Shown piece after piece: positions 1-64,000 of a stretch of 64,000 bases of DNA. The position numbers and the translations under genes were made by a program. The notes beneath the pieces are model-generated. The model was not told the DNA's origin, made no database searches, and saw only the letters and a program-made list of their open reading frames with translations. Positions within the stretch are counted from its first letter, which is position 1. The number at the start of each line of letters is the position of its first letter. The stretch comes from Tautonia plasticadhaerens (GTDB lineage: Bacteria > Planctomycetota > Planctomycetia > Isosphaerales > Isosphaeraceae): positions 3,224,001 through 3,288,000 of the forward strand of contig NZ_CP036426.1 of assembly GCF_007752535.1 (NCBI RefSeq), read 5' to 3'.

Positions 1-1
1 G

Positions 2-325
2 GACCAGTTCATCACCGCCGGGAGCTATGCGTTCAACCGGGCCCACATTGCGATGGTGACCTGGCGACCCGATCCGTCGCGGGTCCCGACGGCGGTGCAG
101 GGCACCGGCGAGTTCCTTACGCCCTGGGTCGTCGACGTGTATGGCGTCGGGGGCCAGCCGCACGTCGTGCTCCACGAGCCGAGTTCCTCCGCCCTGCTCT
201 CGCAGCTCGACATCGACCCCGAAGGTGACATGGCCCCGGAGGCTCCGGTAATCCCGGAGGACGAGGAGGCCCCGAAGCCTCCGGAGTACACGAAGGAGTC
301 CCTCCCAGAGCCGTCGGGGGAGTGA
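2..325 (+). CDS. C-terminal part of an unrecognised protein (5' end outside window)
   Basis: An open frame enters from the left edge and ends with TGA at 323-325. About 107 residues are visible. The first part is mixed sequence with motifs such as GEFLTPWVVDVYGVGG and VVLHEPSSSALLSQLDID; the last 35 residues are acidic and proline-rich (EAPVIPEDEEAPKPPEY). I do not recognise a family. A GC-rich hairpin 30 bases after the stop suggests transcription ends there. The reading frame is supported by protein-like composition up to the stop and by the hairpin; function is unknown. Confidence 0.5.
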   Translation, partial: DQFITAGSYAFNRAHIAMVTWRPDPSRVPTAVQGTGEFLTPWVVDVYGVGGQPHVVLHEPSSSALLSQLDIDPEGDMAPEAPVIPEDEEAPKPPEYTKESLPEPSGE

Positions 326-355
326 GCCCTGGCAACCCGTTTCCATCCAATCATG

Positions 356-388
356 GGCCCTCTCCGGCGAACGTGTCCGGGGAGGGCC
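356..388 (+). terminator. hairpin after the first gene
   Basis: A 12-bp stem with one G-T pair (GGCCCTCTCCGG against CCGGGGAGGGCC) around a 9-base loop, 30 bases past the upstream stop. No T-run follows, so it is a transcript-end hairpin candidate rather than a textbook intrinsic terminator. Confidence 0.45.
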
Positions 389-570
389 AACACCTCGTGG
401 GAAAACCCATAATTCCGGAACATGGTTACACTACCACGGACTACTACGGAAGGGCCATCCGTACCACCAAAGCTCAGGACTTTACGCGTCGGGACGCGAC
501 GGATTTCAACCGGGGTCGACTCGGTGTAAACTTCTACCAGTCGGACGTTTCGGGCTGAGCGATCGTGACC

Positions 571-624
571 GGATTTGGACTCTGAATAAGGGTGAGGTCC
601 CAGGTTCGAATCCTGGTGCGCCCA
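571..624 (+). pseudogene. 3' fragment of a tRNA-Gln(CTG) gene
   Basis: The T arm is perfect: stem CCAGG (600-604), loop TTCGAAT (605-611), stem CCTGG (612-616). It is followed by a 7-base acceptor 3' strand TGCGCCC (617-623) and discriminator A (624). Upstream, TTGGA-CTCTGAA looks like the 5' stem and loop of a Gln(CTG) anticodon arm, but the bases after it (TAAGG) cannot close that stem, and no GGGCGCA acceptor 5' strand is present in the preceding 250 bases. So only the 3' part of the gene remains. Such a fragment is the usual scar left where an integrative element used the tRNA 3' end as attachment site; that history is an inference. Confidence 0.6.
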
Positions 625-1247
625 TTTCCGCATATCCCAATCCGAACGCATCCCGCGTTTCTCCTCTCGGGCGGGCGGCGGCTCGGCCTGACTGCGGTCC
701 GATCGTGACCGTCACCGCACCCTGTCCAGGGCCCCTCGGCGAGCGGCGGTCATGCCCGTCCGTCCGGTCGTCCCGAGTCCCTTCCTCCGCGATCCACACG
801 CCCTCCGGCCGGACCCTCGGTGGGGATGCCACTCCCCCTTCGAATGAGTTCAGCCGCGATGTGATCCTCGGTGTTGTGTTCGCCTCCCCCCGACCCGATT
901 CGAGTCCGGCCAGGAGGGGACCCGAACGGAGGGACCCGGGCCCGTCTCCCGGCCCGGGATGCGTCGGGCCCCTCAGGGGGGGATCGGCCGGGATGTGTCG
1001 GGGCAGCCCGACGCCTCGGGGCCATCTCGCCGGGGACGCCGAGCTAGTCGCCGGCGGGGCTGGGGGCACCGATGCGGCGCGGCCGGTCGGGGCCGGCGGG
1101 CGGGGCGACCCCGGCTCCGGGGGTGGGCGATCCCGGGCTCTCCTCAATTTCCTCCTCGGGATGGGTCGATAGGAGAATCGTCCCATCCCGACCAGGAGGC
1201 GCGGCGGCGTGCCCCCTCGGGGATCGCTCGGGGAGGAGGTCGAGGCG

Positions 1248-2897
1248 ATGGCCCGATTGGTCGCGATGTCGCTCGGGCTTGCCCTGGTCGCCGTCCCCTC
1301 GCCCGCCGTCACCCTCGGCGGGCCCCCGGCGACACGGGCAGGGCAGGAGATCCCCACCCCGGTCCCGAGCCGGATCCCCGAGACCCCGGGCGACCTGCCT
1401 CCCCCCCCCGTGATCCCGCACTCCCCGGCGACGGGCGGGGTCCGGCAGGCGCCCCCGCCCCTGGTGCAACTGGATCCGGCCCCTTCGGCGGCAACCGACC
1501 TCCGATTCCCGATCAACCTGGCCACGGCGCTGCGGCTGGCCGACGCCCGGCCCCTGGTCGTCGCCGCCGCACAGGCCGGCACCTGGGTCGCCGAGGCGAA
1601 GCTCGCCCGGGCCAAGGTGCTCTGGGTACCCCAGCTGAACCTCGGCGCCAACTACATCCGGCACGACGGCGGCGGGCCGGACTTCAACAAGGGCATCCTC
1701 ACCGCACCCAGCGTCAATTTCTTCTACGGGGGCGGCGGCCTGGTCCAGAACGTCGCCCTGACCGACGTCTACTTCGAACCCCTGGTCGCCCGCCGGGAAC
1801 TGGACTCGACGCACTGGGACGTGCAGGCGGCCAAGAACGACGCCCTGATGATGGTCGCCGACGCCTACTTCGCCGTCCACCGGGCCCGGGGCTCCTATGC
1901 CGGGGCCCTGTACTGCGTCGGCCGGGGGCGGGACCTCGTCGAACGGGTCGACCGCCTCAGCGGCGACCTCGTCCCTCGGGTCGAGGTCGACCGGGCCCGC
2001 AACATGCTGGCCGACCTGCAGCAGCGGGCCACCTCCGACCGCGAGGCCTGGCGGGTCGGCAGCGCCGACCTGACCCAGGTGCTCCGGCTCGACCCGAGGG
2101 CCGTCGTCGAGCCCCTCGAACCGGACCACCTCCAGCTCACCCTCGTCGACCCGGCCCGGGGGCTGGACGAGCTGATGCCGGTGGCCCTGACCAATCGCCC
2201 CGAGCTGGCCTCGCACCGGGCGATGGTGGCGGCGGCCGAGGAGCGGATCCGGCGGGAGAAGGGCCGTCCGATGCTGCCGAGGGTCCGGATCAACGGCTTC
2301 CAGACCCCCTACGAGCAGATCCAGGCGGGCATCTTCGGCATGGGGCCCAACAGCAGCCTCGACCAGTGGAGCGGCCGGTTCGACTTCAGCGTGCAGCCGC
2401 TCTGGGAACTCGAGGGGATGGGACTGGGGAACCTGGCCCGGATCAAGGAGCAGCGCGGCGAGCAGTCTCGGGAGATCATCGACCTGCTCGCCACCCAGGA
2501 CCGGGTGGCCGCCGACGTGACCCGGGCCCAGGCGAGGCTCCAGTCGGCCGCCGCCCGGGTCACCCAGGCCGACCGGGCCTTGCGGACGGCGATCATCACC
2601 TTCGACGGGACCTACGAGGGCCTGAGCCAGACTTCCCGGTTCGGCGACGTGCTCGTGCTGGTCAACCGGCCCTCGGAGGCCGTCTTCGCGCTGAAGCTCC
2701 TGAAGCTGGCGATCGACGAGTATTTCGCCACGGTGGCCGAGCACAACCGGGCCCAGTTCGAGCTCTTCCACGCCCTGGGCTACCCGGCCCGGGAGCTGGC
2801 CGAGCTGGCCCCGCCGGGCGACCTGGTCCCGGTCGACACCTCCCGACCCGACTACCTGCCACCCGTCGGCAACGGGCCCCCCCCGGCGACCCGGTGA
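1248..2897 (+). CDS. TolC-family outer-membrane efflux protein (copy 1)
   Basis: A 549-residue outer-membrane channel protein of the TolC/OEP superfamily. It would form the periplasm-spanning exit duct for a tripartite pump. The start at ATG 1248 is preceded by GGGAGGAG at 1231-1238 and gives a signal peptide (MARLVAMSLGLALVAVPSPA). After a proline-rich linker, residues about 80-500 show the repeated alpha-hairpin pattern: LATALRLADARPLVVAAAQ, long Arg/Ala/Glu helices with RARNMLADLQQRA and, in the second half, LTNRPELASHRAMVAAAEERIRREKGRPMLP. The C-terminus HALGYPARELAEL is typical. It is one of a tandem pair with 4758-6389; DNA blocks over 100 bases long are identical between them. The adaptor and RND pump that probably partner it are convergent at 6394-11354. 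Confidence 0.85.
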   Translation: MARLVAMSLGLALVAVPSPAVTLGGPPATRAGQEIPTPVPSRIPETPGDLPPPPVIPHSPATGGVRQAPPPLVQLDPAPSAATDLRFPINLATALRLADARPLVVAAAQAGTWVAEAKLARAKVLWVPQLNLGANYIRHDGGGPDFNKGILTAPSVNFFYGGGGLVQNVALTDVYFEPLVARRELDSTHWDVQAAKNDALMMVADAYFAVHRARGSYAGALYCVGRGRDLVERVDRLSGDLVPRVEVDRARNMLADLQQRATSDREAWRVGSADLTQVLRLDPRAVVEPLEPDHLQLTLVDPARGLDELMPVALTNRPELASHRAMVAAAEERIRREKGRPMLPRVRINGFQTPYEQIQAGIFGMGPNSSLDQWSGRFDFSVQPLWELEGMGLGNLARIKEQRGEQSREIIDLLATQDRVAADVTRAQARLQSAAARVTQADRALRTAIITFDGTYEGLSQTSRFGDVLVLVNRPSEAVFALKLLKLAIDEYFATVAEHNRAQFELFHALGYPARELAELAPPGDLVPVDTSRPDYLPPVGNGPPPATR

Positions 2898-2985
2898 GCA
2901 CGCGGGGCAGGGGGCGACGGGCGACGCTCGGATCGGGAACGGTCGGGCAGGGCAGCGATTCGACTCGAACTCGGGGACTTCGACG

Positions 2986-3678
2986 ATGAAACCGATCGCC
3001 AGCGGACGGGCCCGGGGGGGCGTCGGGGCGCTCGCCCTGGGGTTGATGATCTCGGCCCCGGGCCCGGCGTCCGGGTTCGGCACCGACGGCCCCCCGGCAC
3101 ACCACGGGCCGAACATGGGCGTGGGCACCCTCGGCTACGGGCCTCCCGGGCCCCGGCCGGGGTACCAGGGCTTCGGCCTGAAGTTCCACAAGGGCCACGG
3201 CTACGGCGGAAAGGACGCCCTGGGGGTCGGTGCCCTGGGGGGGTATCCGGACTACGGAGGGCCGGGCTATCCCCACCACGCTCCCCCGCTCCGGCGCCTC
3301 GGCCGGTTCCTCCCGTTCCGGTACCGGGGGGGCGAGGGGATGCCCTCGGCCTTCCGGGCGGTCGGCCCGCTCTCCCGGAATCGGGACGTGGTGACCCAGC
3401 AGGCCGGGGGAGGGCCCTCCGGGGACTTCGGCCGGTTCACCGGGGCATTGCCCTATCCGGAGGCCGCCTTCTCCCCCTTCGCCTCGACCCCGACCGACTC
3501 GGCGTCGGAGGCCGCCCCCCGAGCCGTCCCGGAGGTACCTCCCCCGGCCCCGATCGACCCCGGCCCCTTCTCCCCCCCCGGCCTCGACCTCGAAGGGCCG
3601 CGACCGGGGGCGATGCCCCCCCTCGGGATCGGCGACGACGAGTTCCGCAGGGATCTCGGGCTGCCCGATTCGAGGTGA
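2986..3678 (+). CDS. secreted Gly/Pro-rich protein of unknown function
   Basis: A 230-residue protein with a Sec-type N-terminus (MKPIASGRARGGVGALALGL then ISAPGPASG). The mature part is rich in glycine, proline and tyrosine (GYGPPGPRPGYQGFGLKFHK, GGYPDYGGPGYPHHAPP), followed by a Pro/Ser-rich linker and a short acidic end (GIGDDEFRRDLGLPDS). No family is recognised. It lies 88 bases after the first TolC-like gene and 51 before the next secreted protein, so all four plus-strand genes could be one transcript. A cell-surface or envelope role is only an inference from the signal peptide and composition. Confidence 0.6.
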   Translation: MKPIASGRARGGVGALALGLMISAPGPASGFGTDGPPAHHGPNMGVGTLGYGPPGPRPGYQGFGLKFHKGHGYGGKDALGVGALGGYPDYGGPGYPHHAPPLRRLGRFLPFRYRGGEGMPSAFRAVGPLSRNRDVVTQQAGGGPSGDFGRFTGALPYPEAAFSPFASTPTDSASEAAPRAVPEVPPPAPIDPGPFSPPGLDLEGPRPGAMPPLGIGDDEFRRDLGLPDSR

Positions 3679-3688
3679 TCGCCCCCAG

Positions 3689-3710
3689 GGCCCCGGAATC
3701 CGCCGGGGCC
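3689..3710 (+). terminator. GC hairpin between two secreted-protein genes
   Basis: An 8-bp perfect stem GGCCCCGG / CCGGGGCC with a 6-base loop, 11 bases after the stop at 3678 and 20 before the next start. There is no T-run. It may terminate or attenuate transcription, or protect a processed 3' end. Confidence 0.35.
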
Positions 3711-3729
3711 GGACCGAAGGACCCGTGCC

Positions 3730-4566
3730 ATGCCCCGACGACGACCGGCCTTGAAGCTGCGACCCTCGGCCGAGCCGATCGAGCGGAGGTCCTTGATGAG
3801 CGCCGGGCCGATGGTCGTCGGGGGGGCGCCCGGGCTCGGCGCCGTCGTCCGGCCCCTCGACCTGCTCCGCCAGGATCGGGAACGGGCGAGGGGCCTCATG
3901 CTCGACTCGCCCCATTCGCAGCCCCTCCGGGAGCGGATCGCGCAGCTCCGCCAGGCCCGACTGTCGGCGATCCGGGGAGGGGGCCGCCCCGGGCCCCCGG
4001 CCGACCCGGCCTCGCCCCCGCCCTCGGCGTCCCCGGTGTCCGGGGTCACCATGGAACGGATCACCAATCCGACGCCGATCAACACCCGGATCGTCCCCCC
4101 GCTCTCGCAGGTCCGGGTCCAGGACCGGGAGCCGATCCCGGGACAGAGCTACAACGTCGTCTTCGTCACGGTGAGGAACAGCACCGGGAGGACCTTCGAC
4201 GCGAGGGATGGCCTGGCCGTCCAGGTCACCGGCCAGGGGCCGGGACACTCCTACCCGATCCTGTCGGGGGCCGACACCTGGGACCCCCGGGAGGTGTTCG
4301 TCTTCTACTTCCTGACCAAGGAGTACTACCCGCTGGAGCCGGTCCAGTCGGCGGGCTTCGAGTTCAACTTCGTGAACCCGAGGGTGGTGGCGATCCCGGG
4401 CCCCTCCGGATTCTTCCAGCGGATCCTCTACGACCCCGAGACCTTCCCTCGGGTGCTCGACGCCGTCGTCGTCGGCGGGCCCGGCTCGAAGGGCCGGCAT
4501 CTGGGGCTCCCCGACACGTCGCTCTGGGAGATCATCCCCTCGAACCTGAACGTCATCCCGCTCTGA
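3730..4566 (+). CDS. secreted protein with planctomycete-type leader, function unknown
   Basis: 278 residues. The N-terminus RRRPALKLRPSAEPIERRSL followed by MSA fits the leader seen on many planctomycete exported proteins (Leu-rich basic start, then a Glu-x-Ile/Leu-Glu-x-Arg-x-Leu-Leu/Met-Ser pattern). A linker of about 80 residues rich in Pro/Gly/Arg follows. Residues about 110-270 look like a folded beta-rich domain: QVRVQDREPIPGQSYNVVFV, VRNSTGRTFDA, DTWDPREVFVFYFLTKEYYP and FEFNFVNPRVVAIPGPSGFF. I do not recognise the domain. A weak GAAGGA sits upstream of the ATG. Confidence that it is a real secreted protein is good; function is open. Confidence 0.65.
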   Translation: MPRRRPALKLRPSAEPIERRSLMSAGPMVVGGAPGLGAVVRPLDLLRQDRERARGLMLDSPHSQPLRERIAQLRQARLSAIRGGGRPGPPADPASPPPSASPVSGVTMERITNPTPINTRIVPPLSQVRVQDREPIPGQSYNVVFVTVRNSTGRTFDARDGLAVQVTGQGPGHSYPILSGADTWDPREVFVFYFLTKEYYPLEPVQSAGFEFNFVNPRVVAIPGPSGFFQRILYDPETFPRVLDAVVVGGPGSKGRHLGLPDTSLWEIIPSNLNVIPL

Positions 4567-4757
4567 TGGGGGTTCAGGGGCCGGGCCCACCGGGCCGGGT
4601 TCCGAGGATCGACCCATCCCGGCGAATCGCCCCCATCCCGATGATCCTCCCGGCCGGGATCGGCCGATACAAGCGAAGTCGTGGTCGGGCCGTTCGTTCC
4701 CGGCTCGCCGCCCGAGGGCGAAGCGGCTCCAGGACCGTTCGAGGGTAGGGGGACCTG

Positions 4758-6389
4758 ATGAGGGGAATCGGCCCGGCATCGATCCTCATCCTGGCGGCCC
4801 TGGTCGTCGGGGGCGCGCCCGCCCCCGGGCAATCGACGCGCCCACCGGCATCGGCACCCGACCCCGGGGCCGGGACGGACGTGCCCCCGCCGATCCTCCC
4901 CGGTGGGGGCGTCGGGGAGTCCCAAGCCCTGGCCCCGCCGCTCGTACGGGACCCGGTGCAATTGGCCCCGGCGCCGACCGCCCCCACGGACGTCCGGTTC
5001 CCGATCAACCTGGCCACGGCGCTGCGGCTGGCCGACGCCCGGCCCCTGGTCGTCGCCGCCGCACAGGCCGGCACCTGGGTCGCCGAGGCGAAGCTCGCCC
5101 GGGCCAAGGCCCTCTGGCTGCCGACCGCGATGGTCGGCTTCGACTACATCCGGCACGACGGCGGCGGGCCGGACTTCAACAAGGGCATCCTCACCGCACC
5201 CAGCGTCAACTTCTTCTACGCCGGCGGCAGCTTCATCCAGGTCGTCAACCTGACCGACGCCTACTTCGAGCCCCTGGTCGCCCGCCGGGAGCTGGACGCC
5301 CGGCACTGGGACGTGCAGGCGGCCAAGAACGACTCCCTCTTGAGGGTCGCCGACGCCTACTTCGCCGTCCACCGGGCCCGGGGCTCTTACGCCGGGGCGT
5401 TGTACTGCATCGATCGGGGCCGACAGCTCGTCGACCGGGTCGACCGCCTCGGCGCCGACCTGGTGGCCCCGGTCGAGGCCCAGCGGGCCCGAAACATGCT
5501 GGCCGACCTGCAGCAGCGGGCCACCTCCGACCGGGAAGACTGGCGGGTGAGCAGCGCCGACCTGACCCAGGTGCTCCGGCTCGACCCGAGGGCCGTCGTC
5601 GAGCCCCTCGAACCGGACCACCTCCAGGTCACCCTCATCGACCCGGGCAAACCGCTGGACGACCTGATGCCGGTGGCCCTGACCAATCGCCCCGAGCTGG
5701 CCTCGCACCGGGCGATGATCCGGGCGGCGGAGGAGCGGATCCGCCGGGAGAAGGCCCGGCCGATGCTGCCGGTCGTCATGCTCAACGGCTTCCAGAGCGC
5801 GGGCATGCTCATCCAGGCGGGCATCTTCGGCATGGGGCCCAACAGCAGCCTCGATCAGTGGAGCGGCCGGTTCGACGGCAGCATCCAGCTCCTCTGGCAG
5901 CTCGAGGGGATGGGCCTGGGGAACCTGGCCCGGGTCAAGCGTCAACGGGGGGAGCAGTCGGACGCCATCGCCGACTTCTTCCGGGCGCAGGACCTCGTCT
6001 CGGCCGAGGTGACCCGGGCCCGGGCCCGGTTGCAGTCGGCCGCCGCCCGGGTCACCCAGGCCGACCGATCGCTCCGGGCCGCCCTGATCACCTTCGACGG
6101 GACCCTGGAGGGCCTCGGCCAGACCTCCCGGTTCGGCGACGTCCTGGAGCTGGTCAACCGGCCCCAGGAGGCGGTCTTCGCGCTGGAAGAGCTCTATGCG
6201 GCGTTCGAGAATTACTACGGCACGGTGGCCGAGTACAACCGGGCCCAGTTCGAGCTCTTCCACGCCCTGGGCTACCCGGCCCGGGAGCTGGCCGAGCTGG
6301 CCCCGCCGGGCGACCTGATCCCGGTCGACACCTCCCGACCCGACTACCTGCCACCCGTCGGCATCGGGCCCCCCCCGGCGACCCGGTGA
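4758..6389 (+). CDS. TolC-family outer-membrane efflux protein (copy 2)
   Basis: A 543-residue paralogue of the product of 1248-2897 with the same plan: signal peptide (MRGIGPASILILAALVVGG), Pro-rich linker, two halves of TolC-type helical hairpins, and a C-terminus with HALGYPARELAELAPPGD. The start has AGGGGG seven bases upstream. Long blocks are identical in DNA with the first copy (for example 4998-5109 equals 1506-1617), while segments such as the barrel-proximal FIQVVNLTDAYFEPL region and the second helical pair differ. It ends only 4 bases from the stop of the convergent adaptor gene at 6394, leaving no room for a separate terminator. Likely outer-membrane partner of that adaptor/pump pair. 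Confidence 0.85.
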   Translation: MRGIGPASILILAALVVGGAPAPGQSTRPPASAPDPGAGTDVPPPILPGGGVGESQALAPPLVRDPVQLAPAPTAPTDVRFPINLATALRLADARPLVVAAAQAGTWVAEAKLARAKALWLPTAMVGFDYIRHDGGGPDFNKGILTAPSVNFFYAGGSFIQVVNLTDAYFEPLVARRELDARHWDVQAAKNDSLLRVADAYFAVHRARGSYAGALYCIDRGRQLVDRVDRLGADLVAPVEAQRARNMLADLQQRATSDREDWRVSSADLTQVLRLDPRAVVEPLEPDHLQVTLIDPGKPLDDLMPVALTNRPELASHRAMIRAAEERIRREKARPMLPVVMLNGFQSAGMLIQAGIFGMGPNSSLDQWSGRFDGSIQLLWQLEGMGLGNLARVKRQRGEQSDAIADFFRAQDLVSAEVTRARARLQSAAARVTQADRSLRAALITFDGTLEGLGQTSRFGDVLELVNRPQEAVFALEELYAAFENYYGTVAEYNRAQFELFHALGYPARELAELAPPGDLIPVDTSRPDYLPPVGIGPPPATR

Positions 6390-6393
6390 CCGA

Positions 6394-7935
6394 TCAGGCG
6401 TCGGGATCGAGGGAGGAGGCCCCGGACCCGGTCCCGTCCTCGGTCGGGCCCGGGGGGGGTGCCTGGGCGACGGTGCTCGGCTTCGACTGCGGCGCGACCT
6501 CGACGTCCTGGCCGTCGGAGAGGACCGAGAGGTCGCCCAGGATGACCTGCTCCGAGCCGTCGATCGGCGTCCAGTCGCCGTCCCCGTCGGGCCCGGGGGC
6601 GTGACGACGGTTGGTGACCTCGACCCAGGCCCCGTCGGAGATCCCGGTGCGGACCTCGGCCCGGGTCGCCCGGCCGTCCTGGAGGATCCAGCAGTAGGAC
6701 TGGGCCCCCTCCCGGACGAGGGCGTCGGTCGGGAGCGCCCGGACGCCGGGGCGGTCGATCTTGACCTCGGCATAGGCATACATGCCGGGCAGGAGCTGGC
6801 CGTCGGTGTTGGGCAGGTCGATCTCGGCCCGGAGCGTCCGGCTGGTGACGTTCAGCGCCCAGGAGGTCCGGGTGACCGAGCCCTCCAGCGGCTCGTCCCG
6901 GAAGGCCCGGACGAGGATCGACGCCTTCGCCCCGTCCTTGACGAAGATGGCGTCGCTCTCGGGGATGTCGACGAAGATCCGGACCACGTCGGTGCGGTCG
7001 ACCACGTAGATCGGCGCGGCGGCCCCGCTGGGGGAGAGCTTGGGGGCGTTCTTGTCGGCCGTGGGGTCGCCGGTGGAGGGGAGGACGAAGTCGAAGGTGT
7101 TCGCGTTGCGGGCGACGATGACGCCGTCGAAGGGGGCGGCGAGCGTGAGGTAGCCGACCCAGGCCTCCCACTTCTTCTCCTCGCTCTGGGCCACGGCCAA
7201 GGCGGCCTCGGCCACCTTCACGTCCACCTTCGCCTTGGCGAGTTCGGCCTGCTCGGAGAGCAACTCCGCGTCGGCGTTCTGGATGGAGGCCTGGGCGGCA
7301 TCCCGGGCGGCGGTGCTCGACTTGAGCTGATTCGTCGACTCCAGGAGGATCTGGGGGGCGACGACGCCCCGGTCCGTCTCCTTCTGGAGGCGGTCGACCT
7401 CCGAGGCCCAGCGGTCGACCTCGGCCTGGTACTTCGCCAGGATCGCCTTGGTCTCGTCGAGGTGGGCCTGGGCGGCCTTCACGTCGGCCTCGGCCACGTC
7501 GACCATCTTCCCGGCCAGCTCGATCCGCTCCCGGTCCAGCGCGACGGTCGCTTTCTTCGAGTTCAGCTCCTCGACGATCTCGGGGACGAAGAGCGTGGCC
7601 AGCACGTCCCCCTTCTTCACCCGGTCGCCGATGTCGACGATCCATTCCTCGATGTACGCGGTCATCTTCGGGTAGATCGACGTCCGCTCATACGCCTCGA
7701 TGAAGCTCGGCTGGCCGACGACCCGGGTGATGTCCCGGGCCTCGGGCCGGACGACCCGAACCGTCGGCGGCTTCGAGACGCTCGTGTAGGAGGGCTCCGG
7801 CGTGCTGTCGCAGCCGACGGCGAGGGCGATCGCCGCCAGCAGGCAGGACGCCGGCCGGGCGAGGCCGGGGGGGCGGCCGGTCGCCGGGGGCCGGGGCGTG
7901 CGTCGCATCGCGGTTCTCCGGGTCGAGGGGATCAT
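6394..7935 (-). CDS. RND efflux periplasmic adaptor (membrane fusion protein), lipoprotein
   Basis: 513 residues. The N-terminus carries a lipoprotein signal ending in AVGC (cysteine about residue 42). A short biotinyl-lipoyl half (SIYPKMTAYIEEWIVDIGDRVKKGDVL), a long alpha-helical coiled coil (about residues 120-240, with KATVALDRERIELAGK and AELLSEQAELAKAKVDVKVA), the second lipoyl half (LTLAAPFDGVIVARNAN) and beta-barrel/membrane-proximal domains follow, the order expected of HlyD/AcrA-type adaptors. It would bridge the inner-membrane RND pump and a TolC-like duct. The start codon overlaps the stop of the upstream pump gene by four bases (ATGA at 7935-7932), so the two are translationally coupled. 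The C-terminal 30 residues are Pro/Gly/Ser-rich. Confidence 0.9.
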   Translation of the reverse strand: MIPSTRRTAMRRTPRPPATGRPPGLARPASCLLAAIALAVGCDSTPEPSYTSVSKPPTVRVVRPEARDITRVVGQPSFIEAYERTSIYPKMTAYIEEWIVDIGDRVKKGDVLATLFVPEIVEELNSKKATVALDRERIELAGKMVDVAEADVKAAQAHLDETKAILAKYQAEVDRWASEVDRLQKETDRGVVAPQILLESTNQLKSSTAARDAAQASIQNADAELLSEQAELAKAKVDVKVAEAALAVAQSEEKKWEAWVGYLTLAAPFDGVIVARNANTFDFVLPSTGDPTADKNAPKLSPSGAAAPIYVVDRTDVVRIFVDIPESDAIFVKDGAKASILVRAFRDEPLEGSVTRTSWALNVTSRTLRAEIDLPNTDGQLLPGMYAYAEVKIDRPGVRALPTDALVREGAQSYCWILQDGRATRAEVRTGISDGAWVEVTNRRHAPGPDGDGDWTPIDGSEQVILGDLSVLSDGQDVEVAPQSKPSTVAQAPPPGPTEDGTGSGASSLDPDA

Positions 7936-10900
7936 CGGTGGCCCCCCTGGGCGGGGTCGTCCGGCGGGGTCGGGCCGTCGGGGACGGCCCGGGCGTGGGC
8001 CGGGGCCTCCTCGGCCCCCGGGCCTCCCGGGCCGGGAGGGTGGTCGGCCCCGTCGGCCCCGTTGCCGGCCGGATCGGGCCGGAAGACGCCGTCGCCGGCC
8101 CCCTCGCCCTCCCCTTCCTCGACGGGAGGGTTGGCCTCGTGGTCGTAGTGGGAGCTCTCGGGGTCGCCGGGGTCGATCGACGGGGAGCGGGGCGACCGCT
8201 TGCCGATCAGCAGGGTGAAGACCGAGGGGACGACCAGCAGCGTGGCGAAGGTCGACATGACCAGGCCGCCGATGACCGCCCGGCCCAGCGGGGCCTGCAT
8301 CTGGCTCCCCTTCTCCAGGGCCAGGGCCATCGGCACCATGCCCACGGTCATGGCGCAGGCGGTCATTAGGATCGGCCGGAGCCGCTCCCCGGCCCCGACC
8401 ACCGCCGCCTCCCTCGACGGCATCCCCGCCTTCCAGTGCTCGTCCATGAACGTGACGAGCATCACCGAGTTCGACACCGAGACGCCCAGGCACATGATCG
8501 AGCCCATGAACGACTCGATGTTCAGCGACGTATTCGTGAAGTAGAGCATCGTCGCGATCCCCGCCAGGACCCCCGGCACGGCCGAGATGGACACGACCGC
8601 CAGCCTCGGGGACTGGAAGTAGGCCGTCAGCAGGACCAGGATCACGAAGACCGCCACCGAGAGGCCGACCCCGAGCGCCTGGAACATCTCCTCCATCGGC
8701 GGGAGCTGGCCCAGGGGGATCACCCGGACGCCCCGGGGGGGGTCCCCCGCGGCGGCGATCGCCGAGGCCACCTGCCGGGAGGCCCGGCCCATGTCCTCCC
8801 CCTCCACGTTCGCCGTCAGGGTCAGGTAGCGCTGCGACATCGACCGGTCGTACTGGCCGGGCCGCTGCCCGGTGCTCACGGTCGCCACGTCCCGGACCAT
8901 CAGGTTCACCAGCGGGTTGACCGACTCCACCGGCAATCGGCCGATGTCGTCGGGGGAGACCATCCGCCGGGGGGGGACCTGGACCTGGACGAGGTAGTCG
9001 AAGCCGGTCGCCTTGTCGATCCAGTAGTTCGGCGAGCTGAACCGGGTCGAGACGGTCGCCATGTTCAGGGCCCGGCCGACGTCCTCGACCCTCACCCCGC
9101 TGAGGCCCGCCTTCTCCCGGTCGATCTCCACCTCGACGGTCGGGTAGTCGAGCGTCTGCTCGAACTGGACGTCCCGGAGGAAGGGGATCTGCCGCATCGC
9201 GTCGGCGATCTTCTCGGCGTGCCCTCGGATCAGCTTCAGGTCGGTGCCGATGACCCGGACGGCGATCGGCGTCGAGGAGCCGAAGCTCATCACCTGGGTG
9301 ACGATGTCCCCCGGCTCGAAGCCGAAGGTGCAGAGCCCGGCCTGCCGCTTCGCCTCCTCGGCGGGCAGCCCCCCCCGCTCCAGCCGGTCGGCCATCCAGG
9401 GGATCACCTTCTCGGGCAGGACCTTGCGCATCCGCTCCCGGAACGCGTCGAGCGTGATGCCGCTCCCATCGGTAAAGGCCACGCGGAGCTGGCCGTCGTC
9501 GGGCCCCCTCATGAACAGCAGCATGTTGTCGATGCCGAAGTTCGGCGCCACCTGGCCGACGAACCCCATCGTGATCGCCAGGTTCTCGACCTTCGCCTCC
9601 GCCTCGATCTCCTCCAGGCACTTGACCGCCATCTCCCGGGTCAGCTCGTAGTCCGACCCCGGGGGCGGCCGGAACCGGAGGACGAACTCCCCGGAGTCGA
9701 TCTGCGGGAACAGCTCGGTGCCGACCTGGAGGCCCAGCCCGGCCAGTACCAGGACGCAGGCGATCAGGTACGCCGGGACCACGACCCAACGGGCGGCGAC
9801 CAGCCCCCCCACTCCCTTCGAGTAGCCGGAGACGATCCGGTCGAAGAGGCCCTTCTTCTCCTCCTGGCCGGCGTGATGGCGGTGGGCCTTCAACAGGTGC
9901 ACGCTCATGATCGGCACGAACATGCTGGAGAGCAGGTACGAGGAGATCATCGCGAACCCGACGCCCAGCGTCAGCGGCACGAACAGCGAGCGCAGCGGGT
10001 CCCCCATGATGAAGGCGGGGATGAAGACCGAGAGGATGCAGAGCAACGCCAGCAGCCGCGGCACGGCCGTCGCGTTGCTGGCCCTCAGGACGGCCGTGGC
10101 GATGTTCGAGGTGTGCTTCATCTGCACGTGGACGTTCTCGATCGTCACCGTCGCCTCGTCGACGAGGATGCCGATGGCCAGCGCCATGCCGCCCAGCGAC
10201 ATGATGTTGATCGTGTTCCCGGTCATCCAGAGGCCCAGGAGCGACCCGAGCAACGCCAGCGGGATGTTCGAGACGACGACGATCACGCTCCTCGGGTCCC
10301 CGAGGAAGATGAGGATCATCAGGCCGGTCAGGGTCGCGCCGATGAGCCCCTCGGTCGCCACGCTCTCGACCGCGGCGAGCACGGTGGGGGACTCGTCGAA
10401 CTCGAAGCTGACCTTCACGTCCTCCGGGACGACGTCCTGGAACAGGTGCATCGATTTGTGGATGTCGGCCACGACGTTGAGCGTCGAGGCGGTGTCCTTC
10501 TTGATGATCGGCAGGTAGACCGACTTCTTGCCGTTGACCAGGGCGTAGCCGTAGGTGATGTCGGTGTCGTCCTCGAAGGTGGCCACGTCCCGGAGGAAGA
10601 CGTAGTCCTCCAGCTTCAGGGGGATGGTCCCCAGCCGCTGGATGTCGTCGACCGTGGCGTTGTTGGCCACGATCGGCATCGAGTCCTTGATGTAGACGTT
10701 GCCCGAGGGGACCACCCGGTTGCCCCGGGCCAGGGCGTCGATGACGTGCTCGGGGGTCAGCTCGTAGGCGAGCAGCTTCTCCGGGTCGACGTTGACGACG
10801 ATCGACCTCATGTTCGGGCCGAACGGCGAGATGGCCACGGTGCCGGGCACGTTCTTCTGGACCAGCGGCCGGATGATGTTCTGCGCCAGGTCCCCCATGC

Positions 10901-11354
10901 GGCCGATCGTCGTCTCGGTGCTCTCCAGCACGAGATACCCGACCGGGACGCTCCCGGCGTCCATCCGCATGATCATCGGCGGCAACGTCCCCTCGGGCAT
11001 CCACGACATGGCCCGGTCGGACATCGCCACCACCTGGGCCATCGCCTGGCCCATGTCGGTGCCGGGGAAGAAGGACAGCTCGCAGAGGGAGACCTGCTGG
11101 ATGTTCTTCGTGTCGATGTCCTCGATCCCGTCGACGTACTGGAAGTACAGCTCCAGCTGGTTGACGATGAACCCCTCGATCTGGGCGGGGCTCATGCCGA
11201 CGAAGTCGAGGTAGACGTAGATCTTGGGCGTGTTCAGCGACGGGAAGATGTCCACCCGCATCCGGCTGTACGCGAGGGAGCCGCCGCTGATCAGCGCCAC
11301 GACCAACATCAGGGTCGTGATCGGCCTCCGCATCGCGAACACGGTCGGATTCAT
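7932..11354 (-). CDS. RND-family efflux transporter, inner-membrane subunit (AcrB/HAE1-like)
   Basis: 1140 residues, close to the usual 1030-1060 with an acidic, disordered C-terminal extension of about 80 residues. The N-terminus MNPTVFAMRRPITTLMLVVALISGG is the first transmembrane segment of RND pumps. After the first periplasmic domain comes the TM2-TM6 block, with GGMALAIGILVDEATVTIENV holding the TM4 acidic relay residue. The second periplasmic domain and TM8-TM12 (FVILVLLTAYFQSPRLAVVS; CLGVSVSNSVMLVTFMDEH; RLRPILMTACAMTVGMVPMA) follow. A GGGAG site precedes ATG 11354. It would export hydrophobic compounds or solvents with the adaptor downstream; the substrate cannot be read from sequence. 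Confidence 0.92.
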   Translation of the reverse strand: MNPTVFAMRRPITTLMLVVALISGGSLAYSRMRVDIFPSLNTPKIYVYLDFVGMSPAQIEGFIVNQLELYFQYVDGIEDIDTKNIQQVSLCELSFFPGTDMGQAMAQVVAMSDRAMSWMPEGTLPPMIMRMDAGSVPVGYLVLESTETTIGRMGDLAQNIIRPLVQKNVPGTVAISPFGPNMRSIVVNVDPEKLLAYELTPEHVIDALARGNRVVPSGNVYIKDSMPIVANNATVDDIQRLGTIPLKLEDYVFLRDVATFEDDTDITYGYALVNGKKSVYLPIIKKDTASTLNVVADIHKSMHLFQDVVPEDVKVSFEFDESPTVLAAVESVATEGLIGATLTGLMILIFLGDPRSVIVVVSNIPLALLGSLLGLWMTGNTINIMSLGGMALAIGILVDEATVTIENVHVQMKHTSNIATAVLRASNATAVPRLLALLCILSVFIPAFIMGDPLRSLFVPLTLGVGFAMISSYLLSSMFVPIMSVHLLKAHRHHAGQEEKKGLFDRIVSGYSKGVGGLVAARWVVVPAYLIACVLVLAGLGLQVGTELFPQIDSGEFVLRFRPPPGSDYELTREMAVKCLEEIEAEAKVENLAITMGFVGQVAPNFGIDNMLLFMRGPDDGQLRVAFTDGSGITLDAFRERMRKVLPEKVIPWMADRLERGGLPAEEAKRQAGLCTFGFEPGDIVTQVMSFGSSTPIAVRVIGTDLKLIRGHAEKIADAMRQIPFLRDVQFEQTLDYPTVEVEIDREKAGLSGVRVEDVGRALNMATVSTRFSSPNYWIDKATGFDYLVQVQVPPRRMVSPDDIGRLPVESVNPLVNLMVRDVATVSTGQRPGQYDRSMSQRYLTLTANVEGEDMGRASRQVASAIAAAGDPPRGVRVIPLGQLPPMEEMFQALGVGLSVAVFVILVLLTAYFQSPRLAVVSISAVPGVLAGIATMLYFTNTSLNIESFMGSIMCLGVSVSNSVMLVTFMDEHWKAGMPSREAAVVGAGERLRPILMTACAMTVGMVPMALALEKGSQMQAPLGRAVIGGLVMSTFATLLVVPSVFTLLIGKRSPRSPSIDPGDPESSHYDHEANPPVEEGEGEGAGDGVFRPDPAGNGADGADHPPGPGGPGAEEAPAHARAVPDGPTPPDDPAQGGHR

Positions 11355-11674
11355 GCCTTGGCGCTCCCGACGGGCTCGATCGTTGCTGGTTCGACGCCGG
11401 AGGCCCCTCGTCCCGGGGGGCCTCGGTCCGCGCCGCCCGGGGCGGCCCTCGCCGATCCTATCCTAATTCGCGATCGGCCCCGAGTCTCCTGGTACGGGCC
11501 GGATCCCGCCCCCCCTCCCCGGGAAGTCGCCGGGAGGGCCCTCGCCCTCGGGGGGGGCGTCCTCATACGATGACCCGGGAGATCCGGACATGCAACCGGC
11601 CGATCCGGGGCCGACCGGGCTTTCCCGGCAGGACCGGCATCGGCGCCGACCCGAGCAGGAGGAGGATCAAGGCC
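11355..11674. other. divergent intergenic region, RND operon / phosphoglucomutase
   Basis: 320 bases between divergent genes, so promoters for both strands should lie here. The minus strand has a weak TAGGAT-type -10 candidate near 11455-11465 and the plus strand a TACGAT near 11565, neither with a good -35. The Shine-Dalgarno of the plus-strand gene is AGGAGGA at 11658-11664. No RNA gene or repeat is seen. Confidence 0.4.
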
Positions 11675-12442
11675 ATGGAGACGATCACGGCCGAGAAGTT
11701 CGACGCCGGGCTGTTCGACCTCGACGGCGTCCTGACGGCGACCGCCGAGATCCACGCCCGATGCTGGAAGACGATGTTCGACGCCTACCTCCGCGCGCGG
11801 GCCGACCGCCTGGGGGGGCCGTTCCGGGAGTTCACCGTCGAGGGGGACTACCGGCCCTTCGTCGACGGCAAGCCCCGGCCCGACGGCGTCCGGGACTTCC
11901 TCGCCTCCCGGGGGATCACCCTGCCCGAGGGGGATCCGGGCGACCCCCCGGACGCCGAGACGGTCGCCGGGCTCGGCAACCGCAAGAACGAGCTCGTGCA
12001 GGCCGAGATCCGGGCGGGCCACGTCCGGGTCTTCGACGACGCCGTCACCCTCGTCCGACGGCTCCTCGCCGCCGGGCTGAAGGCGGCCGTCGTCACCTCC
12101 AGCCGCAACTGCGAGCCCGTGCTCCGGGCCGCCGGCATCGCCGACCTGTTCCGGGAGCGGGTCGACGGCGAGGTGGCGGCGCGGTACGGTCTCCCCGGCA
12201 AGCCGGCCCCCGACACCTTCCTCAAGGGGGCCGAGCTGCTGGGCGTCCCCCCCTCCAGGGCGATCGTCTTCGAGGACGCCACGGCCGGCGTCGCCGCCGG
12301 CCGGGCCGGCGGGTTCGGGCTGGTCGTGGGCGTCGACCGGGTCGGCGGCCGCCACCCCGAGGCGCTCCGATCTTCCGGCGCCGACGTCGTCTCCGGCGAC
12401 CTCAGCCTGCTGATGCCCGACCCCTCCGCCCCCCCCAGGTGA
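11675..12442 (+). CDS. HAD-family beta-phosphoglucomutase-like enzyme
   Basis: 255 residues with the HAD core: nucleophile motif GLFDLDGVLTAT at the N-terminus (Asp about residues 14 and 16), helical cap with HARCWKTMFDAYL, motif II VVTSSRNCE, and motifs III/IV GLPGKPAPDTFLKGAELLG and AIVFEDATAGVAAG. This is the pattern of beta-phosphoglucomutases, which convert beta-glucose 1-phosphate to glucose 6-phosphate. A longer frame exists upstream, but ATG 11675 has AGGAGGA ten bases before it and gives the normal N-terminus. It lies seven bases before a GH65 phosphorylase, whose inverting members release beta-glucose 1-phosphate, so the two form one catabolic unit. Confidence 0.88.
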   Translation: METITAEKFDAGLFDLDGVLTATAEIHARCWKTMFDAYLRARADRLGGPFREFTVEGDYRPFVDGKPRPDGVRDFLASRGITLPEGDPGDPPDAETVAGLGNRKNELVQAEIRAGHVRVFDDAVTLVRRLLAAGLKAAVVTSSRNCEPVLRAAGIADLFRERVDGEVAARYGLPGKPAPDTFLKGAELLGVPPSRAIVFEDATAGVAAGRAGGFGLVVGVDRVGGRHPEALRSSGADVVSGDLSLLMPDPSAPPR

Positions 12443-12449
12443 CGCGACC

Positions 12450-14906
12450 ATGCTCCGCCACATCCCCGAACTGCCCCCGGAGGACATCTTCCCGGTCGAC
12501 CCCTGGAAGATCGAGCAGCTCGGCTTCGAGGAGCACTACATCGCCCAGGAGGAGTCGATCTTCACCGTCGCCAACGGCTATCTCGGCCTCCGGGGCAGCT
12601 TCGAGGAGGGCCGCCCGGTCGAGCACGACGAGACCTTCGTCAACGGCTTCTACGAGACCTGGCCGATCGTCTACGGCGAGACGGCCTACGGCTTCGCCAA
12701 GACCGGCCAGACGATCGTCAACGTCTCCAACGCCAAGATCATCAAGATCTACGTCGACGACGAGCCGTTCGTCCTCGGCCAGGTCGAGCTGCGCTCCTTC
12801 CGCCGCGCCCTGAACATGAAGGACGGCACCCTCGACCGCGAGGTGGTCTGGGAGACCGCCTCGGGCAAGCGGGTCCGGGTCGAGTCCCGCCGCCTCGTCT
12901 CGTTCCGGCACCGGCACCTCGCGGCGATCGACTGCCGGATCACCCTGCTCGACGACTCGGCCCCCGTGGTCGTCTCCTCGGAGATCTTCACCGAGCTGGG
13001 GGGCGTGGCCGGCGAGGGCTCCGGCGAGGACGACCCGCGCAAGGCCAAGAAGTTCCAGGGACAGGTGCTCGAGCCCCGGCTCCACGAGGCCCGGGGGCGT
13101 CGGGTCGCCCTGGCCTACCGGACCCGCCGCAGCGGGCTCGGCCTGGCCTGCGGCATCGACCACCTCGTCGAGGTCGACGGGCCGGTCCACGAGTCGATCG
13201 TCCTGGGGGGGCCGCTCCGGGAGTCGATCCGGGCCGAGGAGACGGCCGGGCGGTTCGACTTCCGGGGCGAGGCCCGGGCCGGGCAGACGATCCGGGTCGT
13301 CAAGCTGCTCTCCTACCACACCGGCGAGGGGGCCGACGACCGCGAGCTGATGACCCGGGTCCACTGGTCGCTCGACCGGGGGCTGGAGCAGGGCTTCGAG
13401 GGACTGCTCCGCGACCAGGTCGAGTGCATGGACGACTTCTGGAGGCGGAGCGACATCCGGGTGCAGGGCAACCACCCCCGGGCCCAGCAGTGCGTCCGCT
13501 TCAACCTCTTCCACCTGCTCCAGGCGTCCGGCCGGGCCGACCAGCACGGCATCCCCGCCAAGGGCCTCACCGGCCAGGCCTACGAGGGCCACTACTTCTG
13601 GGACGGCGAGATCTACATCCAACCCTTCCTCACCTACACCGCCCCCCGGATCGCCCGCCGACAGCTGGAGAACCGCCACCGGATGCTCGACAAGGCCCGG
13701 GATCGCGCCCGGGAGGTGAACCAGCGGGGTGCCCTCTACCCCTGGCGGACGATCAACGGCGAGGAGGCCTCCGCCTACTACGCCGCCGGGACCGCCCAGT
13801 ACCACATCAACGCCGACATCGCCTACGCCCTCCGCCGCTACGTCCAGGCCACCGGCGACACCCGGTTCCTCCACGACCACGGCGCCGAGATCCTGGCCGA
13901 GACCGCCCGGCTCTGGCTCGACCTGGGCTTCTACCAGGACCGGGGGGACGGCCGCTTCCACATCCACGGCGTCACCGGCCCCGACGAGTACACCGCCGTC
14001 GTCAACGACAACCTCTACACGAACCTCATGGCCCGGGAGAACCTCCGGTACGCCGCCGAGGTCTTCTCGACCATCCGGCTCGAACGCCCCGTGCACTTCG
14101 AGCGGCTGGCGGCCCGGCTCGGCCTCGAGCCCGAGGAGGTCGAGCGGTGGCGGGACGCCGCCGAGGCCATGTACGTCCCCTATGACGAGCGGCTCGGCAT
14201 CCACCCCCAGGACGGCGACTTCCTCCGCAAGAAGGTCTGGGACCTGCCGAACACGCCCCGGTCCCACTTCCCGCTGATGCTCTCCTACCACCCGCTGGTC
14301 CTCTATCGCCACCAGGTGATCAAGCAGGCCGACGTGGTCCTGGCGATGTTCCTCCTGGGGGACGACTTCACCGCCGAGCAGAAGAAGCGCAACTTCGACT
14401 ACTACGAGAAGCTGACCACCGGCGACTCCTCCCTCTCGGCCTGCATCCAGGCGATCATCGCCTACGAGGTGGGGGACGACCACTCGGCGTTGAAGTACAT
14501 GAGGGCCGCCACCCTGATGGACCTGGCCGACGTGGGGGGCAACGTCCGGGACGGCATCCACGTCGCCTCGGCCGGCGGCACCTGGATGTCCATCGTCTTC
14601 GGCATCGCCGGGTTCCGGGACCACGGCGGCCGGTTCCGGTTCCGACCCCGGCTCCCCGACGGCTGGGACCGCCTCTCCTTCCGCCTGACCATCCGGGGCA
14701 GCGTCCTCGAGGTCGACCTGCTCCCCGACACCGCCACCTACCGGCTCATCGAGGGCGACCCCCTGACCGTCGAGCACGAACTGGAGCCCCTGACCCTGGC
14801 CCCGGGGGCGCCGGTCCGGCGGCCGATCACCTCCACCGTCGTCGCCGCCGCCTCGCTCGCCAAGAACGAGCCGGACCCGGCCCGCTCCGAGGAATCGGAG
14901 TTGTGA
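12450..14906 (+). CDS. glycoside hydrolase family 65 phosphorylase (maltose/trehalose/kojibiose-type)
   Basis: 818 residues, slightly above the usual 750-790. The N-terminal beta-sandwich begins with FTVANGYLGLRGSFEEG, the hallmark of GH65. The (alpha/alpha)6 barrel contains GYEGHYFWDGE-like sequence (GQAYEGHYFWDGEIYIQPFL) and the catalytic acid in VTGPDEYTAVVNDN (Glu about residue 513). TTGDSSLSACIQAI is the phosphate-binding Ser/Thr-rich segment near residue 650, and the C-terminal beta-sandwich has PRLPDGWDRLSFRLTIRGS. These mark an inverting disaccharide phosphorylase rather than a hydrolase. The exact disaccharide (maltose, trehalose, kojibiose, nigerose) is not decidable by eye. Cytoplasmic: no signal peptide. 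Cotranscribed with the preceding phosphoglucomutase. Confidence 0.9.
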   Translation: MLRHIPELPPEDIFPVDPWKIEQLGFEEHYIAQEESIFTVANGYLGLRGSFEEGRPVEHDETFVNGFYETWPIVYGETAYGFAKTGQTIVNVSNAKIIKIYVDDEPFVLGQVELRSFRRALNMKDGTLDREVVWETASGKRVRVESRRLVSFRHRHLAAIDCRITLLDDSAPVVVSSEIFTELGGVAGEGSGEDDPRKAKKFQGQVLEPRLHEARGRRVALAYRTRRSGLGLACGIDHLVEVDGPVHESIVLGGPLRESIRAEETAGRFDFRGEARAGQTIRVVKLLSYHTGEGADDRELMTRVHWSLDRGLEQGFEGLLRDQVECMDDFWRRSDIRVQGNHPRAQQCVRFNLFHLLQASGRADQHGIPAKGLTGQAYEGHYFWDGEIYIQPFLTYTAPRIARRQLENRHRMLDKARDRAREVNQRGALYPWRTINGEEASAYYAAGTAQYHINADIAYALRRYVQATGDTRFLHDHGAEILAETARLWLDLGFYQDRGDGRFHIHGVTGPDEYTAVVNDNLYTNLMARENLRYAAEVFSTIRLERPVHFERLAARLGLEPEEVERWRDAAEAMYVPYDERLGIHPQDGDFLRKKVWDLPNTPRSHFPLMLSYHPLVLYRHQVIKQADVVLAMFLLGDDFTAEQKKRNFDYYEKLTTGDSSLSACIQAIIAYEVGDDHSALKYMRAATLMDLADVGGNVRDGIHVASAGGTWMSIVFGIAGFRDHGGRFRFRPRLPDGWDRLSFRLTIRGSVLEVDLLPDTATYRLIEGDPLTVEHELEPLTLAPGAPVRRPITSTVVAAASLAKNEPDPARSEESEL

Positions 14907-14936
14907 CCGGGCCCCCCCGGGACCGGCGACCGACGT

Positions 14937-16766
14937 TCATTGCGAGAGGATGATCGCCGAGTAGGGGCCGACGCCGACGTCCGCCCGGCAGGGCAGGCCG
15001 TCCCTCCCCCCCGGCTCGGCCGTGGTCCCATCGCTCGGGAAATCCCCGAATGCGCCGTCGTACCCCTGCCAGTCGCTGTTGAACCGGACGTGCCAGGGGC
15101 CCGGCCGGGGCAGGCCGATGGTATAGCCCTGGTAGCCCCGGTCCCCGAAGTTGGCGACGACCACCACGTCATCCCCGGGGCCGCCGTCCTGCCAGCGGTG
15201 GAAGGCGAGCACCTTGTCCCGATCATTGCGGTGGAAGACGTTCACGTGCCGACCCCGGAGCCCCCGGGTCCGGTCGGACCAGTTCCTCCGCAGACGGATC
15301 AGGTCCCGGTAGAGGTGGTAGATCCCCCGGAATCGACCCTCGTCGTACTTGTCCCAGTCCATGTAATGGTCGTCATCGAACGGGAGCCATTCGAGAATCT
15401 CCTGCCCCTGGAAGATCATCGGGATCCCGGGGCTGGTCATCACGAGCGCCGCGCCGAGGGTCGAACGCTTCTTGGCGTACCAACTGTCGGCCTGGCCGGG
15501 GTGGATGTCTTCGGTCAGCCGTCGCTTGCCGTTCTTCGTCGCCACCTCGTCGTGGGACTCGGTGTAGACGACCCTCCGGAAGGGGTCCCCGCCGTACCGA
15601 TGCTCGACGGCACCTTGCACGGCCCCGAGGTCCCGGTCCTCGTCCCGGGGCGTGGCCAGGGCGGCCCGGACAGTGTGGACGAACAGGTCATCCCACTGGG
15701 AGTCGATCCCGGCGCCCCCCTCGGAGGTGGGCCGGGTGACGGCGTGGTTGCGCCTCATGTCCTCGGCCAGGGTGATCTTCCAGGGCTCATGGGCGTCGAT
15801 CTCGTCGCTGATCCAGCGCAGGAGGTTCCAGCCCCAGCCGTCCAGGTTGGTCGGGTCGTCGGGGGGGACGTCGTCCCGGGCGTCGACGTTGCGGATGTAG
15901 CAGGACATGTCGAACCGGAGGCCGTCGACCCGGTACTCCTCCAGCCACATCAGGGCGTTGTCCCGGAGGAAGGAGCGGACCTCGGGCCGGCCGTAGTCGG
16001 GCCGGTTCTTGTGGCCCCAGGGGGTCCGGGCCCTCCAGTCGTTGTAGAAGTAGATGCCCCCCATCTCGTCGCCGTCATGTGTCCGGAACCAGCCGTCGAA
16101 CTGCCAGACCGACGCCCCCAGGTCCTGGGGCCCGAGGTGGTTGTAGACCAGGTCCAGGAAGACCGCCAGCCCCTTGCCGTGGGCCGCGTCGACCAGCCGC
16201 TTGAGCCCCTTCGGGCCGCCGTAGGAGCTCTCGACGGCGAAGATGTTCGCCGGGTTGTACCCCCAGGAGAGGTCGCCGAAGAACTCCCCGGTGGGCAGCA
16301 ACTGGATCGCGTTGACGCCCAGCTCGACCAGGTAGTCCAGATCCCCGATGATCGCGTCGAACTCCTGATCGGGCCCGACCGGCCGGTCGGGGAAGGTGCC
16401 CGGGTGCATCTGGTAGATCACCAGCTCGTCCCAGGGCGGCATGGCGAAGTCGTTCGACCGCCAGTCGAACTCGGGGTCGGCGACGATCCCGACGCCGCTC
16501 GAATGCGTCACCTGCCGGGCCCTCGGGTCGATCCGCCATCGGCCGCCGTCGATCACGAACCGGTAGTCGTGGCCGACGGCCGCGCCGGGGACGTCGGCCG
16601 ACCAGTGCCCATCCCCCTCGGGGGCGAGCGGGCTGGCCGTCGGGCTCCCGCCGTTGAACGCGCCCGCCGCCGACACCGAGCCGGCGAAGGGGGCCCAGAC
16701 CCGGAAGGTGACCCCGCCGGGGTAGGGGATCGCGCCCATCCCCGGTCGGGTCGATCGAGTCGCCAT
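14937..16766 (-). CDS. GH13 alpha-amylase-family enzyme with N-terminal CBM48-like domain
   Basis: 609 residues. The first 110 residues (PGGVTFRVWAPFAGSVSAAG, GDGHWSADVPGAAVGHDYRF) match the immunoglobulin-like CBM48 domain of branching and debranching enzymes. The catalytic barrel shows region I (VFLDLVYNHLGPQ), region II (VDGLRFDMSCYIRN, nucleophile Asp), region III (ITLAEDMRRN, acid/base Glu) and region IV (YTESHDEV, third Asp). No signal peptide, so it acts on cytoplasmic alpha-glucan. Overall similarity is to branching-enzyme-like GH13 proteins, but transferase versus hydrolase activity cannot be told. The longer upstream frame is discarded because the protein-like sequence begins at ATG 16766. 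It is convergent with the GH65 gene, 30 bases apart. Confidence 0.85.
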   Translation of the reverse strand: MATRSTRPGMGAIPYPGGVTFRVWAPFAGSVSAAGAFNGGSPTASPLAPEGDGHWSADVPGAAVGHDYRFVIDGGRWRIDPRARQVTHSSGVGIVADPEFDWRSNDFAMPPWDELVIYQMHPGTFPDRPVGPDQEFDAIIGDLDYLVELGVNAIQLLPTGEFFGDLSWGYNPANIFAVESSYGGPKGLKRLVDAAHGKGLAVFLDLVYNHLGPQDLGASVWQFDGWFRTHDGDEMGGIYFYNDWRARTPWGHKNRPDYGRPEVRSFLRDNALMWLEEYRVDGLRFDMSCYIRNVDARDDVPPDDPTNLDGWGWNLLRWISDEIDAHEPWKITLAEDMRRNHAVTRPTSEGGAGIDSQWDDLFVHTVRAALATPRDEDRDLGAVQGAVEHRYGGDPFRRVVYTESHDEVATKNGKRRLTEDIHPGQADSWYAKKRSTLGAALVMTSPGIPMIFQGQEILEWLPFDDDHYMDWDKYDEGRFRGIYHLYRDLIRLRRNWSDRTRGLRGRHVNVFHRNDRDKVLAFHRWQDGGPGDDVVVVANFGDRGYQGYTIGLPRPGPWHVRFNSDWQGYDGAFGDFPSDGTTAEPGGRDGLPCRADVGVGPYSAIILSQ

Positions 16767-16984
16767 GACGTGCCTCGCTTCGGGGGGGACCCGGACCGTC
16801 CGGATCGGAGCCGCATTCGGAATCGGGGTCGGGGCGTGCGGTCGGGACTCGCCCCGGGTCGGCCCCCATTGGACCGCCCCGGGGGAGGCCTGGACAGCGA
16901 AAAATTTGGCGAGGCGTCCTCGTCCCCGGGGCCGGGGACGGGGATCGCCCGGGGGGCTTGGATGAGCCGGGCCGCGAGGGGGCC

Positions 16985-17989
16985 CTATCGCGGAGATCGG
17001 CCGGCCTCCGGGCGGATCCGGGGGCGCCGCAGCAGGGCGAGGCGACGATGGCGAAGCCCGTCGAGCGCGACGGCCAGGAAGATGAGGACCCCGGTGACGA
17101 CCGGGTAGAGGTACGGGTCGGCGTTCACCACGTTCAGGCCGTTGCGGATCGCCTGGATGAGCACCGCGCCGAACAGCGTGCCCGGCAGCACCCGGCCCTT
17201 GCCGCCGAAGAGGCTGGAGCCGCCGAGGACGGCCGCGGCGATCGCCTCGAACTCCCAGCGGTCTCCCAGGCTCGGCGAGACGGCCGCCAGCTGCCCCAGC
17301 AGCACCAGCCCGCCGATCGAGGCGCACAGGCCGCTGGCCAGGTACGCGAAGGCCAGCACCCGGCCGACCCGGATCCCCGCCTTCTTCGCCGCCTCCGGGT
17401 CGTTCCCCACCGCGTAGAGCTGCCGGCCGATCGGGGTCATCGAGAGGACGACCTGCGCCGCCGAGAGCACCACGACCATCATCGCCACCGGCAGCGGCAC
17501 GATCCCCAGCACCCTGGACGAGCCCAGCCGGAGGAATTCGCCCGGCAGGTTCATGGCCCGGGTCTGGGTCAGGAACAGGCCGAGCCCCCGGCCGATGGAG
17601 AGCGTGGCGAGCGTGACGATGAAGGGCATCAGGCGGAGCCTCGTGATCAACGCCGCGTTGACGAGGCCGAAGCCCAGGCCCACCGCCGGCGCGACCGCCG
17701 CCGCCAGCCACGGCGAACCGCCCGCCAGCGCGAGCTTCCCGGCCGCGATCGCCCCCAGGAACATGATCGAGCCGACCGACAGGTCGATCCCGGCGGTGAT
17801 CAGCACGAAGGTCATCCCCGCGGCCACGATCGCCGTGGCCGACGACTGCACCAGGACGTTGACCGCGTTCTCGGCCGTCAGGAACCTCGGCGTCGCCAGG
17901 CCGAAGCCCGCCACGGCGGCCAGGAACAGCAGCGCGGGGGCGGCCCGGAGCAGCGCGACGGCGGCCCCCGACCGGGCCCGGCCCGTCAT
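16985..17989 (-). CDS. sugar ABC transporter permease (RbsC/AraH family), second permease
   Basis: 334 residues, mostly hydrophobic, with eight to ten membrane spans. Family signatures are visible: TFVLITAGIDLSVGSIM in the second span region, MPFIVTLATLSIGRGL, the EAA-like cytoplasmic loop YAVGNDPEAAKKAGIRVGRV, and GGSSLFGGKGRVLPGTLFGA near the C-terminus. It is the last gene of the apiose-type operon; its ATG overlaps the stop of the ABC ATPase gene by four bases. With the permease at 19502-20500 it would form a heterodimeric channel for a monosaccharide. Confidence 0.9.
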   Translation of the reverse strand: MTGRARSGAAVALLRAAPALLFLAAVAGFGLATPRFLTAENAVNVLVQSSATAIVAAGMTFVLITAGIDLSVGSIMFLGAIAAGKLALAGGSPWLAAAVAPAVGLGFGLVNAALITRLRLMPFIVTLATLSIGRGLGLFLTQTRAMNLPGEFLRLGSSRVLGIVPLPVAMMVVVLSAAQVVLSMTPIGRQLYAVGNDPEAAKKAGIRVGRVLAFAYLASGLCASIGGLVLLGQLAAVSPSLGDRWEFEAIAAAVLGGSSLFGGKGRVLPGTLFGAVLIQAIRNGLNVVNADPYLYPVVTGVLIFLAVALDGLRHRRLALLRRPRIRPEAGRSPR

Positions 17990-19500
17990 CGTGGGAGCCC
18001 CCGGCGCAGGGCGGCCCGGAGGATCGCCTCGCGGTCGAATCCCCCCCGGGGGAACTCGCCCGAGATCTCGCCCCGGCTCATGACCAGGATGCGGTCGCAC
18101 ATGCCGATCAGCTCCTCGATCTCCGGCGAGATCATCAGCACCCCCGCCCCCCCGGCGGCCAGCTCGCCGATCAGGCGATAGATCTCCTGCCTGGCGCCGA
18201 CGTCGACGCCCCGGGTCGGCTCGTCCAGGATCAGGGCCGACGGCCCCGACATCAGCCATCGGGCCAGCACCACCTTCTGCTGGTTCCCCCCGCTCAGGGT
18301 GCGGACCGGCTGCCCCGGCCCGGCCGCCCGGAGCCGGACGGCCCGGGTGACCCCGTCGACCGCGTCGGCGATCCGACGGCCGTCGAGCAGCCCGCCCCCC
18401 CACCCGGAGAAGCGGGGGAGCGACGCGAGGGCGACGTTCTCGGCCACGCCGGCCTCCATGAGCAGCCCCTCCCCCCGGCGGTCCTCGGTGAGCATCGCCA
18501 GCCCCCGCCGGATGCGGGCCCGGGGCGACGACCGGCCGAGCGGGCGGCCCAGCAGGCGGACCTCGCCCCGGTCGGCCGGGTCGAGCCCGAAGAGGATCCG
18601 CGCCAGCTCGGTCCGCCCCGATCCCATCAGGCCGGCGAGCCCCAAGATCTCCCCCCGCCGCAGGGAGAAGCGGATCTCCTCCACGACGCCCGAGCGCGAC
18701 AGCCCCTCGACCCCGAGGACGACCTCATCCGAGGGGCGTGCGGTCCTCCCCGGGAATAGCTGCCCCAGGTCCCGGCCCACCATCAGGGCGATCAGGTGGT
18801 CGACGGCGAATCCCGACGCCGGGCCGCTCCCGACGAGCCGGCCGTCGCGGAGCACCGCCACGTCGTCGCAGAGCCGGAGCACGTCCTCCAGGGCGTGGGA
18901 GATGTAGATCATCCCGATCCCCCGGGCCCTGAGGCGTCGGATCAGCGCGAAGAGCCGGTCGGCCTCCGGGGCGGTGAGGGACGTGGTCGGCTCGTCGAGG
19001 ATGATCAGCCGGGCCTCCACCGTGAGCGCCCGGGCGACCTCGACGAGCTGCCGCTCGCCGGGGGAGAGGTCCTCGACGAGGGTGCCCGGGCGGCGTCGCA
19101 GCTCGACGGCCTCCAGCGCCTCGCGCGCGAGCGAGGCGGCCCGGCGGCGGTCGATGAGGGGCCCGAGGCGGGGGAAGCATGGCAGGAACAGGTTCTCGGC
19201 GATGCTCAGGTTCGTGAACAGGTTCAATTCCTGGTGGATGAACGCCACGCCCCTCCGGGAGGCCTCGGCGGGGTCGGCCGGCTCGTAGTCCTCCCCCCCG
19301 AGGCGCATGCGGCCCGAATCGGCCGGGAGGACGCCCCCAAGGATGTTCATGAGCGTGGACTTCCCCGCCCCGTTCTCCCCCACCAGGCCGAGGATCCGCC
19401 CCGGGCCGACGGCGAGGTCGACCTCCCGCAGCACCGGGACGCCGAAGAACGACCGGCAGACGCCGAGGACCTCCAGCAGCGGCGGGCCGTCGCTGCTCAT
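17986..19500 (-). CDS. sugar ABC transporter ATP-binding protein with two ABC domains (RbsA/XylG family)
   Basis: 504 residues from ATG 19500 (a GTG at 19509 would add three residues). Two nucleotide-binding domains are in tandem. The first has Walker A GENGAGKST, signature LSPGERQLVE and Walker B RLIILDEPTTSL. The second has the degenerate P-loop GLMGSGRTEL, signature LSGGNQQKVVLARWL and Walker B ALILDEPTRGVDVG. This fused arrangement is characteristic of CUT2-type importers for ribose, xylose, arabinose and related sugars. It starts one base after the stop of the preceding permease gene (TGAGATG) and overlaps the next permease. Confidence 0.93.
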   Translation of the reverse strand: MSSDGPPLLEVLGVCRSFFGVPVLREVDLAVGPGRILGLVGENGAGKSTLMNILGGVLPADSGRMRLGGEDYEPADPAEASRRGVAFIHQELNLFTNLSIAENLFLPCFPRLGPLIDRRRAASLAREALEAVELRRRPGTLVEDLSPGERQLVEVARALTVEARLIILDEPTTSLTAPEADRLFALIRRLRARGIGMIYISHALEDVLRLCDDVAVLRDGRLVGSGPASGFAVDHLIALMVGRDLGQLFPGRTARPSDEVVLGVEGLSRSGVVEEIRFSLRRGEILGLAGLMGSGRTELARILFGLDPADRGEVRLLGRPLGRSSPRARIRRGLAMLTEDRRGEGLLMEAGVAENVALASLPRFSGWGGGLLDGRRIADAVDGVTRAVRLRAAGPGQPVRTLSGGNQQKVVLARWLMSGPSALILDEPTRGVDVGARQEIYRLIGELAAGGAGVLMISPEIEELIGMCDRILVMSRGEISGEFPRGGFDREAILRAALRRGLPR

Positions 19501-19501
19501 C

Positions 19502-20500
19502 TCAGGCACGCCCCGCCGCCCGGGCCCGGGCCGAGTCGAGCAAAGCCGCCAGCAGGATGACCCCGCCCTTGACGATCATGATGGCGAAGTTCGACAGGTT
19601 CATCAGGTTCAACCCGTTGTCGATGACCGCGATGAAAAGCACCCCGTAGGCCGTCCGACGCACCCCGCCCCGGCCGCCGAACAGGCTCGTGCCGCCGATC
19701 ACGCACGCGGCGATCACGTCCAGCAGGATCCGGGGGGCGATCTCCGGCGACCCCGTCTCCAGCCGGCTCGTGTACAGGATCGCCCCGATCGCGGCGCAGA
19801 GCCCGGAGACGACGTAGGAGGCGGCCGTCACCCGGCCGACCGGCACGCCCGAGACCTCGGCGGCCCTGGGGTTCATCCCCGACGCGTACAGCCACCGGCC
19901 GAACAGGGTCCGGGAGAGGGCGACGTGGGCGACCACCGCCAGCGCGGCGACCAGCACGGCCGCCGGGGGGACGCCGAGGACCGAGCCGTAGGAGACCCCG
20001 ACGAACGCATCGGGGAGTTCGTAAATCTTCTGGGATTTCGTGTACCAGACCGCCAGGCCCCCCCCGGCCGTCAGCGTGGCGAGCGTGACCATGAACGGGG
20101 GCATCCCCAGCCGGGTCGCCGACAGGCCGTTGATCCCCCCCATCGCCCCGCCGACGCCGAGCATGGCCGCGACCGCCGCCGGCACCGCCATCGGGTGCCC
20201 GGCAAGGGGGCCGCCGTCGCCCGTCATGATCGAGGCGCCGACCACGCTGGCCAGGGCGATCGAGGCCGTGACCGACAGGTCGATCCCCCCGCCGATCAGC
20301 ACGAACGACTGCCCGATCGCCAGCGCCAGCAGGGGCAGCGTGTTCTGCAACACGTTCGCCGCGTTCCGCCCCGAGGCGAACCCGGGGACCGCCGCCCAGA
20401 ACGCCAGCGCCGCCGCCGCCGAGAGCAGGAGCACGAGGTGCTCGGATCGCAGCAGGAGGGCCGCCCGGGGCGGGCCGACGCCCGGAAATCGCATGGGCAT
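19502..20500 (-). CDS. sugar ABC transporter permease (RbsC/AraH family), first permease
   Basis: 332 residues with the CUT2 permease pattern: QSFVLIGGGIDLSVTASIAL, MPPFMVTLATLTAGGG, the loop YASGMNPRAAEVSGVPVGRV, and GGTSLFGGRGGVRRTAYGV. It differs clearly from the second permease, so the importer is probably a heterodimer. The start lies four bases after the stop of the substrate-binding protein gene. Position inside the operon predicts D-apiose or a related branched pentose as substrate. Confidence 0.9.
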   Translation of the reverse strand: MPMRFPGVGPPRAALLLRSEHLVLLLSAAAALAFWAAVPGFASGRNAANVLQNTLPLLALAIGQSFVLIGGGIDLSVTASIALASVVGASIMTGDGGPLAGHPMAVPAAVAAMLGVGGAMGGINGLSATRLGMPPFMVTLATLTAGGGLAVWYTKSQKIYELPDAFVGVSYGSVLGVPPAAVLVAALAVVAHVALSRTLFGRWLYASGMNPRAAEVSGVPVGRVTAASYVVSGLCAAIGAILYTSRLETGSPEIAPRILLDVIAACVIGGTSLFGGRGGVRRTAYGVLFIAVIDNGLNLMNLSNFAIMIVKGGVILLAALLDSARARAAGRA

Positions 20501-20504
20501 CGCG

Positions 20505-21500
20505 TCAATCCCCGCCGACGCCGGCGCCCCACATGCGCGGGGCCATCTCGTCGAGGTTCCCCTGGTGGATCACGAACCCCTCGTCCTCGATGACCGGGGG
20601 CACCTCCTCCCCCGCGATCAGGTCGGCGAGGGCCCGCACCGTCTGCTCGCTCTCGAAGCCCAGGTCCTGCACGCCGTCGGCGTCGAGGTACCCGTCCCGG
20701 AGCATCCGGTAGGCGGTGGCGTCGCCGTCGAAGCCCCCGAGGATGACGTGGCCCGGCTCGCCGACCTTCTCATACTTGCCCGCCGACCGCAGCGCGGAGA
20801 CGAGCGACGGGAAGAGGAAGTCGGACGACGTGAAGATGAAGTCGATCCCCGGGTCGGCCTGCAGCGCGTTCGTGACGCCGGCCAGGGCCTTCTCCTGGTT
20901 CCACTCGGTGGGGATCTCGGCGACGACCTCGATCCCCCCGCCGTGCTCCTCGATCGCGTCGTCGAAGCCCCGACGCCGATCGACGGCATTCTGGTCGGCG
21001 AGGTCGCCGATGAGGATCATCGCCTTGTGGGCCCCGCCGGCCTCGGCCGCGAGCCGGGCCATGTGGGAGACCGTCTCCCGGGCGATCGCGTAGTTGTCGG
21101 CGACGATCGTCACGGCCTCGGCCGACGAATCGGCCGGCGGGCGGTTGTAGAGGACCATCGGGATCCCGGCCCGGTTGGCGGCCCGGATCATGGGGATGAC
21201 CGTCTTCGCGTCCTTGGGGGCGACGATGATGCCGTCGACGCCCCGGGCGATGAAGCCCTGCACCTGCTCGAACTGGCGGTTGGCGTCGCCGTCGGCGATC
21301 GCCTCCAGGACCGTGAACCCCCGCCCCTCCAGCTCCCCCTTGATCGACTCGAAGCTGACGACCCAGTACTCCGTCTGGAGCGTCTCGAACGCCACGCCGA
21401 CGGTCTTCGGGCCGGGGCCACCGGGCGCGTCGCCCCCGCCCCCGCAGGACGCGAGCGGCAGGGCGGCGAGGGCGAGGGCGATTCCCGCTCGCGATCTCAT
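20505..21500 (-). CDS. sugar ABC transporter substrate-binding lipoprotein (RbsB-like)
   Basis: 331 residues. The N-terminus is a lipoprotein signal (MRSRAGIALALAALPLASC, cysteine about residue 19). The mature protein is a periplasmic-binding-protein-like fold of the ribose type: TVGVAFETLQTEYWVVSFES, DANRQFEQVQGFIARGVDGI, IIVAPKDAKTVIPMIRAANR, and DFIFTSSDFLFPSLVSALR. The ATG overlaps the stop of the oxidoisomerase gene (ATGA), coupling uptake and catabolism. In a diderm cell it would be anchored facing the periplasm and deliver sugar to the two permeases. Ligand D-apiose is inferred from context only. Confidence 0.9.
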   Translation of the reverse strand: MRSRAGIALALAALPLASCGGGGDAPGGPGPKTVGVAFETLQTEYWVVSFESIKGELEGRGFTVLEAIADGDANRQFEQVQGFIARGVDGIIVAPKDAKTVIPMIRAANRAGIPMVLYNRPPADSSAEAVTIVADNYAIARETVSHMARLAAEAGGAHKAMILIGDLADQNAVDRRRGFDDAIEEHGGGIEVVAEIPTEWNQEKALAGVTNALQADPGIDFIFTSSDFLFPSLVSALRSAGKYEKVGEPGHVILGGFDGDATAYRMLRDGYLDADGVQDLGFESEQTVRALADLIAGEEVPPVIEDEGFVIHQGNLDEMAPRMWGAGVGGD

Positions 21501-22360
21501 GGGCGGATCTCCTCGGAACGGGCCGGCGGGGGCGTGGTGATGTCCCGGACCGATTCCCGAAGGTTCTCCGGGTCGAAGACCCGCTTCCAGTCGGGACGGA
21601 AGATCATGCCCTTCGCCCTGGCGATGGCCTTCAGGGCGCCGTCGGAGAAGGGCGAGCCGATCTCGCCGAAGACGATGGCGAGCTCGATGTTGATGTGACC
21701 CAGCAGGAAGTCCCGGGCCGCCTCGGGGGGCACGCCCAGGCGGACGGCCTCGTCCATGGCCTCCTTGACGACGGTGATGCAGGTCGCGGCGGTCGTCTCC
21801 GCCAGCGCGGGCTCCAGGAGGGCCATCTGCTCCACGGTGATGCGGTGTGACCGCATCACCGGGGCGTACATGGCCCGCGCGATCGCCTCCCCTTTCGCAT
21901 AATCGGCGTCCGGGCCCTTCATCAAGGCGCAAACGATATGCTGCTTGGCCTTGATGCCGCCGAAGAAGTCGCGGCGGGCCTCGGGGTCGGTCTCGTCGTT
22001 GAAGACGGGGGGGTGGCAGGGGTGGGTGAAGAAGTAGGAGAGGTCGTCCCGGAGGGGCAGCACCCCGGCGTGGGGCGCGGCGGGGTCGAGCCCCATGAGC
22101 ATCGCCCCGGGCTTCATGAGCGGGACCGCCTCGGCGGCGATCGTCCCCATCAGGGCGTCCGGCACGGCGAAGATCACCACGTCGGCCTCGGCCAGCGCCC
22201 CGTCCCGGGGGGTCACGTCGAGCCCCCGCTCGGCCAGGCGCTCCCGCCCGGCGGGGCCGATCTCGACGTACCGCATGCGGTATTCGTCGCGGTTGCGGAG
22301 GTTGTCGGCGATCCGGCAGCCCATCTTGCCGCCGGCGCCGAGCAGCGCGATCGTCGTCAT
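21497..22360 (-). CDS. apnO: D-apionate oxidoisomerase candidate (NAD-binding, 6-phosphogluconate dehydrogenase-like)
   Basis: 287 residues. A Rossmann fold opens at residue 3 with IALLGAGGKMGCRIADNL, followed by VDVVIFAVPD-type sequence (ADVVIFAVPDALMGTIAAEA) and a helical C-terminal domain (TVEQMALLEPALAETTAATC; HINIELAIVFGEIGSPFSDG). The conserved FFTHPCHPPVFND segment is characteristic of this family. Characterised ApnO proteins oxidise and isomerise D-apionate to 3-oxo-isoapionate. ATG 22360 has GGGGAG upstream and is 52 bases after the kinase gene. The assignment rests on fold plus the surrounding lactonase, kinase and RuBisCO-like genes. Confidence 0.75.
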   Translation of the reverse strand: MTTIALLGAGGKMGCRIADNLRNRDEYRMRYVEIGPAGRERLAERGLDVTPRDGALAEADVVIFAVPDALMGTIAAEAVPLMKPGAMLMGLDPAAPHAGVLPLRDDLSYFFTHPCHPPVFNDETDPEARRDFFGGIKAKQHIVCALMKGPDADYAKGEAIARAMYAPVMRSHRITVEQMALLEPALAETTAATCITVVKEAMDEAVRLGVPPEAARDFLLGHINIELAIVFGEIGSPFSDGALKAIARAKGMIFRPDWKRVFDPENLRESVRDITTPPPARSEEIRP

Positions 22361-22412
22361 CGTAATCCAACTCCCCTCGGTCCGGCCGATCGGGCGGGCG
22401 GGGTGCGCCGCC

Positions 22413-23798
22413 CTACGGCTCGCCTCGCAACACCTTGCCGAAGTAATCGTCCCGGCCGACCTGCCCCCCCTTGAGCACGATCTCCAGCCCGTCGACCGAC
22501 GCCCGCCCCGAGGAGGCCCGGCAGAGGGGCGATCCGGGGGCCGTCGGCATGACGAATTCGAGCGCATCGATCCCCAGCTGGCGGGCCGCGTGGCCGGAGG
22601 TGTCCCCCCCCGCGACCACGACCCGCCGCAGCCCGGCGGCGTCGACCAGTTCTCGGAGGATCAGGCCGAGCTGCTCGCCGAGGCGGTCCCGGGCCTCGGC
22701 CGGCGACAGGCCGAGCGACCGGCCCCGCCCCAGCGTCTCGGCGATCCCCGGGTCGTCCGGCCCGATCGCGGACGAGACGACGACCCCCGGGGAGCCGGAC
22801 AGGCCGTCGAGGCCACGCCGGACGGCCCGGACCCGCTCCCCTTCGGCCCGGGCCGGATCGATCAGGGCATCGGCACGGACCTCGACCCCGACGAACCCGT
22901 CCCGCAGCGACTGGCGGATCTGGTCCCTCGTGGTCGGCGAGCAGCTCCCCGAGACGACGGCCAGGCGGTCGACCGGCCCGGCCGGGGAGACGGGCCCGGT
23001 CCCGGGCCCGGGCAACATCCCGGCGGCCCTCCAGTGGGCCACCAGCGCGTATTCCAGCCCCGACGACCCGGCCGCGAACACCGGGCGGGGGGATCCGGAG
23101 GCATGCCGCCAGATCACCTCGCCGATCCGGCGGAGGTGGCGGTCGTCGATCACGTCGAAGAGCTGCACCTCCGCGCCCGAGTCGATCCCGGCCCGGACGG
23201 CCTCCCAGGCCGCCCCGGGGCGGGGGTCGTCCAGGTCGAGGACGCTCACCAGGCCGATCGGCAGGCCGGTCTGCCGGGCCAGGTGGAGCCTCAGGTCGGC
23301 CTCATCCATCGGGGTGACCGGGTGGCGCCGCATCGTCGGGTGGCGGTCGAGCCGGTGCGTCTCGCCCCCGGCCGAGGCGAACAGGTTGCCGAAGACGCAG
23401 TAGCGTCCCAGGATCGGCGCCCCCACGACCAGCGGCACGAACCCCTCCCCGAAGCACCCCCTCCCCAGCTCGATCGCCCGCCCGATGCTGCCCACCTCGG
23501 GGGACGAGTCGAAGGTCGAGCACGTCTTGTAATGGACGATCGACGGATTGAGCCTCCCCAGCGCCTCGAAGGCCGGGGGCAGGGCGGCCTCCATCCGGGC
23601 CGGGGACATCGACCGGCTCGTCCCGGCGACCCCCACGGCCTGAAGGCCCCCGAACCTCCCGGCCAGATCCCCGGGGGCCGGCGGCCGGAGGAAGAGGGCC
23701 GTGCGCAGGCCGGACCGGGCGAGCGACTCCATCACGTCGGTCGAGCCGGTGAAGTCGTCGCCGTAGTAGGCCAGCAGCGGGCGGGGGGGTCCGGTCAC
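22413..23798 (-). CDS. oiaK: four-carbon acid sugar kinase family (DUF1537); 3-oxo-isoapionate kinase candidate
   Basis: 461 residues. The N-terminal domain starts with LLAYYGDDFTGSTDVMESLA, the Asp-rich substrate-binding motif of DUF1537 kinases. The C-terminal nucleotide-binding domain includes VVAGGDTSGHAARQLGIDAL and ends with GSPLCRASSGRASVDGLEIV and LKGGQVGRDDYF, all typical. The family phosphorylates four-carbon or branched acid sugars (threonate, erythronate, 3-oxo-tetronate, 3-oxo-isoapionate). In an operon with an apionate oxidoisomerase and a RuBisCO-like decarboxylase the expected substrate is 3-oxo-isoapionate, giving the 4-phosphate. Start is GTG 23798, overlapping the stop of the RuBisCO-like gene by four bases. 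Confidence 0.78.
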   Translation of the reverse strand: MTGPPRPLLAYYGDDFTGSTDVMESLARSGLRTALFLRPPAPGDLAGRFGGLQAVGVAGTSRSMSPARMEAALPPAFEALGRLNPSIVHYKTCSTFDSSPEVGSIGRAIELGRGCFGEGFVPLVVGAPILGRYCVFGNLFASAGGETHRLDRHPTMRRHPVTPMDEADLRLHLARQTGLPIGLVSVLDLDDPRPGAAWEAVRAGIDSGAEVQLFDVIDDRHLRRIGEVIWRHASGSPRPVFAAGSSGLEYALVAHWRAAGMLPGPGTGPVSPAGPVDRLAVVSGSCSPTTRDQIRQSLRDGFVGVEVRADALIDPARAEGERVRAVRRGLDGLSGSPGVVVSSAIGPDDPGIAETLGRGRSLGLSPAEARDRLGEQLGLILRELVDAAGLRRVVVAGGDTSGHAARQLGIDALEFVMPTAPGSPLCRASSGRASVDGLEIVLKGGQVGRDDYFGKVLRGEP

Positions 23799-25054
23799 GG
23801 TCCGAAGGCCTCCAGGGCCCGTCGCAGCTCGGGGCGGGCCCGGGCGTACTCGTCGGCCGGCGTCCCCGAGAGGGCCGCCTCCCAGGCCTGGCGGAGGCTG
23901 AGGACCCCGGCGGCCACCCCGTCGGGGTGGGCCATGATGCCGCCCCCGCAGACGTGCATGAGGTCGATGCTGCCGATGCGTTCATACGTCTCGCCCGCCC
24001 GCCCGGCCCACTGGCCGGAGGCGATGACGGGCATCACCCGCCGGCCGAACAGCGGGGCCAGGCAGCGCCGGGCCGAGGCGACGACCGAGTCGTCCGGCTC
24101 GCAGAACTTGTTCCGCAGGCCGTTGCAGTGCAGGTGGTCGGCCCCGGCGAGCCGGTAGAAGGTGGAATAGGCGGCGAACTCCATGCCCAGCATCGGGTGA
24201 CGCGCGTAGATGCCCCAGCCGTTGCGGTGCCCGTGGATGGGCAGTTGCGAATGCGACCGCAGGTGGGCCACGCCGGCCAGGCCCACGCCGTTGAGGCTGA
24301 CCATGACGCAGGTGCCCCCGGCGTCGAGCACCGCGTCGTGGTGGCGCCGCATCGCGTCGATCTCGTCGGTGATGTTGAAGGCGATCATCGCCTTCTTCCC
24401 CGTGCGGTCGGCGTGGTCGTTGACGACCCGCATCACCGCCTCGACCCGCCGCCCCAGCGGCGAATGCGGAGGGTTGGCCATCAGCTCGTCGTCCTTGACG
24501 AAGTCGATCCCGGCCTCGATCAGCGTCCCCACCAGGGCGGCCGTCTCCCCGGGGGCGAGGCCGACGCTCGGCTTGATGATCGTGCCGATGATCGGCCTCC
24601 CCTCGACCCCGGAGAGCCTCCGCGTCCCCTCCGGGCCGAACTGGGGGCCGGGGTAGGCCTCCCCGAACGCGGGGGGGAGGTCGAGATCCACCAGCTTCAG
24701 CCCGGAGAAGGCGGAGAGTTCGAACAGGTTCCCCGCCACCGTCGCCAGCAGGTTCGGCAGCGACGGCCCCACGTTCTCCAGCGGCCAGGAGAGCACGACC
24801 TCCGCCCTCCGGAACCGGGGGGCCGCCCCCGCCCCCCCCGGCGGCCGGGAGCCGGGCAGGCTCGGCCCGTCCGCGTCCTCCAGCTCCGTGACCCGCTCGA
24901 CCCGGGCGCCGAACCGCTCGCGCAGCGCGTCGGTCTCGCCGGGGACCCGGACGAACGTCCCGGTCGATTGCTCGCCGGCCATCGACTCGACCGCCCGCCC
25001 GATCGGGTGGGCCGTCTCGATCCGGTAGGTCGCCGAGATGCGATCGGGGGGCAT
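23795..25054 (-). CDS. oiaX: RuBisCO-like protein; 3-oxo-isoapionate-4-phosphate decarboxylase candidate
   Basis: 419 residues with the large-subunit RuBisCO fold. The N-terminal domain (ISATYRIET ... VVLSWPLENVG) precedes the barrel, which keeps GTIIKPSVGL (Lys about 161), the metal-site motif GIDFVKDDELMAN (Lys about 187, then Asp-Asp-Glu), LPIHGHRNGWG with the conserved His, and MHVCGGGIMAHPDG at the phosphate site. All catalytic-type lysine and acidic residues are therefore present, but overall sequence and neighbours place it among RuBisCO-like proteins of carbohydrate catabolism. In the known apiose pathway OiaX decarboxylates 3-oxo-isoapionate 4-phosphate to a tetrulose phosphate. No phosphoribulokinase or small subunit is nearby, arguing against carbon fixation. 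Confidence 0.8.
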   Translation of the reverse strand: MPPDRISATYRIETAHPIGRAVESMAGEQSTGTFVRVPGETDALRERFGARVERVTELEDADGPSLPGSRPPGGAGAAPRFRRAEVVLSWPLENVGPSLPNLLATVAGNLFELSAFSGLKLVDLDLPPAFGEAYPGPQFGPEGTRRLSGVEGRPIIGTIIKPSVGLAPGETAALVGTLIEAGIDFVKDDELMANPPHSPLGRRVEAVMRVVNDHADRTGKKAMIAFNITDEIDAMRRHHDAVLDAGGTCVMVSLNGVGLAGVAHLRSHSQLPIHGHRNGWGIYARHPMLGMEFAAYSTFYRLAGADHLHCNGLRNKFCEPDDSVVASARRCLAPLFGRRVMPVIASGQWAGRAGETYERIGSIDLMHVCGGGIMAHPDGVAAGVLSLRQAWEAALSGTPADEYARARPELRRALEAFGP

Positions 25055-25076
25055 CGGCCGCTCCGTATTCCCGCCG

Positions 25077-26102
25077 TCAGGCCAGGGTGATGAACCGCCG
25101 CTCGGCGGCCGACCGATAGGATTCGAACACGAGCCGGAGCGTCCTGAGGTTGTCCTCGCCGGTCGTCTCGGCCCGGCGCCCGCCCCCCAGGTGGGCGAGC
25201 AAGTCCGCGAGGCAGGGCACCATGCTGGCGTGGGCCGCGTCGTAGGACGGGTCGGCCCAGGGGAACCGGGCGGGGGGGCATCGGCGGGAAAAGGTCCCCT
25301 CGGCGGTCGTCTCGCGGATCCAGAAATCCGGGTCGAGCCGGGCCGAGCCCCGATCCGCCTCGACGGCGACGAACGTCTCGGGGAAGCGGTCGACCTCCAG
25401 CGGGTTCCCGGCGTAGGCCATGTTGCAGGAGACGATCGCGCCCCCCTGCATGGCCAGCATCACCGAGGCCACGTCCTCCCCCCGGATGTCCTCGTGGACG
25501 CGACGGGTGAGGGCCATCAGCCCCTCGGCCTCGCCGAAGAGGAACCGCGCGGCGTCGAGGATGTGCGTCCCGATGTCGGTCAGGATGAACTGGTCCAGCT
25601 CCCTCAGGGCCGGCTGGTTGTCGAAGACGGGGAACCCCGTGATGAAGTCGATCCGGGCCCGGAACGGCCGGCCGATCCGCCCGGAATCGAGCACCGCCTT
25701 GAAGGCCCGGATTGCCCCCTGCCAGCGCCAGTTCTCGTGGATGAGCAGCGGCACGCCCGCCTCCCGGCAGGCCGAGACCATCCGCTCGGCCTCCCCATAC
25801 GACGCGGCCATGGGCTTCTGGCAGATCGCGGGGATCCCCCGCTCGGCCGCCATCAGCACCAGGGGGGGGTGCGAATCCACGCCGGTGATGACGTCGATGA
25901 AGTCGGGCGCCTCCCGGTCGAGCAGCGTCGCCGGGTCGTCGTAGACGGCCGGCACGCCGGCCTCCGCGGCCAGGGCCTCGGCCTTCGCCCGGTCGGGGTC
26001 GCAGAGCGCCACGCACTTGGCCCCGGGCACCTCCCGCCAGGCGGCGAGCTGGTACCTCGCCCAGAACCCGGCCCCGAAGGCGGCGAAGCGGAGCGGCGTC
26101 AT
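25077..26102 (-). CDS. apsD: Gfo/Idh/MocA-family dehydrogenase; D-apiose dehydrogenase candidate
   Basis: 341 residues. The Rossmann motif is FAAFGAGFWARYQLAAW near the N-terminus; the substrate domain carries ICQKPMAASYGEAERM with the family Lys, LLIHENWRWQ, and DIGTHILDAARFLFGEAE with the family Asp-x-x-x-His. Members oxidise sugars with NAD(P). As second gene after a putative apionate lactonase (ATGA overlap at 26102-26099), oxidation of D-apiose to apionolactone is the most economical role. Alternative: another branched-chain sugar dehydrogenase of the same fold. Confidence 0.75.
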   Translation of the reverse strand: MTPLRFAAFGAGFWARYQLAAWREVPGAKCVALCDPDRAKAEALAAEAGVPAVYDDPATLLDREAPDFIDVITGVDSHPPLVLMAAERGIPAICQKPMAASYGEAERMVSACREAGVPLLIHENWRWQGAIRAFKAVLDSGRIGRPFRARIDFITGFPVFDNQPALRELDQFILTDIGTHILDAARFLFGEAEGLMALTRRVHEDIRGEDVASVMLAMQGGAIVSCNMAYAGNPLEVDRFPETFVAVEADRGSARLDPDFWIRETTAEGTFSRRCPPARFPWADPSYDAAHASMVPCLADLLAHLGGGRRAETTGEDNLRTLRLVFESYRSAAERRFITLA

Positions 26103-28066
26103 CGGTCGCCCCCCGGCCCGCGGGGCCGGGCGGTGTCGATCCGGGCGAGGGCGTAGGGGGCCAGCACCAGCGGCAGCGTCCCCCCGCCCGTCTCCACCTC
26201 GTCCCCCCGGCTCGCCCGGAACGCCTCGGGGGACCGCATCGCCTCCTCGGCGTTCGACTCGTCCAGCCGCCGGACCTCGGCCGAGGCCCCGAGGCCGAGC
26301 ACCCGCACGGCCCGGGGCTCGGCGTCGAGGTTGGCCACGAGCACCCGGAGCCGGTCGCCGTCGGCCAGGGCCAGCGCGGCCACGCCCCGATCGCCCCCCG
26401 ACTGGACGGCGAGGCACTCCCCCCCCGCGAACTCCCCGATGTCGGCCAGGACGTGGTACATCGGGAACACCTCGCCCGGCCGGGACGGGAAGCGGTCGGG
26501 CAGGGGGGGGCCGTCCTCCCGCTCCATCACCCCCCGCCAGCCCACCGCCTCGAAGTAGGTCAGCGCCAGGGGGGAGGGGTCATCCCCGCGCCCGGCCAGT
26601 GCCGCGATGCTGCCGAGCGTCCAGGCCGCCCCGAGCAGGGACCGCTGCCTCGGGTCGACCGAGTCGGGCAGGACGCCCGGGGGCTGGTCGGGGGCGACGC
26701 CCCCGGTGGCGTTGGGGTTGAAGCGGGGCCTCAGGGTGATCGGCGAGACGACCGCCGGGGGGGAGCCGGGCAGGGCCCGTGCGCCCCGGACGGTCCACGG
26801 CTGCGCCTCCAGCGTCTCGACCACCGAGGCGTCGTCGGAGGCGTGGACCTGGGGGTTGATCGAGTAGCAGACGAAGTCGACCGGTGGGACGGGCGGGTAC
26901 CCCCGGTTCAGCTCGGCGAAGTAGGCGTCCGACCCCGAGCCGATCGGCACGCCGGGCGTCATTCGTTCGAGGTGCGGCCGGGCCAGGCGGACCCAGCGCT
27001 CGCCGGTCGCCTTCTCCGAGACGTGGAAGACCAGCCATCGGGCGATTCCCGGCCGGGCCGTCGCGACGGCCCGGCCCAGCTCGACCAGCTCGGCCTCGGC
27101 CGCGTCGGAGAGGAACAGGGCGACCTCCAGGGGGACCCCGCCCAGCGCCGTCGCCTGCCCCCAGGTCCTCGCCAGGGTCTCCCCGAGCCCCGGCCGGGAC
27201 GGGTGCAGGTCGACCCTCAGGTGCCCGGGGTTCAGGGCCCGGAGCCGGGCGGCCTCCCGGGGGCTCCACGCCCGGCCCGGGTCGCCGATCCCCAGGCCGA
27301 TGGGCGGCAGGCGTCGGCCGGGCGCCGCGACGACCGACCGCCACGACGGCGGGTCGGCCGGCGGCTCGACCAGGCGGATCGTCGCCGACTGCTCGACCCG
27401 GGTCCCCCGGGCGACCTCGACCGGGAAGGGGAGGTCGAGCGGGGTGCCGTAGGTCTTGAACGAGGCGTCGGTCCAGTTCCGCTGGTCCTCCATCTCGAAC
27501 GCCTCGCCCTCCAGCCGGACCTCGACCCAGACGCCGGTGTCGGCCTCGTGGGCGATGGCCCGGATGTCCCGGAACGGCTGGTGGGGCGCGATCCGCTGGG
27601 GGAACCGGCCGTCGATCACCGCGCCGGCGGTCGTCTCGACCCGGCAGGGCAGGCCGGCGCACCGGACGATCGGGTGGAGCACGCAGAGGCCGATCCGATT
27701 GCGCAGGAAAGTGGAGCGGGCCTCGCCCTCCATCCGGTAGGTGATCGTGCCGTCGGGCCCCCCCCGGATCGATCCCCGCCAGGAGAAGTCGATCGGACCC
27801 TCGCGGTGCTCGGCCAGGAAGGAGACGGCGAACGACCGGCCGTCCGACTCGACCGACCGCCCGGAGATCGAGGCGGGCACCGTCCCCCAGTCTCGGTCCC
27901 GGACCGCGACGTGGAGGCGTCGGATGTACTCGACGCCCCCCAGGCGGATCGACCGCAGGTCGCCCCCGTCCAGCACCGCCGACAGCGGCCCGGCCCGGAG
28001 CCGCTCCCGGTGCGGGGAGGGCGCGGCACCACTCGGGCGGGGCTGATTCACGCGCGATGATGCCAC
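26099..28066 (-). CDS. apnL: D-apionate lactonase candidate, first gene of the operon
   Basis: 655 residues from GTG 28066 (an alternative GTG at 28051 would remove five). No signal peptide. Residues 20-240 form a beta-sandwich-like domain (RAGPLSAVLDGGDLRSIRLG, EYIRRLHVAVRDRDWGTVP, WTDASFKTYGTPLDLPFP). Residues about 280-520 look like a TIM barrel (NPGHLRVDLHPSRPGLGETL, SEKATGERWVRLARPHLERM, VDFVCYSINPQVHASDD, LTYFEAVGWRGVMERED). A C-terminal beta domain (VLVANLDAEPRAVRVLGLG) completes it. This three-part plan and the operon position fit ApnL, which opens apionolactone to apionate. It resembles glycoside-hydrolase barrels and could be mis-called one. Confidence 0.72.
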   Translation of the reverse strand: MASSRVNQPRPSGAAPSPHRERLRAGPLSAVLDGGDLRSIRLGGVEYIRRLHVAVRDRDWGTVPASISGRSVESDGRSFAVSFLAEHREGPIDFSWRGSIRGGPDGTITYRMEGEARSTFLRNRIGLCVLHPIVRCAGLPCRVETTAGAVIDGRFPQRIAPHQPFRDIRAIAHEADTGVWVEVRLEGEAFEMEDQRNWTDASFKTYGTPLDLPFPVEVARGTRVEQSATIRLVEPPADPPSWRSVVAAPGRRLPPIGLGIGDPGRAWSPREAARLRALNPGHLRVDLHPSRPGLGETLARTWGQATALGGVPLEVALFLSDAAEAELVELGRAVATARPGIARWLVFHVSEKATGERWVRLARPHLERMTPGVPIGSGSDAYFAELNRGYPPVPPVDFVCYSINPQVHASDDASVVETLEAQPWTVRGARALPGSPPAVVSPITLRPRFNPNATGGVAPDQPPGVLPDSVDPRQRSLLGAAWTLGSIAALAGRGDDPSPLALTYFEAVGWRGVMEREDGPPLPDRFPSRPGEVFPMYHVLADIGEFAGGECLAVQSGGDRGVAALALADGDRLRVLVANLDAEPRAVRVLGLGASAEVRRLDESNAEEAMRSPEAFRASRGDEVETGGGTLPLVLAPYALARIDTARPRGPGGDR

Positions 28067-28124
28067 GGGACGACCCCGTCGAACGGGACGCGGGGGAGAT
28101 GCGCCGAGGGCTCGGCGGGAGTTC

Positions 28125-28152
28125 AGCTTAGCCCCCCACCCCCGGATTGCAA
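28125..28152 (-). promoter_or_regulatory. candidate sigma-70 promoter for the apiose operon
   Basis: On the minus strand TTGCAA (28152-28147) is separated by 16 bases from TAAGCT (28130-28125), 59 bases upstream of the GTG start at 28066. The elements stand out because the spacer and flanks are otherwise G/C runs. No operator-like palindrome was identified near it, and no regulator gene is adjacent. Confidence 0.45.
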
Positions 28153-28263
28153 GGGGCGTGGCGCCCGGGTCCCGGGGCTCGGCCGCCCCTCCCGGCCGGG
28201 CGAGGGCCTCCCCGGCCCCCCCGGCACGCGTCCCGCCCGGGCATCACTTCCCATCGGACCGAC

Positions 28264-29730
28264 TCAGGGGGCCCGGCCGTCCGGCGATGCCGCGGCCTCG
28301 ATGACCCGCATGGCCTTCCACCGGCCCGAGCGGAACCGGAGGGTGAAGCAGGCGGCCATCGCCAGGATGTAGGCCGTGGCGAAGGCCCAGGCCCACTCGA
28401 TCGCCCCGCCGGAGCGCACCAGCAGGTAGGTCGGCACGACCATGACCGGCCAGGCCAGCAGGAACGTCAGCACCGAGACGAACCGCGTGTCTCCCGCACC
28501 CCGCAGCGCGAACGCGAAGGTCATGTTCGCCCCGTCGGCCACCGAGTAGGCCGCCGCCATCGCCAGCAGCGCCGGCACCAGCTCCGCCACCCCGGCGAAT
28601 CGCCCGGGGTCGTCCCTCCCCTCGAAGACGGAGACCATCACGCCGGGGATCGTCAGGTAGGCGACCGCCACCAGGCTCATGTAGCCGACCACCCACCTCA
28701 GCCCCGTGTAGGCCGACCGCTCGGCCAGATCCGGCCGCTCGCCTCCCAGGCGCTGGCCGACCAGGATCGAGACGGCCTGCACCATGCCCAGCATCGGCAG
28801 GAAGGCCACCATGTTCAGCCGGACGGTCAGGGCCGTCGCCCCGGCCTGGGCCTCCCCCAGGCGTCCCACCAGCTGCACGAAGACGTGGAAGACCAGCACG
28901 TCGGAGAGCACCTGCGAGCCCGCCGGCAGCCCGAATCGGAGCAGCCGGCCGGACAGCTCCCGCTCCGGCCGCCAGCCGGCCAGGGTGCGGAACGCGCGGG
29001 CGTATCGGGGGCGGAGGAACAGGGCCAGGGCGACCAGGGCCGAGACCCACGAGCCGGCCACGGTCGACCAGCCCGCCCCGGCGATCCCCCACTCCGGGAA
29101 GCCGAGCCGACCGCCGATCAGCACCAGGCCCCCGGCGATGTTCACCGCCGTGCCGACGACCTCGATGCCCAGGACCGTCCAGGTCTGCCCCCTCCCCGAG
29201 AAGAACCCGTTGATGGCGGACATCACCAGCATCGGCAGCGCGGCGAAGCTCAGGCAGCGCAGGTAGGTGACCTCCAACGCCTGCAACGCCGGCGTGTGCC
29301 CGCCCCAGGCGATCAGCCCGGGGGCCGCCGGCACCATCAGCAGGAACAGCAACCCGGCGACGACGGCGAAGTGGATCCCCTGCCAGACGGCCGGCCCGAC
29401 CCGGTGCGGCCTCCCCGCCCCGGTGTACTGCGCCACGAACGTGGCGACGTATCCGGCGGTGGCCTGCAGCAGGCCGAAGGGGAGCCAGAACCACATCATG
29501 GCCGGGAAGGAGGCGGCCATCTCCAGCGGGTCGTGGCGGGCGAGCAGCAGGGTGTCGGCGAAGACCTGGGCGGTCATGAAGCTCTGGCTGACCACCAGCG
29601 GCAACGCCAGCGAGAGCAGCTCCCGGCTCCCCCCCGGCCGGGACCTCCCGGCCGGTGCCTCCCCGGGGCCCTCCCCCGGGGCCGGACGGGACTCGCCGAC
29701 ACTCGCATCCATGATCGCGTCACGACTCAT
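28264..29730 (-). CDS. MATE-family multidrug/toxin efflux transporter
   Basis: 488 residues with about twelve membrane spans in two homologous halves. Typical MATE segments are visible: LALPLVVSQSFMTAQVFADT, WLPFGLLQATAGYVATFVAQ, YLRCLSFAALPMLVMSAING, and in the second half GLPAGSQVLSDVLVFHVFVQ and FLPMLGMVQAVSILVGQRLG. A hydrophilic N-terminal tail of about 50 residues precedes the first span. A longer frame exists, but ATG 29730 has GAGGGGA just upstream and gives a conventional start. It follows no obvious operon; the apiose operon begins 198 bases downstream with its own promoter candidate. The substrate is unknown. Confidence 0.88.
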   Translation of the reverse strand: MSRDAIMDASVGESRPAPGEGPGEAPAGRSRPGGSRELLSLALPLVVSQSFMTAQVFADTLLLARHDPLEMAASFPAMMWFWLPFGLLQATAGYVATFVAQYTGAGRPHRVGPAVWQGIHFAVVAGLLFLLMVPAAPGLIAWGGHTPALQALEVTYLRCLSFAALPMLVMSAINGFFSGRGQTWTVLGIEVVGTAVNIAGGLVLIGGRLGFPEWGIAGAGWSTVAGSWVSALVALALFLRPRYARAFRTLAGWRPERELSGRLLRFGLPAGSQVLSDVLVFHVFVQLVGRLGEAQAGATALTVRLNMVAFLPMLGMVQAVSILVGQRLGGERPDLAERSAYTGLRWVVGYMSLVAVAYLTIPGVMVSVFEGRDDPGRFAGVAELVPALLAMAAAYSVADGANMTFAFALRGAGDTRFVSVLTFLLAWPVMVVPTYLLVRSGGAIEWAWAFATAYILAMAACFTLRFRSGRWKAMRVIEAAASPDGRAP

Positions 29731-30085
29731 CGCCTGTCCCCTCGGCGGGATCCGGAGGGCCGCCCGGCCCGGCCTACCCGAGCGGAGGCGATTCCCGCCC
29801 GGGAGGTTCGGGCCCGCCCCACGATTCCGGCCGGGAGGGCCGCGGCACGGCCTCGACGGGGGCCCGGGGATCGGGGTCGCCGCCGGCCCTCGCCCGCGCA
29901 TCCGGCGCATCCTCCAGGACCGCGCCCGGGGTGGGGTCGGGCCCGGGTCGTCCGGCCCGGGGCGCGGTTAGACTTCGGCCGTCGGGCCGCGCCGGCGGTC
30001 CCCGGTCTCGGGATCCGACGGGGCCGAGCCCGACGACCGGCGACCCGGAGGTCTCCGCACTCGAATGCCGTTAGGGAGTCTCGCC
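29731..30085. other. divergent intergenic region
   Basis: 355 GC-rich bases between the MATE gene (minus) and the secreted-protein gene (plus). Promoters for both must lie here, but no clear -35/-10 pair was found; TTAGACT near 29967 is the only A/T-rich hexamer. GGGAG at 30074-30078 serves the plus-strand gene. No RNA gene or repeat seen. Confidence 0.35.
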
Positions 30086-30805
30086 ATGGTTTCGACGACC
30101 GATCTCGCACGGACGATGCGACGGGCCGCCCGACCCTTGCTCGCGCTGTCCCTCGCCCTGGCCGCCTCGTCGGCCGAGGCCGGCGACTTCCTGAAGAAGC
30201 ACCACACGCTGAAGTACGAGCTGGTCCAGGGCTACATCCTAAACCAGGGCGCGGCGCCGGCCCAGCCGACCTTCGTCCCCGTCTCCTGCCCGGTCCCAGT
30301 CGGGGCGGGATGGGGCCACGCGGCGGGGTGCTCCTGCCGACCCACCTCCAGCCCCCAGGACGGGGGCTCGATCTTCGGCAGCCCGCCGATGCCCTCGAAG
30401 CAGGTGGCCGCCACGCCGGCCCCGCTGTTCTCCACCCTGGCCTCCCAGCCGCTGCCCCAGCCCGTCATCGGGGTGGTGTCCCAGCCCGTCCAGGTGCAGG
30501 CCCCGGTGATGCAGGTCGCGCCGGTCCAGATGGTCCAGGTTTCCCAGGCGCCGGTCCGGCAGGTGCAACTGGCCCAGGTGCCGGTGCAGCAGGTCCAGCT
30601 CGCGCAATCCCCCGTCCAGCAGGTCCAGCTCGTCTCGGCGCCGCTCATCCAGGCGGCCACGACCGTCGCCTCGATGCCGGTGCAGATGCAGGCGGCGGCC
30701 GTCCCGGTCGCGGCCCAGGCCCTCACGTCCGTCCAGCTGCTGGTGCCGAAGCAGAAGCACTGCCTGCTCGGGCTCGGCTATTGCTTCTTCGGCCACTGCC
30801 ACTGA
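30086..30805 (+). CDS. secreted Gln/Val-rich repeat protein, function unknown
   Basis: 239 residues from ATG 30086, chosen because GGGAG lies eight bases upstream. A Sec signal peptide (RAARPLLALSLALAASSAEA) is followed by a short basic/aromatic segment GDFLKKHHTLKYELVQGY, then a Pro/Ser region with three cysteines, then about 110 residues of irregular repeats of the form PVQQVQLAQ / APVRQVQLAQ / APVMQVAPVQ. The C-terminus is cysteine/histidine rich (KHCLLGLGYCFFGHCH). The next plus-strand gene has a related start after its signal peptide (GDWFHQHFFKSHH), so the two are probably paralogues. Possibly an envelope or surface protein; no known domain. Confidence 0.65.
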   Translation: MVSTTDLARTMRRAARPLLALSLALAASSAEAGDFLKKHHTLKYELVQGYILNQGAAPAQPTFVPVSCPVPVGAGWGHAAGCSCRPTSSPQDGGSIFGSPPMPSKQVAATPAPLFSTLASQPLPQPVIGVVSQPVQVQAPVMQVAPVQMVQVSQAPVRQVQLAQVPVQQVQLAQSPVQQVQLVSAPLIQAATTVASMPVQMQAAAVPVAAQALTSVQLLVPKQKHCLLGLGYCFFGHCH

Positions 30806-30910
30806 CCGTCCATCCCTCCGCCCGACGACGAAGCGAGGCATGACGGGCCCCGGCTTCCCGCGGACCGGTCGGTTCCTCCGACCCGCCCAGTCCCGAGCCA
30901 TGAGCCGACG

Positions 30911-30939
30911 CTGGAAGTCGGAGACAGACCTGGTATACT
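30911..30939 (+). promoter_or_regulatory. candidate promoter with extended -10
   Basis: TGGTATACT gives an extended -10 (TG-n-TATACT, hexamer 30934-30939). A poor -35 match, CTGGAA, sits 17 bases upstream (30911-30916). It lies about 100 bases before the start at 31043, leaving a moderately long leader. Confidence 0.45.
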
Positions 30940-31042
30940 ATCGCCAAATGCCCCTGTTTCCACGATCATCACAGTTTCCCAGGATGACCCGGTGACGGAG
31001 CAGCCCCTCGGACTCGCCTCAATTTCCCGGAGGATGATGCTC

Positions 31043-32047
<1,005 letters not shown>

Positions 32048-32067
32048 GCCTGGGGCCTAGATGACCG

Positions 32068-32102
32068 GACGAGGGGAGAGGGCCGGGCCCCCTCCCCTCG
32101 TC
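32068..32102 (+). terminator. hairpin terminator after the poly-Gly protein gene
   Basis: GACGAGGGGAG pairs perfectly with CTCCCCTCGTC (11 bp), extended by an inner GGGC/GCCC stem after a mismatch. It lies 20 bases after the stop at 32047. CGCTTTGG follows, a weak T-stretch. It also sits downstream of the convergent minus-strand gene ending at 32134, so it may serve both. Confidence 0.6.
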
Positions 32103-32133
32103 GCTTTGGCATCCCGGGGGCTGAACATGCTCA

Positions 32134-32622
32134 TCACCGTCGCCTCAGCGTGAGCTCGATGAATTGCCGGCCGGGGGGGCCGTCCTGCAGCGTGTCGTAC
32201 TGGCGGAAGGTGAGGACGACCTCCTCGGGGTCGTCGAGCCGGACCGGGATGATCTGGACCTGATCGACCCGGCCGAGCACGCCTCCAGGGCGGGGGTTGT
32301 ACCGCTCCTGCTCCTCCGGGGTCATCTTGCGGACGTCGAAGGAGAAGCGCGGGGGGGTCGAGTCGTCGAAGAAGCGGCCGAGCTTGGTGACCCCCTCGGA
32401 CCGGGACGCGACGAGGTCCCAGCGATAGGTCGTGGGCTGGACGGGCAGCATGATCTCGATCCGCTCCCCCGCCCGCCAGTCCAGGCGCTCGACGACCTCC
32501 TCCCGGAAGGCCCAGAGCCTCCCCTCGTCGTCGACCTGCGCCCCGGCCGTCGCCCCCAGGGCCAACACGATCGCGGGGACGACGACGGCGATCGCCCCGC
32601 TGCTAGGGATATGACGCGCCAT
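32134..32622 (-). CDS. secreted chagasin-like (I42) cysteine-protease inhibitor candidate
   Basis: 162 residues from ATG 32622 (CGGAG upstream; an earlier ATG at 32670 has no site). A signal peptide (SSGAIAVVVPAIVLALGATA, cleaved near GAQ) is followed by a compact domain. AGERIEIMLPVQPTTYRWDL closely resembles the opening of chagasin/I42 inhibitors, whose loop NPTTGY enters the protease active site; here it reads QPTT-YRW, with the glycine missing. RPGGVLG and VVLTFRQYD may correspond to the second and third inhibitory loops. The adjacent upstream gene on the same strand encodes a papain-like protease, the target class of I42 inhibitors. The family call is by motif and context, not a computed match. 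Confidence 0.55.
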   Translation of the reverse strand: MARHIPSSGAIAVVVPAIVLALGATAGAQVDDEGRLWAFREEVVERLDWRAGERIEIMLPVQPTTYRWDLVASRSEGVTKLGRFFDDSTPPRFSFDVRKMTPEEQERYNPRPGGVLGRVDQVQIIPVRLDDPEEVVLTFRQYDTLQDGPPGRQFIELTLRRR

Positions 32623-32716
32623 GGCCTGACTCCGCTTTCCGGGGACGCCGAACGATCCGCGACCACTCATCGTCCATTGTCGGGCCGAGCTGCGCCCCGA
32701 TCAAGTTGCGCACGAG

Positions 32717-32762
32717 GACGCCCCTCTTGGCCCGCGAGCGCTCGCGGGCCAAGAGGGGCGTC
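32717..32762. terminator. 46-bp perfect palindrome downstream of the protease gene
   Basis: Two 23-base arms (32717-32739 and 32740-32762) are exact reverse complements with no spacer. The left arm begins GACGCCCCTCTTGG and ends CGCGAGC. The palindrome lies 47 bases after the stop of the minus-strand protease gene and 95 bases before the start of the inhibitor gene. As RNA it would fold into a stem of about 21 bp with a tight loop, so it is a strong transcription-end or mRNA-processing structure between the two genes. No T-run follows on the minus strand. Confidence 0.6.
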
Positions 32763-32809
32763 AAGCCGGCCTGGGCTCCGAAGGCCGGTGGGAGGCGGGG
32801 GCCGTTCGA

Positions 32810-34804
32810 TCAGGGCGATGGCGTCTCGGGGGACCTGGCCCCGGCCTTCGGGTCCGCCTGACCCTGGTCCTCCCGAGGCTGGGCCGACGGCTGCTTCGGG
32901 TCGCCGAGGGGAGGAACGCCCTCCGGCACCCCCGGGGGGCGAACACCGCGTTCCATCGTGTTCGGGTCGTAGGTCTCCCCGGACCGATGGGAATCCCCGG
33001 GGGCTCCCCCGGGCTCGATCGCCTCGCGGTCCATGCTGCCCGGGTCGATGCTCCGGGACGGGATGGCGTCCGGCTCGTCGGGATAGGGGGAGACCGGCCC
33101 CCGGGCACCGTCCCGAGGGGCGACCGGCACCGGGTCCTCGTCGCCCGCGGAGGCCGGGGGCGCCGAAATCATCCGGTCCGGGCGTCCCAGGAGCATCGAC
33201 CCCCGGTTCAGGTTCCCTTCCTTCAGGAGATTCTGCAGGGCTTCGAGCCGGCGCGTGGCCAGCTCGGAGGCCTGCCTGGCGTACTCCAGCTCGGCCTGAG
33301 CGGCGCTCTGGCCCGTCTGCTTGTACCGATCGAGCTGGTCCACGTTCTCGTCGCGGAGGTCGATGAGCGAGTCGTTCAGCAGCGTCCGGGCCCACTCGTG
33401 CGAGTCCAGGGCAATCCGGGCGGCGATCGCCGCGCGGCGGGCGGACCGGGCGGCCTCCCACTCGGCGTCGATGGCCCGCCGGCGCTCCTGCTCGGCCTCC
33501 CCGGCCAGCCGGTCAGCCTCGAACCGATCGTCCTGGGCCCTCCGGAAGGTGGCATAGGCGTCGTCGTCGTAGTACGCCTCGGACGAGCCGGCCATCGTCC
33601 CCACCCCGGTCTGGGTGTTGGTAGCAGTGGACGCGAGGGAGGTGGAGGCCCGGCTGCCCCGCACCCGGGGGGTGCTCACCCAGGCCGCGCCGAAGCCGAT
33701 GTTGTTCTGCTCGTAGGCGACCCGGGCAAAGCCGTCCTCCCCCCAGTTCGGGCCCCACGAGTTCTTGATGATCCAAGCGCCGCCGTTGTTGTCGTCCCAG
33801 CCGACCAGCAGGACGGCGTGGTTCACGTCGGCCAGGGCGCCGGCCTGCGGGGCCCTCGACGGTAGTTCCCGGTACACGCCCCCCCGGTACTGGAGGAACG
33901 TCGGCGTGGCGTTGATGGCGATGGCCAGGGGGCCGTAGCGCACCAGCGCCGCCTTCAGCCGGTCCCGCTGGGCCGAGGTGGTCGGAACCTCGTTCCGGCC
34001 AAGGACGTAGCCCCAGTCGATCGCCGTGAACACGCCCCGAAGGCTCCGGACTCGGGTCCGGTCCTGCCGATCGACCTCGTAGGGCTCGGCGCGCTCGCCG
34101 ACCGTGCCGTAGCTGCTGCCCGTGTCCGACTTCGGGACCAGGAAGTCGAACGCCCACCAGCCGCCCTGGCAGGTGCCGGCGCCGCTGGCGTCGAGGATCC
34201 GCTTCTCGGAGACGTTGTACAGGAAGTCCCCGCCCGAGCCGGTGCCGGCACTGGCCAGGGCCAGGGCCGACTCGTACGCCCCCGCCGTGCCGAACGCCCA
34301 GCACGAGCCACAGTTGAGCTGGTTGCGGGGGGGGGTCACCATCTCCCGATCACGCCAGTCAAACCGCCGATCCGTCTCGGAGCCGACCGTCCCGGGGCTG
34401 CTGAGCGTCTGCGCCTGCTCATCCGGGACGATGCCCTGGGCGATCTGCTGCTGCAGGACGTTAACGTCCAGCCCAGTCACCCGCAGCAGGCCCCGCTGGG
34501 CCGCAGCGTTGGCGTCCTCGTTCCCCAAGATCCCCCGGGCTGCCGCAACCCCCGGATCCCTCCCCTGGAGCTTCAGCCCCTCGGTGACGGCCAGTGCGAA
34601 GACGTCCGTCGGCCCCAGAGTCGCCCCCCGCACCTCCCTGACGCGGACGACCTGCCCCAACTGCTGCTGGACCGGAGCGATCTCCCGCTGGACTTCCGCA
34701 CTCAGCTCCTGCCTCGCCCCGGCCACCCCCGGTGTTAGGGCGATCGCCGCCGCAATTCCGAGCCATCCACAAACCGTCCGCCAGTCCCGGTCGACACGGA
34801 TCAT
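32810..34804 (-). CDS. secreted papain-like (C1 family) cysteine protease
   Basis: 664 residues. The signal peptide (VCGWLGIAAAIALTPGVAGA) is followed by a propeptide-like region of about 110 residues. The C1 catalytic domain (about 145-380) has NQLNCGSCWAFG with nucleophile Cys about 168, VNHAVLLVGWDDN with His about 329, and AWIIKNSWGPNWGEDGF with Asn about 348; the oxyanion Gln is in PPRNQLNCGS. After it come a predicted coiled coil of about 150 residues (AGEAEQERRRAIDAEWEAAR, ARQASELATRRLEALQNLLK) and a Pro/Gly-rich, probably disordered tail. All catalytic residues are intact. GGGGAGGG precedes ATG 34804. Exported to periplasm or surface; likely regulated by the inhibitor candidate downstream. 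Confidence 0.9.
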   Translation of the reverse strand: MIRVDRDWRTVCGWLGIAAAIALTPGVAGARQELSAEVQREIAPVQQQLGQVVRVREVRGATLGPTDVFALAVTEGLKLQGRDPGVAAARGILGNEDANAAAQRGLLRVTGLDVNVLQQQIAQGIVPDEQAQTLSSPGTVGSETDRRFDWRDREMVTPPRNQLNCGSCWAFGTAGAYESALALASAGTGSGGDFLYNVSEKRILDASGAGTCQGGWWAFDFLVPKSDTGSSYGTVGERAEPYEVDRQDRTRVRSLRGVFTAIDWGYVLGRNEVPTTSAQRDRLKAALVRYGPLAIAINATPTFLQYRGGVYRELPSRAPQAGALADVNHAVLLVGWDDNNGGAWIIKNSWGPNWGEDGFARVAYEQNNIGFGAAWVSTPRVRGSRASTSLASTATNTQTGVGTMAGSSEAYYDDDAYATFRRAQDDRFEADRLAGEAEQERRRAIDAEWEAARSARRAAIAARIALDSHEWARTLLNDSLIDLRDENVDQLDRYKQTGQSAAQAELEYARQASELATRRLEALQNLLKEGNLNRGSMLLGRPDRMISAPPASAGDEDPVPVAPRDGARGPVSPYPDEPDAIPSRSIDPGSMDREAIEPGGAPGDSHRSGETYDPNTMERGVRPPGVPEGVPPLGDPKQPSAQPREDQGQADPKAGARSPETPSP

Positions 34805-35169
34805 CGTTGCCCTCCCCTTGCGATCGGGCGGTGCTCAACGCACCTCGACGCGGCCACGATACCCTCGCAGTCCCGCGTACCTTCATTAAAATGCCGAGCC
34901 TGGGGAAACACTACAACGAAATTGCGCAAATTGCCAAATCCTTCGCAATCGACCGACTCTTTCGAACACAACCAAACACTCCAAGTCATCATCCTCGGGA
35001 AGATGGGCCATCCTGCCGGACACTCCAGTGCCGCCGACTATCCCCGGACCGGACCCGGAAACGGCGGACTGCCGCCGGCCGAGGGGAAGGTAGAGTCCTC
35101 CTCGGCCAGCGTCCCTGCCCAGGTATCGCCCGACGTGGTTCGGCACCCCCCCCGGACGCGAGCACTGGA
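34805..35169. other. A/T-richer intergenic region upstream of the protease
   Basis: 365 bases, clearly less GC-rich than the surroundings between 34885 and 35000, as expected of a promoter region. On the minus strand TTGGCA followed 18 bases later by TAGTGT (around 34907-34937) is a weak promoter candidate for the protease. TTGCGCAA within it is a short palindrome. Nothing else recognised. Confidence 0.4.
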
Positions 35170-36552
35170 TCAATGACGATTAATTGCATGATGATGTGGA
35201 GCCCCCTGGGATGAGGGGCGGACCCCGGGGGGCTCGGGAGGCGTATGGGGGAGCGGGCAGGGGATGGTGCACGACTCGTTGCAGGGTACGGGGGGGGCGA
35301 GCAGCGTCGGGGGGATCTGCGTCGACGGCTGGGCCAGTGGGACCGCCGAGGTGGTCGAGATGGTGGTCATGCCCGGCGAGGACGCCTGGGACAGCGGCGC
35401 CTCCAGCGTCGTCTCCTGCTCGGAGACGATCCGGACCCGGCCGAGCCGCGTCAGCCGCTCGCCGAACCGCGCCGCCGCCGAGGCGAGCATCCCCGGCCCC
35501 CGGACCCGCACCCGGCTCCTCGACGCGCTGGTCGGCAGGTTCATCTGCTGGTTCGACACCGCGGCCAATTGGGTCGGCTGCGCCGCCAGGGCCATCGTCG
35601 GCGGGGCCGCCGCCATCATCATCGGGGACGGCTGGGCCGCCATCATCATCGGGGACGGCTGGGCGGCAACCATCATCGCAGACGGCTGGGCGGCCATCAT
35701 CTGCGTCGGCTGCGGCGCCATCGCCAGTTGGCTCGGCTGCGAGGCCGGCAGGAATAGGTTCGGCGTGGGGGCCGAGGCCGGGGCCATCGCCATCACCTGC
35801 TGCTGGGGCACGTACACCATCGGCGACTGGGCCGGGGACATGAAGACCTGGGGCGCCTGCTGCTGGATGACGAAGTTCTGGCTCGGCACCGAGATCACGC
35901 TGGCCGGGGTCGACGCCATCTGGGGCACCATGGACATCATCATCGGCTGGCCGTACTGCGGCGTCGGGCTCCCCGACGGGACGCTCGGCGTGGAGTAGCT
36001 TTGCGGCGAAGGCAGCGACTTGTCGGCGTGCGACGCCTGCACGAGCGCGGGGTCGGCCATCGGCCGGCCGGCCGAGGCCGAGGCTGAGGCCGGCGGAGGG
36101 GGCGACAGTTCGCCGAGCCAGCCGGCCAGGGCCGCGACGCTGGCGCAGTCCTCGTCCGTCAGGTGCCGGACCAGGCCCGAGTCGCCCAGGCGGTAGACGA
36201 CCGCCGTCGGGAAGGTCGCCACCCCCATCGCCGAGACCAGTTCCGGGTCGTCCTCGGCGACCAGCTCCAGCACCTGGACAAGCCCTCGGTGTTGCCTGGC
36301 CCATTCGCCCTGGAGGAACTGGCGGGCGAACTCCGACGAGGCGGGGAGCCGACGGGAGGTGATGAGTAACACCGCCGGCACGCCCCGGTCGCGGGTCATC
36401 GCCACCGCAGAGCGAGCGGTGGAGCTCGCCGCGGGAGCCGTCGTCTCCGAGGCGAGGGCCCCGGCGGGCGTGAGCCCCGACCAGGCCATCGCCGAGGCGA
36501 TCGCCATCGCGACCGCGATCCTCCGATTCGAGCAGGTCACCATCATCTTCAT
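35170..36552 (-). CDS. secreted thioredoxin-fold-like protein with Met/Gln/Pro repeat region
   Basis: 460 residues from ATG 36552 (AGGA five bases upstream). The signal peptide (AVAMAIASAMAWSGLTPAGA) is followed by about 100 residues resembling a thioredoxin fold: GVPAVLLITSRRLPASSEFA, VQVLELVAEDDPELVSAMGV and ATFPTAVVYRLGD, the last matching the cis-proline region. No CxxC is present, so it would not be redox-active. The remaining 300 residues are low-complexity: Pro/Gln/Ser, then tandem AAQPSPMMM units, a basic patch (SASRSRVRVRGPGMLASAAA), and a Cys-containing, His-ending tail. Probably a cell-surface protein; function unknown. Confidence 0.65.
   Translation of the reverse strand: MKMMVTCSNRRIAVAMAIASAMAWSGLTPAGALASETTAPAASSTARSAVAMTRDRGVPAVLLITSRRLPASSEFARQFLQGEWARQHRGLVQVLELVAEDDPELVSAMGVATFPTAVVYRLGDSGLVRHLTDEDCASVAALAGWLGELSPPPPASASASAGRPMADPALVQASHADKSLPSPQSYSTPSVPSGSPTPQYGQPMMMSMVPQMASTPASVISVPSQNFVIQQQAPQVFMSPAQSPMVYVPQQQVMAMAPASAPTPNLFLPASQPSQLAMAPQPTQMMAAQPSAMMVAAQPSPMMMAAQPSPMMMAAAPPTMALAAQPTQLAAVSNQQMNLPTSASRSRVRVRGPGMLASAAARFGERLTRLGRVRIVSEQETTLEAPLSQASSPGMTTISTTSAVPLAQPSTQIPPTLLAPPVPCNESCTIPCPLPHTPPEPPGVRPSSQGAPHHHAINRH
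35606..35712 (-). repeat. tandem 27-base coding repeat (about four units)
   Basis: Units of about 27 bases carrying ATCATCATCGGGGACGGCTG on the plus strand repeat four times with increasing divergence. They encode AAQPSPMMM/AAQPSAMMV-type units in the minus-strand protein. Two adjacent units are nearly identical. Confidence 0.7.
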
Positions 36553-36680
36553 CCCCGTCCTGGAGTTTCGGGGCGACATCCTGTCGCTCGCCGGACACCG
36601 ACGCCATCAATCCACACCGACTCGTCCCATCGGGGCTGGCCCCTCGGCCCAGCTCCCCCGGCCCTCGTCCCCGGCTTCGA

Positions 36681-37976
36681 TCACTTGAGGGACCGCCCGG
36701 AGGCCTCCCGGAAGGCCCGTGCCAGGGCCTGGAACTGGTCTTCCATCCGCTCGCGCTGGGGTGGGGTCAGCGGGCGATCCATGCTCGCCGGCTGACGGAC
36801 GTCCAGGCCGACGGACTGCATCTGGGCGATCGTGAATCCGGTCAGCGGCTGGAGCAGCGCCTGGCTCCACGCGAGCCGCCGGGCCGGGTCGCTCGGGATC
36901 ACCACGTCGAGCCGCCGGCTCAGCTCGCTCTGCGCGTCGCCGAAGCTGGTGTAGAGCGTCGAGCGTTCCGCCACCGCCTGGAAGACGTCGGCCACCTCCC
37001 CGGCCAGCCGATCCCCCTCCGCCAGGCCGGGCAGGGCCGACGCCACCACCGCTTCGGGGCTCGTCACCGCCGGGTCGTTGGGTGGGGCCGATCCGGCCAT
37101 CGTCGCCGGGGAGGCGGGATTCATCGTCCCGTTCATCGCCGCCGGGGACAGCCCGCTGCCCATCGGCGCGGAGCCGACCAGCACCGAGACGCCGTCCGGC
37201 TCGCTGATCTCCCCGCCGACTCCCACCACCAGGGCGAACTGGTAGAGCCCCTGCGCCGTCGGCACGAACGAGTAGTACTCCCGCTCCTGCTTCGGGGCCA
37301 GGATGGGCGGCCCGGCCACCTGGATCCACCGGAGGACGAGCCCCGAATCCGGCCGGCTGGCCGACCCGTTGAGCGTGACCCGGTGCCCGACCAGGCCGAC
37401 CTGGTCGTCCCCCGCGTCGGCCCTCGCCGGGCCCGACGGCTCGCCCCCCTCCACCGGGACGACGAACCGGACGACCCGGACCGCCCCCGCCCTGGCCTCG
37501 ATCCTCAGGAACGAGAGCCGGGACGCCCCCCCGGGGACCTCGACCTCGACGGTCCTCCCGTCCGGCCGTTTCAGCTCGACCCGGGGCCCTTCGACCTGGA
37601 TCCACCGGTACAGGTCGGCCGGCTCGGCCTCGCCGTCGGCGATGTCCAGCTCCACGGTCGAGCCCGGCTCGGCGAGCTTGCCCGCCTTCAGGCCCGCCTC
37701 GGCGTAGGAGACGGCCGGGATCCCCTGCGGCCCACGGTCGTCGCCGAGCACGGGGGAGAACCCCGGATCCGACGGCGGCGGGACGACCACGTCCGGGCCC
37801 CCCCCCGGGGTCCCCTCGGCCCGGGAGATGACCGACGGCGGCAGATCAACCGGCCCGGGAGGCGGCACCTCCTGCGCCCGAAGCCCCGGCACGACCACCA
37901 TCACAATCAGCCCCAGCGCGGCCCTCGTCGATCGAGGCCCGCCGGGTCGCGGCCTGTCGCAGGTCTCGGCGATCAC
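36681..37976 (-). CDS. secreted protein with PKD-like domains, function unknown
   Basis: 431 residues from GTG 37976, preferred because GGGAGG lies seven bases before it and it yields a signal peptide (RAALGLIVMVVVPGLRA). Residues about 95-180 and 185-290 look like two immunoglobulin-type units. The second is a good PKD-like match: ADAGDDQVGLVGHRVTLNGS, LVLRWIQVAGPPI and YYSFVPTAQGLYQFALVVG. The first also contains RWIQVEGPRVEL. A Met/Pro/Ala linker leads to a helical C-terminal part (ADVFQAVAERSTLYTSFGDA, MEDQFQALARAFREASG). Such domains are usual in surface adhesion or binding proteins. A longer upstream frame exists but reads as noise. Confidence 0.65.
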   Translation of the reverse strand: MIAETCDRPRPGGPRSTRAALGLIVMVVVPGLRAQEVPPPGPVDLPPSVISRAEGTPGGGPDVVVPPPSDPGFSPVLGDDRGPQGIPAVSYAEAGLKAGKLAEPGSTVELDIADGEAEPADLYRWIQVEGPRVELKRPDGRTVEVEVPGGASRLSFLRIEARAGAVRVVRFVVPVEGGEPSGPARADAGDDQVGLVGHRVTLNGSASRPDSGLVLRWIQVAGPPILAPKQEREYYSFVPTAQGLYQFALVVGVGGEISEPDGVSVLVGSAPMGSGLSPAAMNGTMNPASPATMAGSAPPNDPAVTSPEAVVASALPGLAEGDRLAGEVADVFQAVAERSTLYTSFGDAQSELSRRLDVVIPSDPARRLAWSQALLQPLTGFTIAQMQSVGLDVRQPASMDRPLTPPQRERMEDQFQALARAFREASGRSLK

Positions 37977-38664
37977 GATTGACCTCCCTGCCGGATCGCG
38001 TCCGATTCGCAATTCCACCCCAAACACAACCATCCTGCCCGTTGTATCGACCGCCCCGGGACGGCAGCGTTGGGAAAAGATGGCGATTCCCCCCCGCCTC
38101 GCGTCCCCCGGGGCCCGGTCGCCCCCCGACCCCCTCGGGACCACTCCCCCGCCGGTCGCCGGGTGCGACCCCCGACCGGGGTCCCGCCCCGGCCGGGCCC
38201 GCACCCCGACCATTCGACGCAATCCCCCTCCCACACATGGATTTCGCAACGGGCCCGGCACGGAAGCCTCTCCGGCCCCGTGCCGAAGCCCGGGCCCTCC
38301 GGCCCCCTCCCGCCATTTCGGATGACTGCCGAGACGGGATTTCACGATGATTACGTCGGACGCACGAGTAGGCCGGCGGCCGTGTCTCCCCCCTTCGGGC
38401 CGCCCCCGACCCGAGGCCGACCCGGATCCGCTCCTTGGCAAGCCGAATCGCCCCCCTTCCGCTCTTCGCTCCCCGGGGACCGGCCGTCAGGGGTCCCGTC
38501 CTTGGCCCTCGGACGATCCGGGCGCCTGGCGGCATCGGTTCGCGGGCAACCCGAGGTACCCTCGCCCTCGCCGAACCGGGGATCGGGGTGTCGCCCAGCC
38601 CGAGGCAGCAACCGTCCCCGGATGATCCGCCACCCCGTCCGCCGCCGACCACGCCCTCGTTCCC

Positions 38665-38783
38665 GGCGAAACGAAGCCAATCGACCCCGGGCCGGTTCGC
38701 GGAGCGAACCCAATCCGATCGACGCAACCCCAAATCCTGCAAGGGAAATTCCCCGTCTTCCCCCGGCGCACCGGGGCGCACCG
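38665..38783. repeat. intergenic dispersed repeat, copy A
   Basis: Starts GGCGAAACGAAGCCAATCGA and ends with GGGCGCACCG units. It contains a 7-bp hairpin GGTTCGC-GGA-GCGAACC. Most of the first 75 bases match copy B at 38914 with a handful of substitutions; the middle part differs in length. Structure and position between genes are those of a REP-like dispersed repeat. Confidence 0.7.
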
Positions 38784-38913
38784 ACCCATCTCGGTCGCCT
38801 CCGCGATCGCCCTTCGAAGGACCTCGCCCCCCGACCGGGGATGGCAGGGTGCCCCCCGGACCACCGGCGCCGCAGTCCCTCGACGCCGATCCCCGGCCCC
38901 CCGTCCCGGTCGC

Positions 38914-39042
38914 GGCGAAACGAAGCCAATCGACCCGGATCCGGCTCGCGGAGCGAACCCAATTCGATCGGCGCAACCCTTTTTCCCAAAAGGGAAATCC
39001 CCCGGCGCACCGGGGCGCACCGGGGCGCACCGCGGCGCACCG
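38914..39042. repeat. intergenic dispersed repeat, copy B, with 10-base tandem units
   Basis: Same opening as copy A (GGCGAAACGAAGCCAATCGA). The hairpin is GGCTCGC-GGA-GCGAACC with one mismatch. It carries an extra hairpin CCCTTTT-TCCC-AAAAGGG (38977-38994). The 3' end expands to four tandem copies of a 10-base unit related to GGGCGCACCG, where copy A has two. Confidence 0.7.
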
Positions 39043-39156
39043 GGTCCCCGCCGCCCCCGGCTCGGGCCGGCTCGGGCCGGGCCGAGGGGAAGGCGGGAAT
39101 CCCGTCCCGTCCCGTCCCGCCTCGAGCGGCCCGAGGTCCCACCGCGGCCGTCGAGG

Positions 39157-43138
<3,982 letters not shown>

Positions 43139-43146
<8 letters not shown>

Positions 43147-46036
43147 GATCGGAGCCCTCCGGGCGGGCGTCGGCGATCCGCTCGACCTCGGTGGCGCACC
43201 GGATCATCGCCGAGCCGAAGTACGGATTGCGGACCTCCTCGGTGGCCTGGAGCCAGGCGGCCCCCCGGCCGTCGAAGGCCATCGGGCAGTGCATTCGGTA
43301 GACCGGCGAGCCGACCTCCGGGCGGTACGCCTCGAAGAGCACCGGCATCTCCTCCGACATCAGGGCGAAGCCGGCGCGGAGGGGCTCGATCCCGTCGGCC
43401 TCCGTCATGCGATCGACCGCCGCCCGGAGGTTCTCCCGCTCGCGATCCCAGGCGTCCCGCGCGTCGTCCTCCAGGGTCGACGCATCCACCGATGCCAGCA
43501 CATCCCCAAGTTCCCCGGCGGCCCGCCGGGAGGCGTCCGGGTCGTCGGAGGCGAGGGCACCCTGGAGATCAAGGTATGCGTCCCAGAGACCGGCCAACTG
43601 CCTCCGGAATCCGTCCGGGATGTTCGCCGGGGCGGCCTCGACGGGAGCGGGGGGAGGAGGGCCGTCCCAGACGACCTCGACCCCGGTGGTGCAGCGGGGC
43701 ATCCGCTGGCCCATGTACGGGTTCCGGACCTCCTCCCCGGACTGCAACCAGGAGGCCCCGGCGTCGTCGAGGGCCATCGAGCAGGAATGGGCCACGACTG
43801 TGCCAACCGGCCCGGCCAGGCCGATCGACGCCACGACCGGCCGGAGCGCCGTCGACCACCGCTCGAAGGCCGATCGCAGGGCGGGCAAATCCTCGGCATC
43901 GACCATCCGGGCGAGGGCCTCGTCCAGGTCTCCCCGGGCCGAGTCCCAGAGGTCCCGGGCCTTGCCCTCCAGGGAATCGGCCTCGATCCCGGCCAGCGCC
44001 GCCGAGGCGGCCCCGGCCGAGGCCCGGGCGGCCTCGGGGTCGTCGGCGACGAGGGCATCCCGGGCGGCGAGGTAGGACTCCCAGAGCGGCCCGAGCCGGT
44101 CCCGGAAGGCCGGGGGCACGTCCAGGGGGGCCGAGGCGAGCAGGGTCCCCGGGTCGTCGGGCAGGCCGAAGGTGGACCGGAGCCGGCCGACGTCGGCGAA
44201 CAGCCGGTCGACGGCCTCCGTCTCCCGACCGGGGCTCAGCGCCCATCTCCCCTCGACGGCGTCGTTCCGGAGCCTCATCGACAGCTCCTTCCAGGCCATC
44301 GCCGCCCGGCCCTGCAAGGCGGACGCATCGACGGAGGCCACGGCGTCCTCGAACCGGCGGAGGGCTTCCCGGGTCGCGGCGCGGTCGCCTGACCCGCCCA
44401 GCTCCCGCACCGCCCCGGCCGCCTCCTGGAGCCGGGCGAGCTGTCGGGAGACCGAGGGCGGGGCGTGCAGTGCCTCCTCCATCACCTCCTCCAGGCCGCC
44501 GTCGGGGTTCATCATGCTCGGCTTCGCGGCGATCTGGAGGGCACTATCGAGCTTGAAGTTCCCCTGGGTGACGACCCGTTCCCCCTCCTCCAGCCCGGCC
44601 CGGACGATGTAGGAGTCGCCGGCCCTGGGGCCGAGGACGATTTCCCGGCCCTCGTAGGTGGGCGAATCGGCGTCGGGGCGCTCGACGTAGACGACGGCCC
44701 TGGTGCCGGTCTTCAGGACCGCCGGGACGGGCACGACCAGCGGCTCGGCCGACTCGTCGGCCGCCGAGGCCGCCGAGACGTAACCGAGGGATTCGGTCCG
44801 CACCAGGGGCATCCCGCAGACGTCGCAGTCGCCGGCCGAGTCCTTGACGACGCCGGGGTGCATCCGGCAGATCCACTTGCCGACCAGGCCGGGGTCCATC
44901 ACCCGGCCGGCCGTGGCCACCTGGGCCCGGACCGAGGCCCTCACGAACATGTCCGGCTTCAGCCGGCCGCTCGGGTTCGGCACGTTCACCCGGACCTTCA
45001 CCGTCCGGGTCTCGGCGTCGAGGACCGGGTCGATGAAGGCGACGGTGCCGGTGAAGACCTCGCCGGGATAGGCCTCGGTGGTGAACTCCACCTCCTGCCC
45101 GTAGCGGAGCCAGGGCAGGTCGGATTCGTACGCGTCCAGCTTCACCCAGAGCCTGGAGAGGTCGGAGATCGTGTAGATCCGAGTCCCCGTGTCCACATAC
45201 ATCCCCTCCTGGACATTCTTCTGGATGACGATCCCGGACATCGGCGCGTAGATCGTCAGGTTCTCCGACGGCTCGTCCTGCGACTCGATCTGGCCGATCT
45301 GCCCCTCGGTCAGGCCCCAGAGCCGGAGCTTCTCCCGGGCGGATTCCAGCAACCGCTCGGCGCCGAGGGCCCCGGTCGTCGACCTCCGCTGCTCGACGGC
45401 CTGGCGGGCCCGGATCAATTCGGCCTGGGCGCTGTACAGCTCGGGGCTGTAGATGGAGACCATGTGGTCCCCCTCCTGCACCTCGACCCCGGTGTAGTCG
45501 ACGAAGAGCCGGTCGAGCCGGCCGGGGACCCAGGCGGTGATGTAGCCGAGCCTCGTCTCGTCATAGTCGACCTTGCCCACCATGCGGACGGTCGCCGTGA
45601 CGTACCGGCGCTCGACGGGGGCGACCTTCAGGTCGAGCAGCGCCCGGGCCTCCCGGCTGATGGAGACCTCGCGGAGCGCCTCCGCCTCGCCGCCGCCGCC
45701 CTCATCGGCCGGGATCAGATCCATTCCGCAGATCGGGCAGTCTCCCGGGTTGGGCTGGCGGATCTGGGGGTGCATCGAGCAGGCCCAGACCGTCTCCCCG
45801 GCGGCATCGGGCGACGCGGATCCCACTCCGACGGCCCCGGCCCCCTCGGCTCCCGTCGGCAGGAGATAGCGGCCGACGCCGACCCCGATCCCGAGGGCCG
45901 CCAGCACGACGAAGGTCGTCACCAGGGCGCCCGCGATCCTTCCGGCCCCCCCCCGCCGGAGAGGCGTCGAGGGCGGTGTGGCGGCGGACGCGCCAAGACC
46001 GGCCGACGGCTCGGGCTTCGCAACCTGTCCAGACAT
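43139..46036 (-). CDS. cusB: CusB-type efflux adaptor fused to metal-binding and DUF3347-like domains
   Basis: 965 residues, about twice a normal CusB. One N-terminal span (GALVTTFVVLAALGIGVGVG) leads to a first heavy-metal-binding domain, WACSMHPQIRQPNPGDCPIC then GMDL. The adaptor core follows (VKVAPVERRYVTATVRMVGK, VYSPEL-like SIYSPELYSAQAEL, IYAPMSGIVIQKNVQEGMYV). A second metal-binding domain (WICRMHPGVVKDSAGDCDVC, GMPL) sits near residue 395. The C-terminal 460 residues hold three helical units resembling DUF3347; the second and third end with the cysteine motifs HSCSMALDDAGASWLQ...EVRNPYMG and MHCPMAFDGRGAAWLQ...EVRNPYFG. The first lacks that motif. GGAGG precedes ATG 46036. Confidence 0.88.
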
Positions 46037-46272
46037 GGGTTACCTCCAGCACGCCCGGGCGGGCGTCCGAGTGCTCGGAGTCGGGACCGAGGGGTTCTGG
46101 TGCCGCCCCCGACGAGGACGGCCCTGCGATCCACGTCCGCCCGTTCCCGGGCGATCCTGGCTCCCGGCCGGAACGGGTCCGAGGCCCGGGGACGACAAAC
46201 GGGACCGGGGACGCCGATCGCCCGCAACAGGGCGTTATCGCGCCGGGCGATCGGAACGGGGCGGATCCCGGG

Positions 46273-46767
46273 TCAGTTCAGGAGATGGAGCGTGCGCAGA
46301 TAGATCGGCACGCGATCCCGACCGGAAGCGACGGGGGGGATGGGGCAGGGGGCCTCGCCGGAGGAACAGGCGGTAGGGAGTCCGGCAAGGGTCGTCTCGG
46401 AGGAGGCCGAAGGGGCAGGCCTACCTTCCGAAGCCCTCGGATCGGGACGGGACGCGGGAAGATCCGGCTCATCGGACGGGCAGAGGCAGGCGCGGCACGG
46501 CTCGACGGCCGGGGACCGGACGGGGGCGCCCGGGACGCCGATCTCGGCAGTCGGGGAGGGTGTGGTCCTCGACTCCGGGACGGGGGCCTCGCAGCAGCCG
46601 CAGCCGGCGGCCCCACCCTTCATCCCGCAGGCGGCGGCCGTGTCCGGGACCCCATTCCTGGCCGTCGTGCAGGCCGAGGCCGCCTCCGCCGCGCAGAGCG
46701 AGCCGAGGATCGCGGCGATCGCGAACCAGGGGGCTCGGCGGCGATGATCGCGGGAGGCCTTCGACAT
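46273..46767 (-). CDS. small secreted cysteine-rich protein upstream of the metal pump
   Basis: 164 residues from ATG 46767 (GAGGAA upstream). Signal peptide APWFAIAAILGSLCAAEAAS. The mature part has about ten cysteines, in the clusters GCGCC and EPCRACLC, plus Pro/Ser-rich linkers; it ends RVPIYLRTLHLLN. No known domain. It is the first gene in the same direction as the CusB/CusA pair, 236 bases upstream of cusB, so it may be in the same regulon. Binding of a soft metal in the periplasm is a reasonable guess from the cysteines and neighbours, nothing more. Confidence 0.55.
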   Translation of the reverse strand: MSKASRDHRRRAPWFAIAAILGSLCAAEAASACTTARNGVPDTAAACGMKGGAAGCGCCEAPVPESRTTPSPTAEIGVPGAPVRSPAVEPCRACLCPSDEPDLPASRPDPRASEGRPAPSASSETTLAGLPTACSSGEAPCPIPPVASGRDRVPIYLRTLHLLN

Positions 46768-47071
46768 CAATTCCTCGATCGGGATCGAACGGCGACTCCA
46801 ACCCGAACATACCCTCGGCGAGGGGGGCGGGCAAGGCGAGCTGCGAGGCCGAGGGCAGGCGATGGACCTTGACCGTACTTCCTCCTACGCATGAAGACGG
46901 CGCGAGGTTCGCCCTGGAAGCATCAATCGGCAAGAGAAGGGCCAGCCCCCGATGCCGGAGAATCGCCAAACGTCGAACCCTCCCCCGGCCGATTGAGGAA
47001 CCTGGATTCAGGGGCGGCACTCGCAGTCGAGCTGGCCCGCCGGTCCCTCTCGAACCGGAGCGAGCGAGACG
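46768..47071. other. divergent intergenic region of the metal-efflux locus
   Basis: 304 bases between the Cys-rich protein gene (minus) and the CusC-like gene (plus). TTGACC at 46869-46874 could be a -35, but no good -10 or MerR-type dyad was found at the required distance. No regulator gene is present nearby. Confidence 0.35.
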
Positions 47072-48595
47072 ATGAGGCATCGCTGGCGCGTCGGCATGGG
47101 GGCGGCCCTGATGTTGGGAGGGGGCGGCTGTGCCCTGCCCAGCCAGGCCCCGCAGTACGCCGAGGTCGCGGCGAACCTGCGGGACGCGGCGATCCGGCCC
47201 CCGCACTCGATCGGCCCGGACGAGCCGATGGCCGCCGCGCTCGACCCCGCCCCGGCCCCTCCCGGCCTGGTCGGCCCCCGGCCCGTCGACGACTTCATCC
47301 GCCGGGCCCTGGCCGAGAACCGGACGGTCCAGGCCGCCTACTACAACGTGATGGCGCAGAAGCACCGGATCCCGCAGGTCACCTCGCTGGAGGATCCGGT
47401 CGTCTCGAACACGATCTACCCGAGCGGCTCGAACGGCCTGCAGACCGCCGCCGGGTACGTGCCGTGGAACGTCCTGGTCGCGCAGCAGTTCCCCTGGTTC
47501 GGCACGCTCGCCCTGCGGGGAGAGGCGGCCGAGCAGGACGTGAAGGTGGCCCTCGCCGAGTTGGCCACCGCGCAGCTCGACGTGGTCGAGGCCGTCAAGC
47601 GGGCGTATGCCGACCTGTACGCCAATGAGCGCTCGGCCGTCATCCTGGGTCAGAACCGGGCGCTGGTCGAGGACTTCATCGAGATCGCCCGCATCCAGTA
47701 CGAGAGCGGGCAGACGAGCCAGCAGGACGTGCTCAGCGCCGAGGTCGCCCTGGCCGACCTCGACCGGGAGTTCGTCGGCATCCGCCAGGGGATCGAGTCG
47801 GCCCGGGCCGACCTGGCCGCGCTGATGCACGTCACCCCCGAGGCCCCGCTGCAGACCACCCTCGACCCTCCGGCCGGAGACGTGCCCGGGCAGGTCGACC
47901 GGCTCTACCGCCTGGCCGTCGCCTCCCGCCCCGAGCTTCGGGGACGGCTCGCCGCCGTGGCGAGGGACGCGGCGGCGGTCGAGCTGGCGAAGAAGCGGTC
48001 GGCGCCGAACGTGACGCTCGGGTTCAACTACGGCCTCGTCTCCGAGGACGACGCCCTCGCGCCGATGGCCAACGGCAATGACAACCTCGGCGTCTTCGTC
48101 GGCTTCAACCTGCCGATCTACCGGCGGAAGGTCGACGGCGCCATCCTGGAAGCCCAGGCCCGGGCCGTGGCCGACGCCAAGCTCTACGACGCCGAGCGCG
48201 ACGGCGTGTACCGGGAGCTGAAGGACCTCCTCTCCCGGGCCCGGGCTCAGCGAGAGACGCTCGACCTGTTCCGGGCCAGCATCCTCCCCCGGGCCCGGGA
48301 CGCCCTCGACATCGCCCTGGCCGACTACCAGGCCGGCGGCGTCGACTTCCTGACGCTCATCAGTGCCTGGCGGGAGGTGCTCCAGATCGAGCTGCAGGTC
48401 GCCCTCTTCGAGGCCGAGCTGGTCAAGAGCGTCGCCTCGCTGGAGCGGGCCGTGGGCCTCCAACTGCGGGACCACCCCCCGGCGCCGGGGGCGGAGCATC
48501 TCCCCGTCGGGGGATCGCCCGACGAGGCCCCGCCGCCCCCGCCGGGATCCGGCGTCGGCCCGGGGACCGAGGAGGACCGCGTCGGCGACCGATGA
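47072..48595 (+). CDS. TolC-family outer-membrane lipoprotein, CusC-like
   Basis: 507 residues. The start region MRHRWRVGMGAALMLGGGGC is a lipoprotein signal with its cysteine near residue 20. The body shows two TolC repeats: FIRRALAENRTVQAAYYNVM, LVAQQFPWFGTLALRGEAAE, IARIQYESGQTSQQDVLSAE and, in the second half, ASRPELRGRLAAVARDAAAV, SAPNVTLGFNYGLVSEDDAL, DYQAGGVDFLTLISAWREVL. These are the features of metal-efflux outer-membrane factors, with which the divergent CusA/CusB pair would assemble. The C-terminal 40 residues are Pro/Gly-rich and acidic. GGAG lies upstream of the ATG. Confidence 0.88.
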   Translation: MRHRWRVGMGAALMLGGGGCALPSQAPQYAEVAANLRDAAIRPPHSIGPDEPMAAALDPAPAPPGLVGPRPVDDFIRRALAENRTVQAAYYNVMAQKHRIPQVTSLEDPVVSNTIYPSGSNGLQTAAGYVPWNVLVAQQFPWFGTLALRGEAAEQDVKVALAELATAQLDVVEAVKRAYADLYANERSAVILGQNRALVEDFIEIARIQYESGQTSQQDVLSAEVALADLDREFVGIRQGIESARADLAALMHVTPEAPLQTTLDPPAGDVPGQVDRLYRLAVASRPELRGRLAAVARDAAAVELAKKRSAPNVTLGFNYGLVSEDDALAPMANGNDNLGVFVGFNLPIYRRKVDGAILEAQARAVADAKLYDAERDGVYRELKDLLSRARAQRETLDLFRASILPRARDALDIALADYQAGGVDFLTLISAWREVLQIELQVALFEAELVKSVASLERAVGLQLRDHPPAPGAEHLPVGGSPDEAPPPPPGSGVGPGTEEDRVGDR

Positions 48596-48607
48596 CCCCG
48601 GGCCGGC

Positions 48608-49069
48608 TCAACCGCCGCCGAGCACCGAGGGGGCCCCGAACGGAGATCCGAGCCGAGGGGGCATCACCCCGGGCATCCCGACGCTCGGCGATCGGATCAG
48701 GCCAACCCGGCCCATCGCCCCGCCCGGGATCGAGACGCCGCGGCCCCCCATTCGGGAGACGCCGCCGATCGGCGTCCGGGCCATGCCGGTGCCGCCGATC
48801 GGCGTCCGGGGGGCCGGCTCGGGGTTCGTCGCCATCCCGACCGGCGGCCTCGGCTCCAGGGCCCGCTGGGCGATATAGCCCCCGAATCCGCCGGCATAGG
48901 GGAGGTAGGAACTCCCCATCTCCGTCCGGTACGACCGCATGATCGTCATCGCCCCATAGCCGCCGAGCGGCCGGCGCCGGACGCCCACCTGGCCGATCGC
49001 CAGTCCGGGAGCGCCCCCCAGCATCATCGCCAGCCAGGCCACGACCACCACCCTCGATGTCCGACTCAT
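48608..49069 (-). CDS. small secreted Gly/Arg/Pro-rich protein, function unknown
   Basis: 153 residues from ATG 49069, with GGAGG six bases upstream. Signal peptide VVVVAWLAMMLGGAPGLAIG. The mature protein has an aromatic segment (YGAMTIMRSYRTEMGSSYLP, YAGGFGGYIAQRALE) followed by short repeats RTPIGGTGMARTPIGGVSRM. The convergent CusC-like gene ends 13 bases away. No family recognised. Confidence 0.55.
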   Translation of the reverse strand: MSRTSRVVVVAWLAMMLGGAPGLAIGQVGVRRRPLGGYGAMTIMRSYRTEMGSSYLPYAGGFGGYIAQRALEPRPPVGMATNPEPAPRTPIGGTGMARTPIGGVSRMGGRGVSIPGGAMGRVGLIRSPSVGMPGVMPPRLGSPFGAPSVLGGG

Positions 49070-49556
49070 CTCGGCCCTCCGATCCGATCCAGCCAACCCG
49101 GCCCCGACCGAGCGTCCCCGACCCCGGGGTGCGCCCCGCCCGGATCGGGTCGCCGCACGGCGAGGCCGACGAGAACCCGTCGAAGGACATCGGCCGTCCT
49201 CGGCGGGCCGCTTGACGGCGGGCCTGACCTGCCTGGGTCGAGGGGGAGTCCGATCGGCCAGGCAGGCCGAATTCGCGCCGGCCATCGGGACGCCGATCGG
49301 ATCGAGCCGCCCGACCGGCCCCGTCTCTCTACCCTGCCATCCGGCGCGACCGGACGCCCGAGATCTCCCGACCCTCGCCGACTCGACCGCCCCTGTCCTG
49401 CCTCCGAACGCCGGTTTCCGCAGGTGGGGACGGTGACCGAGCCTTCCCACTCGAAGCGGCGGGACCTTAGCCCCCTCCCGGGTTGAAAACCGAACGTCCC
49501 TCCCGTATGATCGACCGATCAGGAGGGCCTGCTCGACCGATCGTGCTCCCTCCGAC
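49070..49556. other. intergenic region upstream of tRNA-Met
   Basis: 487 bases. It contains the promoter of the tRNA gene at its right end and an imperfect structure with CCTGCCTGG (49228-49236) and its complement CCAGGCAGG (49258-49266). No convincing coding frame. Confidence 0.45.
49484..49511 (+). promoter_or_regulatory. sigma-70 promoter of the tRNA-Met gene
   Basis: TTGAAA (49484-49489), a 16-base spacer, and TATGAT (49506-49511). The pair stands out from GC-rich flanks and lies 45 bases before the tRNA 5' end, a normal leader length. Confidence 0.7.
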
Positions 49557-49630
49557 GGCGGCGTAGCTCAGTCGGTTAGAGCAGCGGAATCATAATCCGC
49601 GTGTCGGGGGTTCGAATCCCTCCGCCGCTA
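49557..49630 (+). tRNA. tRNA-Met (anticodon CAT), elongator type
   Basis: Cloverleaf by eye: acceptor GGCGGCG / CGCCGCT with a G-T first pair, D stem GCTC/GAGC, anticodon stem GCGGA/TCCGC with loop ATCATAA (anticodon CAT), T arm GGGGG-TTCGAAT-CCCTC, discriminator A at 49630. CCA is not encoded. Lack of initiator features (the first acceptor pair is G-T, not unpaired, and there are no three G-C pairs in the anticodon stem) favours elongator Met; a lysidine-modified tRNA-Ile(CAT) is the alternative. Confidence 0.92.
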
Positions 49631-49647
49631 TTCGCGACACAACACGG

Positions 49648-49682
49648 CCCGAGGCGACTAAAGCCGCCTCGGGTTTCATTTT
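49648..49682 (+). terminator. intrinsic terminator after tRNA-Met
   Basis: CCCGAGGCG (49648-49656) pairs with CGCCTCGGG (49665-49673) around an 8-base loop, followed by TTTCATTTT. It starts 18 bases after the tRNA and is a clear factor-independent terminator. Confidence 0.9.
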
Positions 49683-49699
49683 GCGCCGACGCTCCGCCG

Positions 49700-49905
49700 G
49701 ATCGGACACGCGAGAATCACGCCAGCCCCCGACACGATCCGCCCCTGTCCGTCCCCTGACTGCTACCCAAAATGCTACCCACGTTCGGCCCGGTGACGCG
49801 GACCTTGCCGAAGTTATCGACGCCTGGCCCTCCCTGCCCGAGGCGATCCGGGCCGGCATCCTTGCGATGGTCCGAACCTCCTCGGGTGGACGGGGGGAGC
49901 GATGA
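49700..49905 (+). pseudogene. C-terminal remnant of an integrase-like protein
   Basis: In the frame ending at TGA 49903-49905 the last 45 codons read as a real protein end: ATHVRPGDADLAEVIDAWPS followed by LPEAIRAGILAMVRTSSGG. This pattern is familiar to me from the C-terminal tails of planctomycete phage-type integrases; that is recollection, not a search. Nothing resembling the catalytic domain (Arg, His-x-x-Arg, Tyr) lies upstream, because the tRNA and its terminator occupy that space. The stop overlaps the start of the next gene (ATGA). Confidence 0.4.
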
Positions 49906-50333
49906 GCCGATCAAGGACGCCCGACCCCGAGACTATCCGAGCCCTCCTCGATGCCCTCCGGGCGGGGAGCTTCCTCGGGCCCGCCTGCCGGGCCGCCGGG
50001 ATCAGCCGGAGCACCCTTCGACGATGGCAGGTACGGGGACGCTCGAGGGACGAGCATGACGCCCCCTATCGGGCCTTCCGGCGAGACTACCGGGCCGCGA
50101 TCGCCTCGGCCGAGATCGCGGCGTTGGACTCGATCCGCCGCGCCGGGTCCGAAGACATCACCGGCTCCTGGCAGGCCAACGCCTGGCTCCTGGAGCGTCG
50201 ATTCCCGGCCCGATGGCGGAGGAAGGACCGGGCGCCGGACCCGTCGCGACCGAAGCCCCTCTCGCAGATGACCGTCGTGGAGCTTGAGGCCTACTGCGGT
50301 CGCCTCGGCCTGCTCGACGAGCCGCGACGATGA
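49902..50333 (+). CDS. small helix-turn-helix protein (phage/transposon type), first of three
   Basis: 143 residues. TIRALLDALRAGSFLGPACR then AAGISRSTLRRWQVRGR is a Trp-containing helix-turn-helix like those of phage terminase small subunits and transposase N-termini. A conserved middle follows (YRAFRRDYRAAIASAEIAAL) and ITGSWQANAWLLERRFPARW, a pattern common in small terminase-like DNA-binding proteins. The tail is basic and Pro-rich. The ATG overlaps the preceding stop and has GGGGGGAG upstream. Confidence 0.6.
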   Translation: MSRSRTPDPETIRALLDALRAGSFLGPACRAAGISRSTLRRWQVRGRSRDEHDAPYRAFRRDYRAAIASAEIAALDSIRRAGSEDITGSWQANAWLLERRFPARWRRKDRAPDPSRPKPLSQMTVVELEAYCGRLGLLDEPRR

Positions 50334-50367
50334 ACCCGCCCACGTCCTCGATGGTGAAGGCCGAGTC

Positions 50368-50796
50368 ATGCCACGCCCCACCAAGTCCACCCCCGAGATC
50401 GGCGAGTCGATCCTCCGCCTTCTCGCCTCGGGCCGCTCCCGACGGGAGACGGTCGAGGCCCTGGGGATCGGTCGTCGGACCCTCCAGGACTGGCTCCGCC
50501 GGGGACGGGACGGGGACCCCGACTTCGTGGCCTGGGCCGATCGGGTCGATTGGGCAGCCTACCTGCTGCACCGGCAGCGGGTCCGGGCGACCTGGGATCG
50601 CCTCGAGGCCGAGTCGAAGGAGCGCTGGAAGCGGTTCAAGCGGGCCCGGGAGGAGTACTGGATGGAGCGGCTTGGGCCGCTCGAGTTCTGGAGTCGCCGG
50701 CTGGCGTGGCTGGCCAAGCGAGGGCGGTGGGAGGCGTACCGACGGACACTCGAGCGGCTCAGGACCGAGGGTTTCCGCACCGACTGCACACCGTAA
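50368..50796 (+). CDS. small helix-turn-helix protein, second of three
   Basis: 142 residues from ATG 50368. ILRLLASGRSRRETVEALGI then GRRTLQDWLRRGRDGDPDF is clearly related to the helix-turn-helix of the genes on both sides. The rest is rich in Trp, Arg and Glu with a long helix (LEAESKERWKRFKRAREEYW). The longer frame from 50284 is less likely: it begins inside the previous gene without a binding site. Probably a DNA-binding component of a mobile element. Confidence 0.6.
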   Translation: MPRPTKSTPEIGESILRLLASGRSRRETVEALGIGRRTLQDWLRRGRDGDPDFVAWADRVDWAAYLLHRQRVRATWDRLEAESKERWKRFKRAREEYWMERLGPLEFWSRRLAWLAKRGRWEAYRRTLERLRTEGFRTDCTP

Positions 50797-50808
50797 GAAA
50801 AGAATCCA

Positions 50809-51264
50809 ATGGGAAATCAAGGTGGCCGCCCCAGCCTCAACACGCCGAGTCGGCTGGTCGCCCTGTCCCGGGGGATCGCCGATGGCCTCTCCCGGGACCG
50901 GGCGGCGGCGGAGGCCGGCATCAGCAAGCGGACCCTGCAACGCTGGATCAAGGCCGGCCGCGCCGGCGACCCCCGCTATGTCGGGCTGGCCGAGGCGGTC
51001 GCGACGGCAGAGCGGCGGGGCGACTGGGGTCGGGAGATCGCCCCGACCTTCAGGGAGCAGTTCCGACGCCGGGTGGATCTTACGCCGCCATCCCGCCTGA
51101 AACCGAGGGAGAACGGAATGGAGGGTGCCAGGACCGGGGGCGTCGGGGTTTCGGCGCCAGCCATTCCACAGAACGGGAAAGGAACTGGTGGGCGCCGGTG
51201 CCAGAACGGGGGGCCCGAAGGGGGCCGACTTCGGGCCCCCCGTTCTGGCGTCGCGTTTCGCTGA
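50809..51264 (+). CDS. small helix-turn-helix protein, third of three
   Basis: 151 residues, starting 12 bases after the preceding stop. LVALSRGIADGLSRDRAAAE then AGISKRTLQRWIKAGRAGDP is the same helix-turn-helix plan. After residue 95 the sequence turns into Gly/Arg-rich, poorly structured protein that coincides with a large inverted repeat in the DNA (51201-51248), so the true or ancestral stop may have been lost and the C-terminus may be an extension into non-coding sequence. Confidence 0.5.
   Translation: MGNQGGRPSLNTPSRLVALSRGIADGLSRDRAAAEAGISKRTLQRWIKAGRAGDPRYVGLAEAVATAERRGDWGREIAPTFREQFRRRVDLTPPSRLKPRENGMEGARTGGVGVSAPAIPQNGKGTGGRRCQNGGPEGGRLRAPRSGVAFR
51201..51248. repeat. 20-bp perfect inverted repeat with 8-base loop
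   Basis: Arms 51201-51220 (CCAGAACGGGGGGCCCGAAG) and 51229-51248 are exact reverse complements. The structure overlaps the 3' end of the third helix-turn-helix gene and may be its terminator or an element end. A small hairpin GCCCC/GGGGC follows downstream. Confidence 0.75.
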
Positions 51265-51543
51265 GAGCAGCGGAAAGAACAGGGGGATCGGTGCCGAAAC
51301 CGATCCGGACGAGGACGCCCCGAGCCGACGGGGCTTGTGTCGCCCTCTCTGGAGGGCCGGGCGTTATGATCACCGGGGGAGCGGGTCCACGGCCTGCAAT
51401 GACCGTTTGTTCAGATTTGAGTCCTCTGCCCCAATTGACGCAGTCGGCGATCGGTTCATGACTCGTCCCACCCCCTTGTCAAACTCCCCGGGGCGCGTCA
51501 GAACTGTGCGAGGATCCCAGTCGACCCGGCCCCCAGTGCACCG
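51265..51543. other. non-coding stretch before the CZB pseudogene
   Basis: Contains a small GC hairpin after the inverted repeat and an A/T-richer patch around 51395-51430. No gene or clear promoter is seen. Confidence 0.4.
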
Positions 51544-51912
51544 ATGATCGACCCATCGAAGAACGACCACGCAATCGAGGCTCACGCCCGATGGAGGTAC
51601 CACCCGCGCAGGGCCATCGCGACCGGGACCAGCGAGTGGACGGTGGAGCAGGCCCGGTCCGATGACCGGTGTGAGTTCGGCCGGTGACTCCGGGAAACAC
51701 GCCTGCCGGACCGGATGACGACGCAGGCGCGGGAGGTCGCCCGACTCCACGCCGAGTTCCACGCCCGGGCCGCCCAGGTGCTGCACCTCGCCTTGACCTA
51801 GCGGGGCCAGGAGGCCTCGGCGGCGCTGGCCCCGGGGAGCGACTTCGTCGCCATCTCCTCGAAGTTGACCCACGCCATGGTCGCCTGGAAGGGGGCCGCA
51901 GGCGACGGCGGG
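51544..51912 (+). pseudogene. CZB-domain (chemoreceptor zinc-binding) protein pseudogene
   Basis: One frame from ATG 51544 reads AIEAHARWRYHPRRAIATG, DDRCEFGR, then TGA (51685-51687), then a continuing LHAEFHARAAQVLHLALT, then TAG (51799-51801), then ASAALAPGSDFVAISSKLTH and AMVAWKG. This is the complete CZB pattern: His-x-x-Trp, Cys-x-x-Gly-x-Trp-Leu, and His-x-x-Phe-His. The first stop falls exactly where the invariant Trp after Cys-x-x-Gly-Arg should be (TGG to TGA). Two in-frame stops with no frameshift mean a recently inactivated standalone CZB protein. The 3' boundary is uncertain. Confidence 0.7.
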
Positions 51913-51980
51913 ACCGCGCCTCCTGATGGCCCGGGGCGTCCCCGATGCCGGTCCGCCCGCCGGCCTCGGCCGGGTGCGGG

Positions 51981-54500
51981 TCAGGCGACTGGGCACGGAG
52001 TCGCCCCCCAGATCGACCCGGCGTACTCGGCGATCGTGCGGTCGCTGGAGAATTTCCCGCTGCGGGCGACGTTGATGATGGCCTTGCGGGCCCAGCCGGC
52101 CCGGTCCGCGTAGAGGTCGGAGACGCACCGCTGGGCCTCGGCGTAGGAGGTCAGGTCGGCCAGGTGCATGTAGGGTTCGCCGTGCGTCAGCAGGGCCTCC
52201 CGGATCGGGGCGTAGCGGCCCGGCTCTCCGGGGTTGAAGTGGCCCGAGGCGATCAGGTCGAGCGCCCGGCGGGCCTCGGGCTCGTGCTCGTAGTGCCAGC
52301 GCGGCTCGTACCAGCCGCGGGACCCGGCGACCTGGTCGGCGGTCAGGCCGAAGAGGAAGAGGTTCTCCTCGCCGACCTCCTCGGCGATCTCGATGGTGGC
52401 CCCGTCGCGCGTGCCGACGGTCAGGGCGCCGTTCATCATGAACTTCATGTTGCTCGTGCCGCTGGCCTCGAAGCCAGCTGTCGAGATCTGCTCGGAGACG
52501 TCGCTGGCCGGGATCAGCCGCTCGGCCAGCGTCACGGAGTAGTCCGGCAGGAACGCGACACGCAGCCGGCCGCGGGCCGCCTGGTCGCGGTCGAGCGTCG
52601 CGCCGACGTCGTTGATCAGCCGGATGATCAACTTCGCGAGGTGGTAGGCCGGGGCCGCCTTGCCGGCGAACAGGAACGTCCGGGGCGGCGGGTCCAGGCC
52701 CGGGTCGTCGCGGAGGCGGTTGTAGCAGACGACGACATGGAGGACGTTGAGTAGCTGCCGCTTGTACTCGTGGATCCGCTTGACCTGGGCGTCGAAAATC
52801 GAGTCTGGATCCAGCGCGATCCCGTCCCGGTCCCGGATCCAGTCGACGAACCGGAGCTTCGCCGCCCGTCGGGCGGCGAGGAAGTGCTCCCGGAACCCGG
52901 CATCTTCGGCAAGCGGGGTGACGGCGGCGAGCTTGCCGAGGTCGGCGGCCCAGCCCACGCCGACCGCCTCGGTGAGCAGGGCCGCCAGGCCCGGATTGGC
53001 CAGCAGCAGCCAGCGACGGGGGGTGACGCCGTTGGTCTTGTTGCCGAACCGGCCGGGGAACATTGCGGCGAAGTCGGGGACGGTCCGGGTGCGGAGCAGT
53101 TCCGAGTGGATGGCCGCCACGCCATTGGTGCTGTGCGTGCCGACGATCGCCAGGTGCGCCATCCGGACCTTCCGGGTCGGCCCCTCCTCGATCAGGCTCA
53201 TGCGGCCGACCTTCGCCTCGTCGCCGGGGTGGGCGGCCCGGACGTCGTCCAGGAACCGGCGGTTGATCTCGTAGACGATCTCCAGGTGCCGGGGGAGCAG
53301 GGCCTCGAAGAGGTCGACCGGCCAGGTCTCCAGCGCCTCTGGCAGCAGGGTGTGGTTGGTGTAGGCCAGGGTCCCGATGGTCAGCTCCCAGGCCCGATCC
53401 CAGTTGAGCCCGGCCCGGTCGAGCAGGATCCGCATCAGCTCGGCCACTGCCAGGGCCGGGTGAGTGTCGTTGAGCTGGACGGCGACCTTGTCGGCCAGCG
53501 CCGGCCAGTCGTTCCCTCGGCGGAGGAACCGGGCGACGATGTCGTCCAGCGAGCAGGCGACGAGAAAATACTCCTGGAGGAACCGCAGCGAGCGGCCCCG
53601 GGGCGTCGAGTCGTCGGGGTAGAGGACGCGGCTGACGGTCTCGGCGAGCACCCGGTCCGAGACGGCGCCGAAGTAGTCGCCGCCGCTGAACTCGCCGAAG
53701 TCGAAGACGTCCGGGGTCTCGGCCTTCCAGAGGCGGAGCGTGTTGATCGTCCGGCCGCCGTGGCCGACCACCGGCCGGTCGTACGGCACTCCGAGCAGGT
53801 GCGAGGCCTGCCCGCGGTGCACCGCGATCTCCCCCCCATGCGCCTCGAACCGGCAGCCGAGCGGCACGGTCACCGCCTCGTTCGGCCGGGCCACCTCCCA
53901 CGGGTCGGGCCGGGCGAGCCAGCGGTCGGGCTGCTCGACCTGGCAGCCGTCCCGGAGCTCCTGGCGGAAGATGCCGAAGTCGTAGCGCAGGCCGTAGCCG
54001 ATCGCCGGCAGCGCCATCGTGGCCATCGACTCGACGAAGCACGCCGCCAGTCGGCCGAGCCCGCCATTACCCAGGCCGGCGTCCGGCTCCTGCTCGATCA
54101 ACTCGGCCAGGTCGAGCCCTCGCCGCCGGGCGGCGTCGTCGACCAGCGGCGAGAGCAACAGGTTCATCACGTTGTTCGCCAGCGAGCGGCCGATAAGGAA
54201 TTCCATCGACAGGTAATAGACCTGTTTCGGGTTGGCACGTTCGTGTTCCTGTTGGGTGCGGACCCAGCGCTGGGCGAGCACGTCCCGGATCGCGGCGGCG
54301 ACCGCCTCGAACCGCTCCCGAGGCCCGGCCTCGGTCAGGTCGACGACGTGGTCGAAGATCAACCGGCGCTCGTAAAGGGCATCATCGTGGCCGGTGAATG
54401 GCACCGGGCCGCAGCCGTAGCGGGCGAGGAGGTCACCGGATCCGTCGCCCTCGGGGCCATCGGCCCGGGGCGTCGCAGAAGGTGTAGCACGTGTGCTCAC
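51981..54500 (-). CDS. glgP: glycogen/starch phosphorylase
   Basis: 839 residues from GTG 54500, chosen because it lies one base after the glgX stop (TAAAGTG) with GCGGAG upstream; longer starts at 54533 or 54560 would overlap glgX. GT35 landmarks in order: YYLSMEFLIGRSLANNVMNL, EPDAGLGNGGLGRLAACF, LRYDFGIFRQEL, VQLNDTHPALAVAELMRIL, NKTNGVTPRRWL, VKRIHEYKRQLLN, and the cofactor motif EASGTSNMKFMMNGALTVGT with the pyridoxal-phosphate Lys about residue 686. It releases glucose 1-phosphate from alpha-1,4-glucan in the cytoplasm. The upstream debranching enzyme would supply linear chains. Confidence 0.95.
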   Translation of the reverse strand: MSTRATPSATPRADGPEGDGSGDLLARYGCGPVPFTGHDDALYERRLIFDHVVDLTEAGPRERFEAVAAAIRDVLAQRWVRTQQEHERANPKQVYYLSMEFLIGRSLANNVMNLLLSPLVDDAARRRGLDLAELIEQEPDAGLGNGGLGRLAACFVESMATMALPAIGYGLRYDFGIFRQELRDGCQVEQPDRWLARPDPWEVARPNEAVTVPLGCRFEAHGGEIAVHRGQASHLLGVPYDRPVVGHGGRTINTLRLWKAETPDVFDFGEFSGGDYFGAVSDRVLAETVSRVLYPDDSTPRGRSLRFLQEYFLVACSLDDIVARFLRRGNDWPALADKVAVQLNDTHPALAVAELMRILLDRAGLNWDRAWELTIGTLAYTNHTLLPEALETWPVDLFEALLPRHLEIVYEINRRFLDDVRAAHPGDEAKVGRMSLIEEGPTRKVRMAHLAIVGTHSTNGVAAIHSELLRTRTVPDFAAMFPGRFGNKTNGVTPRRWLLLANPGLAALLTEAVGVGWAADLGKLAAVTPLAEDAGFREHFLAARRAAKLRFVDWIRDRDGIALDPDSIFDAQVKRIHEYKRQLLNVLHVVVCYNRLRDDPGLDPPPRTFLFAGKAAPAYHLAKLIIRLINDVGATLDRDQAARGRLRVAFLPDYSVTLAERLIPASDVSEQISTAGFEASGTSNMKFMMNGALTVGTRDGATIEIAEEVGEENLFLFGLTADQVAGSRGWYEPRWHYEHEPEARRALDLIASGHFNPGEPGRYAPIREALLTHGEPYMHLADLTSYAEAQRCVSDLYADRAGWARKAIINVARSGKFSSDRTIAEYAGSIWGATPCPVA

Positions 54501-54501
54501 T

Positions 54502-56652
<2,151 letters not shown>

Positions 56653-56804
56653 GATGTCTGCCCTCCCCGGGCCGGTCGGCGGCCCGAGGGCCGGCCGCCG
56701 CGTCGGATCACGCAATCGATCCCATCCCGGACGCGCCGGCCGGGGTCGTGTGCCCGCTTCGGGCCTCGGACGCACGGTCGTCCCGGGCGGAGCCTCCCCG
56801 TCCC

Positions 56805-57500
56805 TCAGGCGATGGTGTGGGACCCGAGGTACTTCGCGGGCTCCCGCTCGAACGCCTCGCGCGACTCCTCGGTGAAGAAATGGTAGGTCGTCCCCTCGTG
56901 CTCGGCCGTCCCCCGCGCGAAGGTCCTGGGGAACGACATGCCGAGGACCGGGTCGACCACATCCGACCCCCGCTGGTAGGAGGCGTTGAAGAAGAGGCTG
57001 ATGTAGGTCCGCGTGAACTGGACCGCCTTGCGGTCGAACCAGTCCAAGGCCCGCTCGACGCTGGCCTCCTCCAGGGGCAGGGCGAGCTGGTCGTGCCGCT
57101 CGAAATCGAGGAAGACCGGCATGATCCTCAGGTCGTAGGAGAGCACGAGGCCCTCGACGGCCGGGCCGGCCTCCAGGGCGAGGCGGAGGTTGATCTCGGC
57201 CGGGCAGCGCTCGGAGCGCGGCAGGTCGAACGAGACGATCACGGCGTGGAACGTGCGCCCTGCCGGGCCGAAGTCGCGTCTGGTGACGGTCGGGGTCGCC
57301 CCCGGCAGCGTCTCGGCGAACGCCTCCAGCCGGGGCTTCACGGCGTCCCGGATCCGCTGGCTGAGGTCGAGGAACGTCGCGTACCGGGCCTGCATCCGGC
57401 GGTATTGCTCCGCGGACTCGGCCTGCATCGCCTCGACTTTCTCCCGGGCGGCCTCGACCTCGCCCCGGAGCGTGGCCTTGAACTCATCGATGCCGGACAT
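56805..57500 (-). CDS. YHS-domain protein with N-terminal coiled coil, atypical metal site
   Basis: 231 residues. An N-terminal helix (FKATLRGEVEAAREKVEAMQ, AEQYRRMQARYATFLDLSQR) precedes a mixed alpha/beta middle domain (AVIVSFDLPRSERCPAEINL, VLSYDLRIMPVFLDFERHDQ) with a helical segment containing DRKAVQFTRTYISLFF. The C-terminal 45 residues are a YHS domain: VVDPVLGMSFPRTFARGTAE, YHFFTEESREAFEREPAKYL. In canonical YHS domains the motif reads DPVCGM; here the cysteine is leucine. ATG 57500 has AGGAGGG upstream. It sits between the LOG gene and glgX in the same direction; function unknown. Confidence 0.75.
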   Translation of the reverse strand: MSGIDEFKATLRGEVEAAREKVEAMQAESAEQYRRMQARYATFLDLSQRIRDAVKPRLEAFAETLPGATPTVTRRDFGPAGRTFHAVIVSFDLPRSERCPAEINLRLALEAGPAVEGLVLSYDLRIMPVFLDFERHDQLALPLEEASVERALDWFDRKAVQFTRTYISLFFNASYQRGSDVVDPVLGMSFPRTFARGTAEHEGTTYHFFTEESREAFEREPAKYLGSHTIA

Positions 57501-57546
57501 GGCGAACCCTCCTGTTCACTGGGGCGGAGGAGAAAACGATGCCCGT

Positions 57547-58407
57547 TCAGTGACGCTCCGGGTCGAGGGGCCGGAGCCGCCCTCGGACCGCGTCCGGCAG
57601 GCCGCGGAGGATCCGGTCGACCGCGTCCCCGGGCGAGTCGACGATCGTGGCGAAGCCCAGCTCCTCCTCGGAGACGGCCCCGGCCAGGACCAGTCGCCAG
57701 ATGTAATCGCGCAGGCCGGACCAGAACCCCTCGCCGACGAGCACCAGCGGGAACGGCCCGATCTTGCGGCACTGGATCAGCGTGGCGGCCTCGAACAGCT
57801 CGTCAAGGGTCCCGAGCCCGCCCGGTAGGCAGACGAAGGCGCAGGAGTACTTGACCAGCATCACCTTGCGGACGAAGAAGTAGCGGAACTCGACCACCTC
57901 GTCGAGGTAGGGATTGGGGTGCTGCTCGAAGGGCAGGATGATGTTGCAGCCGATGCTCCGTCCGCCGGCCTCCCGGGCCCCGCGGTTGGCCGCCTCCATC
58001 ATCCCGGGGCCGCCGCCGGTGATGACGACGAAACCGGCTCGGGCCAGCTCGCCGCCGAGCTGCCGGCCCGACTCGTACTCGGGTGTCCCCTCGGCGAACC
58101 GGGCCGAGCCGAAGACGGTGACCGCCGGCCCGAGGTCATGGAGCTTCCGGAAGCCCCGCTCGAACTCCTCGTCGATCCGGCGGAGCCGCTCCTGCTCTCT
58201 GGCCGGTGTCCTGGACTGGGTGAGGAAGCTCCGTTCCTGGGTCGCGCCGGCGTCCTCATCGGCGGCCGCGTCCAGTTCGTAGTCCAGGGCGCCGGCACGG
58301 GCCCAGTAGCCTTGCCAGCGTCGCTCCCACTGCTCGGCAGTCGGCGGCCCCGGCAAGGGGCGCGTCGTCTTCCCTGGATCATGCGGTCCGTCTGGTCGCG
58401 TCGACAT
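57547..58407 (-). CDS. LOG-family nucleotide phosphoribohydrolase-like protein
   Basis: 286 residues. After an acidic N-terminal tail of about 90 residues comes the LOG/lysine-decarboxylase-like Rossmann domain: AVTVFGSARFAEGTPEYESG, GFVVITGGGPGMMEAANRGA, IILPFEQHPNPYLDEVVEFR, and AFVCLPGGLGTLDELFEAAT, the family signature PGGxGTxxE. Members cleave nucleoside monophosphates to base and ribose 5-phosphate; many bacterial ones are annotated as Rossmann-fold nucleotide-binding proteins (TIGR00730). The substrate here cannot be set. GGAG precedes ATG 58407. Probable cotranscription with the YHS gene 46 bases downstream. Confidence 0.88.
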   Translation of the reverse strand: MSTRPDGPHDPGKTTRPLPGPPTAEQWERRWQGYWARAGALDYELDAAADEDAGATQERSFLTQSRTPAREQERLRRIDEEFERGFRKLHDLGPAVTVFGSARFAEGTPEYESGRQLGGELARAGFVVITGGGPGMMEAANRGAREAGGRSIGCNIILPFEQHPNPYLDEVVEFRYFFVRKVMLVKYSCAFVCLPGGLGTLDELFEAATLIQCRKIGPFPLVLVGEGFWSGLRDYIWRLVLAGAVSEEELGFATIVDSPGDAVDRILRGLPDAVRGRLRPLDPERH

Positions 58408-58788
58408 GTGCGATCGCTCCGATGACGCCCTCGCCTCGTGGGTCGACCGCCCCGTCGACCGACGACACCGCTACCCGCGGCGGAAGCCCGCTCGACGAAT
58501 GGTGTGTCCGTCATGCCGCCCCCGACGGCGGATCACGGGGCCGTGCCGGGCTCCGGGATCGCGCCCGCTTCAACCCCGAAGAGAACGGGCCCGCTTCCCA
58601 CTCAACCGCGCCGCGTGGCCGTCGCGACCGGCAGTCCTCTCCCGTCGTGAGAAGGGACCTCTATTCGGATTGTAACAGGAAGGCAGGCCATAGCCACAAA
58701 TATTGATTTGCTCCCCCTCGCGAGGTCTGGGATTGATCCGCCCTCCGAAACCGCATCCAACTCGTGCGGGGCACGGCCCGGGGCCGGC
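58408..58788. other. intergenic region between DUF4914 and LOG genes
   Basis: 381 bases. Around 58655-58715 the sequence is A/T-rich. On the minus strand TACAAT (58674-58669) with a weak TTGTGG 19 bases upstream is a candidate promoter for the LOG-YHS-glgX-glgP block, roughly 260 bases before the LOG start. This long leader and the gap suggest the four downstream genes form their own transcript. No RNA family recognised. Confidence 0.4.
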
Positions 58789-60699
58789 TCATGAGCTGGC
58801 GTCGTCCTCGAAGAGCGGCTCCGCCTCGATGAGCGCCTCGTAGTCCCGGGCTGTGCCCCCGTCGAGCATGCACTCCACGATCCGGCGCCCCAGCGGGTCC
58901 AGGTCGGAGACCAGGAACTGCCGGAGCTGCTCGGCGAAGAAGGCGGTGAGGATCTCGGCTCCGGCGTCGTAGGCCTGCACGCCGACCTCGGGTTGCCGAT
59001 CGACCTGGAGGGCATGGTCTGGGACCTGCACCCCCTCGATCACCAGCGACGCCGGCGAGTAGCCGAGCAAGGGGCACCGGGAGGGCGTGAACTGCGAGCG
59101 GCCGAAGCGGGCGATGCCGCGGCGGGCGAAGTATTCCCGCATGATCCACTGAGGCATGAACCCGACGTGCCAGGCCCCGACGTGCTGGTTCGGCACCAGC
59201 AGGTACTGCATGCGACGGCCGTCGCGGAACTGCTCGAGCAGCAGGTTCGCCTGGTCGACGCGGCGGCCCGTCGCGAAGGGCCAGTAGGAGCCGACGCCCT
59301 CGGAGCTCATCCCGCCGGCGTCGAGGACGCTCGGGTTGGCGTGGCCGCGCGGGGCCACCAGCCGCCAGAGCCAGGCCAGCGCCGGCGGGAGCAGGTGGAA
59401 GAGGCCGGCGATGCCGTAGCTCGGGCGCTCGCGGGTGCACGGGGGGAAGCGGACGCCGAAGGTGCGCAGGTCCACCGCCACGGGGCCGTCGACGACCCCC
59501 TCGACGTCGGCCCGAGGGATGACCACCCGCGGGTTCGGGCAAGGCTTGCCCGGCTCGTCCTCGATGTGGTCCCAGGGCAGCGCCGTCCCGCCGGGGAAGG
59601 CCTTGATGTTGAGGAACAGCAGCGGGCTCCGGGGCTGGATCATGCGCCGCTCGAGGTCCGGGTCGACGCCATAGCGGTCGATGTGGTTGACCCGGACGAA
59701 CCAGGCATCCTCGGCGTCGACCAGCCCCAGCCGGCCGTCGGCCCGCCGGAGGCTCGGGTGGCAGAGGGCCATGTCGTCGGTGACAGGGTAGAGCCGGCAG
59801 CCGCTGGGCAGCAGCGCGTAGCTCTCGGCCCCGGTCACCAGGTTGCGGCCGACCAGCAGCCGGCCATCCCGCTCGCGGTGGATTTCCTCGAGCATCTCGC
59901 TCTTGCCGCCGCCGCTGGCCCCCTCGTGCATGATCGTCAGGCGGACGCCGTAGGGGTTGACGACCCGTACGGTCGAGCAGTGGGCCGTCACCCAGCGCTC
60001 GCGTTCGCCGACGGCCAGCAGCACACCGTAGATCCCCTTCTTCGCGCTGGGGCCGGGGTAGAGGTTGTAACTGAACAGCTCGTGCAACTCCGGGCGCCGG
60101 TTGTGGACGACGACCTGGCGGCCCTCGAAGTGGGTGTGGCGGAACGGCGGGGCGACGTAGACCGCCGCCCGGGGCCGGAAGGACGGGGAGACCGCCCCGG
60201 GGGTGAGCATCCCCTGGAGCAAGGCCAGCCCCATCGCGAAAAACCCGGCGTTGGCCGGCACGACGGCCACCGCCTCGACCCCCTTGCCCGGCACCCCGGA
60301 GGTGAAGGGGAAGATCGCGAGCTCCTGCGTCTTCAGCCAGTCGAGGGTCTCGCGCCGGGTCCCGTTGAAGGGGCGGCCGAAGCGCTCGGCGTACGTCGGC
60401 TTGTTCGTGGGCTGGTCGTCGCCGATGACCATGCACCCCGGGTCCCGGCGCCGCATGGCGGGCTCGGGGTAGTTGGCGGCGACCCCGTTGGTCACCCGGC
60501 AGACGCGGGCCTCGACGACCCGACCCCGGCCGGGGACCTCGTAGGCGACCTCGTGCCAGCCGTCGATCGCGTCGCGCGTCGCGAGCTCGACCAGCTCGTC
60601 GACGCCCTCGGGCAGATGCCACCCCGGGCAGCCTGCCAGGATTTCCCCCAGCTCCTCGGGGACCGCGAAGCGGTCGAATGGCCCTCGGTCCGAGATCAT
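58789..60699 (-). CDS. DUF4914-family protein, PEP-carboxykinase-like P-loop
   Basis: 636 residues. Conserved blocks include NYPEPAMRRRDPGCMVIGDD, WLKTQELAIFPFTSGVPGKG, VYVAPPFRHTHFEGRQVVVH, FSYNLYPGPSAKKGIYGVLL and the P-loop IMHEGASGGGKSEMLEEIHR, followed by acidic/basic motifs (LYPVTDDMALCHPSLRR). Order and motifs match the family I know as DUF4914, whose P-loop resembles that of phosphoenolpyruvate carboxykinase and HPr kinase. No reaction is established. It lies between phosphofructokinase (63 bases upstream) and the glycogen genes, pointing to a role in or control of central carbon flow. The ribosome binding site of ATG 60699 is weak. Confidence 0.8.
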   Translation of the reverse strand: MISDRGPFDRFAVPEELGEILAGCPGWHLPEGVDELVELATRDAIDGWHEVAYEVPGRGRVVEARVCRVTNGVAANYPEPAMRRRDPGCMVIGDDQPTNKPTYAERFGRPFNGTRRETLDWLKTQELAIFPFTSGVPGKGVEAVAVVPANAGFFAMGLALLQGMLTPGAVSPSFRPRAAVYVAPPFRHTHFEGRQVVVHNRRPELHELFSYNLYPGPSAKKGIYGVLLAVGERERWVTAHCSTVRVVNPYGVRLTIMHEGASGGGKSEMLEEIHRERDGRLLVGRNLVTGAESYALLPSGCRLYPVTDDMALCHPSLRRADGRLGLVDAEDAWFVRVNHIDRYGVDPDLERRMIQPRSPLLFLNIKAFPGGTALPWDHIEDEPGKPCPNPRVVIPRADVEGVVDGPVAVDLRTFGVRFPPCTRERPSYGIAGLFHLLPPALAWLWRLVAPRGHANPSVLDAGGMSSEGVGSYWPFATGRRVDQANLLLEQFRDGRRMQYLLVPNQHVGAWHVGFMPQWIMREYFARRGIARFGRSQFTPSRCPLLGYSPASLVIEGVQVPDHALQVDRQPEVGVQAYDAGAEILTAFFAEQLRQFLVSDLDPLGRRIVECMLDGGTARDYEALIEAEPLFEDDASS

Positions 60700-60762
60700 G
60701 GTGCGAAGCCCTGAAGAGGTGGGTTCGGGTGGATCGGCGAGGCGGACGGTACCACGGGCGGT

Positions 60763-62085
60763 TCAGCCGCCCAGCCAGGCGGGCTGGCCGGTCACCGCCA
60801 GGACCGCGCCCCAGAGCTCGCCCTCCGGGTCGACCTGCCGCTTCCGCTCGACGGCCAGCGGGATCGGCACGTGGGCGAACGACCCGTTGAGGCCGACGAC
60901 CACCAGGTCGGTCCGGCCGGACATCGCCGCGTGGGCGGCGCGGCGGGCCAGCTGGTCGCAGAGGAAGCTGTCCTCGGTGTTGGCCGCCGCGCTGCGGACG
61001 ATATAGCTGGGGTCGATGTACTTCAGGTCGACCGGGCTGCCCAGCGTGCGGAAGTGCTCCACGATCCGCCCCTTGAGCAGCGGGCCGATGTCGTGGTAGC
61101 GGCGGTTGCCCGAGGCGTCGCCGCCCGCGGCCGGCTCGCCAAAGAGATTCTGCCCGGCCCCCTCGGAGACGACGATGACCGCGTGCTCGCGCTCGTCCAT
61201 CCGGCGTTCCAACGCGGCAAGCAGGCCGCCCTCGCCTTCGAGTTGGAAGGGGACTTCGGGGATGAGCGTGAAGTTGACCTCCTGGCTGGCAAGCGTCGCC
61301 CCGCAGGCGATGAAGCCGGCGTCGCGGCCCATGAGTTTCACCAGCCCGATGCCGCGGGGCGCCCCCGTCGCCTCGGTGTGGGCCGCGTGGATGACCTGTC
61401 GAGCGAGGTCGACGGCCGTGGTGAAGCCGAAGGTGCGGGTGCAGTAGCGGATGTCGTTGTCGATCGTCTTGGGGATCCCCACGACGGCGATCGGCAGGCC
61501 CCGGCGCCGGGCCTCCTCGGCGATCGCGTGGGCGCCGCGCAGGGTCCCGTCCCCGCCGATGCAGAAGAGCAGCCGGATCCCCTCCCGCTCCAGGAAGTCG
61601 ACCATCCGCCCCGTGTCCTGCGCGCCCCGGGAGGAGCCGAGGACCGTCCCGCCGTCCGTGTGGATCCTGGAGACGAACTCCCGAGACAGGGGGATCGGCG
61701 GCCGGCCGACCGCCGGGTCCAGCCCCATGTAGCCGTCGCGGATGCCGAGCACCTCGGGGACGCCGTAGCCGAGGTGCAACTCCAGGAAGAGCGAGCGGAT
61801 GACGCTGTTGAGCCCGGGGCAGAGGCCGCCGCAGGTGACCACCGCCGCCTTCGTGGAGGCCGGGTCGAAGAAGAGGCGCTCGCGCGGGCCGGCCTTCTCG
61901 AAGAGGATCTCGTCACCGGGATCGGGCCCGCCCTCCCGAGCGACCTCGACCCGGTTGCGGACCCAGACGTCCTCGGTCACGAACCGGGCCCGACCGGTCC
62001 CCGTCGCCGTCGCCAGGGGCAGCGGCGACGGGCCCGTCGGGGTCCCGAGCGTCGCGACGCGGATCAGCCGCTCCGACTCGTCCAT
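60763..62085 (-). CDS. pfkA: 6-phosphofructokinase (ATP-type by active-site Gly)
   Basis: 440 residues from ATG 62085, with GGGAGGG nine bases upstream. An N-terminal extension of about 90 residues leads to AAVVTCGGLCPGLNSVIRSL. Active-site motifs: CIGGDGTLRGAHAIAEEA (GGDGT 177-181), GIPKTIDNDI (205-211), and LVKLMGRDAGFIACGATLAS. Glycine after GGD predicts ATP rather than pyrophosphate as donor, while Lys206 in PKTIDND is the residue found in pyrophosphate enzymes and in plant/trypanosomatid-type ATP enzymes. It therefore belongs to that long, mixed-signature clade rather than the short PfkA type. Commits fructose 6-phosphate to glycolysis. Confidence 0.9.
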   Translation of the reverse strand: MDESERLIRVATLGTPTGPSPLPLATATGTGRARFVTEDVWVRNRVEVAREGGPDPGDEILFEKAGPRERLFFDPASTKAAVVTCGGLCPGLNSVIRSLFLELHLGYGVPEVLGIRDGYMGLDPAVGRPPIPLSREFVSRIHTDGGTVLGSSRGAQDTGRMVDFLEREGIRLLFCIGGDGTLRGAHAIAEEARRRGLPIAVVGIPKTIDNDIRYCTRTFGFTTAVDLARQVIHAAHTEATGAPRGIGLVKLMGRDAGFIACGATLASQEVNFTLIPEVPFQLEGEGGLLAALERRMDEREHAVIVVSEGAGQNLFGEPAAGGDASGNRRYHDIGPLLKGRIVEHFRTLGSPVDLKYIDPSYIVRSAAANTEDSFLCDQLARRAAHAAMSGRTDLVVVGLNGSFAHVPIPLAVERKRQVDPEGELWGAVLAVTGQPAWLGG

Positions 62086-62223
62086 CGATCGGGCCCTCCC
62101 GGCGGTCCGGGGAGTACCCCACACGCGTGGGCATGGGGTCGAGTGGTCAGCGGGAGTGGGCCCGCGCCAGCGGGCATCCTGATCATGGCCCCGGGATGAG
62201 CGACCAGCATCGTCTCGCACTCA

Positions 62224-62253
62224 TTGACGAGCAGGATACCCGCGCGGGACAAT
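62224..62253 (+). promoter_or_regulatory. candidate sigma-70 promoter for the last RND operon
   Basis: TTGACG (62224-62229), 18-base spacer, GACAAT (62248-62253), about 100 bases before the adaptor start. CCCGCGCGGG, a perfect palindrome in the spacer (62239-62248), could be an operator. Confidence 0.45.
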
Positions 62254-62356
62254 CAAATCCATAGCTATCTAATTCGTGGCAATCTGGAAAACACCGCGGG
62301 GCGGGAAGGTCCTGGGCCTTGCCCTCCGGCCGGTTCACCACCTGGGAACCCCTCCG

Positions 62357-63709
62357 ATGCGCCCCCGGATCCGCATGACCAGCCTCGCCGCCGCGACCTC
62401 GCTGGTCGCCGCGGCGGCCGGCTGCCAGAGCGCCGAGCCTTCGGTCGTCGAGACGAAGCCCTCGGCCGTCTCGGTCAGCACACCCCTGGTCCGGCCCGTC
62501 GTTGACTACGACGCGTACACCGGCCGGACCCGCGCCGTGGCCACGGTCGACATCCGGTCCCGCGTCCAGGGTTACCTCAAGGAGATCCGCTTCGAGGCCG
62601 GCGACCTCGTCGAGGCCGGCCAGATCCTCTTCGTCATCGACCCGCGCGAGTACGAGGACGCCGTCGCATTGGCCGAGGCCCGGCTGGAGCAGGCGAGGGC
62701 CCAGGCCCGGCTCACCGCCGTCGAGCGGGAACGTTACCGCATCCTCGCGCAGCGCGACGTCGGTAGCCGGCAGGACTTCGACCGCGCCGCCGCCGCCTAC
62801 GACGTTTCCGTGGCCGAGGCCAAGGGCGTCGAGGCCGAGCTCGACCGCGTCCGGCTGGACCTGAGCTTCACCGAAGTTCGCTCGCCCATCGCCGGCCAGG
62901 CCGGCGCCCACCTCGTCGACGTCGGTAACCTGATCACCGCCGGCCAGACCGATGCCAACCTGCTCACCGCCGTCGTCGCAGTCGACCCCATGTACGTCGA
63001 CTTCGACGTCGACGAGCGCGCCCTGCTGAAGTACCGCAAGACCGCCGCAGACCGCCGGGGGGAGGAGGTCGACCCGGCCCACATCCGCGAGGCCCGCATC
63101 CCGGTCGAGATGGGCCTGGCCGATGAGCCCGGCTTCCCCCACGTCGGCATCCTCGACTTCGCCGACAACCGCCTCGACCCCGACACCGGAACCCTCCGGG
63201 CCCGGGGCGTCTTCCCCAACGCCGACCGCCTGCTCACCCCCGGCCTTTTCGCCCGCGTCCGCATCCCGGTCGGCGAGCTGGGCGACGCTGTCCTGGTCGC
63301 CGAGACGGCCATCGGCTCCGACCAGGGGATCCGCTTCGCCTACGCCCTCGGCGAGGGCGACCGCGTCGAGCGTCGGCTCATCACCGTCGGCCCGGCCATC
63401 GCCGGCATGGCGGTCATCACCGAGGGCCTCTCTCCCGAGGATCGCGTCCTCGTCAGCGGCATCCAGCGCGTCCGCGAGGGGATCGCCGTCACGCCGCAGG
63501 ACGTCCCGATGCCCATGCCCCCCGGCGCCGACGAGGCGCTCGCCTCGGCCGCCTCGGAGGCCCCCGAGGCGCCCCCGGCCGACCTCGCCACGTCCGTCGC
63601 CAACGCGGCCGCCGGCATGGAACCTCCCCCCGAGCCCGAGCCCACGCCCGGGCCCGAGACGACCGAACCGGACGCCGACGCCCCGCCGGCCGCCCCTGAC
63701 GATCGCTGA
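62357..63709 (+). CDS. RND efflux periplasmic adaptor (AcrA/MexA-like), lipoprotein
   Basis: 450 residues from ATG 62357 (ATG 62375 is possible; neither has a strong site). Lipoprotein signal MTSLAAATSLVAAAAGC. The adaptor plan is complete: lipoyl half VDIRSRVQGYLKEIRFEAGD, hairpin LAEARLEQARAQARLTAVER, lipoyl half TEVRSPIAGQAGAHLVDVGN, then beta-barrel and membrane-proximal parts (LLTPGLFARVRIPVGELGDA, VLVSGIQRVREGIAVTPQDV). The C-terminal 90 residues are Ala/Pro/Glu-rich and probably disordered. The RND pump gene follows 11 bases after the stop. Distinct from the other two adaptors in the window. Confidence 0.9.
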   Translation: MRPRIRMTSLAAATSLVAAAAGCQSAEPSVVETKPSAVSVSTPLVRPVVDYDAYTGRTRAVATVDIRSRVQGYLKEIRFEAGDLVEAGQILFVIDPREYEDAVALAEARLEQARAQARLTAVERERYRILAQRDVGSRQDFDRAAAAYDVSVAEAKGVEAELDRVRLDLSFTEVRSPIAGQAGAHLVDVGNLITAGQTDANLLTAVVAVDPMYVDFDVDERALLKYRKTAADRRGEEVDPAHIREARIPVEMGLADEPGFPHVGILDFADNRLDPDTGTLRARGVFPNADRLLTPGLFARVRIPVGELGDAVLVAETAIGSDQGIRFAYALGEGDRVERRLITVGPAIAGMAVITEGLSPEDRVLVSGIQRVREGIAVTPQDVPMPMPPGADEALASAASEAPEAPPADLATSVANAAAGMEPPPEPEPTPGPETTEPDADAPPAAPDDR

Positions 63710-63720
63710 GGACCGCCCCC

Positions 63721-64000
63721 ATGTTCGCCGAGTTCTTCATCAAGCGCCCGATCGCCGCCGCGGTCCTGGCGATCCTCATGATCATCTTCGGCGGAGTTGG
63801 GCTGCTCGGCCTGCCGGTGGCCCAGTACCCGGAGATCACCCCGCCGACGGTCTCCGTCACCACCACCTTCCCCGGCGCCAGCGCCCAGACGGTGGCCGAC
63901 ACCGTCGCCTCGGAGATCGAGAAGGAGGTCAACGGCGTCGAGGACATGCTCTACATGTCGTCGTACTCCACCTCCGACGGCATGTACACCCTGAACGTCA
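63721..64000 (+). CDS. RND efflux transporter, N-terminal part (runs off the window)
   Basis: The first 93 codons are visible. MFAEFFIKRPIAAAVLAILM is the first membrane span of HAE1-type RND pumps, followed by GLPVAQYPEITPPTVSVTTT, FPGASAQTVADTVASEIEKE and NGVEDMLYMSSYSTSDGMYT, matching the start of the porter domain in AcrB/MexB. It begins 11 bases after the adaptor stop and continues beyond base 64000. Drug or solvent efflux is the family norm. Confidence 0.92.
   Translation, partial: MFAEFFIKRPIAAAVLAILMIIFGGVGLLGLPVAQYPEITPPTVSVTTTFPGASAQTVADTVASEIEKEVNGVEDMLYMSSYSTSDGMYTLNV

Follow-up and report, generated by a model that had tools for sequence, protein, structure and literature searches.

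A C1 peptidase gene and an adjoining I42-like gene in Tautonia plasticadhaerens as a candidate protease–inhibitor pair

We analyzed a 64,000-nucleotide stretch of Tautonia plasticadhaerens DNA (the window), in which a papain-family (C1) peptidase gene adjoins a gene for a small protein resembling the chagasin-type inhibitors of family I42 (Table 1). We consider it probable that the gene products are a cognate protease–inhibitor pair, both exported, which forms a self-inhibited secreted papain cassette. The papain-like enzyme would be exported as a precursor and the small I42-like protein separately. The loops of the small protein would wedge reversibly into the active-site cleft of the protease, as chagasin does with cathepsins, and the protease, whether periplasmic or at the cell surface, would stay silent as long as the inhibitor is bound. 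We infer that the I42-like protein binds and inhibits the window protease and that the benefit of the pair would be self-protection or timing.

Table 1. Positions in the window of the gene pair, its sequence features and its neighbors.
Feature	Position	Strand	Basis or remark
Gln/Val/Gly-rich protein, conserved C-terminal part	30992..32047	+	convergent with the small-protein gene
Small I42-like protein, 178 aa, signal-peptide-like N-terminus	32134..32670	-	ORF list; PF09394
I42-like domain	32137..32529	-	own profile (seeded with the window sequence itself), alignment, model
Loop-4 position QPTTYRW	32419..32439	-	alignment; canonical NPTTGYxW, Gly column is a gap
Perfect 23+23 nt palindrome	32717..32762	.	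between protease and small-protein genes
C1 (papain-family) peptidase gene, 664 aa	32810..34804	-	ORF list, PF00112, cathepsin relatives
Charged Ala/Arg/Glu-rich tail, coiled-coil-like, about residues 411-535	33200..33574	-	read from sequence
Catalytic domain PF00112, residues 146-369	33698..34369	-	Pfam E 9.3e-40
Asn348 codon	33761-33763	-	
His329 codon	33818-33820	-	
Cys168 codon	34301-34303	-	
NB3, thioredoxin-like N-terminal part and Gln/Met/Pro-rich region	35170..36579	-	
NB4, PKD-domain protein	36681..38441	-	PF22352 1.3e-07; start codon uncertain

The protease and its small neighbor

The sequence-only reading had proposed an intact C1 protease with Cys168, His329 and Asn348, followed on the same strand by a small secreted protein; both ORFs and the three residues were confirmed as stated. 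The protease scores 137.5 bits against PF00112, above the curated cut-off of 20.7, and its residues 166-171, 327-332 and 346-351 read GSCWAF, VNHAVL and IKNSWG. The three catalytic residues and the oxyanion Gln162 align with conserved columns of related C1 proteins, and the best solved relatives are cathepsins. By its above-cut-off domain, catalytic Cys/His/Asn and oxyanion Gln the enzyme falls into Papain family C1A, alongside cathepsin L/H/K/S-like proteins. From N- to C-terminus it consists of a signal-peptide-like start, a pro-region of ~100 aa, the catalytic domain, the charged tail and a Pro-rich C-terminus, and it looks exported. Tail and Pro-rich end set it apart from the family, as do the absence of a recognized I29 propeptide (none among its Pfam matches at E≤10) and of one otherwise conserved Cys pair, Cys206/Cys249, which 26 of the 28 C1 proteins compared retain and which is replaced here by A206 and R249. 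An I29-type propeptide is not known to be required of prokaryotic C1A enzymes. The tail showed no more than a sub-threshold match to HlyD, over residues 418-538 (E 0.13).

The small protein lies downstream on the same (minus) strand. Its likelier start, judged from sequence, is M17 at 32622, which yields a 162 aa product with a signal-peptide-like stretch next, and it too looks exported. The stretch GERIEIMLPVQPTTYRW was found as stated, and the near-I42 signature without the NPTTGY glycine was likewise confirmed, loop 4 reading QPTT-Y. The three loop motifs are QPTT-YRW, GVLGR and RQY, compared with canonical NPTTG, GxGG and RPW (names taken from PMC5014320); GxGG is partly kept, and loop 6 reads RQYD where the canonical sequence is RPWE. 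Compared with canonical I42 domains, alignment and model further show about 35 extra aa, inserted at about residues 80-117 of the 162. On account of these loop motifs we call the protein I42-like and not a canonical I42 member, and with the loop-4 Gly gone and loop 6 changed its affinity as an inhibitor may be low.

Inhibitor_I42 (PF09394) is the sole Pfam match of the small protein (E 0.0091-0.0077, 16.7-16.9 bits), below the curated cut-off of 27.2 bits. At E≤0.1, scanning whole genomes with PF09394 found nothing in the window's own genome, and phmmer with the small protein against the PDB found no chagasin. In G014, a genome of another genus, a relative lies beside the protease (40% identity over 107 aa, E 1.5e-13); because of this conserved placement, and because I42 is the only Pfam match, the resemblance is more than chance. 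A query of 148 relatives with the small protein gave, apart from the window and G014, just two matches, both weak and partial (G037, E 0.0026; G061, E 0.005, with two stops), and no C1 domain turned up in the DNA retrieved around these two. Among counterparts in other genomes, I42 is the sole Pfam match in G014 (E 0.014) and G035 (0.0025) and the best match of linked proteins in G007 (1.3e-4) and G040 (2.7e-21) as well as, in G011, of the C-terminal domain of a C1 fusion protein (1.1e-13). A sequence-profile relationship was found with hhalign: when 17 linked I42 domains taken from other loci served as the target, the window and G014 sequences together gave 91.1% (E 1.1e-6, 95 columns), a second comparison with these domains 94.8% over 38 columns, and the G020 protein 93.7%, compared with 0.1-0.5% for three neighbor genes used as controls.

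An alignment-guided AlphaFold2 model of the small protein is largely all-beta, consistent with an I42 beta-sandwich, while single-sequence AlphaFold2 predicted no fold (pLDDT 33.7), so that the model depends on the alignment. In a Foldseek search of the PDB, I42-type inhibitors take the first seven places (amoebiasins, PbICP-C and P. aeruginosa ICP; E 1.4e-4 to 2.8e-3, prob 0.99-1.00), with modest TM-scores of 0.34-0.41 by query and 0.42-0.57 by target; T. cruzi chagasin ranks 13th. VIA-align Z was 8.3 for 3m88 and 7.3 for chagasin 2nnr, the best unrelated match reaching 6.7. The fold comparison with chagasin suggested by the sequence-only reading hence did not refute an I42-type fold. Taken together, the stronger I42 matches of same-place counterparts, the hhalign results and the alignment-dependent model support an I42 ancestry of the small protein, which would make it a diverged chagasin relative.

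The palindrome between the two genes has a core (32722-32757) that occurs once in the genome, allowing up to 3 mismatches. No T-run follows it on the minus strand, and no terminator-like site was called there. Long intergenic hairpins also fold in G007 and G020 (computed without shuffle control). A simple operon of protease and small protein is not supported, since this unique perfect hairpin separates the genes and makes tight co-transcription doubtful. The surrounding genes were also inspected. The product of the convergent gene has a relative at the same place in G014 (E 8e-17 to L046 6189-7145) and showed no Pfam match; for NB3, Thioredoxin_2 appeared below cut-off (E 0.015) on the G007 relative only; and NB4 has relatives in 21 of 45 family genomes. 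PADLOC gave no match on the protease and small-protein pair.

Linkage of C1 and I42 genes in related and distant bacteria

Conservation of the pair in related genomes, proposed earlier as a check, was confirmed within the family and extends to other bacterial phyla. Among 45 Isosphaeraceae genomes examined, all seven with a strong C1 gene (PF00112 E<1e-30) carry an I42-like neighbor or fusion, six of these partners being called by Pfam and that of G020 by hhalign only. Neither protease nor small-protein partner was found in the same-genus genomes G001-G003, and 12 of the 14 weaker C1 genes of the family had no PF09394 match beside them.

The 80 C1 loci compared come from many phyla and are the best of at least 532, hence not a random sample; I42 is fused or lies within 1.4 kb at 21 of them and was not found linked at the other 59. 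The 20 linked or fused loci besides Singulisphaera are all bacterial and none is archaeal. Although the flanks covered reached up to 6 kb per locus, every linked I42 fell within 1.4 kb. L140 was dropped, lowering the count from 22 to 21, due to an E of 0.086 with our own profile and no Pfam match in its genome; L066 was left out as a copy of the window locus. Viewed from the inhibitor side, 35 of 55 I42 domains in 79 genomes are fused to or within 1.5 kb of C1 (22/36 in one Pfam search and 13/19, leaving out L133, in another; linkage read by hand). Eight of the 35 come from one genome (G216), and for the 20 unlinked domains the surroundings covered reached about 3 kb or stopped where the contig ended. 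Four linked domains (L170, L177, L181 and minus-strand L182) were missed by our own profile and placed from the Pfam search. Nine seed domains match that profile by construction, with the Pfam scans serving as a separate check.

C1 and I42 distances correlate (r 0.44, 26 pairs, 0 of 10,000 permutations as high), which may reflect species history alone; the Singulisphaera GP187 locus L088 was kept among the 80 loci and left out of this test. By eye, the inhibitor loops showed no relation to the protease motif (CGSC/CGCC/CGDC). We also considered linked I42 as a substitute for the I29 propeptide and rejected it: I29 was found in 0 of 28 linked C1 proteins at E≤0.001 and was not among the 25 families listed, of 76, for the 59 unlinked ones, so its absence fails to separate the two groups.

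Weighing the possible roles of the small protein

Catalytic residues, I42 homology, linkage within the family and recurrent linkage or fusion in other bacteria count for a cognate pair. Counting against it are the altered loops 4 and 6, the sub-cut-off Pfam score, the intergenic hairpin, the genome-scan and phmmer negatives, the failure of single-sequence AlphaFold2 and the modest TM-scores, as well as unlinked C1 loci, unlinked I42 domains, weaker C1 genes without PF09394 and the lack of an archaeal case.

It is rather unlikely that the small protein is an I42-derived non-inhibitor acting as folding helper, carrier, anchor or allosteric partner of the protease. Such a role would fit the decay of loop 4 within Isosphaeraceae, where G[YF]xW is kept in 3 of 6 linked I42 domains as against 18 of 20 elsewhere. 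The glycine is retained in G007, G040 and Singulisphaera GP187, and the motif is lost in the window, G014 and G035; the corresponding region in G020, which reads QMPLWW, stood outside this count and the distance test. From L069, with three I42 domains, only the one nearest C1 entered both analyses; it has no loop-4 motif and the other two keep it. The extra insertion in the window protein also fits, as does Singulisphaera GP187 (G011), where the C1 domain carrying the fused I42 has Asp in place of the catalytic Cys (CGSDW) and an intact C1 gene adjoins. However, both loop-4 threonines and the loop-6 Arg-x-aromatic (RQY) are still present in the window protein, and such loops tolerate some change, a double-Ala loop mutant of Cip1 being partly active according to PMC5014320.

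An inhibitor aimed at foreign C1 proteases of predators, competitors or hosts, with linkage reflecting shared regulation only, appears improbable. PMC5014320 also describes Pseudomonas Cip1 as inhibiting tomato proteases and most Pseudomonas genomes as encoding no C1A protease, and I42 genes without C1 in the fetched surroundings do occur (e.g. G028, G100 and G132, the latter two in stretches that end at contig ends). Foreign targets fit poorly with the recurrent fusion and close linkage of I42 to a C1 gene of the same cell in different bacterial phyla, and with the joint absence of both partners from same-genus genomes. Chance likeness of an unrelated beta-sandwich, to which the Pfam score under cut-off and the lack of a fold without alignment could point, is highly improbable given the separate I42 matches in same-place counterparts, the controlled hhalign comparison and the fold search.

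Known systems and wider meaning

The chagasin family (MEROPS I42, PF09394) members compared were T. cruzi chagasin, Leishmania ICP, amoebiasins, P. aeruginosa ICP and P. syringae Cip1. The window protein resembles them in its modeled I42-like fold, profile similarity and expected target class C1, and shares a signal-peptide-like start with the Pseudomonas inhibitors. It differs in that its gene adjoins a C1 gene of the same bacterium, and in its missing loop-4 Gly, loop 6 RQYD, partial GxGG and insertion. In Staphylococcus, staphopain and staphostatin genes are linked and staphostatins act inside the cell. As in this C47/I57 system, a secreted cysteine protease would here be paired with its own dedicated inhibitor, whereas inhibitor fold and protease family are different and the window inhibitor looks exported. 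The staphostatin binding mode is treated in PMC7863939.

The idea of an own-protease target is not new, as PMC2784779 (2009), with reference to Rigden et al. 2002, already names chagasins as the natural inhibitors of C1 proteases in prokaryotes and states that tests up to then had covered a eukaryotic target only. The recurrence of C1–I42 pairing and fusion in unrelated bacteria suggests that chagasins in bacteria often stand guard over a protease that the same cell secretes. More tentatively, and with slightly less than even confidence in the following as a whole, bacterial chagasins may largely be dedicated partners of their own papain-like proteases in a widespread self-inhibited module. 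Its forms would include gene pairs, I42–C1 fusions, a seemingly dead inhibitor-bearing C1 beside an active twin (Singulisphaera) and an intracellular ImmA/IrrE-I42 regulator adjoining a cytosolic C1 gene. Self-inhibition would then be ancestral, with the secreted host-directed chagasins and those of parasites derived from it. Linked or fused C1–I42 genes would add genomic support to the own-protease idea and supply ready cognate pairs for bench work, including a natural series in which inhibitor loops vary beside a known partner protease, and they bear on how an exported papain is kept safe without a classical propeptide.

The protease and its small I42-like partner

The window pair is a real, conserved C1 (papain-family) peptidase with an I42-like (chagasin-type) partner. 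Both ORFs lie where the sequence-only reading had placed them, with the small protein (178 aa) downstream of the 664-aa protease, and the residues named there for the protease (Cys168, His329 and Asn348) were found on checking. A Pfam search matched PF00112 in the protease (9.3e-40), its top solved relatives were cathepsins, and the genome holds two C1 genes at E<=0.01. Judged from sequence, the N-termini of both proteins resemble Sec signal peptides; M17 is probably the better start of the small protein. The protease has A206 and R249 in place of a cysteine pair that 26 of 28 C1 proteins compared retain and that presumably forms a disulfide; in the related genome G035 both partners are lost too. 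A perfect 46-nt palindrome, present once in the genome, separates the two genes.

Inhibitor_I42 was the sole Pfam match listed for the small protein (E up to 10), with an E value of 0.0091, under the curated cut-off, and the protein is present in one copy in the 9.4-Mb genome (E<=0.001). Using hhalign, the window protein together with its G014 counterpart scored 91.1% against 17 linked I42 domains (E 1.1e-6, 95 columns), and four counterparts scored 94.8%, that match spanning just 38 columns around loop 4. Three neighbouring genes aligned as controls reached 0.1-0.5%. All 25 members of alignment A3 (the window protein and 24 linked I42 domains) matched PF09394 at E<=0.01 in Pfam. AlphaFold2 modeling on A3 yielded a mean pLDDT of 71 and a pTM of 0.65, with core blocks mostly at 74-90 and lower values in an insertion (about residues 80-117); as a single sequence without alignment, no fold was predicted in silico. 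The top seven PDB matches of the model in Foldseek were without exception inhibitors of the I42 type, with TM-scores by target of a modest 0.42-0.57, so the fold comparison proposed earlier did not refute the I42 reading. VIA-align gave Z 8.3 against 3m88 and 7.3 against chagasin 2nnr, with unrelated PAD domains following from Z 6.7 downwards. Since I42 relatives enter via the alignment, the model is a consistency check and not independent proof.

Coordinates of the features described
Feature	Location	Positions	Strand
C1 protease ORF	window	34804 to 32810	-
C1 domain of the protease	window	33698-34369	-
Palindrome	window	32717-32762	
Small-protein ORF	window	32670 to 32134	-
Alternative start M17	window	32622	-
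NB3, Gln/Met/Pro-rich, thioredoxin-like start	window	35170-36579	-
NB4, PKD domain	window	36681-38441	-
CGSDW C1 domain fused to I42	L050, Singulisphaera sp. GP187	7372-10092	+
Two tandem I42 domains	L049, G040	9559-10386	-
Three tandem I42 domains	L069, Microcoleus	4519-5649	+
ImmA/IrrE-I42 and C1 arrangement	L063	6750-11425	+
ImmA/IrrE-I42 and C1 arrangement	L061	5438-10642	-
ImmA/IrrE-I42 and C1 arrangement	L064	7353-10313	-

The pair in Isosphaeraceae

Searches of 148 related genomes gave 10 with a match to the protease and 4 with a match to the small protein, two of the latter weak; both figures include the window's own genome. C1 genes were found in 17 of 45 family genomes at E<=1e-5 and in seven at E<1e-30 (the window's genome G000, G007, G011 with two, G014, G020, G035 and G040). 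Each of these seven has an I42-like gene, either next to the C1 gene on the same strand or fused to it, so the synteny check proposed earlier did not refute the pair. Pfam identified I42 in six of them (besides the window protein, E 1.3e-4 in G007, 1.1e-13 in G011, 0.014 in G014, 0.0025 in G035 and 2.7e-21 in G040); the G020 linked protein gave no I42 match by Pfam and is assigned by hhalign (93.7%) and position. Two of the 14 weaker C1 genes of the family (in G031 and G035) lie beside an ImmA-I42 gene, and no PF09394 match was found beside the other 12.

The neighbouring genes NB3 and NB4 adjoin protease and inhibitor in G000, G007, G020 and G035. In G014, NB4 lies beside the pair and an NB3-like gene was read from sequence only; in G040, NB4 is at another place, and in G011 it was not found. 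Of the 45 family genomes, 21 carry NB4, and 15 of these 21 have no strong C1 gene; NB3 and NB4 occur as a pair at 11 of the 12 loci examined that lack protease and inhibitor. In three same-genus genomes neither query matched, nor did the respective families, yet NB4-NB3 are still present: protease and inhibitor appear to be gained and lost together. The low-complexity NB3 and NB4 proteins are, we infer, candidate substrates.

In Singulisphaera sp. GP187 (G011), a C1 domain in which the motif CGSDW has Asp for the catalytic Cys, and which is presumably inactive, is fused to a near-canonical I42 domain and directly followed by an intact, closely similar C1 gene (L088 is from the same genome). 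The fusion fits a dedicated inhibitor carrier and could also be a regulator. Tandem I42 domains within one protein adjoin C1 genes in G040, where the two are nearly identical, and in Microcoleus.

A second arrangement (G035, G031 and G141) consists of an XRE-type regulator, an ImmA/IrrE metallopeptidase with a C-terminally fused I42 domain and a C1 gene, which overlaps by 4 nt in G035 and G141. No obvious signal peptide was seen in the C1 gene, and the arrangement is apparently cytosolic. The G035 regulator pair has a capH/capP-like score in PADLOC and the next gene a weak thymidylate-synthase likeness (E 1.9e-4, under cut-off), while G031 carries a 5-hmdU DNA kinase/MazG gene. The arrangement resembles an operon for DNA modification or defence with the protease inhibitor built into its regulator.

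C1-I42 linkage and loop motifs across bacteria

Chagasin blocks C1 enzymes through a three-loop arrangement, according to PMC7863939, and the papers considered concern chagasins of protozoa, P. aeruginosa and P. syringae. PMC2784779 already describes chagasins as the natural inhibitors of C1 proteases in prokaryotes and notes a stefin-chagasin fusion in Bacteroides, PMC5014320 treats the role of bacterial chagasins as unsettled, and PMC10380794 describes multidomain prokaryotic C1A peptidases as numerous and leaves them unanalysed. Within a partial literature search, no title or abstract start concerned linked or fused bacterial C1-I42 genes; domain-architecture databases probably list such fusions.

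A contig scan with the protease alignment, both patterns of which lie inside the catalytic domain, gave at least 532 C1 loci, the best 80 of which span many bacterial phyla and some archaea. Our own I42 profile found a domain at 22 of these 80 and, after L140 was dropped, at 21, one being the Singulisphaera locus itself. Going by record titles, all 21 come from bacteria, among them cyanobacteria, proteobacteria, Acidobacteriota, Bacteroidota, Chloroflexota and Myxococcota. In seven the two domains share one polypeptide, and in 14 they are encoded by separate genes (11 on the same strand). The separate genes all lie <=1.4 kb from the C1 domain with up to 6 kb fetched, and the chance of 14/14 within 1.5 kb is ~10^-6.4, assuming even placement in the fetched DNA. 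Genome-wide scanning of 79 of the 80 genomes revealed 55 PF09394 domains in 38 (28/50 and 10/29), 35 being fused to, or <=1.5 kb from, a C1 domain and 20 having no linked C1 domain, including all four of the archaeon Methanospirillum. Distances between C1 domains correlate with those between their I42 partners (r 0.44, 26 pairs; r 0.47 for the 20 non-Isosphaeraceae pairs; in both cases 0/10,000 permutations as high). Shared species history could explain this in part or in whole.

As most linked I42 domains elsewhere keep motifs like NPSTGY and RPWE in their loops, the plain reading is that a linked domain would inhibit the neighbouring or fused C1 domain, and the window protein may likewise inhibit its protease. 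Its loops have drifted: loop 4 reads QPTT-YRW, without the glycine whose loss had been recognised from the start and with both threonines kept, and loop 6 has RQYD in place of RPWE. Of 20 other linked domains, 18 retain G[YF]xW, against 3 of 6 in Isosphaeraceae. Either the contact was remodelled along with the partner or the protein now serves a different function. The bacterial C1-I42 cassette appears to be widespread, with the window pair as a diverged variant.
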